In this document: in pieces, positions 1 through 64,000 of the stretch
Numbering within the stretch: the stretch's first letter is position 1
How the letters are laid out: each line of letters starts with the position of its first letter
NCBI GenBank assembly: GCA_001600635.1
Contig: BCKL01000007.1
Location: 20,363-84,362 of the forward strand
Source of the DNA: Leucosporidium creatinivorum
Lineage: Eukaryota; Basidiomycota; Microbotryomycetes; Leucosporidiales; Leucosporidiaceae
Reading direction: 5' to 3'
Length of the DNA stretch: 64,000 nucleotides
The notes under the pieces: generated by a model
Told to the model about the DNA's origin: nothing
The model's input: the letters and a program-made list of their open reading frames with translations, nothing else
The model's database searches: none
Made by a program: the position numbers and the translations under genes

Positions 1-873
1 GGTGGTGGGGCACCTGGAAGCGAAGGACAGGGTCAGGTCGGCTTCGGCGCTCCTTCCACTCGTTCAGAGGGACTCACTTGTGCTGCTCGCAGACATCCTC
101 GTGCGCTTGGACGCCACTGCGAAGGTACTTCCCCTTGCCTTGCCCTCCACAATCGCATCCGCCTTGAGGGCAGACAATCTCCTCCCAGTCGCACTCGTCT
201 TTGAGATGAGTTGCGAGGCGAGCTTGGGCGACGAGAGTGGTGCAGCCTTGCGTAGCGTTCGGGCAGGGGTGGGGCTCTTGGGTGCACTTTGCGAGTAGGC
301 AGCGTCAGCTCGGCGGTGAATCGGTTGAAGGCCGAGAAAAGCTCACGGCCGAGGTGAGGTGTGGAGCGAGCTCGGTGTACTCGCCCGTCCAGCTGCAGCG
401 TTCGTGAGAGCACTTGCACCTATCGAAACGGGACTCGGATCAGCTCTCAGTACTGGTGAAGTCTTCTCCGACCTCTCCACTAACCTCAAAGCTCCGGTCA
501 TCCTCTCAATCGCGAGCGAGATCTGGACGTCGCTGTGTCCGACGGTCTGCCTACACGTCGGGCAGTCCTGCCTTCCGCTATTCAACCAGGAGATTAAGCA
601 GCTCGAGCAGAAGGTATGCTGCTCTCGGCAAGCGAAGGCGGGCTTGCTGAAAACGTCCTGGCAGACTGAGAGCGATTCGAGGTCAGCGCTCGTGCAAGGA
701 GAGGGAGGGGAGCAGGCAGATGTACTCGGACAGACGAAAATGGAAGTCGCATCGCTGAGGAACAAGTCTGAGGCGATTCCGGGCACTGCAGAGCCGAGGG
801 CGAGTCAGCTTCGAGCAAGCGGGTGCGAGCTCTTCCAAATCGTGCAGGGGAGTCAGAAAAAGAAGAGCTCACT
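1..873 (-). CDS. RING and TRAF-type zinc finger protein, copy A (3' end cut by the window edge)
   Basis: Likely a RING-type E3 ubiquitin ligase-like protein with TRAF zinc fingers. Spliced by eye, the protein begins MPGIASDLFLSDATSIFVCP, then a RING (CPICQD, then CREQHTFCSSC, then CPTCRQ), then Cys/His fingers (CSHERCSW, HPCPNATQGC, CPQGGCDCGG, VCEQHKCP). The start codon is split: A is at 873 and TG at 785-784, with an 87-nt intron between. No ATG is visible in the exon upstream. The RING exons are joined by introns with GT donors and CTGAC branch sites. It lies head-to-tail with copy B and shares its exon plan and flanks with B, C and D. The RING/TRAF fold is directly visible; ligase activity is inferred from the family. 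The substrate is unknown. Confidence 0.8.
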
Positions 874-1207
874 GTTGAGAATGTGTAGCAGCCTCTAGAG
901 AGCCTTGAGTGCGTCCCTTAGCCGCTATCGTCGGGTCGAAGCTGGAAACGAGCGAGTGGTTGGAAGCCATGAGACGAGGCGAGCTGAATTCGAGCTCTCA
1001 TCTGGGGAGGAAGAGGGGAGGCGTCCGCTTATTTCGCAGTCGTTTCAAGCTCTCAAGCTCGAGTGGGTTCGATGGTGTACAGGATCATCGACTGTGCAGA
1101 GCACTGGTTAACCTCTCATGTCTCTCTGATGCCGCTCAAAGAGGACTCTCAAAAGCTCGGCGCTTCCATTCGTTCAGCCGCTGCCTCTCTTGGCGACCTG
1201 ACTGCCG
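874..1207. repeat. Intergenic spacer A-B, duplicated as the C-D spacer
   Basis: No gene is seen here. The segment resembles 8043-8368 along most of its length: shared blocks include GTCGAAGCTGG, AACGAGCGAGTGGT, and CCTCTCAT followed by ATGCCGCTC. It therefore belongs to the two-gene duplication. It contains the 5' leader exon of copy A and the 3' flank of copy B. Confidence 0.75.
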
Positions 1208-2624
1208 CTAGATCAGCTCATGCTTCTCACACTTCCCGCACTTCCCATCGAGGCTCAACGCGGCGTCTGCACAGCAGAACTTGCGCTTCTTGACCGTGCT
1301 GCTCGGCGACTCTCCCGCGCCGAAGACGGCGGCAGACGAGATGGGAGAGGCGGGGCGTTTGCCCTGTGCGTTCACATCGGTTCGGTGAGCTATGTTTCAG
1401 AACGTGAGATCAAGACTCACGAGAGCGAATCCTCGAGGCGGGAAAGCAGCTTGCGTGCTCTGCACGATCCAGCTCGGCGAAGGCATCACCAAGGGAGGCA
1501 GATCGAAGGACGGGTGAGCATCGAGAGCAGCGGTCGGAGGTGTAGCGGGTTGCTTGAGTAGGTCGAGGTCCATGCGTCGTCCCTCGAGCGCCTTGACGCG
1601 AGCGTTGGCAGCCGCGAGTTCCTCCGTCAACGAGCGCACTTGGGCGTTGGCCGTGTCGGTCGCTCGTGCAGCCGCAGTGCATCCAGGGGAGTGTAGCCGA
1701 AGCGTACTGAGAGTCCCGGTCGTGGTGCAGAGAGGAGAGATGGCGCAGCTGTGGCCGTAACATTGAGATGTGAGCGCAGGCTCGGCGAAAGCGAGCGCGA
1801 TGAAACGAGCTCACCGATGATTCACGCAGGTGTACATGTGCGAAAGGATGTCCTTGCGAAGGTACACTCCTCCTCTGTGCTTGCCTCCACAGTCTCGGCC
1901 TCCCCGAGGGCAGGTGGCAGACTCGAACGGGCAGACGATTCGGTGAGCGAGGAGGCCGAGCGCCGAGACGCGGGTCGGGCAGCCCATAAAGCCGTTGGGG
2001 CACGGTCGAGGGTGATAGTTGCACTATGAAAGCAGAAAGAGGTAAGTGGAGAGCGTCGGGGGCTGTCTGAGTCCGAAAGGAGCCCACCGACGAGTCGAGA
2101 TGCGAAGCGAGCTCCGAGTGCTCGCCTTGCCATCTGCACTCGTCGTAGTTGCAGAAGACCCTGGAGATCAACGCGAGGTCAGCTCCCTCCTCGATGTTGT
2201 CACAAGCGAAGCAGCGCACTCCAGCCTTCCGACCATGCGATCCAGCAAGGGCATGGGCGTGAAGTCGGCTTCGTAGATGGCTCGCCTACAGCTCGGGCAC
2301 TTGAGGATGTCTCGGTCGTCTGCTTGGATACTGTACGTCTCCAGGCAGACCTTGCAGTAGACGTGCTGGCTCTCGCAACCCGTCCAGGTCGCTCGGTCGA
2401 GCGCGTCGAGGCAGACTGCACGAGAGTAGGCGGTCAGCGGGACGAGCTCCCGAGATGTGTGAGCAGTCTTATCTCACTCGAGCACATGAGATCGGGTCCC
2501 ACACCCTCGACGAAGCTTTCCAACGAGATTCCCACTGCGAGAGACGAGGAAGCGGTCAGTTGTGCTCGACAATCGCTAAGTGGGGGAGGAGGGGCGCTTT
2601 AGGAGTGTACAGAGAGGACTCACT
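1208..2624 (-). CDS. RING and TRAF-type zinc finger protein, copy B (complete)
   Basis: This is the best-preserved member of the family. The spliced product starts MGISLESFVEGVGPDLMCS, then a C3HC4-type RING (CSICLDALDR, CESQHVYCKVC, CPSCRR). TRAF-type fingers follow (CNYDECRWQGEH, CNYHPRPCPNGFMGC, CPRGGRDCGGKHRGG), then a Cys finger (CAISPLCTT), a predicted coiled coil (VRSLTEELAAANARVKALEG) and a short Cys-rich tail (KFCCADAALSLDGKCGKCEK) ending in TAG. The start codon is split: A at 2624, TG at 2534-2533, with an 89-nt intron containing CTGAC. RING plus TRAF fingers plus coiled coil is the layout of TRAF-like ubiquitin ligases. That function is family knowledge, not shown here. The N-terminus is conserved with copy D, which supports this start. 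Confidence 0.85.
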
Positions 2625-3260
2625 GTCTGCTGTAGCTGCTGAGGCGCTGAACGAAGCGAGCTGGCGAGTCGAGTCGGAAACGAGCGAGTGGTCAAAGCGT
2701 GAGAGACGGGGCGAGGTTCGAGCTCGAAGGAAGAGTGGGAGAGGCAGAGGCCAGCTGAGGCCAGCTGCAGGTTACTCTACGAGCGGAGAATGCGATATCA
2801 AGCTTCAAAAATGACCTCTAGGTTCGCTGAGCTCACTGTACGAGAGTCTGTCGCTCTCTCACCCTCTCGCTGCGAAGCTCGGCGCCGAGTGGGCTGCTGG
2901 CTGCTGTAGCTCGTTGTCCTCTACATCGCAGGACCGTCACGAGGTTAGGTCCATACACAAGCTCTGTTTCTCCCTCATACCCATCCGAGCTCATCGGACA
3001 TCTTGCTCCGTCTCTCAGCTCTCCCCTTCGCCGAGCTCTCTCCCTCCGATGTTCGATGAATCAAAAGCTGATTACAAAGTCTTATGAAAGAGGAAAAGGG
3101 GGTGGGAGTACACGTACAAATCGTAGAACGAGAGACGCGGGAAGGCAAGCTACAAACAGCACTATACAAGAGAAGAGGGGCGATGTTAAGGAGCGCCGAG
3201 CCTCGCCGAACCCAGCGTCGCAGGAGGGGTGGGCTTGGGATATAGAGAGGTGGAAGGTGC
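2625..3260. repeat. Duplicated upstream flank of copy B (matches 9775-10400)
   Basis: No gene is supported. The segment aligns by eye with the upstream side of copy D. Matching blocks include GAGCTCACTGTACGAGA, GCGAAGCTCGGCGCCGA, AGTCTTATGAA and ACAGCACTATAC. In the other block this sequence lies between copy D and the 3' end of the STF2-like gene, so the copy here appears to carry part of a former neighbour's 3' flank. Confidence 0.75.
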
Positions 3261-6200
3261 GGAAAGTGATACAAGTGGAAATAGGTCGTGTGGAAGGCGA
3301 AGACCTCGCCGACTAGCTCGCCGAGAGGACTAGCGCTGAAGTCCCCAGGTGCCGAGCAGGGCCGAGCTCTGCCCTCCTCAGCGATAATGACCAGCAGCCT
3401 CGTACGAGAGGCTGGCGCCAGGGGTAAGGGCCAAAAGCTGTCAGCACAGCAGACCAGCGACGTCTCACTAGCTGCCAGCGCCGAAAGCCAGTACTCGCCC
3501 CTCGGCGCGCTCCGCTAATCAGCTCCTCAATAGCCTGCGAGACACTGTGGCGGCATGCGGAAGAGCACAAAGGCGCGCAATCGCCGAGGCTCACTCGCCA
3601 GAAACGAAACAGCGCCCGCTGCCCCTTCCCCGACGAGAGTGGCGGCGCCGAGATCCCTCCTTGCTCGTCCTGTTAGTGAGTCGAGCAGCTCTGCAGCGAG
3701 GTGCACACCAAGCACAGCAGGTGAAGCAAAGATCCGACTTCGCGATCTCGAGCGAGCGCCTCCGCCTTCACTGCGAAGCCATCGCTGAGTTGTGGTCGAG
3801 TCTCTGCTCTTCACCGAGGCCCTTGCCGGCGTGCTCCTCTGAAAGCCCCTTCACCTCACTGATACATCAGGAGCTGACTCAAATCGACTGAATGTGCACA
3901 GCATCAGCTCGCATGATAAAGCGAAGCCCTCCCCGAGCCCGTCGGGCGCAGAGATAGAATCGCCGCGAAGTCGCTACTGCGCCGCTCACGTGCTGATCCC
4001 CTGGCAGCTGTACAGAGATAGCCAGATCTCAGCTAACAGCTCCCGACTCTCGGCCTGATCACGTGCCCTCGACCTCGTGAGTGACCAGGCAGCGCCGCGA
4101 GCGAGAGAGCGCCGAGCGAGAGGGGTGATGCCAACACGCAACCTAATCAGCAGCGCACCTGCAGAGCAGCAGCATCATAGCAAGATCAGCTGGGATAAGA
4201 TCGCTTTGCTGGCTAATGCACCAGCTCCTCCCTCGAGCCTCGAGGAAAAAGCTCGGTGCAAGCGAGGCCGTCGACTCCAGCTTCGAGGAAGTGTCTGAGA
4301 ACCTGCCTTGCGTCCCGTAACGTGCAGGCAGGTTATGCAATGCACAGGGGTTCTCCAACTAGCTCACAGTGAGCGCGTTTCCGACCGAGTCGAACGGGAG
4401 CTCCACCGACGAGAGATGCGAGCTGCTCCCGCTCCTGCGGGGGCGAGCCGAGGAGGGTGCGGATCTGCTTCAGAGCTACAGGCTGCTACAGAGCACGACA
4501 AATGTTCGTTGCCAACTCGCCCAGGTCTTTCTCCGCAGCTCCACCCGCGTCTCAACGAGGGAGACGCGCTAGCGAAGAGAAGCGAGTGTGGGTCGGCTGG
4601 TAGCTGCCACATCCAGACCGCTGTTGCGGCGAGCAGGCAATAGTGCCGATGAGTTCTGACATCGGAGTGTCGCAAAGCAAAGAGCAGGCGCTTCCCACTC
4701 AGCAAAAGCCAAGCGAGGCTACGCTGGCTCCGCGCCGAAGCAAGCCGCTCGTCTCCTGCCTGGTTGAAGGTCAGGAGAGCCTCTGCATCACACGGTCGCG
4801 TGATTCACCGAGTGCTCCACGCGATCGAGAGCACACTTGCTCATCTCCTCGCTGGAGACAGGCGAAGGGCGCAGAGGCGAACTGAGACAGCGAGCACGGT
4901 GACCTGTGGCCTTGCTGGTCCGCATCAAGGGATCGCAGTGGGCATGGTGCCGTTTCAGCAAGAGGTACTCGTCTTCAAAAATGCCCGCCTCTCACACTGC
5001 AGTGAGAGAAGCTCGGCGCTCGAGGCGAGAACGTTCGGCTGCGCTAAGCTGCCAGCGTATAGGGACTACAACAGCTTGGCCAACAGCTGCTCGACCCGAA
5101 GGCGAACGGAGTGGCCCCTCGCATCTCAGCTACGAGGAAGCAGCGCCGAGTCGTGAGGTCGAGTCCTGCTCGGCGAGAGTGAGAACGCGCCGAACCTGGC
5201 GCAGGGCTTCCTTGAGAGGCTCAAGGTCTGGAGCGACGGGTAAGCCTTATGATTCTCACCACTACATCAAACCATCACTACTATCCATCCTTCGCTCCCG
5301 AGGAGGAGAGCCCAGCGAAGGTGAGGCGAAGCGAACACTCGGCTCGGCTAGTGAGCTATAGCTGGCGGGTCCCCGACGAGCCTGGAGCAGTACACTCGTC
5401 CCCCCAGTAAAGGTTAGTAGCTGAACGATCATGCCAACCATAACGAGCCCTCCCCTGCCCAGCTGCCAGCTGAACGAGGACGCGCCCGTTTGAGAGCGTG
5501 GTCGAGTCGAGGCTGCTCAATCGGAGCTGAGCGCTGAGCTGCAGCAGAGCGGGCAAGAGGTGTAGCATCGATACCACAGCTAATACCGCCGCCGCCCGCC
5601 GCAGCTTGTGCTACAGCAAGCGGACAACGGAGAGCGAGTGAGCGGTTGGACGCTACCAGCTGCTGTTCTGTAGTCTATTCCTCAGGTCCTCCCAGCACAC
5701 ACTGTACCAACCTCCAGCTGTAGCACGTCATCCCACTCGCTGTCACTCACCTCTCAGACCTCTCCCTCTCCCGCTGCTCCCTCACTCCCCTTCCCAGTCT
5801 GTTGAGCTGAACCGTGCCAAGTTGTAGTTTGTTCGAGGGCGAATCGCGAGTGGTGAGCTGTTGTTGTGCCGAATAGGAGAGGAGAGGGTGGCAGCTGTAG
5901 CGATCAGAGAGAGCGGGCGAGGGAGAGGCGGAGGAGATGAGAGGGAGAGGCGAGCGGGTGCTGTAGGTGGTTATGTGTGTAGAGCTGAAGTTGTAGCTGA
6001 TTACAAGTCGAATAGGCGTCGTAGCTGACGAGACGAGGTAAAGATGAGGAGAGAGGGAGAGAGCAAAGGAGCAGCTCGGACTTGCAAGTCGGCCAGTGGG
6101 AGAGAAGAGAAGGGGGGGGGGCGAGGTCTGCAGAGGTGCAGGAGAGGAGATGGCGGGCGGCACTAGAAGCTCACGCTGTTTGAGTCTGCTATCAGATCAC

Positions 6201-6675
6201 TCGAAGTAGACCATCGAAAGCTGTGTCTTAGAGCAGAGCAAGACCGAGCTCCCAGCTTTCGACCGAGATGAGGGAGCTGAGAAGGCTACAGGCAGCTCAG
6301 TGAGCTCTTTCGAGTAGCTCAGCCGCTCGGAACTATACAGGCACTCTTTCTCTAGCTCTCTGAGCTCCCCGGCGTGCTTTGTGCTCCCTTCACAGCTTGC
6401 TGAGGACCTCGGCGCCGAGCGTTTGCTTCTCTCCGCCCTCCTCACAGTCTGCCCTGCTCANCGTAAAGGTTCGCAAGCAGCCGNTANACGAGTATTGAGA
6501 TGCCAGAACACCTGCCAGAGCACCGATTCGAGCTCTGAAGAGACGGTGAAGCCGGAGCTCGTCAACGCCGAGCGTTCGTTCGCTGCCGCGGCTCGATGAT
6601 CTCTCGTCAAGTGGCCTCGCCGCATCTACAAGCGCAAACCTGAATGCATTGTTGAACACCAGCGCTCACTACTCT
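3261..6675. other. Gene-poor 3.4 kb stretch between the two RING-TRAF blocks
   Basis: I could not support any gene here. Short open frames exist on both strands, but none has recognisable domains, splice-linked exons or similarity to neighbours. The part 5740-6160 is strongly purine-rich on the plus strand (GAGAGG runs) and includes a ten-G run near 6113. A few undetermined bases occur around 6461-6487. It could be a decayed region or hold non-coding RNA; nothing seen decides this. Confidence 0.5.
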
Positions 6676-8042
6676 TTAGCCACACGACGGAGGTGATGCG
6701 GAGGGAAGACCTTGTGCATGGGCGTCGCCTGAGGAGGANGACGNGGCTTNCGGNGAGGCGGCGGGCNGGGANCNCCNTCACCCTNTNCNANNGNCNGAGN
6801 TCAGCNATCAACTCNGNGAGNNCNAANNGNNNAGCNGGNGCNCACCTGCTNCTTGTCGTTGNCGAGCTGGTCGGCGCCGCGCTTCAAAAAAGTGCCGAGT
6901 CGAAGCGCTGGACGAGGGTGAGGCTGAAGCTGGGGCTGCTCGAGATCCCTCCTTGGTTTGAGCTCGGGCTCCAGCTTCTTGACCTTGTCTTCGAGCGNCT
7001 NGTNCTTNCTGCNGAGCATCTCGTTATCGCGCTCCAACTCGGCGCACCTTGCCTCGGCTTGAGAACGGGCGAGGTCGATGGCTTCGCAGCCGCGACGGTG
7101 CTCTTTGATCATGGAGAAGAGGCCAATGGTAGTGCAGCGTGGGGTGGGGCATCTGTNGGNGAGCTGTNAGTGGGCAAGCGTTGTAGAGGCGCAAGCAAGA
7201 GAGCTCACTTGTGCTGCTCGCAGACCGAAGCATGCGCTACTGCCTCGATACGAAGGTACACGCCCTTGCCCGTTCCTCCACAATCNCGGCCTCCGCGAGG
7301 ACACGNGATCCTGGTGTANNCGCAATCGTGCTTGAGGTGCATCTCGGCGTTCAAGGGGACCACCTGAGCTCGGCAGCCNCNNNNNNNNNNNNNNNNNNNN
7401 NNNNNNNNNNNNNNNNNNNNNNNNNNNNNNNNNNNNNNNNNNNNNNNNNNNNNNNNNNNNNNNNNNNNNNNNNNNNNNNNNNNNNNNNNNNNNNNNNNNN
7501 NNNNNNNNNNNNNNNNNNNNNNNNNNNNNNNNNNNNNNNNNNNNNNNNNNNNNNNNNNNNNNNNNNNNNNNNNNNNNNNNNNNNNNNNNNNNNNNNNNNN
7601 NNNNNNNNNNNNNNNNNNNNNNNNNNNNNNNNNNNNNNNNNNNNNNNNNNNNNNNNNNNNNNNNNNNNNNNNNNNNNNNNNNNNNNNNNNNNNNNNNNNN
7701 NNNNNNNNNNNNNNNNNNNNNNNNNNCCNNNGGTTGTCTCCCCACCCANTCNAACCAGCAGNNCTCGCAGTAGGCGTGAGAGATCGTGCAGCCGCTGAGC
7801 GTAGCTCGGTCGATGACTTCGTGGCAAACTAGAAACGAGCAGGGCTGGTCAGCTCGAACGTTGATGAGCGCTTGACCGAGGTGCAAGCTTACATGTACAG
7901 ATCAGCTCGTCTCCTACATCGTCGAGGAAGAGGTCAGAGTCGATCCACACTGTTTGAGAAGCGAGAGCGAAGTCAGCTTGCGCTCGAGCAGCTCGCAACG
8001 TGCAGCAGCGGGCGCTGTAGGAGACTGGAGAGCAGACTTACT
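6676..8042 (-). CDS. RING and TRAF-type zinc finger protein, copy C (interrupted by an assembly gap)
   Basis: The N-terminus reads MWIDSDLFLDDVGDELICTF, leading into a RING (CHEVIDR, then ISHAYCExCW). The gap at 7381-7726 removes the rest of the RING. TRAF-type sequence then resumes (CPRGGRDCGGTGKG, SVCEQHK), followed by CPTPRCTTIG and a long predicted coiled coil (RSQAEARCAELERDNEML, LEDKVKKLEPELK). The start codon is split: A at 8042, TG at 7949-7948, with a 92-nt intron. The 3' end lies in sequence with many N. A terminal exon ending SASPPSCG and TAA at 6678-6676 is my best guess. It pairs with copy D as A pairs with B. Identity as a family member is firm; the exact end is not. Confidence 0.6.
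7381..7726. other. Assembly gap (run of N)
   Basis: A run of 346 undetermined bases lies inside copy C. Scattered N bases surround it (about 6739-6842, 6998-7011, 7157-7168, 7286-7320, 7379, 7729-7763). The surrounding gene model is therefore incomplete, and local base calls may be poor. Confidence 0.99.
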
Positions 8043-8368
8043 AGGGGGAGGTAGTGCTGTAGCTCCTAGTGAGCTCCAAGTACCGCGAGAATCGAGTCGA
8101 AGCTGGCAACGAGCGAGTGGTCGGAGCGCAAGAAACGAGGCGAGTCGAGTCGGAGCTCTCGTCTCGGAGTCAAAAGGGGTCGTCAAAGTGGCTCCAGCGT
8201 GCTCCAGAGCTCTCAAACCTAGCTAAGAGTAATGATGAACGGGACGCGGGACTTTGCGGAGCGCCAGGGAGCCTCTCATTTCTCTCTCAGATGCCGCTCG
8301 GCGCACGCTTCTGGAAGCTCTGCGCTTCCATTGATCAGAATGGGCTTCTTTCGATGCTCTAACACAGC
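8043..8368. repeat. Intergenic spacer C-D, duplicate of the A-B spacer
   Basis: No gene is seen. The segment matches 874-1207 by eye in several ordered blocks and contains the untranslated first exon of copy C, which ends at 8042 with the A of the split start codon. Confidence 0.75.
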
Positions 8369-9774
8369 CTAGCTAAGCTCGTGCTTCTCACACTTCCCAT
8401 CAAGGCTCAAAGCGGCTTCTGCGCAGCAGAACTTGCGTGTCTCGAAGGGGCCCGGCGAGACAGCCTGAGCGCCGAGGGAGGCGCTGGGCGAGGTGGAAGG
8501 TGCGAAGTTGTTTCCCTGTTGGCATAGGAGGCTTTAGCAAAAGTTCTCGCTCTGCAGGGGAAGATGAGGACTGACCAGGGATCGTCCTTGCGGCGGGAAA
8601 GACGCTCGGCGTCGTGCGCCTTCGGCGAGGCGGTTCGGCGCCGATGAGGTTTTCGGAGCGGATTCGGGAGCGGCGCTGTCGGTCATGGCGGCGACCGAGA
8701 AGCTCTGATACGTCTCCAAACACGTGGTCTGCGCTTCCAGCACCACAATGCGAGCTGTGGCGACGGCGAGTTCCTCGCGCAACGAGCGAACGACCATGTT
8801 GGAAGCGTGCGTCGCTTGGCGCATGGCTGCACATCCTGGAGCATGCTTGGCCAGGGTTTTGAAGGTCCCGATGGTGGTGCAGAGGGGAGAGATGGTGCAT
8901 CTGGTGGTATCACCGGGGGAATAAGCGAGAGCTCGGCGAAAGCGAGAACAAGGACCTGGGCTCACCGCTGACTGGCACACCTCTGGGAGTGCTGTTGAAT
9001 ATCCTGTCGTAGTGTGACGCCTCCTCGGAGCTTGCCGCCGCAATTTTCTCCGCCTCGAGGGCAGGTAACGAGCTCAAACGGACAGGCAGCTCGGTGACCA
9101 GGAAGCGCGAGCGGCGAAATGAGAGTGGGACAGCCGGCTGAAGCGTTTGGGCAGGGCTGGGGATTGTGTTGACACTGTAGTGCGGCAACAGGTGAGCTTG
9201 GTGCTTGGACACTCTCCGTCTCAAGCGAAGCAAAGCTAACCGACGAATCGAGGTGCGAGGCCAACTCCGAGCGCTCGCCTCGCCAAGTGCACTCTCGGTG
9301 CTTGCAGCGAACCCTGTGAGCATAGTATGGATCAGTTTCCTCTTCGTATCATCGTCGAGAGTGACTCGAACTCACTGCAATCTCCCAATCATGCGGTCGA
9401 GCAGCGGCATCGGCGTGAACTTGGTTTTGTAGATGACCCTCCTTCATTCGGGACAGCTCCAGGTTCCTCTGCTTTGCTCGGCTCTCAATCCCATCACACA
9501 GCCTCTGCAGTAGACATGCTGGTCTTCGCACCCGGTCCAGGTGGCTCGGTCGAGGGCGTCCAGGCAGACTGCGCGAGAGCAAGGCGGTCAGCGTAGGTCG
9601 TGACATGAGAGAGCGACTATAGCTTACTGGAGCAGATGAGATCCGGCCCCACTCCCTCAACGAAGCTTTCCAGCGCGATTCCCACTGCGAGAGACGAGGG
9701 AGCGGTCAGCTGTGCTCGACAGTCGTTTCGAGGGAGACGAGGGGCGGTGTCGGAGTGTACAGAGAGGACTCACT
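8369..9774 (-). pseudogene. RING and TRAF-type zinc finger gene, copy D, with a premature stop in the RING
   Basis: Closest relative of copy B with the same exon plan. The start codon is split: A at 9774, TG at 9684-9683, 89-nt intron. The N-terminus reads MGIALESFVEGVGPDLICS. The RING begins CSICLDALDR and CEDQHVYCRGC, but where B has CPSCRR this copy reads CPE-stop-RR. The TGA lies at 9446-9444, at a zinc-binding Cys codon. Downstream exons stay intact: CKHRECTWRGER, CQHNPQPCPNASAGC, CPRGGENCGGK, CTISPLCTT, a coiled coil, and the tail KFCCAEAALSLDGKCEK ending in TAG at 8371-8369. With everything else open, the stop is either a recent inactivation, an undetected splice event or a base-calling error near a poorly assembled region. 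Confidence 0.65.
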
Positions 9775-10400
9775 GTTTTCTATAGCTGCTCAGACGCCGA
9801 ACGAGGAGACCTGGCGAGTCGAAGCTGGAAACGAGTGAGCGGTCGAAGCGCAAGAGACGAGGCGAGGTTCGAGCTCGAAGTTGAGCAGGAGAGGAGAGGC
9901 GAGCTGAGTCGGCTGTAGGCTACTCTCTGAGATGTAGACTGTGCTATCAAGCTTTCAGAACCACCTCTCCGCTCGCCGAGCTCACTGTACGAGACTCTGC
10001 CGCTAGTTCTCTCTCGCTGCGAAGCTCGGCGCCGATTGAGCTGCTTGCTGCTGCCTCGCGGTCTTGTCACTTCCTTCGCCGACGTTGGTCGCCTCGAGGA
10101 GTAGATCGTATGCTGCTTGCATCTCTTTTGGCCCTCGAAGCACCTCGCCGCGCTCCTCGCGCTCTCTCGTCCCACTCGCCTTCCCCGAGCTCCCCCTCAA
10201 CGCCAGGAACGAAAGCGGATTTCAGAGTCTTATGAACGGGGGAAGGAGGGTGGGGCACAAGCACAAATTGAGGAACGATAGACGAGGGAAGGGAAGCTAC
10301 ATACAGCACTATACGAGAGAAGGGGGGGCGATAATGAGAGAGCGCCGAGCATCCTGGCGGCCAGCGTCGCGAAGACGGAGTCCAGCTGGGATCAAGGTGA
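9775..10400. repeat. Upstream flank of copy D, duplicated at 2625-3260
   Basis: Non-coding by eye. It holds the untranslated first exon of copy D and then the 3' flank of the STF2-like gene. The similarity to 2625-3260 runs to roughly 10400, just short of the STF2-like stop codon. Confidence 0.7.
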
Positions 10401-10468
10401 GGGATGTTGAGCGGGTTTTAAAGAGTCAAGGGGAGGGAATTGAGGCGGTTGGAGTGGATGTTGGGAGG

Positions 10469-11128
10469 TTAGGCCGAAGCGACGGACTCGGTCTCGTCGG
10501 CGGAAGAAGCGGACGAGTTGGAGCCGACCGAGGTGGAGAGCTGCAGGGTGGTAGAGTGGTTAGCAGGGATTGAACGAGGCGAAGAACAACTACATACCTT
10601 GGCCATGCCGAGTTCGCTGGCGGTGGCCGAACCGCGCGCAGCTCCTCCGCTGGCGACAATGTCGATGCCTGCGAGCAGTCGGGAACCGGTTCAGCGGCGC
10701 TCTACTCAGCCTCAAGCATCTGTAGCTTACCCTCAGAGATCTCCTGCACGAGTAGAAGAGCAAAGAAGGTCAGCGCTGCTCCGTCGCCGTCACCCCCGCT
10801 TCGAAACGGCTTCCAGTCCCTCGCGCTATCAACCTACATCGTGGAAGCTACCCCAGTTGGAATGTCCGTTTCCCTGCTTCTTGATGATAGGCATTCCTGC
10901 ACCATTACAGACCCACGTCAGCTCTCAGCCCTCTAGCTCTTCGCTCGCCTTCCCCGCACAACCCAACGCCATCCTCACACGACTCACCTTGCGCCTTGGA
11001 CTTCATGTGAGTCGAGGGCTCGACCTTGTGCCTAATGGAGCGAGTCCTGTACAGCGTTAGACGGGGTGGAAGACGTTAGAAGCCGAGCTGAGCGACGTGG
11101 AACGCGAGGGAGAGATCAAGACGAACAT
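10469..11128 (-). CDS. Small STF2-like protein with KKxGxGxxNWG motif
   Basis: Five coding exons give a protein of about 91 residues: MTRSIRHKVEPSTHMKSKAQ, then MPIIKKQGNGHSNWGSFHD, then an acidic and Ser/Ala-rich tail ending DETESVASA and TAA at 10471-10469. The KK-x-G-x-G-x-x-NWG core resembles fungal Stf2-type proteins, described in yeast as ATP-synthase-associated or desiccation-tolerance factors. That link rests on a short motif. The start codon appears split AT|G, with AT at 11128-11127, G at 11046 and an 80-nt intron (donor GTTCGT, branch CTAAC). One coding exon is only 13 nt (10731-10743). An intron in the 5' leader is also likely. Confidence 0.65.
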
Positions 11129-11434
11129 GGTGTGTGGGGGTGAGGTTGAAGTGGGTGTGCTGTAAGGTGAGTGCGAGTGTAAGCAGGAGTGGCCTGCACG
11201 TCGATCAGAAGCAGCAAACTCACTTGTAGCGGGTATGAGTTGAGCGTCGAAACGACTTGGAAGGAGGCAGGAGTCGCTCAACGACTTCGAAGGTCTCGCC
11301 ATGGCCGAGTGCTCGCTCGTGACCCTGCATGTACTCTCAGCTTTCGCTTCTCGCTCCAACTCTCAGTAACGCACAGAAAAACACTGATTCACTACAGAAA
11401 AGCAAGCACAAGCTATCAAGCATCTCGACCGAAT
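11129..11434. other. Upstream region of the STF2-like gene
   Basis: It probably carries the 5' leader of the STF2-like gene, with a leader intron near 11177-11224, and the 3' end of the Myb gene. Nothing else is seen. Confidence 0.5.
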
Positions 11435-14097
11435 TTAATCGCTCTCCTCGTCCTCCGAGCTGCTCTCGTCGTCGTCCGAGTCCTCGATGAACTGAGCGCT
11501 CTTGTACGACTTCTCCCGTCCTTTCACTTCATCTCCCCACTCCTCGGGCTTGCGCGCCTTGGACGACGAGCCTCGGACGGGATGGCACTTTAGCAAATGG
11601 GCGACGACCTCTGCGAGCGGGTGAGGGAGAAGGAGAGGGATCAGCTTTCGTCCTCGGAACAAAGCAAAGAGAGAAGAGAGAAGCCTCACCAGCATGGGTA
11701 CTCTCCTCGCTATCCTCAATGCCGAGCTCCTTCTCCGTGTTCATCCTCAACCTTCTCCAGCGGTCGCGAAGGTTCTTGGACCCGTGGCGCTGCATGACGG
11801 CGTCTCCAACGTCCTCCCAGTCGATCTCGCTGACATCCTTGACCTTGAGAGCGGCGACACTGGCGACGAGTGAACAGGGAGCGAGTCAGCGAGCCGTTCG
11901 CCGAGAGGGAGCCGAGCGAGAGAACCTACACGTGAATGAGAGTCGAGCGATCCGCCCTACTCCAGCGACGAATGGATTTGGGCTTCTTGTCATCCGCTTC
12001 CGATCCAGAATGACCGAGGATGGCCTCGGCGGGAGCGAGCGAATCGCGCCTGCGACGAGAGCGAAAGGGTCAGCTCCGGCGGCTCGAGGAAGGGCTGAAA
12101 GACGAAAGCTCACCATTTGATCCTGCACTGCGTCGCGGTCCTCCCATCCATCAACTTCTCCATCACCTTCCAATTGTTCCCATGCACCTTGACCAATCCC
12201 CTCAACTTCTCCTTCTCGGCCAGCTCCCACTTGCCCTTCTTCCTCTTGCCCGCCACCGCCGGCTTCACATGCTTCGTAAAGCGATCCCTGCAATCCGTGG
12301 GGTTCCTTCCCACATCCGCACTGATCTTCGTCCACGCCGTCCCATGCTCCTTCACCGCCGTCTCGAGCGCCGTATCCTCCGAAGGCGTCCAAGGTCCGCC
12401 CTTGACATGCGGATCATGCCCCCTCTTGACGTGGTTGTAGACGGCGAGAACGGGGCGACCGCCTCCCACGGCCATGGCTACGGTGGGCCAGAGGTCGTTG
12501 CCGACTTGGTCGTCGTCGACCTTGGTGTGGCCCTTGCGGTCGCGAAGGATGCACTCCTTGAGCTCGGCGTGCGTGAGATGGTGGGTCTGGCGGTAGTCCT
12601 CGAGCGTGTCGTCGATGATCTTGTCCTCGGCGAGGGTGAACTTGCCTTGACGGTACTTGAAGTCTGGCGAGGTTAGCGAAAGTCAGCTTCTGAACTCGGG
12701 AGTTGTTGCAGGCTGAAGAAACAGGTAGGCGGAAACTCACTGTGCTCGGTGGCAATTTCCTTGATCTTCTTGAGCGGCATCCAACGGCTACTGATGGCCA
12801 TCGCGACGTCGTCCCTGCAGAGCTTCTTGAACGCCTCGTTGTCGATCTCGTCGTCCTCGGTCGCCTTGCCCTTGCCCTTGGACTTGAACACACTCTTCTC
12901 CTTGCCTTTGCCCTTGTCCTTGCTCTTGTTCTTGTCGGCGGCGGTACCCTTGCTCGTCGAGGCCTTGGGGGCGAGGTCGGCCTCCTTGCTAGCGGCGAGG
13001 AAGGCGGGCTTGCGAGGTGGGCCCTGAGCAGCGGCGAAGATGGCGTCGACATCCTCCTCGACGAACGACGTCCTTCGGGCGGGCTGAGCGAGCTTCGAGG
13101 TGGAAGCTTTGGGCGTCTGAGGCTCGACCGACTCGGCGGCCTTGCGAGCTGCAGCCTCGGCCTTGAGACGCCTACGCTCCTTGCGCGCTTTCTTCTCGGC
13201 CTTGCGAGCTTTACGAGCGGCAGGCGACTCGGCGGCTGGAGCGGGCGAAGAGGGTTGAGCGTCGGCGGTGGGAAGGGGTTCGGCGGCGGGGGTCTGCGAC
13301 GGGCGAGATGTTATCTGCCAGGCAATCAGAGCACGCGGAAGTGAGCATAGCTACTCACCTTCTCTGCAGCATGCTTCTTGGCCTTCTTCGACTTCTTAGG
13401 CGAAGGCTCTTCGGCGTCGGTCGTCGCAGCAGCTGCGCCGGCCTCGACTTCGACAGCAGTAGCATCAGAGCGTCGCTTCTCACACTTCCTCTTCTTGCGT
13501 TCCTCGACCGTCTCGGTGGTAGTGGTGGCCGGGACTGCCATGAGCTCGTTCTGGCGAGGGGAACGAGCGAGAGAAGTCAGCTTAGAGCACTCAGCGGGCT
13601 ACAAGAGAGCAGACGTACCTGCTCAGCATGCTTCTGCTGCTTCTTCCTCTTCTTAGGGCTCGATTCGGCTACAGCGGGCTCCTCGACCGGCGCGGCGGCG
13701 ACCTGAGCAGCGACGGCTGTCTTCTTGCGCTTCTGAGAGGGAGCAGCGGGCGTTTGAGATGGTACAAGGAGGTTTTGGATGTCGGCGTCGACCTATGGAG
13801 CAGCACACAGAGCGTCGAGTCAGCTAGAGCGCTCGCTGAACTCGACAAACAACAGCCGGGGGGTGCGAGCGTGCCCGTATGTAGCTTGGTAAGAGATAAA
13901 CGTACATCAGCGCGCTTCCTCTTCTTCTTCTTCTGCTTCTGCTCGATCGGCTCCCCGCCCTCCTCCTCCTGCCGTTGCGCCTCTGCTAGTCGAGCTGCTT
14001 TACGCTCCTTCTTGCGAGCCTTCTTGGCCAGTCGCTCGGCCTTGGATAGCATGGGAGAGCCTGATGATGCTTTGTGCGAGGTGTCCGACTTGACCAT
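11435..14097 (-). CDS. Myb-domain DNA-binding protein, TTF-I/Reb1-like
   Basis: Probable RNA polymerase I termination or related nuclear factor. Exon 1 starts MVKSDTSHKASSG and is followed by a long Lys/Arg-rich region with repeated nuclear-localisation-like clusters (KQKKKKRKR, SPKKRKKQQK, SPKKSKKAKK). The second half carries Myb repeats: GPWTPSEDTALETAV...W, GKWELAEKEKLRGLV...NNW, and IRRWSRADRSTLIHV ending in LRDRWRRLR. A region before them (YRQTHHLTHAELKECIL) resembles the helical segment seen in TTF-I/Reb1 proteins. The C-terminus is acidic (DSDDDESSSEDEE), with TAA at 11437-11435. About eight exons are joined by short CTGAC introns. The domain order fits Reb1/TTF-I; other Myb factors cannot be excluded. 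Confidence 0.75.
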
Positions 14098-14588
14098 GTC
14101 GACGAGGTGAGATGAGCAAGAGTTGTCAAGAGGAGATGGGCGAGAGGCTGGCAGCTCAGCGCGCGCTTTGTTCGGGGCAAAGAAGGCTGGAGAGTTTCGA
14201 AAGCGGCTGAGAGCAAGCAAAGGATGTGAGTATACATTCATCACGGTATAGAGATCAGCTTACAAAGCTACCGCGATGTCTCTGACTCGCGCTAGCCGGC
14301 CGGGCTCGGCGTTGAGAGGGCCGGGTGAAAGCTCGCCGAGAGCGAAAGGGAGGCTCTGTGTCACATACAGTTGACCTGGCTTCGTCACAGCCTTTCGAAT
14401 CCGTACTCGCTAAGGTATGCGAAAGACCAGGACTCATCCCAAAGAGCTGCAACAGCGCCCTTCTCGTTCGCCGAGCTTCAGAGCGGCATGCGAGCTGCTC
14501 TGCAATGAGAGATGCGCTCCGGGTGTCCAAAGGGTGACAGCAGAGCAAAGTATAAACCCTCTTAATTCTATCTAAGCTCCATCCGCCT
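14098..14588. other. Intergenic region, Myb gene and flavin-reductase-like gene
   Basis: It contains the promoter of the Myb gene and the 3' flank of the next minus-strand gene. No gene or RNA was recognised. Confidence 0.5.
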
Positions 14589-15722
14589 CTACTTCTCCTC
14601 CACCAATGCCTTCTCCTCGGCAGTCAAGGCCGAGTAGAATGGCCGGGGCAGCTCGTAGCCTGAAGTGACACGACCGAAGGTGATGCCTCCCATCCGCACG
14701 ACGTTCTTCAGCACCTTCTGGTCGCAGGTGGTCATCTCGGCGTCCATGGCATCCTCGCGGATCTGCGGAAGAAGCGAAGGCGTGAGCTCGGCGATTGGGA
14801 AAGCGACCCCGGCTGGCGGCCATCAGAGGCGTGACAGAAGAGCATGAGAGGCTCACATGGAACATGACACCCTCAAGCACAGCGTAACCTCCAGTCTGCT
14901 GTCCCTCCGTATTGTTGAGCAGCTTGTACTCCATCAATTTGCACTCGACGGCGAACAACGACTCGCCGACCCTTGGGGGCTTCACGACAGCCGAGTCGGT
15001 CTTGGTGAGGCCAGTGAGGGCCCACTCGCTAACCTCGGCGGGAGCGTCGATGCATGACATGTTGGCCGCCTCGACAAAGTCCTCCGAGATCATGTTGATG
15101 ACCACCTCGCCCGTCTCGATAATGTTGCGGAAGCTGGAGAGATCAGGTCAGCTTTGGGATGATACAAGCGGTCTGCTCGTGAACAGATAACCGACTCACG
15201 TGTCCTTGATCTTGGGGGAGAAGCCGATAATCATCGTGGGAGGGTCGTGGTTGACGAAGGTGGTGTAGGAGAAGGGCGAGAGGTTGCTCTTGCCATCCTT
15301 GCTGATGGTAGAAGCGAAAGCGACAGGCCGGGGACCGTAGCCGCTGATCTGTAGAGCTGAAAGCCATCAGCTCGGCGCTCGGCGCTGCCCATTTTCGAGT
15401 CGAAGACCCACCATCAACGAGTAGTTGTCAATGGGATCCCTCTTCCTATCGTTAGGATCAAGTTGGACCATCTTGGCGGACTTGGGTGCAGGCGTTGAGG
15501 CTCCTCCTCCTACTTTCCACTCGGGGTTGCTGCAAAACGAACGAAAGCACCGTCAGCAGAAGCCATACGGAGAGGTGACTAGCTTCGTACTCACGGAGTC
15601 TTAGTGTAGTGCCACTCCAAGCTCGGATCAAAGTCAGGACGCTCAGCCTCAACGTCCTTGAAGGGGCGGAAGGAAGGCATGGGTCGCCTGTAGCGAGGTT
15701 CCTGAGCAGTAGGGACGGTCAT
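14589..15722 (-). CDS. Flavin-reductase-like FMN-binding split-barrel protein
   Basis: Five exons encode about 265 residues. The protein starts MTVPTAQEPRYRRPMPSFRP. The fold signature is clear: ISGYGPRPVAFASTIS, GKSNLSPFSYTTFVNHDPP, FSPKIKDT, then FRNIIETGEVVINMIS and the AAEVSEW-type segment (here APAEVSEWALTGLTKTDS). These are typical of the flavin-reductase-like domain (PF01613), where FMN sits against the first strands. The end is GYELPRPFYSALTAEEKAL with TAG at 14591-14589. The physiological substrate is unknown; members of this family in fungi are mostly uncharacterised. The start is the first ATG in a clean exon with a GTGAG donor. Confidence 0.85.
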
Positions 15723-16112
15723 GATATGCTGTGGTGGTATGAAACGAGACGAGGAAGCGGTAGGAAGCCAAGGAGGGAGAGCAGCGGAAGAAGAAAGTGC
15801 GCCGGCTGGAGGAACTCCGACTTCCTAGTGGGGCCCAGAAAGCCGGGCGAGGTGGGGAGGAGAGGGGTGTAGTGAAGTAGACTGTGCACTCGAAGGCAAG
15901 ACAAGCAAGTCGAGTAACGAAGCGAAGGAAGCAAGAGAGTGAAAGTGCTCCCGTTGACTCCTCTCTCTTCCCTTTCGCCGAGCTCCGAGCTACTTCGCCT
16001 TGCGAGCGTTAGAGCTTAGGTGAAGACGGGGCAAAGACAAATAGACACGTTATCAACAAAGATTATAGAACTACACAGCGAGAGCCATTAAGTAGAGGAG
16101 CCAGGCCGCGAC
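15723..16112. other. Intergenic region
   Basis: Promoter of the flavin-reductase-like gene and 3' flank of the IQ-motif gene. No further feature was recognised. Confidence 0.5.
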
Positions 16113-18961
16113 TCAATCCAGGTGGAAGCCACGCTCGAACGCCCTCTGAATGAGAGCGACACCACGATCATCCCTCTCCTTCTCCGTCATCTCCTCGACA
16201 CTCTTGCCATCCCCGGGCAGCGGCTTATCCAAGCTGCTGTTGCTCTTCCTTCCCGACTTCTCGACCTCCTCCTTCTCGGCCTGGTCGTTGTCTCCCGCCG
16301 TCGGCTGGTAAGCGTCGGCGTGCTCCTCGTGCTTCTCCTTGACCATCTTCTTGTCCTTCTCGTCCTTCTCGAGCTTCTCCTCCTCGGGCGACTTGGTCTC
16401 GCCTTTGCTGAAGACGCCCTTGACCTTGTCGATGAAGGCCTTACGCTTCTTCTGAGCTGCACCGTACTTCTCGATGCCGCGGATGGTGAGGACCTGTTCG
16501 GTGGGAAGGGCGTTAGTGCTGTAGCTCGGGCAAGTAACTCATGGGAGCCAGGCGGAGCAAGCCGAGTTTAGCTGCGCCGAGCCGAAGCGTGTACGACGAG
16601 ACTCACCGACTTGGAGATGGAGACGCTGTGAGATGAGTGGAAGAGATCAGCATGCGGGCTCTAGACGCCTCGCTCGGCAACGTCACTCACGAGCCCATGT
16701 CGACCTTGCGCTCCTCCAGCGACCTAACGAAGGCCTTGAAGTGCATCGTTCCAGCGCGGTAGTGACCCGAGAGCGGCGAGAGCGAGGTAAGCTTGCCCTT
16801 GTCCACCTGCATATCCGAGTTGAGAAAGTCAGCGAAGGAGCAAGGTAAGACCAGGCGAGGAAGCTCACCTTGATGAGGCCAGCGGCAGTGACTCGAGCGC
16901 CGTAGAGGAAGGACGAGTGCTGGAAGCCTCCCGTCTTCTTGATGCCGACGTAGAGGTTGCCCTTTTCGATCGAGGAGAGGGTAAGCGAGCGTCGAGAAGC
17001 CAGCCCGAGACGACCGAGCTCACGTTCATGTCGCAGACGAAGAGCCATCTGTATAGCCCAGAATGAGAAATGTAAGTCGTCGGGAGGAATGCTCTACAAT
17101 GGTAGAGAGGTCAACTTGCGTGTTGTTGTTGATGGTATTGCGCAGAGCGCGATCCATCACAACGCGAGGCGAGGCATAGTACCTCATGCGAGCCTTGAAC
17201 TGCGAAACGCCCTTGCCGTCGCCTTTGGTGCCGCCCTGCGAGCAAGGAAGGGACAGAAATGGATCGGAGAAGGTGTTGCGGTGGAGTGGTAGAGGGCAGT
17301 GAGGGGGAGGGGAGACGAGGAGATGAGAAGAGATCAGCCAAGCTCCGTTATCGTCGCCGACGTGGGAAGACTGACCTTCTCCTTGTACTCGCCTACACCA
17401 CCCCTCATCGCATCTTCATCACTTGAACTCTCACTTGACGACGACGAGGTGATGTCTCCTCCCGCATCCCGGACCTTCTTCCTCTTCTCCTTCTCCTTGG
17501 CTTCCCTCTCCTGCACTTCCTCCTCCGTGCACTCGACGATGCCCTCGTTTGGTCCAGCGTCGCGATGGTATTTCGTCGTGTCGACCGCCTTGCCGTTCTT
17601 TGCCCAGACGAGGAGACCCTTGTCGTCGACCTTGACGCGGTAGTTCTGACGCTGCTCGGCGTTGAGGTAGGAGATCTGCTCCTTCTCGAGGCGGGAGCGA
17701 GGGCACTGCTCGAGGTCGAGATGCTTGCCGTCGCCTTCGTCGAGCCACTGTAGAGGAGTAGCAAAGGTCGGCAAGGCTCGGCGAGGCGTCGGCGTTTGGG
17801 TCGGCTATGAAAGCTCGAGAGAAGCATGTGCACCTACTTGGAAGAAGTTTTGGTCGGTGTCGGACTCGTTCCACGCCTTGTGGTACCACTGTGCGATGCC
17901 AAGAGCGCGTCAGAGGCGAGCTCGGTTGGGCGAAGGCTCGGCGCCTCACCTTGAGGTTGGTTCCGTAGCGATGCTTGTCGTCGACAATCTCGAGCCAGTA
18001 TCTGCGAGATAGTAGGACCGTTAGTTGAGATCTCGAGCCGCCTTCGCTAGGCGAATCGAGCTCACTGGTGCTCCATCTGCTTTGAGGCTTCTCGCTCCTC
18101 TTTGATCTGCTTGCGCTCCTTCTCGTTCTGTGGACGACATCGTAGAGTCAGTACAGCGATTCTACCGTGCGCGCAGTACCCCCTTGACGCCTTCCGTGGC
18201 CGACTGAGGCTCAAGAAAGCGGCTCGGCGAAGTCGACTCACCCTGCCAAACTTGTCCATCTCCTCCTCCTCGGTCAGCTCGGGACCCTTGTTGCTCTTGC
18301 CCTCGCTAATCTTCTGCGTGTAGATCTCGCCTCGTTTCCACCTCGAAGCTGTGATGTGAAAAGTGAGGGGAAGTCAGCTGACTGCGCTCGGCATTCGCCC
18401 TTGCCCCGTAGACGTCGGGAAGTAACGACAGAGCAGGACAAGGTGTAGAGCACGTGTGCGAGACTCACCCGAGTCGTTCACTCCAGCAGCTTGGTCCTTG
18501 CCCGCCGCCGAGAGCTTGCGAGCGCGCATCCCTTCGGTCCACCTGTCGCTCGACGTCAAGTTTCTGCCTTCTTTGCTCCTTCGCTGCTGGTAGGTCCTGT
18601 AAGAGAGCTACGAATCAGCGTCCCGTCAAGACCCTGCCCTAACCCCAGCTGAGCTGCCCCAGGGCCTCCCCCGCCGCTCGCTGTTGTTGAGCGAAAGATA
18701 GCAGCCTGCTCACGAGTACTGGCCCTGCAGGAGACGGGCAGCGCCATCTTCGCGCTCCTCTTGAGTCATAGCAGCGTTGTCCGTCTTGCCCGCCTCGCCA
18801 TCCTCTTCTCGTCGCTTCTGCTCAACTCGCTTCTCTACTTCGAGAGCGGCGCGGCGATCCTCTTCGATACTGGACGACCTGTAGTCGTAGACATCCTTCC
18901 TGGGTGTATGTGCAGCTTGTTCAGCGCTGGCTGGCGCTGCTGCTGGGTCGTTGTTGGACAT
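16113..18961 (-). CDS. IQ-motif-containing conserved fungal protein
   Basis: A protein of roughly 570 residues from about 12 exons. After a charged N-terminus (MSNNDPAAAPASAEQ) comes an IQ-like calmodulin-binding segment (AARLLQGQYSTYQQRRSKE, spanning an intron). A globular core follows with many aromatic residues: MEHQYWLEIVDDKHRYGTN, WYHKAWNESDTDQNFFQW, LDEGDGKHLDLEQCPRSRL. Then GGTKGDGKGVSQFKARMRYY, WLFVCDMNGNLYVGIKKTG and HYRAGTMHFKAFVRSLEER, and a Lys/Glu-rich C-terminus ending FERGFHLD. I recall similar fungal proteins annotated only as IQ calmodulin-binding; no function is claimed. One intron (17049-17119) has a GC donor (AC|GCAAGT), and one exon is about 19 nt. Confidence 0.75.
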
Positions 18962-19247
18962 GACGGGCACGAGGAGTGAAAGGACGGAAGAAGAGCCAGC
19001 AGGCGAGCGCCTAAGTTTAGCTGGCAGTCAGGTTGAGGTGACGACAGTCGCAGTGCAGAGCAGAAAGTCTCGAGAAGGTGTGCAAAAGCTGAGAGCTGGC
19101 GCCCCGCCGGTCCTGTAGGCGACCAACAGCTCGAGTTCGGTCTTTCCGCGCTCGCCCCCCCTTTCTCGGCTCAGTCCACGAAAAAGGACCGCTCCCCCTC
19201 GCGCTCAGACCGACATTCAACGCAAAAACAGCATCTGTATGACAACC

Positions 19248-22200
19248 TCAAGCCTTGGACAAGGCGCTCAAACTCTTCAAAAAGTCCCCTGGCGGCACAA
19301 TCTCGGTCGCTCCATAAGTGATCCTCCGACTGCTCGTCGTCGCCTGCGCTCCCGTCGAGCCCGCCGCCGGCTGTCCCCTCTGCGCATACTCGCCGAGGTT
19401 GGTGAACTCGACGTAGCTTCCTCCTCCCACGACAAAGACGATGGCCTCGGCGAACTGCTGCCTCTGGCGACCAGCGGGGGCGGGACGAGCGTTTCGGCCA
19501 GCTCGGGGGTCGAAGAGAAGGTAATCGTCCGTGTCTTGCAGGGCTTGGGTCGAGGCGGAGGAAGGGTCCATCAGAGCCTCGACGAGACGCGTGACGGGGA
19601 AGTCCTTGCGAGCGGGGAGGAAGTTTTTGACGCCCGAGATGAGGTTGTCGAGTCCCACGCCGCCGATGCCTCCGTCGCGGATGCGCTCGCCGAGCTGGTC
19701 AAGTGCAAAGATGATGGAAGAGTAGAGGGGGGGGGGGGGAATGAGATCGAGAAGAGAGATGGCGCAGGGGTTGGGCGGCGTGCGGGAGAGAGAGCGTGGG
19801 CCGGGGAGGAAGACGAGGAAAGAGAGCGACGTGAGGAAGGTCAGCAGGGCACTGCATCGACGATGAGGGAAGCAATAGAGGCTCACCCTGTTCGACAGCG
19901 AACTGAAACCCCTCATCAGGTCACCTCCAGCCGTTCCGCCGATGGCAGGTCCAGCAGGTGCAGCGCCGAGGTTCGACATGCGCATTACGTCCCTCAACCT
20001 GTCGGTGATAGAGTTCGGTCAGCATGAGGCTCGACGCAATGGAACAGGATAACATCTAAGGCCCCGCCTGTACCCGCAGATGAGACCTTTCGATGTCGCT
20101 GCGAGACGCCGCCGAGCGAGCGACCTCGAGCCGAACTCACTTCTTAGCAAACTCCCAAGCGCCCATATCCACTCCAGTCTCCCTCAGCGCGCGCTCATAC
20201 TCGGCCAAATCGTCCTTGGGAATGGCGTTGTCGGTGGCGGAGAAGTAGAAGCATAGCAGCAGGCGCAGCTTATCCTCGGGGTTCTCCTTCGTTGGGTCGC
20301 GCAAAGCTTCGAGGATGAGGGCTTTGGTCTGTGGGAGGGAAGTAGCGAGGTCAGCATGCGCTGTAACAGGCGCCGTGAGACGCCTCGAGTGCAGCCTGAT
20401 TTTCGATCTGCCCCGAGCCACTCGGCCTCGCTTATCGTCTGCCGGCCTCTACTCACCTGCTTCGTGATGCTCTCCTCCATCTGGAACAGCGTATCCAAGC
20501 CTCGACTCTTGATGCCCTGCAGCAGCGCCGTGGCGATGTTCATGTGCGTGTCGAGGGTGTGTTTCCGAGCGGTGAGCTCGGGGAGGGCGGTGATGGCGGC
20601 CTTGAGCGAGGCGGCGTTGGAGGAGAGGTCCCTGACAGGGTGGGAGCGAGTAGCGGAAGACGAGAGAGGCGTGAGCGGGAGCGAGGGAGCGACGGGAATG
20701 ACGGAGGAAGAGGAGATGGGGAAGGAGGCGAGCGAGAGGACGGGTCAGCTCCGCCTCTCGCGACTGGGGGCTAGCAATCAGCAACTCACATCTGCGACAA
20801 ATCACTGACATCCGCCACACCCGTCGTCCTCGTAATCTCACTCGTGTCGGCCTTATACTTGTTCAACTCGAGATCAATCTCCTCCGCCACGTTGGGGAAA
20901 GGGTTGGCGGCGTTCTTGGCCCAGAAGAAGTCCTTCGAGTCGAGGTCGTACATCTTCTTGGCCATGCGTCCGCCTTCGGGAGCCTCTACTGAGACGCGGT
21001 TGAGGCGCATGCCGAGAACGTCGTTGACGAGGGCTTGGTAGGTCCAGGAGTGGGAGATCATGGGTACGAGGTCGACGTTGCGGTCGAGGATGACGAGTAC
21101 TGTTGGGTGGTGGAGACGAGATGAGTATCGCCCGAGCGGTATCGAACGACCTGCGCCGAGCGCCGAAAACAACTCACGTGGTCGGCCAAAAGCTCCCTCT
21201 CCTGCAGCTCCGCTCGATGCTGAAAAAGCGTTGTTTCCTCCCCTGCTACTTGCCACGTGATCCCTCAGCCGAGCATCGAGCTTGCGAGCGACCATCTCGG
21301 CGGCGTTGCCTCGAGGCGCACGGATGAGCGGCAGCTGGCCTGTTCAGGTGGCATCGGAGAGAAGCGGCGAGTCAGCAAATGTACTCGACGACACGGCGAC
21401 TTGACCCACCCATAGTCACCAACACCGAGAAGAGACCCCTTGCAACTCGGTCGGTGACCTCCTCGATGTCGCTCTCGGAAGCTCGAGGGTCGTTGAGCTT
21501 CTCGTAGGTAGACTTGGAGGCGGAGGAATCGGCGATCGCGGGAGTGTTGGCGGCGGAGATGTTGGAGGAAGTGGGGGTGGAAAGGGAGGGGGCGAGCGAG
21601 AACATGGAGGGGGAAAGGACGAGGAAGTCGAGGTGCTGGTCGTATACCTGTGCGCGCGGAGTGATGATCAGCGAGTGCTCGATTCGGCGTAGCTACCTGG
21701 CGCTCAACAGCTCGCGGGCAGCGAAACTCACCTGCTCGACGCCCTCGACCGTCCCATCCTTCGCGATCGTCTCGGCAAACTCCTCCAACAGCCCTCGGCT
21801 CAGCGCGCTGGTAAAGTTGACGTAGGTGGAAGCGTAGAGGCCCTTCTGCAGGTCGAGCGCGATGCGACGGATGTTGGATTGGGTGGGCGCGACGAAGTAG
21901 ATGGCCGGGACGTCGGGCAGCGATGGTCGTTCGGCGTGCAGTTGCCTAGCGAGGGAGCGGGAGAAGTCAGCGATGTTCATTCAGCGCCGGGCTTTACAGC
22001 GTGAGCTCCACGGTAGCTGCGACAGAGCTGCACGCCGCCCGCCAACAACGCGTCGTCGTGGCAGCCCGTTAGCGCGCCTTTGTCGCGCTGGCTGGGCTGT
22101 GGCAGACCAGCCGGTTACTACCGTACCTCCGCATGGTCCCCTCGGCCCTGCTGCACCACATCTCGACCCTATCCGCCCGCTCCAACAGCGTCGAGACTCA

Positions 22201-22452
22201 CATATGCAACGTCACTCCCTGCTCCCTCAGATCCTGTACCCTAAGACTAGTAGCCATCACGTCCTGCGCCACCTTGTCCATGATGAGCACCTTCCATGTA
22301 GGGATAGTCACAGCGCCGGGTCCCGAGGCTCCAGCAGACGAGGAAGGGCGGCCACCGCTCGAAGGCGCGCTGGCGGGCGGTGGGGCGTTGAGCGATAGTA
22401 GCTGGGTGAGGGCTGCTACCTGGTAGTCCCGCAGAGTTTTGGGAGCCGACAT
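19248..22452 (-). CDS. SLY1: Sec1/Munc18-family protein Sly1 (ER-Golgi vesicle fusion)
   Basis: An SM protein that binds the syntaxin Sed5 and helps SNARE assembly at the Golgi and ER. The N-terminus [19 protein letters not shown] continues with [20 protein letters not shown], then [10 protein letters not shown] joined to [18 protein letters not shown] after a 256-nt intron. Other diagnostic stretches are [57 protein letters not shown] and the C-terminal [20 protein letters not shown]. About nine exons give some 700 residues, normal for Sly1. TGA lies at 19250-19248. The upstream neighbour on the same strand is YKT6, another part of the same fusion machinery. Confidence 0.93.
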
Positions 22453-22792
22453 GTTGACTGGTGGGAGACGAGGCGAGAAGCGACGATTAGTGGGAGAGGG
22501 AGAGCGCTGCGCTGCGTCTCGGGGCGCTTCAGATGGGCCATCAACCTGGTGGGCCGAGAGGTAGCAGATCGGTTGCAGGAGTTCTACACCAGCATTAGGA
22601 CTAGCTTTGCTGGTCAGGACGAGCCGTTCTGCGCCATCCCGAGCTGGTCTATCTTGCGCCGGGCTCGCTGGGCTGGCCTCGCTGCTCGATCCTCTTGAGG
22701 AGTACAATTACGAGGGGGTAATAAGGTGAAAAGACGAGCCCGTAGGAGAAGAATGTATCAAATGCGAAGGGGAGCGGGCGGCCTCGGCCACT
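22453..22792. other. SLY1-YKT6 intergenic region
   Basis: A 340-bp gap between two co-oriented trafficking genes; it must hold the YKT6 3' end and the SLY1 promoter. No gene was seen. Confidence 0.55.
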
Positions 22793-24059
22793 TTACATGA
22801 CTGCGAAAGGGGAAGACGAGCGGTCAGCGACGTAATCGAGGGGGCAGGAGTGGGGAAAAGCGTACTGATGCAGCACGAGTTCTGTGTAGCGTGGATGATA
22901 GGGCGAGTGGTCAGCGAGAGCTCGAGCAGCAGAAGCAAGGCCATCGAGTCGAACGCCGAGAACTCACCTGCTTCTTTGCCGTCTTGTAGAAGGTCTTGGA
23001 GCTGCGAGACAGGTTTAACGTGTCAGTCGAAGAGATTCCAACGCTGTGTATCCACTAGCGGTCACTCACGAAGCGGAAAGGGCAGCAGACTTGTCGACGA
23101 GCGAGTCGAGCTTCTCTCCTCGTTCCAGAACCGACTCGATGGTCTTGTGCTGTAGAGGTACGACTAGTCAGATCAGTCATCTCGCTGCAGACCATCGCCG
23201 AACGCACCAGAATGATCTTGGTCTCGTCGAGCTCCTGCTGCACCTTCATGATGGTATCGGCCTGCTTGGGGTCCTGATACTTGATCACGTAGTCGTTGAG
23301 CTGAGGGAAGTCGCACAAGTACTGCTTGCCCGCCGTCCTCGACTCCCTCGCCTTCTGCTCCCACACGCCCCTCTGCACCTGAGTCGTGAACTCGTCCAGG
23401 ATCTTGTTCAGCAGCGAGAAGGCCACGCGGACGGGGTAGTCCAAATCCGTGACAATGACGCCGGCGAGGTTGTCGGATGAGCGCGAGAAGACGTGCGCGG
23501 TGTAGTTGTTCTCCTGAATGGATTGGCGCTGGCCGGCGGAGGTGCGCTCGGCGACGGTGCGCGAGAAGAAGTTCATGAACTCGGCGATGCTGCGATGGCG
23601 CGAGAAGGTCAGCAATAGACCTAAAGCGTTGTATGTATCTTGACCATCTCCTCAGCTGCACCTGTACAGCCTCCCGCCGTGCCCGTCCGCCTCGCGAACA
23701 AACACGCGCGTGCCTCGTCCAGCAGCCAGCGCACCCGCTCTCGCCGTTCTGCAGGCTGGCCGGCTACTCTGCTACAGCTGAGCCACTCCCTGCAACGCTA
23801 CGAGCCTCGTCCTGCTGCTTCCACCTCCTCCGCCTCGCTCTCTCAAGCGCGTCCCGTGCATCTCCAACAGCTGGCTCATCGTCATCTTCCCCCCTCCTCC
23901 CTACACTCGATTGGACATCAGAAAGGACCATCAAACTAACCTCGACCTCTGGTAGAACGAGAAGCTGCTCAAATCGGAAGCAGCCGCCACCGCGACGGCT
24001 GGGACTCCAGGGTTGTGAGGCTCAACGGCGAGCACTTGAATCGAGAGGATCTTGACCAT
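22793..24059 (-). CDS. YKT6: R-SNARE Ykt6 (prenylated vesicle SNARE)
   Basis: The longin domain starts [19 protein letters not shown] and includes [48 protein letters not shown] and a SNARE region ([35 protein letters not shown]). The C-terminus is encoded by very small exons: [12 protein letters not shown], then 16 nt (NSCCI), then eight coding nucleotides giving IM and TAA at 22795-22793. The result, NSCCIIM, is the lipid-modified CCxxM box of Ykt6, normally palmitoylated and farnesylated. Length (about 200 residues) is standard. Ykt6 acts in ER-Golgi, intra-Golgi and vacuole fusion. Confidence 0.95.
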
Positions 24060-24520
24060 GGTGAGCGGCAGTAAGGTGTGCTGAGATGTGAAGAGGTGTG
24101 CTGGAAGGTCGTATGCGATTATGTGCAGACGACGAGGCGAGGCGAGCGAGCAGATGAGCGAGAGGGAGGAGGGAGAGTAGTTAGCTCGCGAAATTCAAGA
24201 CTAGTCGGCCGAGTTAGAAACGACGAGATGTGGAAATTGGATTTGAAGGCTCGCAGAGCTGCACAGTGACTCAAAGTGTACTCAAGCACCGCCTGAGCAA
24301 ATTACGGATGACTGCACCTCATCAGGTCGAGCCCGAGACCTCAGCTCGGCGTTAGCTTTCGTCGCTCTCTTGCCGGTGTTTGCTCTTCCTCGCGACATAC
24401 AGCTTCCTCAGAAGAGCTATGGGACACCGATAGCTCTGCCTCGCCCACTCGACCACATCTGTCACTCTCAGGGTTCTGTCCAACGACTGCAAGTTCCGCC
24501 GAGCCCTCTTCTTTGCACTC
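24060..24520. other. YKT6 promoter and 3' flank of the next minus-strand gene
   Basis: No gene or RNA recognised in this 461-bp stretch. Confidence 0.5.
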
Positions 24521-26106
24521 TCATCCTCTAGTATAACTTTGATAAGGCAACTCCCTCACGCTCTCCCCACTCCCATCCCCATTCCAGCTACTCCCTCCAC
24601 CAGGCGTGGTCAACCTTGTGGGCGGCCTCGGATCCAAGCCGGCGAAGGGGACCTCCTGGGCAGGGTGCTCGGGAACGGAGTGTAGGTAGCCTTGCGGTGG
24701 AAGAGTCGGCGGGTAACGAAGAGAGCTGGGGAGTACGGACTCGCTTGGCGAAGGGAGGGCGTCGTAAGCTCCGCTGCTGGCGCTGCCGACCGGTGTCGAG
24801 CGAACGCCGAACCCAGCGCCAGAGCCTCTGTACGCTCCCAGCCCTCCTCCACGAGTATGGTCCCCTCCATCATACACCTCCGGTACACCCACCCTCGGCC
24901 CCGTTGACAAAGATCCTCCAGCAGCGCTCATCGCCATCTGCATCGAGCCGAACCTCGGAGCATCCAAGTCGACCGGCGAAGCAGCCGAGTACCCGCTGGG
25001 TGGCCTTCCCGCTGCGATCTTTCCTCTCCACGCCTGGATGGGGTGGGAGAAAGAGAGGCTCCTCCTCCTCGCCGCCCCGAAAGCGCCGAGCATCCCTCCT
25101 CCCTCGGCCGCCGAAGGAGAGCCAGCTGACGTTGGGCCTTTCTCTTGACTCCCGGTAGTGGTGGATGACGGTCGACGACGACGGAGGTAGAAGAAGAGAA
25201 GGAGGGCAATGGCGGCCGAGAGGGCCACCCCGCCGACCGTGCAGCCTGCAACGAGCGCGACGTTGGTGCCGCTGGACGTGGACGAGGCGGGAAGAATGGT
25301 CGCGCTGGGAGACGTGGAGGAGGATGTCGGGGAAGAGGTGATGTTTGATGATGAGGAGGATGTGCTTGATGTAGAGGTTCTGCGAGCAGCGATGGAGCGT
25401 TCAGTCTCAACTCGGCGAAGCTGGACTTTGAACGATTCAGCTTACGAGGCGTAAGTGAAGAGCTGAGGCGAGGCAGAGGAAAGACTACTGGCAAGAGCAG
25501 CCATTGACGCAGTCGCCAGCTGCCCAGGATTCCGCCGTAAGCAACCGTCGGTGGATCCTGCGCCGAGCGTCAGCGCGGTGCTCAGCTCGTGAGAAACTCG
25601 ACTCCTACCTGGCTGCACTGTCTGATAGCCGACGTTGTAGACGCTTCCATTGTTGTTGTGGATCTCGACGCCTGGGGATTGATGCGGACTTAGCCGAGTT
25701 CGTGTTTCTCGGCGCCGAGGTTACAAGCTCACCGAGAGCTGCTCCAGCAGGGAAGTCACACAGCCACACAAACGAGCCGAGACCACCCGTAAAAACGACA
25801 GTGTTGATCTTCTCGGAGAAGTAGCCCTGTGAACTCTGAGGTCAGCGGTTGTTCTCGCCGAGAGAGGGGTCGCGCTCACGTTGTTCTGGATGTAGACTGT
25901 TGAAGACGAGTCAGCTTCATTCATCTTGAGTACGAGCTTTCAGACTCACTCTGCAGGTTTTCATCGTTGTCGGCCACTGCAAGACAGACAAAAGCTCAGC
26001 TCAGCCCTCCGAGGTGTCCCTCCCCGAGCTCACCGCCTGTACTTGACCAGGTGATGGTAGCATTCTCGCACTGCGTCAGCGTCGGTACACTGATCTGTAG
26101 CGACAT
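24521..26106 (-). CDS. Single-pass membrane protein with Ser/Thr-rich ectodomain
   Basis: Seven small exons encode an ectodomain starting MSLQISVPTLTQCENATITW and containing NTVVFTGGLGSFVWLCDFPAG. Next come a Ser/Thr-rich stalk (TSTSSTSSSSNITSSPTSSS), a transmembrane segment (VGGVALSAAIALLLFFYL) with a basic stop-transfer RRRR, and a Ser/Gly/Pro-rich cytoplasmic tail ending ELPYQSYTRG. The layout is that of fungal surface sensors or stalked cell-wall proteins (Mid2/Wsc-like in outline), but I recognise no specific family. No signal peptide precedes MSLQI. The motif would normally follow one, so an upstream exon in 26107-26540 may be missing from this model. Confidence 0.65.
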
Positions 26107-26587
26107 TGTCGAGCAAAAGTGGAGCTGAACGACGGAGCAGAAAGGCGAAACACTTGCAAGTTCGCCGCCCCGACGAACGGGGAGTCCCTTGGAGGGCGGG
26201 GGTGTGTGCGGTGAAATCGGTCGAGAGCTGTGCGTCGGGTGTGGAAGCGGAAGATGGGTGACGGGAAGCGAGGCGCTCGGTGAAGCTCGGCTTGGATCAC
26301 TCGGCGTTGAAGGGGCGAGTCTCGGCGGGAGAGAAAACCAAGAGCTGCATAGCAATTGTGCTACTTAGATTAGGATAGCTATTCGAGAACAGCAAAGTCA
26401 GCTCATCGCCGGTATCTCCAGAATCGCGAGTCGAACTCACCTCAGCTACGAGCGCCGAGCGGAAGTCGAGAACGAGCACATCTAAAGCAAGCGAATTGAT
26501 CCCTCGTCGAGCATCTGTATCATAGGAGCAGATCAAATTAGTTCTCCTCCGTCCCGTGACGCTCCGAATGCCGCAAGCTACTCACCT
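26107..26587. other. Intergenic region, possible unmodelled signal-peptide exon
   Basis: It holds the promoter of the Ser/Thr-rich membrane protein gene and the 3' flank of the F-box-like gene. Short minus-strand frames (for example MQLLVFSPAETR near 26350) could be 5' exon material, but I cannot connect them reliably. Confidence 0.35.
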
Positions 26588-28320
26588 TCACAGCGGCATA
26601 CGAATCTCCCTCTCAAAGCCATCCTCCTTGCTCGCCCTCGTCAAATGGAAGCTCTTCTTCGACACATGCGCATCCCACAGCAGCTTGATGTGCGTGATCG
26701 TCGTCGTCTGGACCATGGCGATGAGAGCAGCGAGCGCGGGACAGTCGACGATGGCGCGCCAGGTCGACTCGAACTTGAGGAGCTGCTTGGGAGGTTCATC
26801 GGGGGTCCAGGGGCCGAGGATGAGCTGCTCGAGGTCGGGGAAGCACTGGAGGAAGGCGTTGAAGAGCTCGAGGCGGGCCGGGTTCTGTGTAAAGCGAAGT
26901 TAGCTCGGCGAGCGAGTGTGGCTCGGGCAGAGGAGGGGCGACGGGGACGGACCTTGTTGCTGAGCGTGAACGGGTGAGCTTGAGCTCCTGCGAAGAGCTT
27001 GACGGACTGGACCGAAGGTAGCGAGAAGGAGAAATCTTGGGTGGTGTAGCCTTTGAACAAGCCAGTGTCGAGGAGGACCAAAGCGCGGAGGTCGGTGAAT
27101 CGCAGAGACTCGAGAAAGTGAAGGATGCTGCCCTTGCGTTGCTGTTCTCCGGCGTTATGAATGTCGGCAAATGAGACTTCGTCCAGCTCGAGCGTGCGAA
27201 GGGGAAGCTTCTGCGACAGCGGCGCCGAATCGATGAGCCCTGCGACCGACACCTGTTGAGGAAGGACTCACCTGCAGGCCGTTCAGCGCGCTTCCGAGCA
27301 CGATCTTGTCGGCGATAGCGTCGAGAACTTCCGGCTCGTAGCTTCCCGTCAGCTTGAGTGTGGCGAGAGTCAAGATGCACCCTTCGACGCCGACGATTCC
27401 CACGCCGTTGGCGAGGCATTCCAGCTGCTCCAGCGCGGGAGATTCCCTGAAGAGAGTTCTAGCGGTGGTCAAGTCCGTCTTGAAGCGCTGCAGCCTCGGG
27501 AGCTGAGTGGAAAACGAGTACTGCCTGTCTTCGAAGTCGCCGTATCCGAAAAGCTCGAAAGATCGCAAGGAGGGGAGTCGCGAGATGGCCTTCGTCAGGT
27601 AGCTCGGGACGACCATCGCTTTCTGGTCGTCCATCGGCAGCTCGCGGAGGACGAGGGTCGTCACGTTGAATAAGAGAGGGAAGACGGCAGCGCCGAGGTA
27701 GGAAGGGGGGTCAGGAGGATAGTAGGTGAGTTCGGTGAGGGAGGAGCACATAGGCTCTTGGGTGAGACAGGCCATTCTGCGGTCGTGCATCTAGGTCCAG
27801 ACGGTCTTGCGGCGCCAGACGACGGCATTGACGACTCGGTAGAGGTGGCGGTTCAGGAAGCGAAGAGCGGAGGCGACTCCGTCGTCTTCCTCGGCGATCA
27901 TGACAAGGAGCTCGGGCTTGAGGTCGAGGAAGGTCGTCGGAGGCTTTGGCTCAGCCTGGAGGCTCGATTCTGCATAACCGACGAGGTCAGTGGAAGACTC
28001 GCTGGGAGAGGCTGTAGGTAGCACTTACGGATTGGGCTTCCTGCGCTTCTTGACAGGGCTGTCAGCAGCTCCTCCAGCAGCTCCTGAAGCGCCTCCGCCT
28101 TGAGCTGCACCCGAACGATGCTGCATGATCTGGCGACGCGACTCTTCGAGGTGTTCCGTAGGATGAGCTGAATTTGTAGGTCACTAGGGCTCCCAAGAAG
28201 CTGTCGATTAAAAGCTGTACGAGAGTCGAGAAGCGAGCGACGCGTGGATGGCAGGAGGAAGAGCTGCGATTCAGCTCGCAACGCGCTTTGCCCTCCCTCC
28301 AAATCGCTCGTGCACCTCAT
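26588..28320 (-). CDS. F-box/LRR-like protein, model contains an in-frame TAG
   Basis: The F-box-like segment reads TTFLDLKPELLVMIAEEDDG and FLNRHLYRVVNAVVWRR, followed by leucine-rich repeat-like sequence (FPLLFNVTTLVLRELPMDD, ISRLPSLRSFELFGYG, CILTLATLKLTGSYEPEVLD). It ends FEREIRMPL with TGA at 26590-26588. Such proteins are usually SCF substrate receptors. The frame is broken by TAG at 27793-27791 just after the F-box-like part. A 45-nt intron (GTCGTC...CTAG) could remove it but lacks a clear CTGAC branch site. An intron of only 19 nt would be needed near 27255, or a 49-nt alternative beginning further upstream. The 5' exon in frame starts near 28320, only 58 bp from the CTF18 start. It may be a real gene or a young pseudogene. 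Confidence 0.5.
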
Positions 28321-28378
28321 CAGCTCGTTTCGCCTGCTCTCGACTAGCGTACAAGGCTACATCTCCCACTACCCACCC
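28321..28378. promoter_or_regulatory. Very short divergent interval before CTF18
   Basis: If the F-box-like start at 28320 is right, only 58 bp separate two divergent start codons, and the promoters would overlap coding sequence. The in-frame exon of the F-box-like gene is more secure up to about 28127 than beyond it, so the true interval may be nearer 250 bp. Confidence 0.3.
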
Positions 28379-31300
28379 ATGGAGGCGCCTCTCTCACCGT
28401 CACGCCGAGGCAACGCCCTCCCAGTCGCGCCAACTCCTCGCAAGCGGATCGTTTTCGAAGAGGACGACGACTTCTTCGCCGCTGCAGCGCTAGCGGAAGC
28501 AGAGGATGCTGAAGCTGAGCAGGAGCAGCATCAGCCCGAAGAACAGCCGCCTCCATCGTCGTCGCCGGTGAAGGAACGCGTCCCCGTCGCGTCGACTTCA
28601 TTCGCTGCAATTCCCAGGACTACGCCTGCAGCCCTTGAGCGTGAGGATACAGAGGTTATCAGCAGGCCAGGCGTGAAAGAAGGCAAGAGGAGGATTGTAC
28701 TGGAAGCTGAGGACGGCTTTGGCGACGGGATGGACTTTGAAGGTGCGCAGAAGCGTGCTGTAGTCGATGACCGAGCTCGTACTGACCGCAATGATCTGTA
28801 TAGAAGAGCTGCCTGCACCTCGCCCTGCTCCCTCGACTTCTCGCGCCTCCCTCCCGACTCGCGATTTCTCGGCGCGCTTCAACAACCTCCCCGGACTCAA
28901 CCTCAACCTCCGTCCAGGCGAGTTCGAAGCTGCTCCCATCACCGCTACAACACTCGATGGACGGAAGATCACGTTCCCTCGACGCAAGAAGCTTGAAACT
29001 TGGAAAGATTCGGCGGCTCAGAAGGTGAGCACGGCTCGCTACCCCTCCGCCGAGCTAGCTGCTGACTCGGCGCTCTACTCGCAGAAGGAGGACTCGGTCG
29101 CGCTCGCTAAGCTGGCCGGCTCGATGCTCGAGGTACCGTATGGTCGCATGGTCGAGGAGATCGCGAGCGCAACGCTGCTCGCCAAGAAGCAAGCTCTCGC
29201 TGATGCGTGAGCCTGCCCTTCTCGGTTTCCCATGGACCCGATCCTCGAGTCTGACACCCATCTACACAGCACGAACTCCGCAATGGACGAAGACGCTCCG
29301 CAAGATCCTGCCGGCGCCGATGGTACCCTCTGGACTGACCGCTACCGACCGAAGCGCTTCACCGACTTGCTCGGCGATGAGGTGAGTTGACCTCGCCTCG
29401 ATCATTCTAGCTCGAGTCGCTCACCTTCCCATCTCACAGCGCGTACATCGCTCAGCCCTCCTCTGGCTCAAGGAGTGGGACCAGTGCGTGTTCAAGGGCG
29501 CCAACTCGAAGACTTCGGGAGCGGCGGCCGAGCTCAAGCGCGAGCGACGGAAGAAGCGAGCGAGGGATGGCAAGTTTGACGTCACGCCAGAAGCTGGAGA
29601 GGGAGAGCAGGTGAGCTCTTGGTGCTGTACGATGTCGTTGCGAAGCTGACGAGACTTCGCGTGCAGGCTGCCGACCCTTTCGGCCGACCACAAGAGAAGG
29701 TACGATCTCTCTCGGACCCTGACCCTACATCTCGTTGACCTTGCTCACTCGACACCACAGATCCTTCTCCTCTGTGGCCCACCAGGACTCGGCAAGACGA
29801 CGCTCGCCTACGTTCTCGCCCGCCAAGCCGGCTACCAGGTCCTCGAGGTCAACGCCTCCGACGACCGCACTGGCAAGGTCGTCGAGGACCGCATTCGCAA
29901 TGCTTTGGAAAGTCGCGCGCTCACGATGGATGGTGGGATGGCGGGCAACAAGCCGACGTGTGTTGTGGTTGATGAGGTGGATGGAGCGGGAGGTGGAGGA
30001 GAGTCGGTGAGTGGACTCGAGGGGAGCTGAAAGGTGCGGCCGCTGATCGCTCTCACTTCGTAAAGAGCTTTGTTCGTACTCTCGTCAAGCTGGTGACTGA
30101 GGGAAGCTCGACCAGGAAATACAAGGGTACGTCGGTCGCCTTCGTTTTTTGCTCGGCGATCAAGCTGACGGACTTCGTCGCGCAGGCAAGGGAAAGAAGG
30201 ACCGACCACTTCTCCGACCCATCATCTGCATCTGCAACGACCTGTACGCTACGTCGATGCTCATCACCGAGACTCGGCTGACCCGCTCCTTTGACAGCTA
30301 CGCCCCCGTCCTTCGACCTCTACGACCGCTCGCCAAGATTGTTCGCTTCAGCCCACCGACCAACGCCATGCTCGTCTCCCGTCTCAAGAACATCTGCACG
30401 GAAGAAGGACTCGGTGCGGATGCCAAGAACTTGACGATGCTCGCCGAAGTCGCTGAGGGCGATCTTCGCAGCTGCTTAAACACGCTGCAGGTGAGCTAGG
30501 GCTCCTCGCTCTGCTTCTCATCCGCCAGAACTGACTCATGCGTCTGTCCACAGTTCATCAAGCGCAAGAGCACTGTCGTCGACGAGGCGGCCATTCGCTC
30601 TACCGTGGTCGGCCTCAAGGACACCGGCACCTCCTCAACGCAGGTCATCGACCGTCTCTTCAAGAAGCCTCCTCGCAAGAAGGGTGGAGGAGGCAGCGAC
30701 GACCGCTTCGTCAACCGCATCGTTCGCGATGTGCAGACTTGCGGCGAGTACGAGAAGATCTCGCAAGGTGCGCCGAGTCGATCCTTCTCGCTATTCACGA
30801 TCGCTGGCTGAACTTCGGACCCACAGGCTGCTTCGAAAACTACCTCGGCGCCCGCCAGCTTACCGACACCTGGCCGAGGATCCTCGAGGCGACCGACTGG
30901 CTCTTCCTCTACGACCGTCTCGATGGCCGCCTGCGCTCCGACAGGGACTACGAGCTGCTCGCCTATGTCCCCTACGCCTTCGTGCCCTGGTACAAGCTCT
31001 TCAGTAGCCATACTCAAGCGCCCATGGAGTTCCCCAAGTCGGATTACGAGGTGAGCTTCTCGCAGGACCAGCTTCACCGAGCGCGAGGACTGATCGGAGC
31101 TCCTCTCCTGCAGGCCTACCTCAAGCGTGTCGCGCACCAGGAGATCGTCCAGACTTTCACCGCGACCATGCCCCACGCTCTCAAGACCCTCTTCACTGGT
31201 CCCAACATCGTCGCCGAGCTGCTGCCCATGCTCAACCGTATCATCGCTCCCGATCTCAAGCCGGTAAGTTCCACGGCTGCCTGCTGTCCTCTTTCGTGCT

Positions 31301-32010
31301 TGCTGACCCTGCTCTCCCGCTCGCAGGTCAACAGCCAGCTCATCAAGGCCGAAGAACGCGCCGTAATGCTCAAGCTCATCTCGACCATGCTCGGCATGAA
31401 GCTCTCCTTCGTGCAAGACAAAAACGAGGATGGCCAGCTAACGTACAAGTTGGATCCGTGAGTCTGCTCCAACTATCCTTGTGCGCGAGAAGCGCACGCT
31501 GATCATCCTTCGCCGCCCTCAGTCCCATCGACGTCTTCATCCACTTTGATGGCAAGCGTGCCAGCGACATGGCTCCTTCTCGTTACGCTGTTCGACATCT
31601 CATCACTCGCGAGGTTCGTCCTCACTCGGTTTGATCTTGACGGCCTGCTCGCTGACACTCTCGGCGCGCAGATGGAAGCCGAGGAGATCCGTCGTTCCCA
31701 AGGCGAAGGCGTCACGCACAACGCTTCCGACATTATCGCCGCCTACAACCTGTGCGTTCTCCTGTCTCCTCCCTACCGCTCCTCTCGCTGACCCTCTATC
31801 TCAACCCACAGCAAACCCGTCCAAGCGAAAGCCGAAGTCAAAGAAGCGATCGACTTCTTCGGCCGAGCCATCATCGCCAAGCCTCTCTCGACTCAAGAAG
31901 CAGCTGCTCTTCCCGCGATGCCTCCGGCGCAGAAGGCGGTGTATAGGTGGCATGAGGGCTTCTCGAATGCAGTCAAGGTGACCAAGAAGGTCGCGGATTT
32001 CCTAGTGTAG
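28379..32010 (+). CDS. CTF18: Alternative clamp-loader large subunit Ctf18
   Basis: Replaces Rfc1 in the Ctf18-RFC clamp loader, which acts on PCNA at forks and supports sister-chromatid cohesion. The N-terminus is acidic (EEDDDFFAAAALAEAEDAEA). The AAA+ core shows LWTDRYRPKRFTDLLGDE, Walker A LCGPPGLGKTTLAYVLARQ, VLEVNASDDRT, Walker B VVVDEVDG, PIICICNDLYATSM, and the later helical domain LAEVAEGDLRSCLNTLQFIK. The C-terminal part includes CFENYLGARQLTDTWPRILE. It ends VTKKVADFLV with TAG at 32008-32010. The first intron (28755-28803, 49 nt) shifts the frame between two long open segments and has a CTGAC site. About 14 exons. Confidence 0.93.
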
Positions 32011-32431
32011 AGGGCGGGTGAGCGTGTAGCTTGAGGTTGGGGGACGAAGTGCTGTAGCGTGGTGTGTTTATGTGCTTGTAAGATCAACCTTATCCCTAGC
32101 CACTTCTCGTCGGTTGAGTAGAGGACTCGCGAGTCCATTCAGCCCGCTCGCGAGTTCAGGTCTTTCTTCGTCAGGACTCTCGGTTTGTTGTGCAAGGAGT
32201 GCACTACTTTTCAAAGCATGACTATCGGTCTCCGACTCGTCACATATAAGATGGCGGGTCAGTCGTATTGTCTGTCATCGGGAAGCTATCCAAAGCCGAG
32301 TTGGCGCCGAGATGAGCTTGAACGGACTCGTGAGCTACTTGGGCTGGGACCTGTCGAGGTGAACAAGGCTCAGTCAGCTTCTACTCATCGTTTCTACTCC
32401 AGCGAAGCCTTCAGACTCTCGTCGAGAGAGC
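32011..32431. other. Convergent 3' region of CTF18 and the small minus-strand gene
   Basis: Two genes point toward each other here. It should contain both polyadenylation regions. No gene is seen. Confidence 0.5.
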
Positions 32432-32835
32432 TTACGCCGCGCTGTCGCCGACGAGCAGGGCGTGAAGAGTCGCTTCGATGGCCTCGAGGCGCGAGTTGGT
32501 CGCCTCCTTGAAGCTCGCGTACTCGAGCTTGAGGGTTTTGAGGCTCTCGGCGGCGGTACTCTCGGTAGGGCTAGCCTCGCCGGCTGCGAAAGGTCGAGAG
32601 GAGGAAGAAGGTCAGCTTCCTCGGCGACAACCTAGGAGAGCGAGGACTGACCGGGAACGGGATCCTTGTCGATCTCCAGAGTCTCTGAACCCTCGTTGAG
32701 GCGAAGAGGAGGAGTGGAACTCGTAGAACGCCCTGGGGAGTTTAAAGTCAGCAGCGAGAGATGAAGCCGAGCAAGCGGCTCACCAATAGGCGTTTCGAGG
32801 CCGGAACGACGACGGAGCTCTGCAATGCTGTCCAT
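32432..32835 (-). CDS. Small coiled-coil protein, about 94 residues
   Basis: Three exons: MDSIAELRRRSGLETPIG, then RSTSSTPPLRLNEGSETLEI with a DKDPVP end, then AGEASPTESTAAESLKTLKL followed by a predicted coiled coil (EYASFKEATNSRLEAIEATL) and TAA at 32434-32432. Both introns have GTGAG/GTCAG donors and CTGAC sites, and all phases agree, which supports a real gene. I do not recognise the family. Its size and C-terminal coiled coil would fit a small kinetochore or complex-assembly subunit, but this is only a shape argument. An upstream in-frame ATG exists near 32960. Confidence 0.6.
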
Positions 32836-33148
32836 TGTACGTTTCTTCCTTGGCTGGGGTCGCTGAGGTGAAGAGACGAAAGCTGAGGGATGAGGGAAGA
32901 GTGAACGAGATGAGAGCTCGGCGACGGCCGACTTGAGCTCGGCCAGGGGCTCACTGGTCATAGAGCTAGCGACAACGCTATAGAGAGCTCGAACAATTAT
33001 CAAGTGTATCTTCAGTACACTCGCTGCTCCTCTCCAGCCTCTCGCTGCTTTACAGCGCGTGCCCGCCTTCGCATGTGAGGCGCTTTCAGCTCTTCGATTC
33101 TACCGCTACCTCGTCGACCGTCTCACCTCAACTCGTTGGCCAGCTCGA
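32836..33148. other. Divergent promoter region
   Basis: Lies between the starts of the small minus-strand coiled-coil gene and the plus-strand coiled-coil gene. Nothing else recognised. Confidence 0.5.
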
Positions 33149-33954
33149 ATGCCCTCTACACAATATCATCTACCGCCTTCACCCCTCGGCGGTCGACTCA
33201 CACGGCCCGTCCTCTCGCCGCTCGACACAGAAGCCCTAGACTCGAGCTCGAACAAGCATCCTACCGCGCCTCTCAAGCACTGGCCTGCTAGCAACGACTA
33301 CGTCGATTCTCCTACAGTGGCCTCGCCCGCCGTTGCCTCGTCTCAATCGCACTCGCATAGCCACGACGCTCGCGCCCTCAAGCCGGAGAGCTCAGCTACG
33401 GCCGTCATCTTCAACAAGCTCGAAGATATCAAGCAGCTGCAGGAGAACATTGCACTCGACCATGCGCGACTAGAAAAGGTCGGGACTGGCAGCGACTGGG
33501 CCGAGTGGAGGGCGGCCAAGGAGGATGAGGGGGAGAGCGCAACGGTCGGAGCGCCTGGGAGGAGCAAGGAGGAGAAGGACAAGAGCAGCAAGAGCTACGA
33601 GAGCATGGCGGAGGAGTTTCAGCAGCGCCAGGAAGGCATCGAGGGCATCATGGACAAGGTGCGTCGCTAGTCTCCTTCAGGCGCTCGGACTGCAGGCTGT
33701 AGCGAGGCTGCTGTGCAGCTCATGCTGACTCTTACTCAATGCAGCTTTCGCTACTCTCCACCGCTCTGAAAGAGTTCCACACCCTCCCCTCCCCTTCTCT
33801 CTTCTCCGACGGCCGACCATCGCACGGACCTCCTCGCTCTCGCGCGGCCGCCAAAGCTGCCACCGCTTCGGGAGTCTACGACGCCAAAGCGCGTGCCCCC
33901 TCGGCTGCTTCCACGCCTCTGCGACCGAGTCGGGACCGCCAGATCAGCGAGTGA
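33149..33954 (+). CDS. Coiled-coil protein of unknown function
   Basis: Starts MPSTQYHLPPSPLGGRLTRP. After a disordered Ser/His stretch (SSQSHSHSHDARAL) comes a predicted coiled coil, FNKLEDIKQLQENIALDHAR and ESMAEEFQQRQEGIEGIMDK, interrupted by one intron (33657 to about 33743). It then resumes as LSLLSTALKEFHTLPSPSLF. A basic Ala-rich tail ends SRDRQISE with TGA at 33952-33954. About 240 residues. A GTGAG-like donor overlaps the stop, so an alternative isoform that splices to the exon at 34060 is conceivable. Family not recognised. Confidence 0.6.
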
Positions 33955-34190
33955 GCAGCCTCGGCTTGAGCGTGAGCGGGTTCGGAGTTGGAGAGGGTGA
34001 GTCTATCTGCTCATTTTCGCACGCTGTTACCTCGCGGCTCATCGGCTCTGCCTTGCAGATCACCCACAAGCCACCGCGCTCCCCTCGCCCTCCTCCTCCG
34101 CACGCGTCGGCGCAGCGTCCTGCTCGCGCAGCTTCCCCCCTTCCGCGTCAACTCGTTGCACGACGCCCTTCCACCTCCACCACCAACGAT

Positions 34191-34782
34191 ATGAACCAAG
34201 GATCCGACTCAAACCAGAGCAACAACGACCCACAGCAACAGCAGCCGCAAGACCAGTCCAGCACATCCGCTTCATCCTCGGCGCGCTGACATGCAACGCA
34301 GTCATCCTCCTCCTCGTCTTCTTCGAGCTCTAGCTCCTCCTCCCTCAGCGGATCATACATCGCCGCCATTGTCCTCGTCACCCTCGTTGTCGTCGCCCTC
34401 GTCGCCTTTGGCTGCTGTAAAGCTCGGAGGCGGAGAGCTGTCGTCAAGCGGGCAGAGGAGCAGGACGAGCAGACGAGTGAGCAGGGAGTGGAGGAAAGAT
34501 CGATGGTCACGCCGTTCGACTGGAGTATGATGCGGCAACTTGGGCGAGGGAGAGGGAGAGCAGGTGGAGCGTTTGGGGGCGCCGAGTTGGGAGTGGTGAG
34601 GTCTGGCACGATGCCGGCAGATGGTGAGGAGCAGTTGCCGAGTTATGGTGAGTGTGGTGTTGCATGCCTTTGTGCGCTCGCTTCTCTCCGATGACTGACC
34701 TCTCTCCGACTTCGCAGAACAAGCTACCGCCGGTCGAGCACGAACAATTGCTGGCGATGAGGGCAGGCGAGGGATACTGTAA
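34191..34782 (+). CDS. Small single-pass membrane protein with LPSY motif
   Basis: Three exons. A Gln/Asn-rich N-terminus (MNQGSDSNQSNNDPQQQQ) is followed by a Ser stretch, a transmembrane helix (GSYIAAIVLVTLVVVALVAF) with a CC pair, a basic KARRRR stop-transfer, and a cytoplasmic tail. The tail ends in an LPSYEQATAG motif similar to PPxY-type sites for WW-domain ubiquitin ligases. TAA lies at 34780-34782. The first intron must remove a TGA at about 34288. A 72-nt intron (branch CTGAC, acceptor TTCGAG) keeps the frame. Orientation (N-terminus outside) is inferred from the positive charges. Family unknown. Confidence 0.6.
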
Positions 34783-35303
34783 TTGCTCTATGTCGGGTGG
34801 TGTAATGAGGTGATGGCCGTCGCGGGTGCTGGGATCTCGCTAAATCACGGCGGAAGAGCGCGGCCTCGGCGAAGACGTCCATCTTCGGCGAGAGCAATTG
34901 ACGCCCTCTCAATTCTCTCGGGGTCGAATCGCATCACAATAACGCCGAGCTGACTCTTGCCAGAAGTCCTCGTTTCTGTAGTATTCCTACAGACTTGCCT
35001 CTGCTTCGCTTTCTCACCGCCGAGAATGCGGAGAGGGCACTGCCCCTCCGTGGACTTTCAGCTTCCGTTCGTTCGCCTCTCAGATTTAGACCACATCGAG
35101 CTCACCAGAGTTGGCTCACGCGAGAGAGCAGAATCTGTAAGTGGAAGTGTGTGAGACTGTGCTACACTACAGCCCTTCGCAGCCCGCTGACTCCCCCTTC
35201 CTCGCCAGCGCCCGTTGCTCTCCTCGGCTTTGCGTCTCTTGCCTCGCCTTCCAAGTCCAAGGACGCCCAAATCCCATCTCGACAGCAACTCTCTTCAGAG
35301 TGA
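34783..35303. other. Intergenic region upstream of the SR/Pro-Gln-rich gene
   Basis: No gene recognised; likely 3' flank, promoter and 5' leader, perhaps with a leader intron. Confidence 0.5.
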
Positions 35304-38300
35304 ATGGGCTCACAAGCCAAGGACTCGCGGTCGTATCGTTCCTCGTCCAAATCCCGAAGCTCTTCCAGACGGGACCCGTCGCCCGAGCCCGAGCGTCGTC
35401 GTCGTCGCAGCAAGTCGCGGGACAGAGGGAGGGATAAGGAGGACTACAAGGATAGCGACCGTCGGTCGTCGAGGCGCGATACAGACGACGGAGGGTCGTC
35501 GAGGCGGAGCAAGCGGGACGACGATGGAGGAGGAGATCGCCGCTCGACGGCGAAGGACAGCAAGAGCAGCAGGTCGACTCGGGATGACTACGACGATTCG
35601 TACGCTCCTTCCACCACGAGCAAGTCGAGCAAGGCTTCATCTCGGCGCAAGCCGCCTTCGCCGAGCGCGCCGGACGAGGACGAGGATGGAGGAGACGATT
35701 TTGCCTACGGTTCGACGCCTCAGTACTACAATCAAGTACAGGGACCCCCACCTCCTCAGCAACAGCAGCAGCAACCCAACAGTGGCAAGGTGCGCCGGCA
35801 GTGAATGGAGCATACGCCCCGTCGTCGAACGGCAGCGTGAGCGGCTACGGACAGCAGCAGCAGCAGTGTAAGTCCGAATTATCGCCGATGTCCTTCGAGA
35901 ATCATCCAGCTGACATCTGACATTCTCCAGACGCTCAACAACCCCTCTACAACGCTCCCGCGCCGTCGCAAGCCGCGCCTCAGCCCTACCTCGGCCCTCC
36001 TCCTCCTCCCTTCTCTCATTCCGTCTCGGCTCCTCAGCTCCCGTCCTACCCTCAGAACCCTCCTAGTCAGCCTCAGCCTCAGCAACAGCCGCTCTACTAC
36101 AACCAGGAGACTCCCGCTGGCTATCCTCAGCAAGCTCAACCCCAGTCAGCGCCGGCTGCTCCACCTCAGCAACCTCAGCAGTACCAGCCAGCTCCTCATC
36201 AGCCTCAGTACGCGCCTCAACAGGCCGCACCTACTCAGTGGGCGGCGAATCCTGCGCAGCCAAGCTGGAACCAGGACTCGGCGTCGCTTCGCCCGGCGTA
36301 CGCTTCGGATAGAGCTCCATCGCCGGCTCTCTTCGAGCAACAGCCGTAACATCCTCCCCAGCTCCCTCCTTTTCCCGGTCCACCACCCAGCCAACCGCCT
36401 GCTGGCTACGCCCCTCCTCCTCCTCCCCCTTCGGCGTACTCGGCGCCTCCAGCTCAGCCGATCCAACAAGCGCCGCAGATCGACCCTCGCTACTACCAGT
36501 CGGTTCTTCCTCCTCCGACTCCTCAAATCGCCGTTCAGCCACCGTCGCAGCCCCAGTACTGGTCGGCTCCTACTTCCTCGGCGCCACCTCAGCAGCCGGG
36601 CCCGTACGCCGTCCCCCAGCCCCCTCCGACGACGTCCTACTTCCCTACGGTTCAACCTCAGCAACCTCCCGCATCCGTTCCTCCTGCGGTTCCCCCGGCG
36701 CCCACAGCTCAATGGGTGCCCGGCGAGAATGGGCAATGGATCTGGAAAGTGACGGCGCCAGAGGCCGTCGCCGCGCCCGCTCCTTCCGCACCAGCGACTT
36801 CGTCTATCGCTCCTTCCACCGCCTACGCTCCTCAGCAGCCGACCTGGACGCCTCAGCAGCCCGCTCCCGCCGCGGCTCCCGCTCCCTCGGCGCCTCAGCA
36901 GTCCGAGTACATCTCTCGAGCGGCGACCGCGACTCCTGCGATGTCGGCGTATGGAGGAGAAGGCTACTTTCAGTCTCAACACCCGCCGCACGCTCCTGCT
37001 CCTCCTCAACAGCCCGCCTTCCCTCCTTCGGCCCAGCCTCAGTACGCCCAACAGTCCTACTACCCTCCTCAACCTTCGTTCGATGCACAGGGGAGACCTA
37101 CCTCCGCTCCACCTCAGCAGCAGTACCTACCACCTCCTTCTGCGCCCGTCCAGCAGAACTCTTACGACGACCGTCGACCTCCCCCTTCTTCTCGCCGCTC
37201 GTCGAGATACGTGCAGGAGGACTCGGCGCCCGAGGACAGCTACGACGAGGAAGAGAGGACGGCTAGCGAGCCCGAGGCGGAGGAAACGGAGGTGGACACC
37301 GAGCCCGAGACGAGGTCCAAAAGTACGAGGTCGAAGCCGAGCGCGAGTCGGCGCAAGGATGGCGACTACGAGGAGGAGACGGACCGAGAGGAGGATCGAG
37401 GGCATAGGAGAGCGAAGTCGGCTGGCTCGACCAAGCCTACGACTCGGTCGACGAGCAAGCCGAGAGAGACGACGTATCGTTCAATCCCGAAGGGCAGCGC
37501 TGGCAAGGGAGAAGCGCAGAGGAGGAGGCAGGAAGAGGCTGCGTGAGTTCTCGCTGTTCGCTGTGTCACATCTCAGAGCTAATTTCATTCATGTCCACAG
37601 TCGCGAGGCTCAAAGAGAGGTCGAGATCCTCCAGCAAAGCTTTCGCGCGCCGAAGCCGCCTCGTCGCCCTTCGCAGCCCATGCCCGAGGAGTACGAAGAG
37701 CAGTACGAGGAGCGTCGGCCTCGCGCCAGGCAGCCGCGTTACGAGCAGCAGTACGAAGAAGCTGTTGAAGACGAGTGGGAGGAGCCTCAGCCGGCCGCGG
37801 CGCCGACTCGGGCGAGGAGGAAGAGCGTTGGCGATTCTTTCCGGCAGACTCAGTGAGCTCGAGCGTACTCTTTTCGCAAACCGGTGCTCACCGTTTCTCT
37901 TTCTCCACAGCCTCATCGACGTTGACGACGACTTCGAGCCCGCTCCCGAGTACCAACCGCCTCGCTCGCTCCCCCTTCCGCCCAAGCCTCCCAAGCCTCC
38001 CATCGCTCCCGCCAAAGCCAACCGCATCGCCGCCTGGTCCATGGGCGTTCAAAACGTCGACGACGAGGTGGTTGAAGAGCCTTTCGCGGGACCTGCTCTT
38101 CCTCCCACTCGCCGAGCTCGGCCCAAGTCGACCGCCTATCTCGAATACGACTACACTCAGCCGCCTCTTCCCCCTCCCAACGGCGAGGTAGAGGATGGAC
38201 CTCGTCTCCTCAAGAGCGCGATGAAGGGTGGAAGAGCGAGGATCACGCCAGTGCCGTCGACGGCCGACACTGAATCCCTCGACGGCGTTATCGACCCTTT

Positions 38301-38367
38301 CCAGCCCGCCACCGTCGGGCAGGATGCTGCTCTACACTATGGTAGCTGGCATCCGAAGCGGTCTTAG
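35304..38367 (+). CDS. Large SR-rich and Pro/Gln-rich protein, function unknown
   Basis: The N-terminus is Ser/Arg/Asp-rich (MGSQAKDSRSYRSSSKSRSS). A very long Pro/Gln/Ala/Tyr-rich middle follows (YPQNPPSQPQPQQQPLYYN and similar), then an acidic and basic part (ASEPEAEETEVDTEPETRS) and a C-terminal region with EVEILQQSFRAPKPPRRPSQ, LIDVDDDFEPAPEYQPP, NRIAAWSMGVQNVDDEV and ALHYGSWHPKRS. It ends at TAG 38365-38367. The last three exons join cleanly. Two places are doubtful: the frame change near 35780-35800 after a poly-Gln stretch, and an in-frame TAA at 36347-36349, which a 45-nt intron (36346-36390) could remove without changing frame. Mostly disordered; RNA-related or scaffold roles are possible but unsupported. 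Confidence 0.65.
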
Positions 38368-38696
38368 TCATAGTAGTGGTGATGTAGAGGGGCGAGGGGG
38401 AGAGACGTAGAGGAGGTCGAGGGAAAGCGACGAACGGACGATGAGGTAGGACGGCGTATTAGGAGAGCCAATGAGCAATGGAACAGATTCTGTACACTAG
38501 TGTCTTTGAGGAACCAAGAGAAGAAGGCAGAAGGTTATACAGCTTACCGCACAGCGCGTCGGAAAAGGTTCACTGCCTCGGCGCATTGGCGAGAAGTGCT
38601 CTCAATTGTAGGAGAGTCGACTCGTCGCGAGCTTCACGATCAAGTTACCTTCCTACAGGGTAGCAGAGGGTCAGCTATGCTCTTCAGAATCCTTCA
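38368..38696. other. 3' flank of the SR/Pro-Gln-rich gene
   Basis: No gene seen. It ends at the border of the 241-bp repeat. Confidence 0.45.
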
Positions 38697-38937
38697 GGGC
38701 GCTGCTCCAGCGGCGCCGGCGAGGCGTTGGAAGCCTTGCCGCGAGCTGTTACGGCTCCTCGCTTNGGCTGAAGACGACCTACATGTATGAGGAAGCCCTC
38801 GAACTCCTTAAGCGTTAACGGGCTGCATCTTGTACCGCCAATGATCTCTTCGACGGTAACGCCTCGAGCTTGAGAAGGGTCGGGAGTAGCGAGCTGATCC
38901 ATCCTCGGCGAGGGGCAGCGGAGGGCGACAAGTCGAG
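38697..38937. repeat. 241-bp direct repeat, copy 1: stray copy of RAX1 exon 1 and leader
   Basis: Identical to 41182-41422 over all 241 bases except one N at 38765 (C in the other copy). The same offset, 2485 bp, holds throughout. It includes the RAX1 start codon (complement, 38902-38900) and exon 1 with its splice donor, but has no following exons. It lies behind the RAX1 stop codon. Confidence 0.97.
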
Positions 38938-39085
38938 GTATCATCGTCTGGGTATTGTGCAGCCGAAGCCTTCGACGCGGGCGTCACTAGGGAGCTCTCG
39001 TGGCCACTTTCCATCTTCGCCGAGCTCGGCCCAAACTCGGCGTTCGCTCGTTGAGCGGATGGCGGTGACGGTGAGCCTCGATAAA

Positions 39086-41387
39086 TTAGTACTCTATGGA
39101 ATGGGTCTTGTACATGAGGAGGGCTTGAAGAGGAGAGGACAACATGATCGAGAGAGGCGAGCTTGAAGAGGGGAACAGGAGAAGGATGGCGGGCGTCGAC
39201 GCTTCAGCGTAGAGGAGTGCGTTCGGCTGCAGAACGAAAGAGTCAGCGACGGCTCAGCGAGGGGCTAGGAGCGCGGACTTACGAAGGGCTACAACGATGC
39301 ACAGGAAGAGGAACGTAGCGATGAGGCCGACGAGCAAGATCTCCTTCATCTGCTTGTTGTGCAAGCGCTGTTACGGAGGCAGGAAGTCAGCGGCTGTCTG
39401 TAGCTGAGTTGAGCTGCAGACGAGTCGAGACGAGGGGGGCGAGATGGCACCCCCGGCGCCGCCGTCGCGAGAAAGGCTTTTGCCGAAGGGGGCTCGCCAA
39501 ACTCGCCCGAAAGCGCCAAACCTGCCCCGACAAGAGGACGAGAGCTGACACGAGAAGCGGAACTCACCTTGATATAGGGATCCTCAACCACTCGTTCAGG
39601 ACCGAAAGCCTTCATTCTCTTGCCATCCTTCGATTTCATCGACGCGAAGAACTTGCCCCGGAAGACGGCCGCCTGCTTCCTTCCCCTCGTAACCGCTGAA
39701 TCGCCCTTGCCATCGTCGACTTTGGCGTTCTTGTCCAAGTTGGCCTTCTTGTCATCGCCGAAAGGGTTGACGTCGGGCTCGAAGAGGAAGGGGAGCGAGG
39801 CTTTGAGGTCGGCGTCGCCCTTGGCCGTCTTCTCAGCATCGGTTTTGGGTCCCTTGGCAGCGGTGAAGGTCGAGTTGCCGGCAGTAGGGTTGGAAAAGTC
39901 GATATCGTCGGGTCCCGAGGCCTCGTTGATGCTGTCGGTGAGCTCCCAGGGGTAGAGCTGGCGCGAGGTTCGGCCGTGGACTTGAGAGCAGAAGTAGCGA
40001 GAGGCCGAGTAGGCTTGCATGGCACCTGTGGACGAGTTCAAATCAGCTCGGCTGCTCGTTATTGTGTGTGCAAAGAGGAGAGACCTACCGAACTGGAAGA
40101 AGAGGAACGAGAAGATGCGCCACCAGCGAGAATGGGCAAAGTAGAGGATGATCATGGCGAACATAATGCCGATGCCCATGTCGATGATTCCGACACCGGT
40201 CCAGAAGATCATCTCTGCGGTACGATGAGGCAGAAGGTCAGCTCGGTGGCAGAGAAGCTGACTCGGCGAAGCTCACTGGGAGTGTTGGTGTTGCCCTTGG
40301 CCCACTGCAGGTAGTGGGGAAGCGAGCGCTCCATAAGGTTGTACACGTGATCTGCTGCCTCCTTGAAGACGTCGGGGTGCGTAGTTGAAGGCGGGAGCTT
40401 GTTGCCCTCCTCGTCGACGGGTTGAAGCGACTTGAGAATGTGTCGGCGAAGGCGAGCGTCGATGTTGAGCTCTTTGGCCGCTCCAGGAAGGAAGAAGGTC
40501 GTCTTGATGAGCTGAATCTCGTCCAGGAAGGGGAGGGGAGTGTCGGCGGGCAGCTCCTTGCTCGAGCCGATGGACATGAGGGGCGCGAGACCGGCGAAGC
40601 GAAGGCCCTTCTTCTGGCGACCTTCAGACATCATCGAGTTGTTGTCGTCCATGGTCGTTTGTGTGTTGACGCGCTGGATGCTGGAAGGTACAAAGCCGTC
40701 TTGAGGTGGAGGAGGGAAGGTGCCGCCCTCGGGGACGAGAGGTGAGGTCCACTCGGTTTGCCCGTCCATGGCGACTCCGAGCCCTTGAGGCGCCTCTCCA
40801 TCTCCACGCTCGAGGTCGACCGACTTGGCCGAGAAGGAAGAGCGACGACGAACGAGCTTCGACCACCAGCTGTCTTTCTCGTAGATGGACCCCGCCGAGC
40901 GAATCGAACCGGCGGGGGTGCTGAACTGGGTGTAGCGCTCCTGAGGAGGCTCGGCGAGAGCCTTGTACTCGGGTGCGAGTGCTTCCCATCGCTTGAGGTA
41001 GGAGCGATACCAGACAGTGAACTGAAGACTGTGAAATTAGAGCGACGTCAACATGAGGCTCTAACTTGAGAAGGCAGAGAGCAGCGCACTTTTCGACCGA
41101 ATGCTCTTCCTGTAGGTTCATAGAAGGTCAGCTACGTTCGTGTAATACCTCTGCGCGCTTGGAGGAGCCTGCTCATGCTCGGGGCGCTGCTCCAGCGGCG
41201 CCGGCGAGGCGTTGGAAGCCTTGCCGCGAGCTGTTACGGCTCCTCGCTTCGGCTGAAGACGACCTACATGTATGAGGAAGCCCTCGAACTCCTTAAGCGT
41301 TAACGGGCTGCATCTTGTACCGCCAATGATCTCTTCGACGGTAACGCCTCGAGCTTGAGAAGGGTCGGGAGTAGCGAGCTGATCCAT
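39086..41387 (-). CDS. RAX1: RGS-domain membrane protein Rax1
   Basis: Homologue of Rax1-type proteins, in yeast involved in bud-site selection. The RGS-like region begins in exon 1 (SPLTLKEFEGFLIHV) and runs through EEHSVENLQFTVWYRSYLKRW to TTFFLPGAAKELNIDARLRR and KEAADHVYNLMERSLPHYLQ. An unstructured insertion sits in between. Membrane segments follow: VGIIDMGIGIMFAMIILYFA, WRIFSFLFFQFGAMQAYSAS, a hydrophilic loop, and EILLVGLIATFLFLCIVVAL. The final exon (PNALLYAEASTP to KTHSIEY, TAA at 39088-39086) is the least certain. Exon 1 lies in a 241-bp repeat whose second copy sits downstream. Receptor or G-protein partners are not deducible here. Confidence 0.8.
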
Positions 41388-41422
41388 CCTCGGCGAGGGG
41401 CAGCGGAGGGCGACAAGTCGAG
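41182..41422. repeat. 241-bp direct repeat, copy 2: RAX1 exon 1 and leader in place
   Basis: The functional copy: its exon 1 splices into the rest of RAX1. Perfect identity with 38697-38937 across coding, intron and leader sequence means either a very recent duplication or an assembly artefact. Confidence 0.97.
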
Positions 41423-41532
41423 AGAGCGGGAAGGAAGTTGAGCTGCTGTAGGGGAGGTAGGAAGAGCACGGGGAAAGTGACGAGCGCGGGCGAAGGAAGA
41501 GAAGGAAGGGAAAGAAAGCTGGCTGGCTGCTT

Positions 41533-41995
41533 TCAGAGGCGACGAGCCGTGCCTGCTTCCAAAAGGTCGGGGTGGGGCTCGATCGAGGTCAAATGAAGGC
41601 CAGCTCTGGATCCTCCTGAATCCGTCGACGAGGGATCAGCTGCCCCGAGAGGGTGGTTCGACATCGACAGCCTCGCCGAAGCCAGCGCCGAGCTCGAGTC
41701 CTCGACGAGCAGGTTCACGCGCATGTGATCCCTCTGTAACGCCGCAGGGTTCAGCTTTAGTCTTCTAGTGGCACGCTGAGCAGTGTGGGGTGTTGCAGGC
41801 GGGGAGGAAGGGGTCGAGCGCGGTCGAGGAGAGCCGAAGTCGAGAGAGAGTGCTGGTGAAGGACAGCTCGGACGTGTATGTGACCTCGATAGAAAGCTGT
41901 AAGCCGTGGGCAGAGGTAAGTTGAGCACTCTCCTGAGCCTTGAGTCTCAGCAGCCCTAGCAGCCTCTTGAGCAGCGTTCCAGTCCCCGAAGCCAT
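41533..41995 (-). CDS. Possible small protein, about 100 residues
   Basis: Two exons can be joined in phase: MASGTGTLLKRLLGLLRLKA continuing to GLQLSIE, then RDHMRVNLLVEDSSSALASA and SMSNHPLGAADPSSTDSGG to TARRL with TGA at 41535-41533. The intron is about 150 nt with a CTGAAC site and a TTACAG acceptor. The N-terminal half is amphipathic and basic. No family is recognised and the intron is longer than usual, so this stays a weak prediction. Confidence 0.35.
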
Positions 41996-42104
41996 CGCCG
42001 AAACCAGCTCTCCTCGCTTCTCACACCTCCTCGTCGCTCCGGGGGTCACGTAACGAGGGGATTACACACCCTCAGAAGCAAGAAAGCACGATCCCTATCC
42101 ATCT

Positions 42105-42612
42105 TCACTCCACCTTAATCCCTTTGGCCGTGTAGAAGGCGACGTAGTCCTTGATCCCGAGCTTCTCAGCGCGGTCGGTGATGAGCTTAGGATAGTACCA
42201 AGCGCCGTCCGAGATGACCTTGCCGTCGACGTGGACGTCGCAGTACGAAGCATCTCCCTGCAACAGCAAGCCGTCAGCTCAAATGCGCACCGCTCGGCCT
42301 CTCCGACCGCTGCATCTCAGGCTCACCTTCCAGGGGCAGTGCGTAGTCGTACCCTTGGCTGAGGGCTTAAAGTACTCCTGCTTGATGTCGGAGGGAGGGC
42401 TGTAGGTTGGCGAGAGGTCAGCTTACTCAGCTTGCGAGAGGTGCCCCACGTCGGAGGCAGCAGGCGCACAAGTACTGCAGGGAGAGCAGCAGAGTCAGCT
42501 AGGTACTCTGTAGAATCTTACAGCAGCTGCTGCTCACCTGATTGCCTTCAACGACCACCGTGTGTTCCGACCTCGCGATCTCGTGGCCGTTGACGCTCGC
42601 CTTGATTGTCAT
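42105..42612 (-). CDS. DUF427-family protein
   Basis: A small protein with the complete DUF427 signature: MTIKASVNGHEIARSEHTVV, EGNQYFPPSDIKQEYFKPS, TTTHCPWKG, DASYCDVHVDGK, GAWYYPKLI, KDYVAFYTAKGIKVE. TGA lies at 42107-42105. The family is widespread in bacteria and fungi and its biochemical role is not established. The exon order is unusual: between two ordinary introns (63 and 70 nt) lies a 5-nt exon, TACTT, at 42470-42474. It is needed to make the conserved YFPP, because codons TAC and TTC are completed across the next junction. Confidence 0.92.
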
Positions 42613-42939
42613 GATGTAGTAGAGCTTAGGGGCGCTGTTATGTCTTGTTGAGGACTCTGAGAGCTGTCTCTTGGTGCTGAGACGAGTGACGAGGTTATGG
42701 CAGGAAGGAAAGAGCGAGTTCGGCCTTGCTCGAGATTCATGTTGCTCAGCCCGCCGTCTCTCGCAACTGATTGAGACCGATTCGACGTTTCAACGAGTAC
42801 TGAAAGTTGAAACGTAGTAAAAGTGGCCAGCTTGACTGCCTGCTGAGAAACCAGAAGACCCGAAGAGACCCCTCGCCTGCTCGGCGAAGATGATCAGCGG
42901 CAAGCGGCTACACTCGTTCTCCAAGTCACCTACAGAGCA
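42613..42939. other. Intergenic region, DUF427 gene and carboxylesterase
   Basis: Promoter of the DUF427 gene and 3' flank of the esterase gene. Nothing else seen. Confidence 0.5.
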
Positions 42940-45619
<2,680 letters not shown>

Positions 45620-46148
45620 TGCTCCAAGTTGCAGAGAGCGACTATGGATAATGTGTGGAGAGAGAGAGAGGGAAAGAGAAGCTCCAGAGAGATACTTCTT
45701 CGAGTGGGGGCCATTGCGGGGCAGTGAGCTAGTGATAGTTGGCAAGCAGTTCAGCTCGGCGAGAGTCCGAAGAGCTCAACGGAGACTTCGTGAGGTCGAC
45801 GAGTGGTGCAGAACTACATACAGCAGAAGGCTCGGAGATATTGCAGTGATATCTTTATTTTGAACGAGAACCGCTGGGAGCAAGTCCGCGCACTGTAGCG
45901 CGTCTCCTTCCGTCTCGCTTGATCGCCGAGCCGTTACCTCAGGCTCGGCCTGTGGACGGGGAGGGATCAGCTGCTCTTCGACACAGGCTGACTAGGCAGA
46001 GCTCCCTATTATGTATCTCCTACCAACACAAAACTTTGAAGTCCCGTGACAGAACGAGCAGCAGTGGAACAGCGCGAGCAGCAGCAACGCCGAACGCCGA
46101 ATTTCGCCAGCCTCTGCGAGCAGCTGCACGAGAAAGACTTCCAGAACA
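45620..46148. other. Intergenic region, esterase promoter
   Basis: A 529-bp stretch with the esterase promoter and the 3' flank of the dioxygenase gene; no further feature recognised. Confidence 0.5.
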
Positions 46149-47897
46149 CTACAGAACATACTTTAAGCCCCAATAGCTGCTGCGTTGAAGTTGGGGTTGA
46201 CCACCTTGTCCTCCGTAGCGGTCACGTTCAAGCAATTCCAACTTGAAGGTTCGGCGCCCGTTCCATCCCACCCTTTCCCTGTTCCCTGACCGGGTGCCAT
46301 CCCCGGCGAGGCTGGTAAGAAGATGCCATCTTCCTCGTCCAAACCCCATCGCTGCGATATCTTCTCCCACTCGGAATCGGCGAGCCAGTTGAAGTCGGCT
46401 TCGGTTCGCTTGGTGAGGAGGTCCTTAGCCGAGATGGGAGCCTGCGTGGAGGTAAGGGGTCAGCGACTTCTACTCTAGGATTTCAGAGTAGGGAAGACGC
46501 CGCACCTTGAACTTCTGAGGAGGCGAAGGGTACCAAGAGACGCTGTAGCCCACGGCGATCATGATCCGCTCGGTGTCGGTGGAATTGGGCATTCCAGCAT
46601 GCCTTGAGGTGTTCGTCGTCGTTGGTAGCGGTGAGAGTAGAACGAGAGAGAGTGATGAGATGGCGAGGAAGGGAGCAATGCAAGCGAAACAAGAGAATGG
46701 TCAGCCGCTTCATCGCCGAGATCCCTCTTCATCGCTCTCACTCACCAGGTGCGCATATCTCGGAGCATCACGGTGCCGAACGGTACTCTGATCTGCTCCC
46801 CTGGCCTAGTGTTGAGCCTCTCGGCGATGCAAGCGGGCGTCACATCGCAAGTTGGCGTCGGCGAAGTCGAGCTACGCCAGAGCTGCTCCTCGTTGGTCGT
46901 ATTGAGGTGAGATCCGAGCCAGAACTCGGTGGAGCCGTTCCTGTAGTGAAATATGTGAGCACTTGTGCTGCTGAGAGCTCTGCAGACACCTACTCTGGGA
47001 TGAAGTCTGCAAGCAACGAGGTCAGCTCGGCGCTCTCATGACTCATCTCAACCAAAAAGCGAAGACGAGACGTACCAGACAGCGGAAAGTTGGTGTTGAG
47101 CATGTACGGAGCTAGAGGATGAGCCCATGGAGCGTCCTGCTCGAGGTAGCTGGTCAGCTTTGCTCAGCCTCTGCTGCAGTGCTGCTGCTCCACTCCTCAG
47201 CTCCTTCGCCGAGCCTCCACCGACGTCGCTAGCTACCTCGCCCCTTTGTTATTGAGTCACACATCCAAGGTGAAGAGGTCTGCTCACCTTGTGCACGGGT
47301 TGACGATCCTGCAGGAGCGCAGAGCGTGAGCGACGAGCACAGAGAGCCGAGAGCCGCCGAGAGTCGAGGACGAACCTTTGTGTTGGGCAAAGCGGTGTTG
47401 GCAGTGATGAACGACATCTGAAAATCTGGTCCGAGGTACGACTGCACAATCTGGTGCACATACTCGTTCGAGAAGACGTCGGCGAAGAGCAGAGATGGGT
47501 CGGAGAGGGGAGGCGATTGAAGGTGGTTGGTCGCTACGCCGTGGTTCTGCAGGCACAATAGTTCAGCTCAGCTATCCTATCGAGAGGACAGCACTCACAA
47601 AGTCGGTGAGCTTGGTCTTGTCAGCCCGAATCTCTCTCGCCGTCTTGAGCATCGACTCGCGAAGAGCGACGAGGTGCTCCTCATCAACGATGCCAGACAT
47701 TGCAAGCAGTCCATCTCGGTGCAGCAACTCCATGCCACGTTGGAGGTTCGCCCTCGACCATTTGCCTGCCTGTGCGAGTCTGCGGATGAGCGAGCCGTCG
47801 AGAGGAAGTGGGGCTGCTGGAAACTCACGTCTCGCTCTGCGGCAGACAGCGTGATGAAACCAGGCTGGGTAGGTAGCTTGGTAGGAGCAGAGACCAT
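46149..47897 (-). CDS. Phytanoyl-CoA dioxygenase (PhyH)-family enzyme
   Basis: Fe(II)/2-oxoglutarate oxygenase. Starts MVSAPTKLPTQPGFITLSAA; then WSRANLQRGMELLHRDGLLA and the SGIVDEEHLVALRESMLKTA segment. The first metal ligands lie in QPVHKDAPW (HxD). FIPENGSTEFWLGSH is typical of the family, and the distal His is in RDMRTWHAGMPN. The end is RSSYWGLKYVL with TAG at 46151-46149. It includes a 13-nt exon (46994-47006) encoding DFIPE. No peroxisomal targeting tripeptide is seen at the C-terminus. In fungi such enzymes often act in secondary metabolism or amine and lipid hydroxylation; the substrate is unknown. Confidence 0.88.
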
Positions 47898-49268
47898 GTT
47901 GAGATTGAGCGTGCTGCGAAAGCGAGCAGAAGCGACAGAGGCGTAGGAGCAAGAGTTGCGAAAGTCGAGCTTATCGCTCCTCGCCCGTTCGAACGGGCGA
48001 GGCGGCGTTCAACGCTTTCAAGTCACGAATGTACCAAAGCAGGTCAGCACACGAGTTCTGTACATTTGACGAGGCTTTAGAGGTGCAGCTGAAGGGAAGA
48101 TGCAGACCCGGAGCGAGTGCAAAGGGGCTCGCTCGGCGATGATCTCGGCTGTCGAGCTGAGTCGTCGGGCTGTCGAGCTGGCTCTTTGCTGCTTTCGGCC
48201 AGTTTGCTCTCGCTTCGCACGCTGAACAAGATATGATGGGAGAGACAACATGGATTACATCCACCACGTACAGCAACGACGACCGAGCGAAGGGCTCAAA
48301 TGTCAGAATAGACTTTCCGCTCATTAGACCAAGCTGTTGATGCAAGCATCATACAAGCAAGGCCTTCAAAGTAGCGGTTCTAATGCTGTAAAGGGTTCAT
48401 CACATGTAATGAACGCCGTCGCGAGGTAGTCGTTGCTGTGAGTTCTGACCTTCCCTGCCTCTTCTCCTTCGACTGCTCCCTCCCGCGCGAGTCTCGGTGA
48501 CATGGGATTCCGTCGCACGAGGTTTCCAACAGATGAGACCAAAGTCCGAGCCTCAAAACGCGTCGAACGCGCTTGTAGACGCGTCTGAACTCTACTCGGC
48601 GAGGAGTTCGAGGCGAGGGGACCGGGTGTTGGGGAAAGGGGGGAACGAAGAATGCGGCGTTGCAGGGCGTGAGGAAGGATGGTGATACCGAGAGAGGTCG
48701 TAGGAGCAAGCAGGAGTGTTTAAAGACGGCTGTAGGCAGCTCGAGGAGACCTAGAGAAGGAAGAAAACGCATCGCGCAAAGGGTCAGCGTTCTGTCCTGC
48801 ACGGTCGTGAGTTGTACCCAGGGCTGGGGGTTCTCGTCATTGTCAGTTTAAGCGTTGGAGTTTTGTCCTCATGAGCAAACCCCGAAGGGAGAGCCTGTCG
48901 AGCATTAACAGAAAAGGTTGATGCATCACTCTGACGGCCTGTGCCCTGGGGTGGATGGTGTGGTGAAGGAAGGATATCGGTGGAGAAGCTTACAAAGAAG
49001 CAGGAGGTGTCGGTGAGGTGCTGTCGAGCAGAAGAGGACTTGGGCGGAAAAGAAGGCTTCGAGCTTTCGGCGAATCGACAGGCAGGCCTCGCGAAGACGG
49101 TGGCTACCGTCCACTTGCGGCTCAATTGACCCTCCCTTTCGCCTCTAATCGAAGGTAAGCCCTTCAATTCAGCAAAGCCAGAGCTCGGCGATCACCACGG
49201 CATGCTCTCTTCGGTCGCTGTTTGCTGCCCACAATGTCAAGATGGTATATCGAAGTCGAGCTCCATTA
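47898..49268. other. 1.4 kb without a supported gene
   Basis: It contains the promoter of the dioxygenase gene and the 3' flank of TRAX. A 127-codon minus-strand frame at 48784-49167 has no domain, no consistent splice partners and biased composition, so it is not called. Confidence 0.45.
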
Positions 49269-50610
49269 TCACGCTGCTACGACCTCGCCCTCTCCGAATC
49301 CTCGGTCGGCCAACGAGGCGAGCATGGCGGGCGAGCCAGCGTACTCCGAAGCGCGGATCCTGAGGTTGTAGGAGGCTGATCAAGGTAAGGACAGTGTGTT
49401 GAGGGGGCAGAGGAATGAAGGGGGATGTATGCGAAGGGAGAGTTGCAAGAAGGAAGGTCAGCAGCCGCGAACGAGAGGAGAGGACGAAACTCGGGCGCAC
49501 CCGACTCGATCTTGGCCAAGCTCTGATCCAGCACCGTCATCTTCTTGCCCAACCAACGACAGTAAGGAGCCAACGGGTCCATCTCTGCAAGCCTTCATAG
49601 TCAGCTCTGCACTCTCAGCGACCGAGGGAAAGCACTCACCGCCCTTGATATCCCTGACCATCTTCCCAATGCTCTCAATACTCGGCAGCTCCTCTCCACT
49701 CTTCTTGACCGCAACCTGACCCTCAGCACTCGGCACAACCAGACTCTTGCCCACACTTCCAATCGCCAGCCTCATCATCTCGCCCGTGAGATCCGCAATG
49801 CCGCCGAGGTAGTCAGGGATGGTGATGCGGACGAAGGGGATGGAGACGATTGGTAGGGCGGGGATCGAGTCGACGACGGGGGCAGCAGAGGGGTCGGTAA
49901 GGGCGTCGGCGGAGGGTGTTGAGGCGGGAGGGGAAGGAGTGGGGTGGAGAGAGCTTTCGGTTTGGGAGAGGGTAGGGATCTCCGAGTGCATGAGGTAGTG
50001 GTAGAAGGTGAGACCTTCAAGCTGTAGGTTGAGGCAGAGGTCAGCCTCGTACTCGTACGAGAGTGGCTCGGCCGAAGCGAGAGCTGCCAGCCGGGCTCAT
50101 CGAGGGGAGAGGGACAAAGTGTAGAGCAACGGAAGCTCACATATTCCTGGATACCGGGCGATACGCTCTTCTCGTAGCTGCAGAGGCGCGAGGAGTCAGC
50201 TGTAGCTCGCACTCCACGCCGAGCCGAACCACTCACCGCCAGAAGTTCTCGCCAGCAACATCATCCTGCAGCCTCTCAAACATCTTCTTGAGCTCCTTCA
50301 GCTTGGCCTCGACCTCCTTGACGACGGTGGTGCGGTCGGTGTTGGTGATCCTGTCGAGCGAAGGAAAGGCGCGCCGAGCACCAGCAAAGGTCAGCTCGGG
50401 TACAGGCTCCGAGTCGGCGCCGAATGCTCACCTATGCGCCGAGAAGATGAGCTTCTTGCTCTGAGCGGTAATATCGCGCGACTGTTTGATGATCCTCTCT
50501 CGGCGGTCGTAGTGGGTGTCGAGCTCGGCGCGGTACTTGCCAAAGGCCTCCAACAGCGACTCTCCTCTCGTGCGCTTCAGTGTAGCAGGAGCGGGTGCGT
50601 CGACGTCCAT
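49269..50610 (-). CDS. TSNAX: Translin-associated protein X (TRAX)
   Basis: Partner of translin in the C3PO endoribonuclease-type complex. The N-terminus MDVDAPAPATLKRTRGESLL leads to FGKYRAELDTHYDRRERIIK, QSRDITAQSKKLIFSAHR and KELKKMFERLQDDVAGENFW. Then comes the family signature SPGIQEYIEGLTFYHYL, VRITIPDYLGGIADLTGEMM and RLAIGSVGKS. The C-terminal helix reads DPLAPYCRWLGKKMTVLDQS and SLAKIESASYNLRIRASEY. TGA at 49271-49269. An unstructured Pro/Ser insertion (SLHPTPSPPASTPSADAL) follows HYLMH. The acidic catalytic residues of TRAX (family knowledge) probably map to the DLTGEMM region. No translin gene is in this window. Confidence 0.9.
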
Positions 50611-51448
50611 GGCGCTTGTGTAGTCGGTTCGGGGTGGAGAGCGGGCGATGGGAGTCTGCGGATGGGTGAAGGTCAGCCGCTGTAGCTTCTGGCGTCGTAC
50701 AAGCGACAGGAGCTGTTCATGTGAGATTTAAGTATGCAGTCTAACTGCTCTGCTAGCCCCTCTGACCTGCACTACAGCCGCTGCTGCTCCCTCAAACGAC
50801 TCCCAGACGCTCAGCAGTCGTACCGGCTCAGCTAGTCCGCCAAGCGCTACCTAAGCTGTGCTGTATGCTCTTGATACTTCTCTGCTGCCCCCCGGACCCT
50901 CCTGCGCCTCCTGCAGCCTCGCTACTGCTGTCCCTCGCCCAGCTTCAACGCGAAAAGTGCTGGAACCCCTTTACAGCTGAGTGGAAGCTTACAAGAGCAG
51001 TAGCAGCAAGCTGTTGAGCTGTAGGACTGAGCTGTATCGGCGCTGTAGTCGATCCGAGACGAAACGAGGGAAAGTGGCGGAGGAGAAGCGACGCGAGCTG
51101 GTTCGGGCGACTTGATCACTTGATCTCTGACGGCTCTCAGCGACAGGCTACAGCTTCTCGCTGGTTGGTGAATATTGCAGCTCATCGACCAAGCCCTGCT
51201 CTCTCACCCTGGCTAGCCAAGTCTCCTTCTCGACCACCGCTCGCTGAATTGCTCTTCGCAGCTCAGCTCGCTGGCCTCCTCTTTCTCGGTCTTGTCAGCT
51301 TCGCTCGGCGGGGAGGGTCAAGTGATAATTCGACTGCGCTGCCTTGCTCTGCTGCACTCCACTGCCTCTCCAGCCGCCTCTTACCCCCGAGTGACGGTGC
51401 CTCTGGAATCGAGCGATTCGGCTCTCCCTCTCCCCAACCTCGTCGTCA
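50611..51448. other. Divergent region between TRAX and the ATG22-like gene
   Basis: 838 bp between two divergent starts. The sequence is rich in CTGTAGC/GCTACAG-like words and shows no supported gene. Confidence 0.45.
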
Positions 51449-53765
51449 ATGGATCCACCAGCAGCGCAGGACAAAGCCGATCTCTCAAGAGCTGGAGTGG
51501 TTGCTGGGAGGGCAGATGAGGAGCCTGAAGCGCTGAAAGCGAAGGGCAAGGGAACCACCGCGGTTGTAGCAGGCGGTCTGCGGGAGGAAGAGCTACAGAT
51601 GCCTTCAGCTAAAGAAGTAGTGACTCGCAAGGAGCTATGGGCCTACTATGTCTACTACATAGGCAACTCGGGCTTGAGTCTGTAAGTCGTTGAGCTGCCC
51701 GGCGACGTTTCGGCTCCCTGCTGACCTCCGCTCTTCTCCAGCTTCAACTTTGCGCCGACTCAGTTCCAGAACCTGTTGAACCTCGCTGGCCACAATCTCG
51801 GCGACCCTGCAACGCCCTGCGACAGCTCGGTGCCGTGCGTGCTCCCTTTCGCTGGTGAGTCCAAGCTCGCAGCTCACTTCAAGAGCTCGACTGACGTCTC
51901 TACTCGCAGGCAACTCCGAGCGAAACGTCGCCAGTATCGTACTCGTCTGCAACGGCATCTCCTTCGCCCTTCAAGTCGTCCTGTTCCTCGTTATCGGTTC
52001 GCTGGCCGACTTCGGACGTTGGCGCCCGTGGATCCTCATCGGTTTCACGACTTTGTCGGTCGGTATCTCGATTGGATGGCTAGGAGTGGAAGATGCGTCA
52101 AAGTGGGAGGTGGCAACTGGGCTTTACATCGTCGGCCGTGAGTTCAGTCTCTCGTCTCCGCCGAGCTGCTCTCGGTCGAACTGACCCTCCCTCGCCTCCC
52201 TCAGTTATCGCCTACCAAGGATCTCTCACCTTCTGGACGTCCGCCTTCCCTCAACTCGCTCGCAACTTGCCCGAGATGCATGAGTCGCAAGCCAAGCTCA
52301 TCTCGGGCGAAACGACGTGAGCTCGGTCTTCGCTTGCTTCCCTCGATCACGTAGTTAACCACCTTCTCACCAGGCCTGAGAAACACAATGAACTCGACTC
52401 CCTCTCTCGCAACCGCATCGCCAACATGGCCTTCGCCGTCTGCTCATGCGGGGAGGTCGTTGTTCTCGCCATCCTCGTCGGCATCCTCTTCGCGCTCCAC
52501 TCGGACGCCTCCGTTGAGGCCAACACTAAGGCGCTGTCGGTCGTCTGCGCCTATGCGGGAGCTGTTTGGATGGTCTGCGCCATGCCCCACTTTTTGCTCG
52601 AGAAGCATCGGCCAGGCAGGACGTTGCCCGAGGGCTCCAGCTACTGGACTATCGGGTTCAAAATGCTGTGGCTGGCGTTGATCAAGGTATGTTCTTATGT
52701 TCTTCCATTTGCTTGGGAAGCGCGAGCTGATCATCCTCGTGAACAGATCCGCAAGCTCACCGACACCTGCCTCTACCTGCTCATGTTCTTTCTCATGTCG
52801 GATGTCCTCAACACGACCGTACGTTCTCCTCGTCCGATCTCAGCTCTCTTCTCCCGCTTACCTTGTTCCCTTTTCACCCTCTCAACCTCCTCGCCGAACT
52901 TGAACTCGACGCTCGCAGGTCACGGTGATCAGCACCCTACAATACGCCACCCTCTCCTTCAACACCCTCCAACTCACCTACCTTCTCATCGTCGGCATCG
53001 TCGCACAAGCAGCAGGCATCTTCGGCTTCTGGTACATCCAGAAATGGCGGCGTTACAGCACCAAGACCATGTTCACCGCCGTTTGCGTGGGAATCATCAT
53101 GCTTACGATCTGGGGTATGATTGGCAATTGGACACATCGGTTTGGATTCCTCAATGCTTGGGAGTTCTGGTTCTATCAAGGTGAGTCGCGGCTCTGGAGC
53201 TCGGCGGGCTCGGCGATCGCTGATGCACCGTCTTCTCGCGTCTACAGTATTCTAGTGAGCAGCTCGACTACACTACAGCTACGAGACACAGCTGACTCCA
53301 TTCCCTTCTATCGCAGCGGTCTGGTCGTCTGCCCTTGGTACGCCTACTCGCAGACGATGATTTCAGAGGTCATCCCCGTCGGCTCGGAGTACCTCATGTT
53401 TGCGCTGTTCGGTAGTGTGGGCAAGACGTCGGCGTTCATCGGTTAGTCACTTCTGTTTTGTAGCATCTTAAACATCGTCGCTGACCTCCAACCTCCCCTT
53501 ACAGGCCCTTTTGTCACCTCGGCGATCTCGGCTCGGACGAGTGAGTCGCTTGCTCGCTCTGCCAGACCACTCCTGACGCTCTTCTCACTCAGATAACACC
53601 AACTCCGCCTTCTACTTCCTCTTCGCACTAGGCATAGTAGCCTGCACTATCCTGCCCTTCATCAACGTCGAGCGCAGTAATCGACAGTGCGCTCGGTTCT
53701 TGGAGGAGGAGGCGAGGGAGCTGTATACTGAGGAGGAGAGGAAGAAGGCCGATAGACTTGATTAA
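51449..53765 (+). CDS. ATG22: Atg22-like vacuolar transporter (MFS-type)
   Basis: Atg22 proteins export amino acids from the vacuole after autophagic breakdown. Family signatures: ELWAYYVYYIGNSGLSLFNF, FAPTQFQNLLNLAGHN, FGRWRPWILIGFTTLSVGIS, IAYQGSLTFWTSAFPQLARN, FLMSDVLNTTVTVISTLQYA, VCPWYAYSQTMISEVIPVGS and FALFGSVGKTSAFIGPFVTS. About ten or more hydrophobic helices, around 600 residues, ending EEERKKADRLD with TAA at 53763-53765. The Cys-containing loop (ATPCDSSVPCVLPF) matches the family. A 7-nt exon, TATTCTA, at 53248-53254 is flanked by 67- and 62-nt introns and is needed to make QVFYGLVVCPWY. Confidence 0.9.
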
Positions 53766-54194
53766 ATTTTGAGGGGCTGTACTAGAGATCGATGTTCGTA
53801 CTTCGAAGGAGCCGAGCGTGGAGAGCAGAGGCGACCGAGCTCGGCGTAGGCCTGCGCTGAAATCCTACCGCCGAGAATGGAACTCGACCTCGCAAGGAGG
53901 ATGGAAGATGGGCTGCACCAATCCAAGCTTGAATGTATCTCAGTGCGTTCAGCTCGCCTTACAGAATCTTCAGTCCTTGAACTGTCCTTGAGTGGACAAG
54001 ATCTGAGCTTGCGCCGCCTCGACCCTCTTGTCCTCCTAGATCTCACTCGTCGCTTCTCGTTCTCCCGCTTCAGCTTCTGCCGCAGCACAGGTATCGTCCA
54101 GAGGGTCTCAACTCGCTACGTCTAGCACGCCCCTTCTCCTACACCTCGAAGCTTGCTCCTCCCAGCTTAGCGCATCTCAAGCTCGCTCCTCGAC
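53766..54194. other. Intergenic region before the BTB gene
   Basis: Co-oriented genes flank this stretch; no feature recognised. Confidence 0.5.
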
Positions 54195-55501
54195 ATGACC
54201 AAACGCAACAGCGACGACTCACAGGACAGCGCTACAGCTGCACCAGCTCTTCGACTCTCGTCCAACTTCCAGTCTGCTACCGGCGACATTGAGCTGCGTT
54301 CGAAAGAGTGAGTTCGAGACAACCGCTCGTCTCAAGGCTCAAGCTGACCCTGTTGCTCGTCTGAAGCGGCGTTCGCTTCCTCGTTCACAAAGCAAACCTC
54401 TCCGTCTCGAGCTCAGTCTTCGACGATATGCTACAGCTCGCTACGAGTGGAGATCAGGACCGACCGAGCATCGAGATGGACGAAAGCGCCGATGTGCTCG
54501 AGCGGATGCTTCCCTACTGCTATCCTAAGTGCTTGGAAACGCTTGAGTTCAACGATAAGAAGGATCTCGAGCTCCTGAAAGCCTTTGACAAGTACGAGGT
54601 GGGCCACTCTGTCTTGCCCTCGATTTTGGACTTGGTTGACGAGTCGCCTCGGCTTGCAGCTGGCCCGAGGACTAGAAGCGATGGAAGCGAGCTTCAGGTA
54701 GCGAGCGAACGAGGTCTTCTCCCTGTTTGACCTTTTTTTGCTGACTCCCTTCGCCCCTGTAGGAGCAAGCACGAGTACAGCGACGCGGCGATTTATGCTC
54801 TTCTCTTCGCGCATCAGCGACAGCTTGACAGCCTCTTCGATCTGGTGTTCCCCACCGTACTTCGACGCTACGCTTGTCTGGACAACGACGGCTACTTGAC
54901 TGCTTTGGACCCTGGCTTCATGGACGCCGCCGACCTTCGAGACCTGGTTCGTCTTCGCCGAACTCGCTCTTGCTTACCAGTCGACTCATGATCCACTCCA
55001 CAGCTGGACTTCCTCAAAGACCGGAAGATGGCTTTTCTCTCCGCCCACACTCGAGTGAGCAAGAAGGTCATGCAGGAGATCAGCGACGGCTTTGGCAACC
55101 ACACCGACACGCCTCACGACCGTCTCGACTGGCCCGATGAAGAGGACGTGGTCATGTATCCTCCTTGCCCTAAGCCTTTCTTTGACGATTGGTGGTGGAT
55201 TGTGGAGAGGGGGAAAGCTACAAGTGGGTGGGCTGCGTCCTGCGCGAGCGGGGAGAAACGCTTCGACCTCCGCTGTCGATGCTGCAGCAACACACTTAAG
55301 ACAGGGGCAGAAGAGATATGGAAAGAGCTCAGACTGTCGGAGAAGGCTGCAGGAGTGGACTTGTCGAGCGAGCACGACATGGGGTGAGCTCGGCGCTGGC
55401 GCATCGCTCGCGCGCTTCGTCCCGCTGACGAACTCTCCTCCCCTTCTCGCAGAGCCCAGTACCGAGCTTGGGCGGCAAGGAAGCGTGCGAGTAGGGCTTG
55501 A
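54195..55501 (+). CDS. BTB/POZ-domain protein
   Basis: Starts MTKRNSDDSQDSATAAPALR. The BTB core is DGVRFLVHKANLSVSSSVFD followed by DMLQLA, ERMLPYCYPKCLETLEF and a helical continuation (KHEYSDAAIYALLFAHQRQL, LRRYACLDNDGYL). A Trp- and Cys-rich C-terminal part (DDWWWIVERG, LRCRCCSNTLKTGAEEIWKE) ends RKRASRA with TGA at 55499-55501. About six exons; one donor is GTTCGTC. Fungal BTB proteins with little else are common paralogous families, often CUL3 adaptors. That role is not shown here. Confidence 0.8.
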
Positions 55502-55702
55502 GCTTGACCGTGATGCAACGACTTGCTGCTCGCAACGATTCCTCGCAGTGCCTGGTCGCCGAGCTGCGGTTCTAATAGGCATTGTGTTGCAAAGAGGGGA
55601 GCTCGTACAAAGAGTCGTAGCGGGGAGAAGGGTCGTCACTATCACTATAGGAGGGTCGATCAAGAAAGCGAAAGGCGAAACTAATACAAAGCGAACGACA
55701 AT

Positions 55703-58700
55703 CTACTTGCCCGGTCCACCAGCCTTGGAGGCAGCAAAGACGGCGACGATGACGATGCCGAGGAAGCCGATACTGGCGGGGAGGAGGTGCTCCTTGGGAA
55801 GGAACCCAAAGACGAGCTCGTCGTCCCCAGCAGCGACCTTGGCGCTCCTCTTCTTCCTCGGCTTCTCCTCCTCCTCATCGGCCTTCTCCCCAGTCTCCTC
55901 CTCCTCGCCCTCCTCATGCACAGCGACCAGCTTCTGCTTAGCCGCCTTGTTGGCAGCCGCGAGTCCTCGACGGGTAATCTCGTCGTCCCATCCCTTGCCT
56001 CCCGAAAGCTGGATAACGACGCGATCCTTGCCCTGCTTGCGAGCGACCGAGACGGCGTCCTGGACATCCCGATCGGCAGTCATGATGACGAGATCTCCAT
56101 CGTCGTCGAGGTACGACAGCTTGAAGTCCTTGGGGTCGGGAGCGGTCGTCACAGCCGACTCATCCTCAGCGGCTGAGGCGGAGGATTGGACGAAGAAGGG
56201 GTCGGAAGCGAGCTTGCCGGCGATGATGTCGGTGATGAACTCGTGCGAGTCGTAGCGAGCTTGGAAGCGGTGGGTCGTTCCTCCAGGAGCGACAAACTTG
56301 AAGAGGTAGGTTCCATCATCGACGACGACGGGGGCACCTCCGACCGAAGAAGCCTGACCAGGGGCACGACGAGATCCACCGACCTCGGAAAGTCCATCGT
56401 CGACGGCTGAGGCAGAGTCATTGGGGAAGACTTCGGAGCCAGGCGTGTCGGGAGGGGCGCGGTGGTTGCGAGAAGGGGTGCCGAAAGGCATGGACGAGAC
56501 CGACTCGCTGTTGCCCATGCCGGAGATGGCGGACTCGGAATCGTCGTCGTCGGCTCCTGCGGCGGCTCCAAAGAAGCGGCCCCAGAGAGGTCCGCCGCTC
56601 GTGTCGCCTCCCTGCTCAGCGCCGATCGAGTTGACCTGTGGTATAGCTGAGGGTCAGCTGGAGCTCGACAGAGTCGGTAGAAGAGAGAAGAGAGCACAGA
56701 CCTGCTCGAGGGTAGCGTAGGTGAGCTTGAGGACGTCGACGATTCCAACGAGCGCTCCTGAGTCGTCAACGACGGGAAGGTTGAGGTAGTGGCCGTCTGT
56801 GTGAATACAGACGAGGTCAGCGATCATTCGACAGCTCTCCCAGCTCCCTCTACTCACCGTGCATCTTCCTCAGAGCATCCTGAATCGAGAGCGAAGGAAG
56901 ACCGACGTCGGGGTGAGGGGTCATGACCCTAACGACGCTGCAGGTCTTCGAGTCGAGTCCAGCGGCGATGACACGGAGGACGACATCCTTGCTGGTGAAG
57001 ATCCCAGCAATCTTGCGCCCATCATTCTCCATCACGCAGACGGCGGTAGTCCTCCTCTCCCTCATGAGCTTGGCCGCCTCACGAACGGTAGTCTTGACTC
57101 CAACAGTCGCGGCGGTAGTACGCGCATCGAGGATCGATCCGAGGTCGGGGAAGCTCATCTTGTCGCGAAGGGCTTGCACGTAGGCCATGAGGGGGTTGGC
57201 CTGCCCAGCATCGGCGCCGCCGAATTGGTCCTGCGCTCCCTCGAGGGCCGAGTAGAGCTTCTGCGAGGAGCCGTAGGCCTTCTCGAGCTTCTCGAGCGAC
57301 TCGTGGAAGACTTTGGTGATGTCGAGCAGTCCGACTACGTCGCCGTCCTCGTTGCAGACGGGCTGGGTGGAGGACCGAGGTTAGCGAGAGAAGGGCGTGG
57401 AGAGGGAGAAGAGAGGCGCACGAGATGGCGGAAGCCGCGAGTGACCATCGTTTGGAGAGCTTCGGTGGCGGAGGTGGTGTCGCGAGTGACCATGGGGTTG
57501 GGAGTCATGATGGCCGAGACGGGGGTCGTCCTGGGGTCGAGTCCATCTCCGACGACCTGTGAAAGCACTTGGGTCAGTTCGAACAGTCACATAGCACCTT
57601 GACCACTCGAACTCACCCTGAAAGCGAGATCCTTGGCGGTAAAGATACCACAGAGATGCTCCTCCTCATCCACGACGAGCACGCAGTCGGTGCGCTTGGC
57701 AGCGCAAAGCTGAGACGCATCGGCGACACTGATGGAGTGGGGGACCGTCAAAGCTGGGAGAGGGCGAAGGGCAGAGACGGTGCCCTGCTTGGGACGAGAG
57801 GTTTGGTGGCCACCGCGGCTGCTCGAGTGCTGAGGACGCTTCGCGGCGGGGCGCTTGCGCGAGAGCTCCGATTCGATCTTCTTGCGGATGGCCTGCAATG
57901 AGAAGTGGGAGGTCAGCGTTCCTTTCGGCGGCTTTTGAGCGTTGTAGCGTTGCAGGCCTTGGAAAGCGAGCCGTTCGGACGCGTACGCGTGTTGAACGTC
58001 GATTCAAGCGCGGCGCAGCAGCAGATGAGTGTTGCAGAGTGGTGGCCCGCAATCATAACGCTGCAGTCATGCTCTGTAGCCGGTCGCTGCTCGCGACCAG
58101 CAGCAAGAGCGAGCTACAGCGAAGTCTCCCGCACGTTTCCATCTGTCAGCCACAGCCAAGCGAGCAGAAGCCGCCAGGAAGAAGCAGCGAGTATGACTAC
58201 TGCTTGGAAGTAGCCTGCACCTCACCGCGCTCCCCTGCTCCTCTTGCTCTAGCTCCCTCCGCTGCCTTCTCGCGCAGAGGCCCGCTGCCCAAAGGTCGAC
58301 GACGCTGGCCTCCCGCAGTGCTGTAGCACACCAGTCGCGCCTTCAACCTACTCCAGACCATTACTGGACCTGCCCAGCATCATCACTGCTCCCTCTTCAC
58401 CCCTCTAATCAGCAAAAAAGCGCGTCTCAAAGCCAACTCACCTCATCCCTCTTACTCTGCCTCTTCCTCGTATCGGCCAATCCCCCCTCCGAGGCGGTAG
58501 TAGGTGCAGTAGAAGCAGCACTCAAGTTACTCTGCGAGTAGACGCTTTCAGGCCTGGAAGAACCGCGAGCCGAGGGCGAAGGACGGGGAGCGCCGTAGGA
58601 CATGTTGGCTGATGGCGCTGGGGAGGCTGTTGGGGTGGGAAGGAAGGAGGGCAGTTGCTGTGTAAAGGTTGTTGAAGGTGAAGATGGGACGGGGATACGG

Positions 58701-58705
58701 GACAT
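55703..58705 (-). CDS. Tail-anchored CBS-PB1 domain protein
   Basis: Four CBS repeats bind nucleotide-type ligands in related proteins: ALTVPHSISVADASQLCAAK with CGIFTAKDLAFRVV; PVSAIMTPNPMVTRDTTSAT; TTVREAAKLMRERRTTAVCV with IAGIFTSKDVVLRVI; and VRVMTPHPDVGLPSLSIQDA with LPVVDDSGALVGIVDVLKLT. A PB1-type region follows (TYLFKFVAPGGTTHRFQARY, LSYLDDDGDLVIMTADRD), then a KEEE-rich linker and a C-terminal hydrophobic anchor (PASIGFLGIVIVAVFAAS) ending GGPGK. The order matches fungal CBS/PB1 proteins such as fission-yeast Mug70. An exceptional 549-nt intron (57893-58441) separates the Ser/Pro-rich N-terminus from the CBS part. The start could also be the ATG near 58603. Confidence 0.88.
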
Positions 58706-59048
58706 CGACTGTCGTTGAGGAAAGACAGACGATGAGATGGTAGAAGGCAGAAGAGCGCCAGCGCGAAGTTCGATGATGACCGCGAGAATAAATCTGCAGT
58801 AAACTACGCGGGGACGGCAGAAGACGGCGCGAAACGGTCATTCCGACATCTTAAGACTAATCTGACCTCGTTTGCAAGCAATGTGGGCGATTTTCGAGCT
58901 TGTTCGGCGCACCTCGCAGGATCGCCGAACGAGCGTGTCGAGACAGGCAGAGAGGTCTCCAAAGGCACAGCGAGTCTCGGTTGTGGTACCGAAAATAGTG
59001 CTCAATAGCTTGCCTGCTATTCCTTGACGGGATGCATTCCAAAGACCC
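58706..59048. other. Intergenic region, CBS-PB1 gene and GNAT gene
   Basis: Promoter of the CBS-PB1 gene and 3' flank of the acetyltransferase gene; nothing more seen. A minus-strand frame here overlaps the last GNAT exon in another phase. Confidence 0.5.
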
Positions 59049-59958
59049 TCAGTCTTCCTCCGCGACCACCGGCTTGACCCAGCATCGCTCACTGTCCTCC
59101 TTCCAGAAGTTGGTCTAGGGGATTGGGAGAGAAGTCAGCGCTCTCAGATCACTCTACTGTTACGGTGGACCCCACCTCAGTCGCCTCGAAGCCCATCTTC
59201 TGCAAGACAGCCCCGCTCCGGACGTTGAGCTTCTCCGTCTCTGCGATGAACCGTTTGACGCCTCGCTCAGCTGCTGCCCATCTGAGGACAGCTCGCGCAG
59301 ACTCTGGCGCTAAGCCTTTGCCCCAGTGAGCTGGAGAGAGGCCGTACCGCAGCTCGACGACTGGGGAAAGGGCAGAACCGAGCACGGCGGTCAGTTCGGC
59401 GCTCGCGAGGAAGCTCAGACGAAGAGTAAGGGCGGACTCACGCTCCAGCCAGGACGGTCGAGGCTCATCTCCCTCTTCCACTGGTGGTAATCTCGCCTCC
59501 CTCACTCCCGCGTAGCCCACCCACTCGACCTGCTCCCACAACCCGGCCCCCTCCTCGACCATCCACTGCAACTCCTTCCCCTCTACGATCCTGACCTCCT
59601 CCCACTCCTCTGCACCTTTCAATGCCCTTCCGATACCCTCAATACTTCCACTCCACACTCCCACTCCAAAATCCCCCATCCCCCTCACTCCCCAATTCTT
59701 CTCGACCTCTCTCTCAATCACTTCATACGCCTCCTTCTCATCCCAGAACCTCGGTCCCCAGTCCGGTCCGAAACCCATCTCGCAGAACTCGGGTATGGCG
59801 TGTAGTGAGGCGTAGAGATCGCGATAAGCGGCGAGAGGGAGGAGGGAAGGAGTGGGAGCGAGGAGGAGCCGAGGAGTGAGGAGGATGAAGGGGGTGTAGT
59901 TTCTGGGGAGAGTGTGCTTTTCTGGGAGAGCTTGCGGAGTTGCAGGCGAAGTCGACAT
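59049..59958 (-). CDS. GNAT-family N-acetyltransferase
   Basis: RimJ/RimL-like GNAT enzyme transferring acetyl from acetyl-CoA. Starts MSTSPATPQALPEKHTLPRN, then LTPRLLLAPTPSLLPLAAYR. The acetyl-CoA site region is LRYGLSPAHWGKGLAPESAR, followed by AVLRWAAAERGVKRFIAETE and NVRSGAVLQKMGFEATE. After a short intron the last exon reads TNFWKEDSERCWVKPVVAEE with TGA at 59051-59049. Without this last intron the frame would end at 59149, but the spliced C-terminus fits GNAT proteins better. Substrate unknown. Confidence 0.85.
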
Positions 59959-60974
59959 GTTCGAGCAAGTGATGGTAGGAAGGAGAAAGGCGAAACTCGA
60001 AACTCGGCTCTAGCAGCTCGGCCGACGGTCGAGTCACGTGTAAGCGAGACCGCGCGGTGCAGCTGTAGGTGGTGAGAGGGGCATCAGGGATGTACTGGTG
60101 CAGTTCGACCGACTCACAGAGTCTTCAAACTCCACTCGAGAAAAGCGAGAGCTGACGCCGAGAGAAACTTAAGCGATGCTCGCCGCTTGATCTCTCGCTT
60201 CCTACACAGTTCGGCACGGCTCGACCGAGCAGCGAAAGGAAGCTACACCTTCAAAATCAACTGCTGCCTGGCAAGACTGTACCCTTGCAACCTCCTTCGC
60301 CCAGCATTTGAGCTCAGCTCTCGTCCTCGAAACACGCTTGTCGCTCCTCCGACTTTGGCGCCACGCCTCTCGCCTCTACCGTCCCAATTCGACGGCGATC
60401 CCACTATAGAGTTATAGATTGATTCATGCCATCTCGTGGCGCCTGCAGCAAAGGGCTGAAAGGGGCAGGCCACCCCAGCCAGCCATCTCTCCCTCCCTTC
60501 TCTCCCTTTACCCCGCGTAAGAAGCGAGCAAGTGGGCTGCAGATGAGCTGTAGATGAGGTGGCTTTCCTAATCAGGTGGACGGGATCTACACTCCCTCCC
60601 GCCCGCCGCAATAGACAATGTCTCGACCGCCCCCCTTCGCAGTCGGCCCTGATTCCTCTGAGACTCGCCTTCGCAGCCCTCTGGAGGGGGCGACAAAGTA
60701 TCTCGGACAGCTCTCCCTCCCTCTTCTCCCATCTTACCTCGTTTCTCGCTCTTACCGCTCGCCCGCGCTCGCTTCTCCTGGCCGCCGTGCCCTCTTCGCG
60801 AGCTTTCCTCCTCGACTCGGCGACATCTACGCTCCTTCTATCGCTCGCTCGCCTGGACACAAGTGAGTACCTGAAATCCTACGGAGACGCACTCACCAAG
60901 GCTCACCTCCCTGCTCTCCAACAGCACCTCACACTCCTTTCGCGCCGACCCGCCTTCCCCTTCGCTGAGCGAAC
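59959..60974. other. 1 kb divergent region between GNAT and PIG-L genes
   Basis: Two long plus-strand frames (60559-61128 and 60618-60866) lack domains and overlap the following gene out of phase, so they are probably leader sequence. Both promoters must lie here. Confidence 0.45.
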
Positions 60975-63900
60975 ATGGTCAACACTTCCTCCTTCTTCTT
61001 CCTCCTCCTCGCCTGGCGATTCACCAGAGTCGCTGCTTCCGTATTTACTTGTGTCGGCGGCTCAGTCTGTGCGTCCTCTTCCGTCTGGATCGGGCAACGA
61101 GACTCCCTCCCGTCAAAGCTGCAGCTGAAACTTCCCTCCTTGCCTCACTCCCGTCCATTCGAAATAAACCTACAACTGTCCACCGTACCCCCTCGACCTC
61201 CCTACGACCTCACCACTGCTCCTACGCCTCTCTGCCCGCCCACCGCTCGCCTTCGCCGAGATTAGACATTGTCGCTCACCCCGACGATGACCTTCTCTTC
61301 CAGTCGCCCGACCTGCTACACGATGTACAGTCGGGCAACTGCATCACCGGAGTCTACCTGACGAGTGGTCAATCTCGTCCTCCTGCGCCGAGACGACCTT
61401 CGGCTTTCGCTGACTCTGCCTCGCTTGTGCAGGCGACTCTGGCTATGGCTCCACCTACGCTCAATCGCGTGAGAGCGGAAATGAGGCTGCCTACGCTCAG
61501 ATGGCCGGTGTGGACGACGTTTATCTTGAGTTCAATGCTTCGTTCGGCGGCCAACCCGTTCTCGTTCGTACCCTGGTCGACGCACCACAAATCCAGAAGG
61601 TGTATTTTCGCATTCCAGATGGGGCTGTTCGTCTTTCCTTTTCCTCAATCAATCCCGAGACCGCTCGCTGACCTCTTTCTCGGCGCAGGTCGACGGCAGC
61701 GGCTTCGCAGTCACTGGTGAGCAAAGAAGAGTAGCTGAGGCTTCTGAGCTGGGTCTGACCGATCATACTCCCAGGATATATGTCCCTCCGCGACCTCTGG
61801 TTCGGCGTCATCGGCTCCATCACCAACCAGCCCGGCACAGCGACCTACACCCTCGCAACGCTCGAGCAAGCCGTCTCGGAGATCCTCACTGCTCGCCAGC
61901 CGCTCAACGTTCGCTCTCTCGACCATCTCTCGGACTATGATGCTGGAGATCACTCGGATCATCTCACGGTCGGCAGGCTGACGAAGCAGATGGCGGATAG
62001 CTACGTGCCGAGCGCGAATCACACGGGGTGAGTAGCGGTCGCCCTGCTCTCGCTTCCTCGCTACTTCTGGAGTCGGCGCTGACATACATGCTTCTCTGTA
62101 TCAAGGTATATTGGGTACCCTGTATCTGTAAGCCGCTTTCAATTACGCTCCAGCTTCGCGCTGACTCGCCTTTGACTCGCAGAACTTGGCGCCGACCCTC
62201 TCCGTCGGCTCGGACGACCTCAACGGCAAGAACGACGCCTTCTTCGCCTACTCACCCTACGACAGTGGGGAGTGCCAGTCCTTCTCCCTCTGCAAGCTGG
62301 CTGGTCGAGGGGAATACTTCTGGCTCCTTCGGTGCGTCGTTCTCTCGCTTTGCTCATCTCGCTAGTAATCGAGCTGACCTACTCTCCACTCCTAGTCAAT
62401 ACGCCATCACGCCTGACCTCGCCGAGACCTCCACCATCGGCACTGCTCAGCAGCAAGCCGTCATGCCGACTGGAGGCTCCAACGTCGCCAACATGTCCAC
62501 CGTCACTGCTAGCAGCCAAGTCAGCGGCCAACCTGCGTTTGCTGCTATCGACGGCAACATCGGAGGCTACCCCGGCAACTCTTCCGCCGAGTGGGTCGCG
62601 GTCGACAACTCGCTCTCGACGACTTTCCTCATGAGCTGGACCGAGGACGTGTACAACATCACCACGGTAGTGCTTTACGATCGTCCCAACGTGAACGGTT
62701 AGTCTTCCGCCTGTCTGCGACGAGCTGTAGCTGACCTTAGTCCTCAACAGACTGGATCACCGGCGGCCTCCTCACCTTCTCGGACGGCTCCTCGACCGCC
62801 TTCGGCGCCCTCTACAACGACGGCTCTGCCACCGTCATCAACCTGGATCCCACCGGCGTCCTCACTTCCTCCATCCTCCTCTCCGTCACCTCGGTCGCTT
62901 CTACCACCGCACAGATCGGTCTCAGCGAGTTCCAAGTGTATGGACTCCACGCGGCCGCCAATGCTACCTCTTCGGATGCGTTCTCGAGTATCGACATCGC
63001 TCTCAACGCTACTGCCACGGCTTCGAGCGAGTCGGATTCGACTGGACAGGTGAGATTCTCACGCTCGAGGCTCGGATCTGAGCTGACCTCGCCTTCTTCG
63101 CTCAGACGGCCGAGAGCGCCATCGACGGCTACATCAGCGGATACAAGGAGGACGGATCCGGTTCGTACTGGGAGGAGGTGCGCCGTGATCTTGTCTGATC
63201 CTTGAGGCGCTCGCTGACCCGCTTCGCAGTGGGCTTCCGGAACGACCGTCGGCACAACTCTCACTCTGACCTGGTCCAGCGCCGTCAGCATCGCTCGTGT
63301 AGTCCTCTACGACCGGCCCAACCTCAGCGACCAGATCACTGGCGGCACCCTGACCTTTGACGATGGATCGTCGACCAAGTTCGGCGCTCTCGTCAATAGC
63401 GGTTCGGCGACTTATGTCGACCTCGCCTCGCCCGTCAACTCGACGACGCTCGTTCTCACTGTGACCTCTGTCTCGAGTACTACCTCCAGCGCCGGCCTGG
63501 CTGAGATTCAGGTGTTTGGAGTGCCGTGAGTTTGGCTCTCCTGCTTCGCGAGCTCGCCGCTGACCCTCTTCCTCCGCAGTGGCTCGAACACCGGCGCCTG
63601 GTCCGCTGTCGGTAACTCGACTTCCACCTCGGGTCAAGCTCTCCCATCGAGCGGACTTGATTTGGCCCTCAACGCAACCGCTGTAGCTTCATCGCAATCC
63701 GATTCGACAGGACAGGTGAGCTTCTCTCCTTCTCGCCCCCATCGAACATAGCTGATGCTCTCTCTCACCTCACAGACCGCCTCTGCTGCTATCGACGGTT
63801 ATATCAGCGGCTACAAGGAGGACGGAACGGGCACCTACTGGGAGGAGGTTCGTCGTCACTCTCCGAAGTCGGCTCCGAGCTCCGCTGACTGCGTTCTGCA

Positions 63901-64000
63901 CCTTCGCAGTGGGCCTCGGGCACCACCGTCGGCACGACCCTCACCCTCACATGGTCCTCGCCCATCAACATCACCCAAGTCGTGCTCTACGACCGCCCCA
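60975..64000 (+). CDS. Secreted PIG-L-type deacetylase with tandem discoidin-like domains (3' end beyond window)
   Basis: A probable signal peptide (MVNTSSFFFLLLAWRFTRVA) is followed by the N-acetylglucosaminyl deacetylase motif IVAHPDDDLLFQSPDLLHD and the distal GDHSDHL metal motif. A linker comes next, then at least three galactose-binding or F5/8-type C-like repeats, each with AIDGxIxGY, WxxW/GTTLTLTWSS and VVLYDRPN elements (about 62.5-63.0, 63.0-63.5 and 63.7 kb onward). The PIG-L fold removes acetyl from N-acetyl sugars. With a signal peptide and carbohydrate-binding-type repeats, action on cell-wall or environmental glycans is likely (inference). The junction between the signal exon and the catalytic exon is uncertain: a 56-nt intron ending CTGCAG fits the frame. 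The start is thus tentative, the domains firm. Confidence 0.82.

Follow-up and report, generated by a model that had tools for sequence, protein, structure and literature searches.

How did the start codon come to be divided by an intron in four neighboring genes, and does the division have a role in their expression? The window, a 64 kb stretch of Leucosporidium creatinivorum DNA, contains four tandem RING zinc-finger genes on its minus strand (copies A to D), in each of which an intron appears to separate the A of the start codon from its TG (Table 1).

Table 1 Features of the four RING zinc-finger genes in the window.
Feature	Position	Strand	Remarks
Copy A from intron 2 on	1..725	-	cut by window edge
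Copy A exon 2 (60 nt)	726..785	-	runs from the remaining TG of the start codon up to the first RING CxxC; phase 1 at its end
Copy A intron 1 (87 nt)	786..872	-	between A 873 and TG 785-784
Copy A leader box	941..962	-	1 mismatch to 22-mer
Copy A upstream ATG	968..970	-	out of frame, 97 nt before split
Copy A second upstream ATG	1001-999	-	out of frame, 128 nt before split
Copy B introns 2-6 and exons 3-7	1208..2477	-	with exons 1/2, 339 aa RING protein
Copy B exon 2 (57 nt)	2478..2534	-	holds in-frame ATG 2487-2485
Copy B intron 1 (89 nt)	2535..2623	-	between A 2624 and TG 2534-2533
Copy B leader box	2673..2694	-	3 mismatches to 22-mer
Copy C remainder	6680..7892	-	lower boundary judged by eye and approximate
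Copy C exon 2 (57 nt)	7893..7949	-	
Copy C intron 1 (92 nt)	7950..8041	-	between A 8042 and TG 7949-7948
Copy C leader box	8102..8123	-	1 mismatch to 22-mer
Copy D introns 2-6 and exons 3-7	8372..9627	-	
Copy D exon 2 (57 nt)	9628..9684	-	
Copy D intron 1 (89 nt)	9685..9773	-	between A 9774 and TG 9684-9683
Copy D leader box	9824..9845	-	2 mismatches to 22-mer

Splice junctions within the start codon

The leader exon of each copy ends with an A, and the following exon opens with TG. The donors of intron 1 are GTGAGC, GTGAGT, GTAAGT, and GTGAGT in copies A, B, C, and D, respectively. All four acceptors are CAG, and a CTGAC branch box is positioned 23–27 nt from the 3′ end of each intron. None of the four introns contains an ATG. 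A canonical GT..AG intron with a branch box is therefore present within the ATG of every copy, and the split by an 87–92 nt intron, as described in an earlier note on this DNA, is real at the level of sequence.

Donor and acceptor matrices were trained on 139 predicted introns from outside the cluster, leaving out models inside 1–10400 and models scoring below 15; these control introns are themselves predictions. Four A/GT...AG/TG candidates in the 64 kb (four on the minus and none on the plus strand) exceeded the 60th control percentile, a threshold picked after the lowest of the four sites had been seen at the 63rd. All four are located at the split start codons, whereas none arose in 100 surrogates generated from the 10.5 kb strand with a first-order Markov model, and a chance origin of the junctions was therefore rejected. 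At the 40th, 20th, and 5th percentiles, the window contained 4, 5, and 23 candidates, compared to surrogate means of 0.03, 0.07, and 1.25 (n = 40, 10.5 kb strand).

A home-made gene finder, seeded with splice sites from these same genes and using a branch matrix set by hand such that CTGAC scores highest, produced 22 models when both whole and split starts were permitted. Split starts were selected in A and B and in none of the 20 other models, and copy B scored 25.3 with the split start versus 15.8 without it. Under a stricter intron penalty, the finder produced 23 models, with a split start in B only and A not called. Copies C and D were not called. When split starts were forbidden, B was cut back to its second ATG and A was missed entirely. 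An initial setting, tried before these two, gave runaway introns and was discarded. A tRNA scan and an Rfam scan at gathering thresholds returned no matches.

Reading frames around the split

The spliced ATG leads into the RING after 16–17 residues. A usable in-frame initiator is absent upstream in all four copies, as every in-frame ATG within 600 nt meets a stop before the split. The leader exons had been described as free of ATG. This is correct for B, C, and D, which have no upstream ATG for 301, 236, and 347 nt, respectively, and incorrect for A, which has two. It had also been claimed that an unspliced transcript offers no initiator ahead of the RING. The claim is valid for A, C, and D; in B, the in-frame ATG in exon 2 immediately precedes the RING and gives MCSICL.... 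A RING-proximal start codon at the place of the split is nevertheless predicted to arise only by splicing in all four copies, as the earlier note proposed. We rejected the possibility that the N-terminus extends in frame across the leader: in A and D, a stop closes this frame no more than 10 codons from the start, and in B and C the frame stays open, for 49 and 60 codons, respectively, without offering an ATG.

Protein family and duplication history

A complete protein is visible for copy B only (339 aa). Copy A is cut by the window edge, and copy C is unreadable as a whole protein due to a run of about 350 Ns and additional scattered Ns. Copy D is interrupted by an in-frame stop inside the RING (9446–9444), at the last RING zinc ligand. 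The two scanned copies, A and B, pass the Pfam cut-off for zf-C3HC4 (35 and 24 bits, respectively, versus 21), and eight RING ligands were counted by eye in B, following the RING ligand pattern. The zf-TRAF scores are below the curated cut-off (B 20.5 and A 19 versus 27 bits), as are those for Sina_ZnF in both copies. TRAF proteins typically bear a C-terminal MATH/TRAF domain, which was absent among the 15 families listed for full-length B (E up to 1). Copies A and B thus resemble RING-HC (C3HC4) proteins with TRAF/Sina-type fingers in their RING, and differ from them in the sub-cut-off zf-TRAF and Sina_ZnF matches.

The segments 10370–8083 and 3221–922 correspond by block duplication (66.7%), and D–C and B–A are two copies of one two-gene block. 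The split start predates the separation of the A/C and B/D types (A shares 36–37% protein identity with D and B), in line with its proposed old age. According to exon lengths, homologous sites and the same phase are shared by introns 2–4 and the donor of intron 5 in A, B, and D, by intron 6 in B and D, and by intron 2 in C. The four A/TG sites are most simply read as a single inherited event spread by duplication. Because the other comparable introns also keep their place and phase, and because the four sites stem from one duplicated event, the conserved position of intron 1 does not support regulation, contrary to what had been suggested.

Splice strength and conservation of intron 1

Intron 1 of copies A, B, C, and D ranks at the 63rd, 86th, 75th, and 86th percentile of the 139 control introns, respectively. 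In every gene, it surpasses all other scored introns in combined splice score (intron 5 of A and introns 3–6 of C were left out of the scoring), which favors constitutive removal over a retention switch. Suboptimal splice signals are common in retained introns, without being strictly required; at these ranks, intron 1 does not display them.

Between B and D, intron 1 is identical at 77 of 89 positions, versus 175 of 299 for introns 2–6. The core of the intron is identical at 43 of 53 positions, versus 46 of 101 gene-wide fourfold sites (P = 1.7e-5). This conservation is not explained by plain neutral stasis. Identities were computed both for aligned positions, which omit gapped columns, and over all columns. 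Over all columns, intron 1 is little conserved between A and C (0.41) and between A and B (0.39), and C is similar in this intron to B (0.61) and to D (0.59). B and D share a highly conserved N-terminal peptide following the split, with a dN of 0.047 across codons 1–19. We do not favor a recent conversion event across the 5′ block of B and D, as 3 of 8 fourfold sites in exon 2 are identical, though these sites are few. The leader and intron have a weak consensus fold (−9.07 kcal/mol), in which 2 of 22 pairs exhibit two-sided changes.

A 22-nt leader box, the pattern of which was derived from the four copies themselves, occurs four times in the window, upstream of these four genes only, and 0.00 times in shuffles. 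Across the two gene types, identity in the box reaches 0.70–0.75 in 4 comparison windows, versus 0.25–0.55 in the other 14. The box is positioned 68, 49, 60, and 50 nt from the start codon in A, B, C, and D, respectively (from coordinates). A coding box was rejected, since these distances differ by non-multiples of three and the 19 variable columns are distributed among the codon positions as 9, 5, and 5. A functional part may sit around the split, comprising the leader box and the conserved intron 1 of B and D.

Comparison with known start-codon introns

Start-codon-disrupting introns, in phase 1 or 2 of codon 1, are relatively rare according to the survey by Nielsen and Wernersson 2006 (PMC1626468). 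The A/TG introns described here would be members of this known class, in which the intron is located within the ATG and splicing makes the start codon. The copies differ in constituting a tandem family of four; the accessible part of the survey gives frequencies and mentions no such family. Of the 2421 introns classified in Yarrowia lipolytica, 42 have a 5′ splice site after one of the three start-codon nucleotides (A, T, or G), and introns with a 5′ splice site in the start codon are reported to be spliced with high efficiency and to belong to highly expressed genes (PMC13309789). The strong scores of intron 1 fit that efficiency, and the location class is the same, although the Yarrowia class pools splits within the ATG and introns that immediately follow it, and its median intron is 196 nt long, versus 87–92 nt here. 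Of two further studies, one mentions start codon introns for three stilbene synthase genes of peanut, as possible problems of gene prediction (PMC10742623), and the other concerns an intron immediately after the ATG (PMC6679479). Titles and opening lines of abstracts among the matches listed contained nothing relevant to a RING/TRAF expansion in Basidiomycota.

Origin and role of the split start codon

We consider it probable, with good confidence, that an ancestral RING zinc-finger gene already had a start-codon-disrupting spliceosomal intron (phase 1, codon 1), which was passed on in two rounds of duplication. The pre-mRNA would start with a non-coding leader, and the spliceosome would link the A that ends the leader exon to the TG that opens the 57–60 nt exon. 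In A, C, and D, the joined AUG would be the only in-frame one before the RING, and B would have a second directly before it. Intron 1 would be spliced efficiently and constitutively. Its persistence would reflect ordinary intron stasis, possibly aided by an effect that the leader and intron exert close to the promoter, such as intron-mediated enhancement, which would be most visible in the B/D pair.

The suggestion of the earlier note that retention of intron 1 removes the start codon and silences the RING proteins in a regulated manner appears unlikely to us. It gains from the lack of an in-frame ATG before the RING in retained A, C, and D, from the absence of ATG from all four introns, and from the unusual conservation of the B/D leader and intron. 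In the basidiomycete Cryptococcus, moreover, almost every expressed gene is said to undergo alternative splicing, and introns in UTRs are retained more than those in ORFs (PMC5006051). The suggestion is disfavored by the top-ranking splice scores, by the in-frame ATG of B, by the in-frame stop that has already broken D, by the poor conservation of intron 1 between A and either C or B, and by the efficient splicing and high expression in Yarrowia. A retention switch is unnecessary to explain the split start. Even less probable is a mis-modelled gene in which translation begins elsewhere and the four junctions are unused. The second ATG of B and the out-of-frame ATGs of A would suit such a model, as would the failure of the finder to call C and D and its calling of A at one of two settings; against it stand the missing alternative in A, C, and D, the uniqueness of the four junctions in the 64 kb at the 60th-percentile threshold, and the conserved B/D peptide that follows the split.

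It is also possible, though less likely than not, that the leader together with intron 1 acts near the promoter as an enhancer or regulatory module, either by intron-mediated enhancement or as a DNA/RNA element, and that the split codon is a by-product of the intron position. This reading is compatible with the descent of one ancestral intron by duplication. The restriction of the leader box to these four genes, its identity across the two types, and the excess conservation of the B/D intron core point towards a module. However, the conservation is based on two or four paralogs, a local B/D conversion tract is possible given the few fourfold sites of exon 2, intron 1 of A does not share the conservation, and the consensus fold is weak. 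The leader and intron 1 may have a part in regulation, above all in the B/D pair.

The behavior of the finder used here, which shortened B and lost A without split starts, is a warning for annotation. We speculate, as a long shot, that the leader box and a constrained start-codon intron together form a splicing gate on a small E3-ligase-like family, with the second start of B providing a short form independent of splicing. If true, the gate would ensure that the RING is made from processed mRNA only. With a split start codon retained through two duplications, the four genes offer a small natural set for weighing inertia against function in such introns.

Split start codons in the RING paralogue cluster

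The four tandem RING zinc-finger paralogues, copies A to D, are located on the minus strand at window positions 1–10400. The earlier note had claimed that an intron of 87–92 nt (intron 1) separates the A from the TG of each predicted start codon (A/TG), and the sequence agrees at all four sites in both junctions and measured lengths. Intron 1 has the form GTRAG...CAG and carries a CTGAC box 23–27 nt from its 3′ end in all four copies, and none of the four contains an ATG. The spliced start codon precedes the first RING CxxC by 16 residues in copies B, C, and D, and by 17 in copy A. A weaker second donor is positioned 4 nt downstream (GTRA/GT) in copies B, C, and D (window 2619, 8037, and 9769, minus strand); its use would likewise put an A before TG, so that a 4-nt shift of the donor would keep the start codon intact. 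Exon 2, which begins with TG, is flanked in all four copies by phase 1 introns (A/TG and the first RING CxxC), and is thus a symmetric 57–60 nt exon holding the start, which skipping of the exon would delete.

Positions of split start codons and leader boxes in the window
Feature	Position	Strand	Basis or scope
Copy A split	leader exon A at 873; intron 1 87 nt; TG from 785	minus	sequence
Copy B split	leader exon A at 2624; intron 1 89 nt; TG from 2534	minus	sequence
Copy C split	leader exon A at 8042; intron 1 92 nt; TG from 7949	minus	sequence
Copy D split	leader exon A at 9774; intron 1 89 nt; TG from 9684	minus	sequence
Leader boxes	941–962 (A), 2673–2694 (B), 8102–8123 (C), 9824–9845 (D)	minus	within window, these four RING genes only

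Donor and acceptor scoring matrices were trained on 139 predicted introns outside the cluster. With these matrices, four A/GT...AG/TG introns of 50–120 nt scored above the 60th control percentile on the two strands of the 64 kb, exactly the four split sites; the count in 100 first-order Markov surrogates (10.5 kb strand) was 0. Lowering the threshold to the 40th, 20th, and 5th percentiles gives 4, 5, and 23 such introns in the window, against means of 0.03, 0.07, and 1.25 per surrogate (n = 40, again of the 10.5 kb strand). A/TG junctions occur in 2 of the 139 control introns, which are themselves predictions. A home-made gene finder that permitted intact or split starts, seeded with splice sites of these very genes and using a hand-set branch-box matrix, produced 22 models, with split starts for copies A (at a low score of 5.3) and B and for none of the remaining 20. 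Under a stricter intron penalty the number of models was 23, of which that of copy B alone had a split start, and copy A was uncalled; copies C and D were uncalled at both settings. When split starts were forbidden, the score of copy B fell from 25.3 to 15.8 and the model of copy A was lost. Judged by its gene content and short introns, the organism gives the impression of an intron-rich basidiomycete.

A published count of introns that disrupt the start codon terms them relatively rare (PMC1626468). In Yarrowia, 42 of 2421 classified introns have a 5′ splice site that follows one of the three start-codon bases, A, T, or G (PMC13309789), and a gene-family paper on peanut mentions three genes with start codon introns, which it regards as possible prediction problems (PMC10742623). 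No paper among the matches listed, where subscription journals are thinly covered, describes a paralogue family keeping a split or interrupted start codon. At the sequence level, the split starts are a real and well-supported case of a rare but known intron type, which a small tandem family has inherited.

Alternative initiators and state of the copies

The absence of ATG from the leader exons, which precede the split, had also been claimed. It stands for copies B, C, and D (none within 301, 236, and 347 nt, respectively) and fails for copy A, which has out-of-frame ATGs 97 and 128 nt upstream of the split. Similarly, the proposal that the unspliced transcript has no initiator ahead of the RING applies to copies A, C, and D, the retained forms of which lack an in-frame ATG before the RING (C read to 7760), and not to copy B, in which an in-frame ATG at 2487 immediately precedes the first RING cysteine. 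The RING of copy B could therefore be made with intron 1 unspliced, and the gene finder switched to this ATG once split starts were forbidden.

Copy B, encoding a protein of 339 aa, is the sole copy seen whole, since copy A is interrupted by the window edge and copy C is broken by Ns. The N-run and scattered ambiguous bases of copy C (window 7381–7726 and 6750–6870) prevent its RING and zinc fingers from being read from end to end. In copy D, a stop codon interrupts the frame at 9446–9444 (minus strand), at the position of the last RING ligand, and the reading frame is otherwise intact to the end; this copy is probably either a pseudogene of recent origin or affected by a sequencing error.

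The Pfam zf-C3HC4 cut-off of 21 bits is passed by copy B (24) and more clearly by copy A (35), and the closest solved chains by sequence are the RING regions of LNX and RING2. Both copies score below the cut-offs of zf-TRAF (27; B 20.5, A 19) and Sina_ZnF (32; B 18.9, A 30.8). The name RING-TRAF is a fair description, with the TRAF part below curated thresholds. The dN/dS of 0.29 between copies B and D (dS 1.2, near saturation) suggests that this pair is under purifying selection; the claim excludes copy A, since the A-B (0.79) and A-D (0.50) alignments are saturated and shorter.

Duplication history

A single alignment of 2330 columns with 66.7% identity connects positions 10370–8083, which hold copy D with the region upstream of it and the copy C leader, to positions 3221–922, which hold copy B with the region upstream of it and the copy A leader. 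Therefore, the cluster is best read as a two-gene block present twice, D-C and B-A. At the protein level, copies B and D are 56% identical (185/332), copies A and D 36% (62/172), and copies A and B 37% (64/172). The split start would then be older than both duplications and derive from one event, not four. Introns 2–4 and the intron 5 donor (A, B, D), intron 6 (B, D), and intron 2 (C) also have homologous places and the same phase, as judged from exon lengths and junctions. Since these other comparable introns are equally fixed in position, the fixed place of intron 1 is the rule in the family. The stretch of ~3.4 kb that separates copy B from copy C (window 3222–6600) resembles none of the other copies at the alignment threshold and has no gene model, the latter saying little, since the gene finder also missed copies C and D.

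Splicing and conservation of intron 1 and the leader

Weak splice signals are often expected where intron retention is regulated. The combined donor, acceptor, and branch scores of intron 1 reach the 63rd, 86th, 75th, and 86th percentiles of the 139 controls in copies A, B, C, and D, and are the highest among the scored introns of each gene; the others reach 6–35 in A (n = 3), 11–47 in B (n = 5), 19 in C (n = 1), and 6–63 in D (n = 5). The branch score is maximal in all four because its matrix was built around CTGAC. These scores favour constitutive splicing of intron 1. In Yarrowia, introns whose 5′ splice site lies in the start codon are reported to be spliced with high efficiency, and their genes to have high, steady expression (PMC13309789). 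A switch based on regulated retention of intron 1 is possible but not favoured.

The 22-base leader box CGACCACTCGCTCGTTTCCAGC has four matches in the window with up to 3 mismatches, one upstream of each copy, and a mean of 0.00 in shuffles, the pattern being derived from the copies themselves. When the A/C type is compared with the B/D type, identity reaches 0.70–0.75 in four comparison windows over the leader box and 0.25–0.55 in the other 14 of leader and intron. Copies B and D share 0.80 of aligned bases in the leader, 77/89 in intron 1, and 0.86 in exon 2, compared to 175/299 in introns 2–6 (Fisher P = 5.2e-7) and 0.55–0.77 in exons 3–7. With splice signals removed, B/D intron 1 retains 43/53 identical positions, against 70/120 in introns 2–6 (P = 0.005) and 46/101 at gene-wide fourfold sites (P = 1.7e-5). 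In exon 2, only 3/8 fourfold sites are identical, which, though the numbers are small, speaks against a recent B/D conversion tract. Over all columns, intron 1 of copy C is 0.61 identical to that of B and 0.59 to that of D, compared with 0.48 and 0.50 for intron 2. Intron 1 of copy A has low identity to C (0.41), B (0.39), and D (0.44), which counts against a family-wide role, and the consensus RNA fold is weak. The leader and intron 1 may be under constraint, above all in the B/D pair, and this constraint, together with the leader box, is most worth following.
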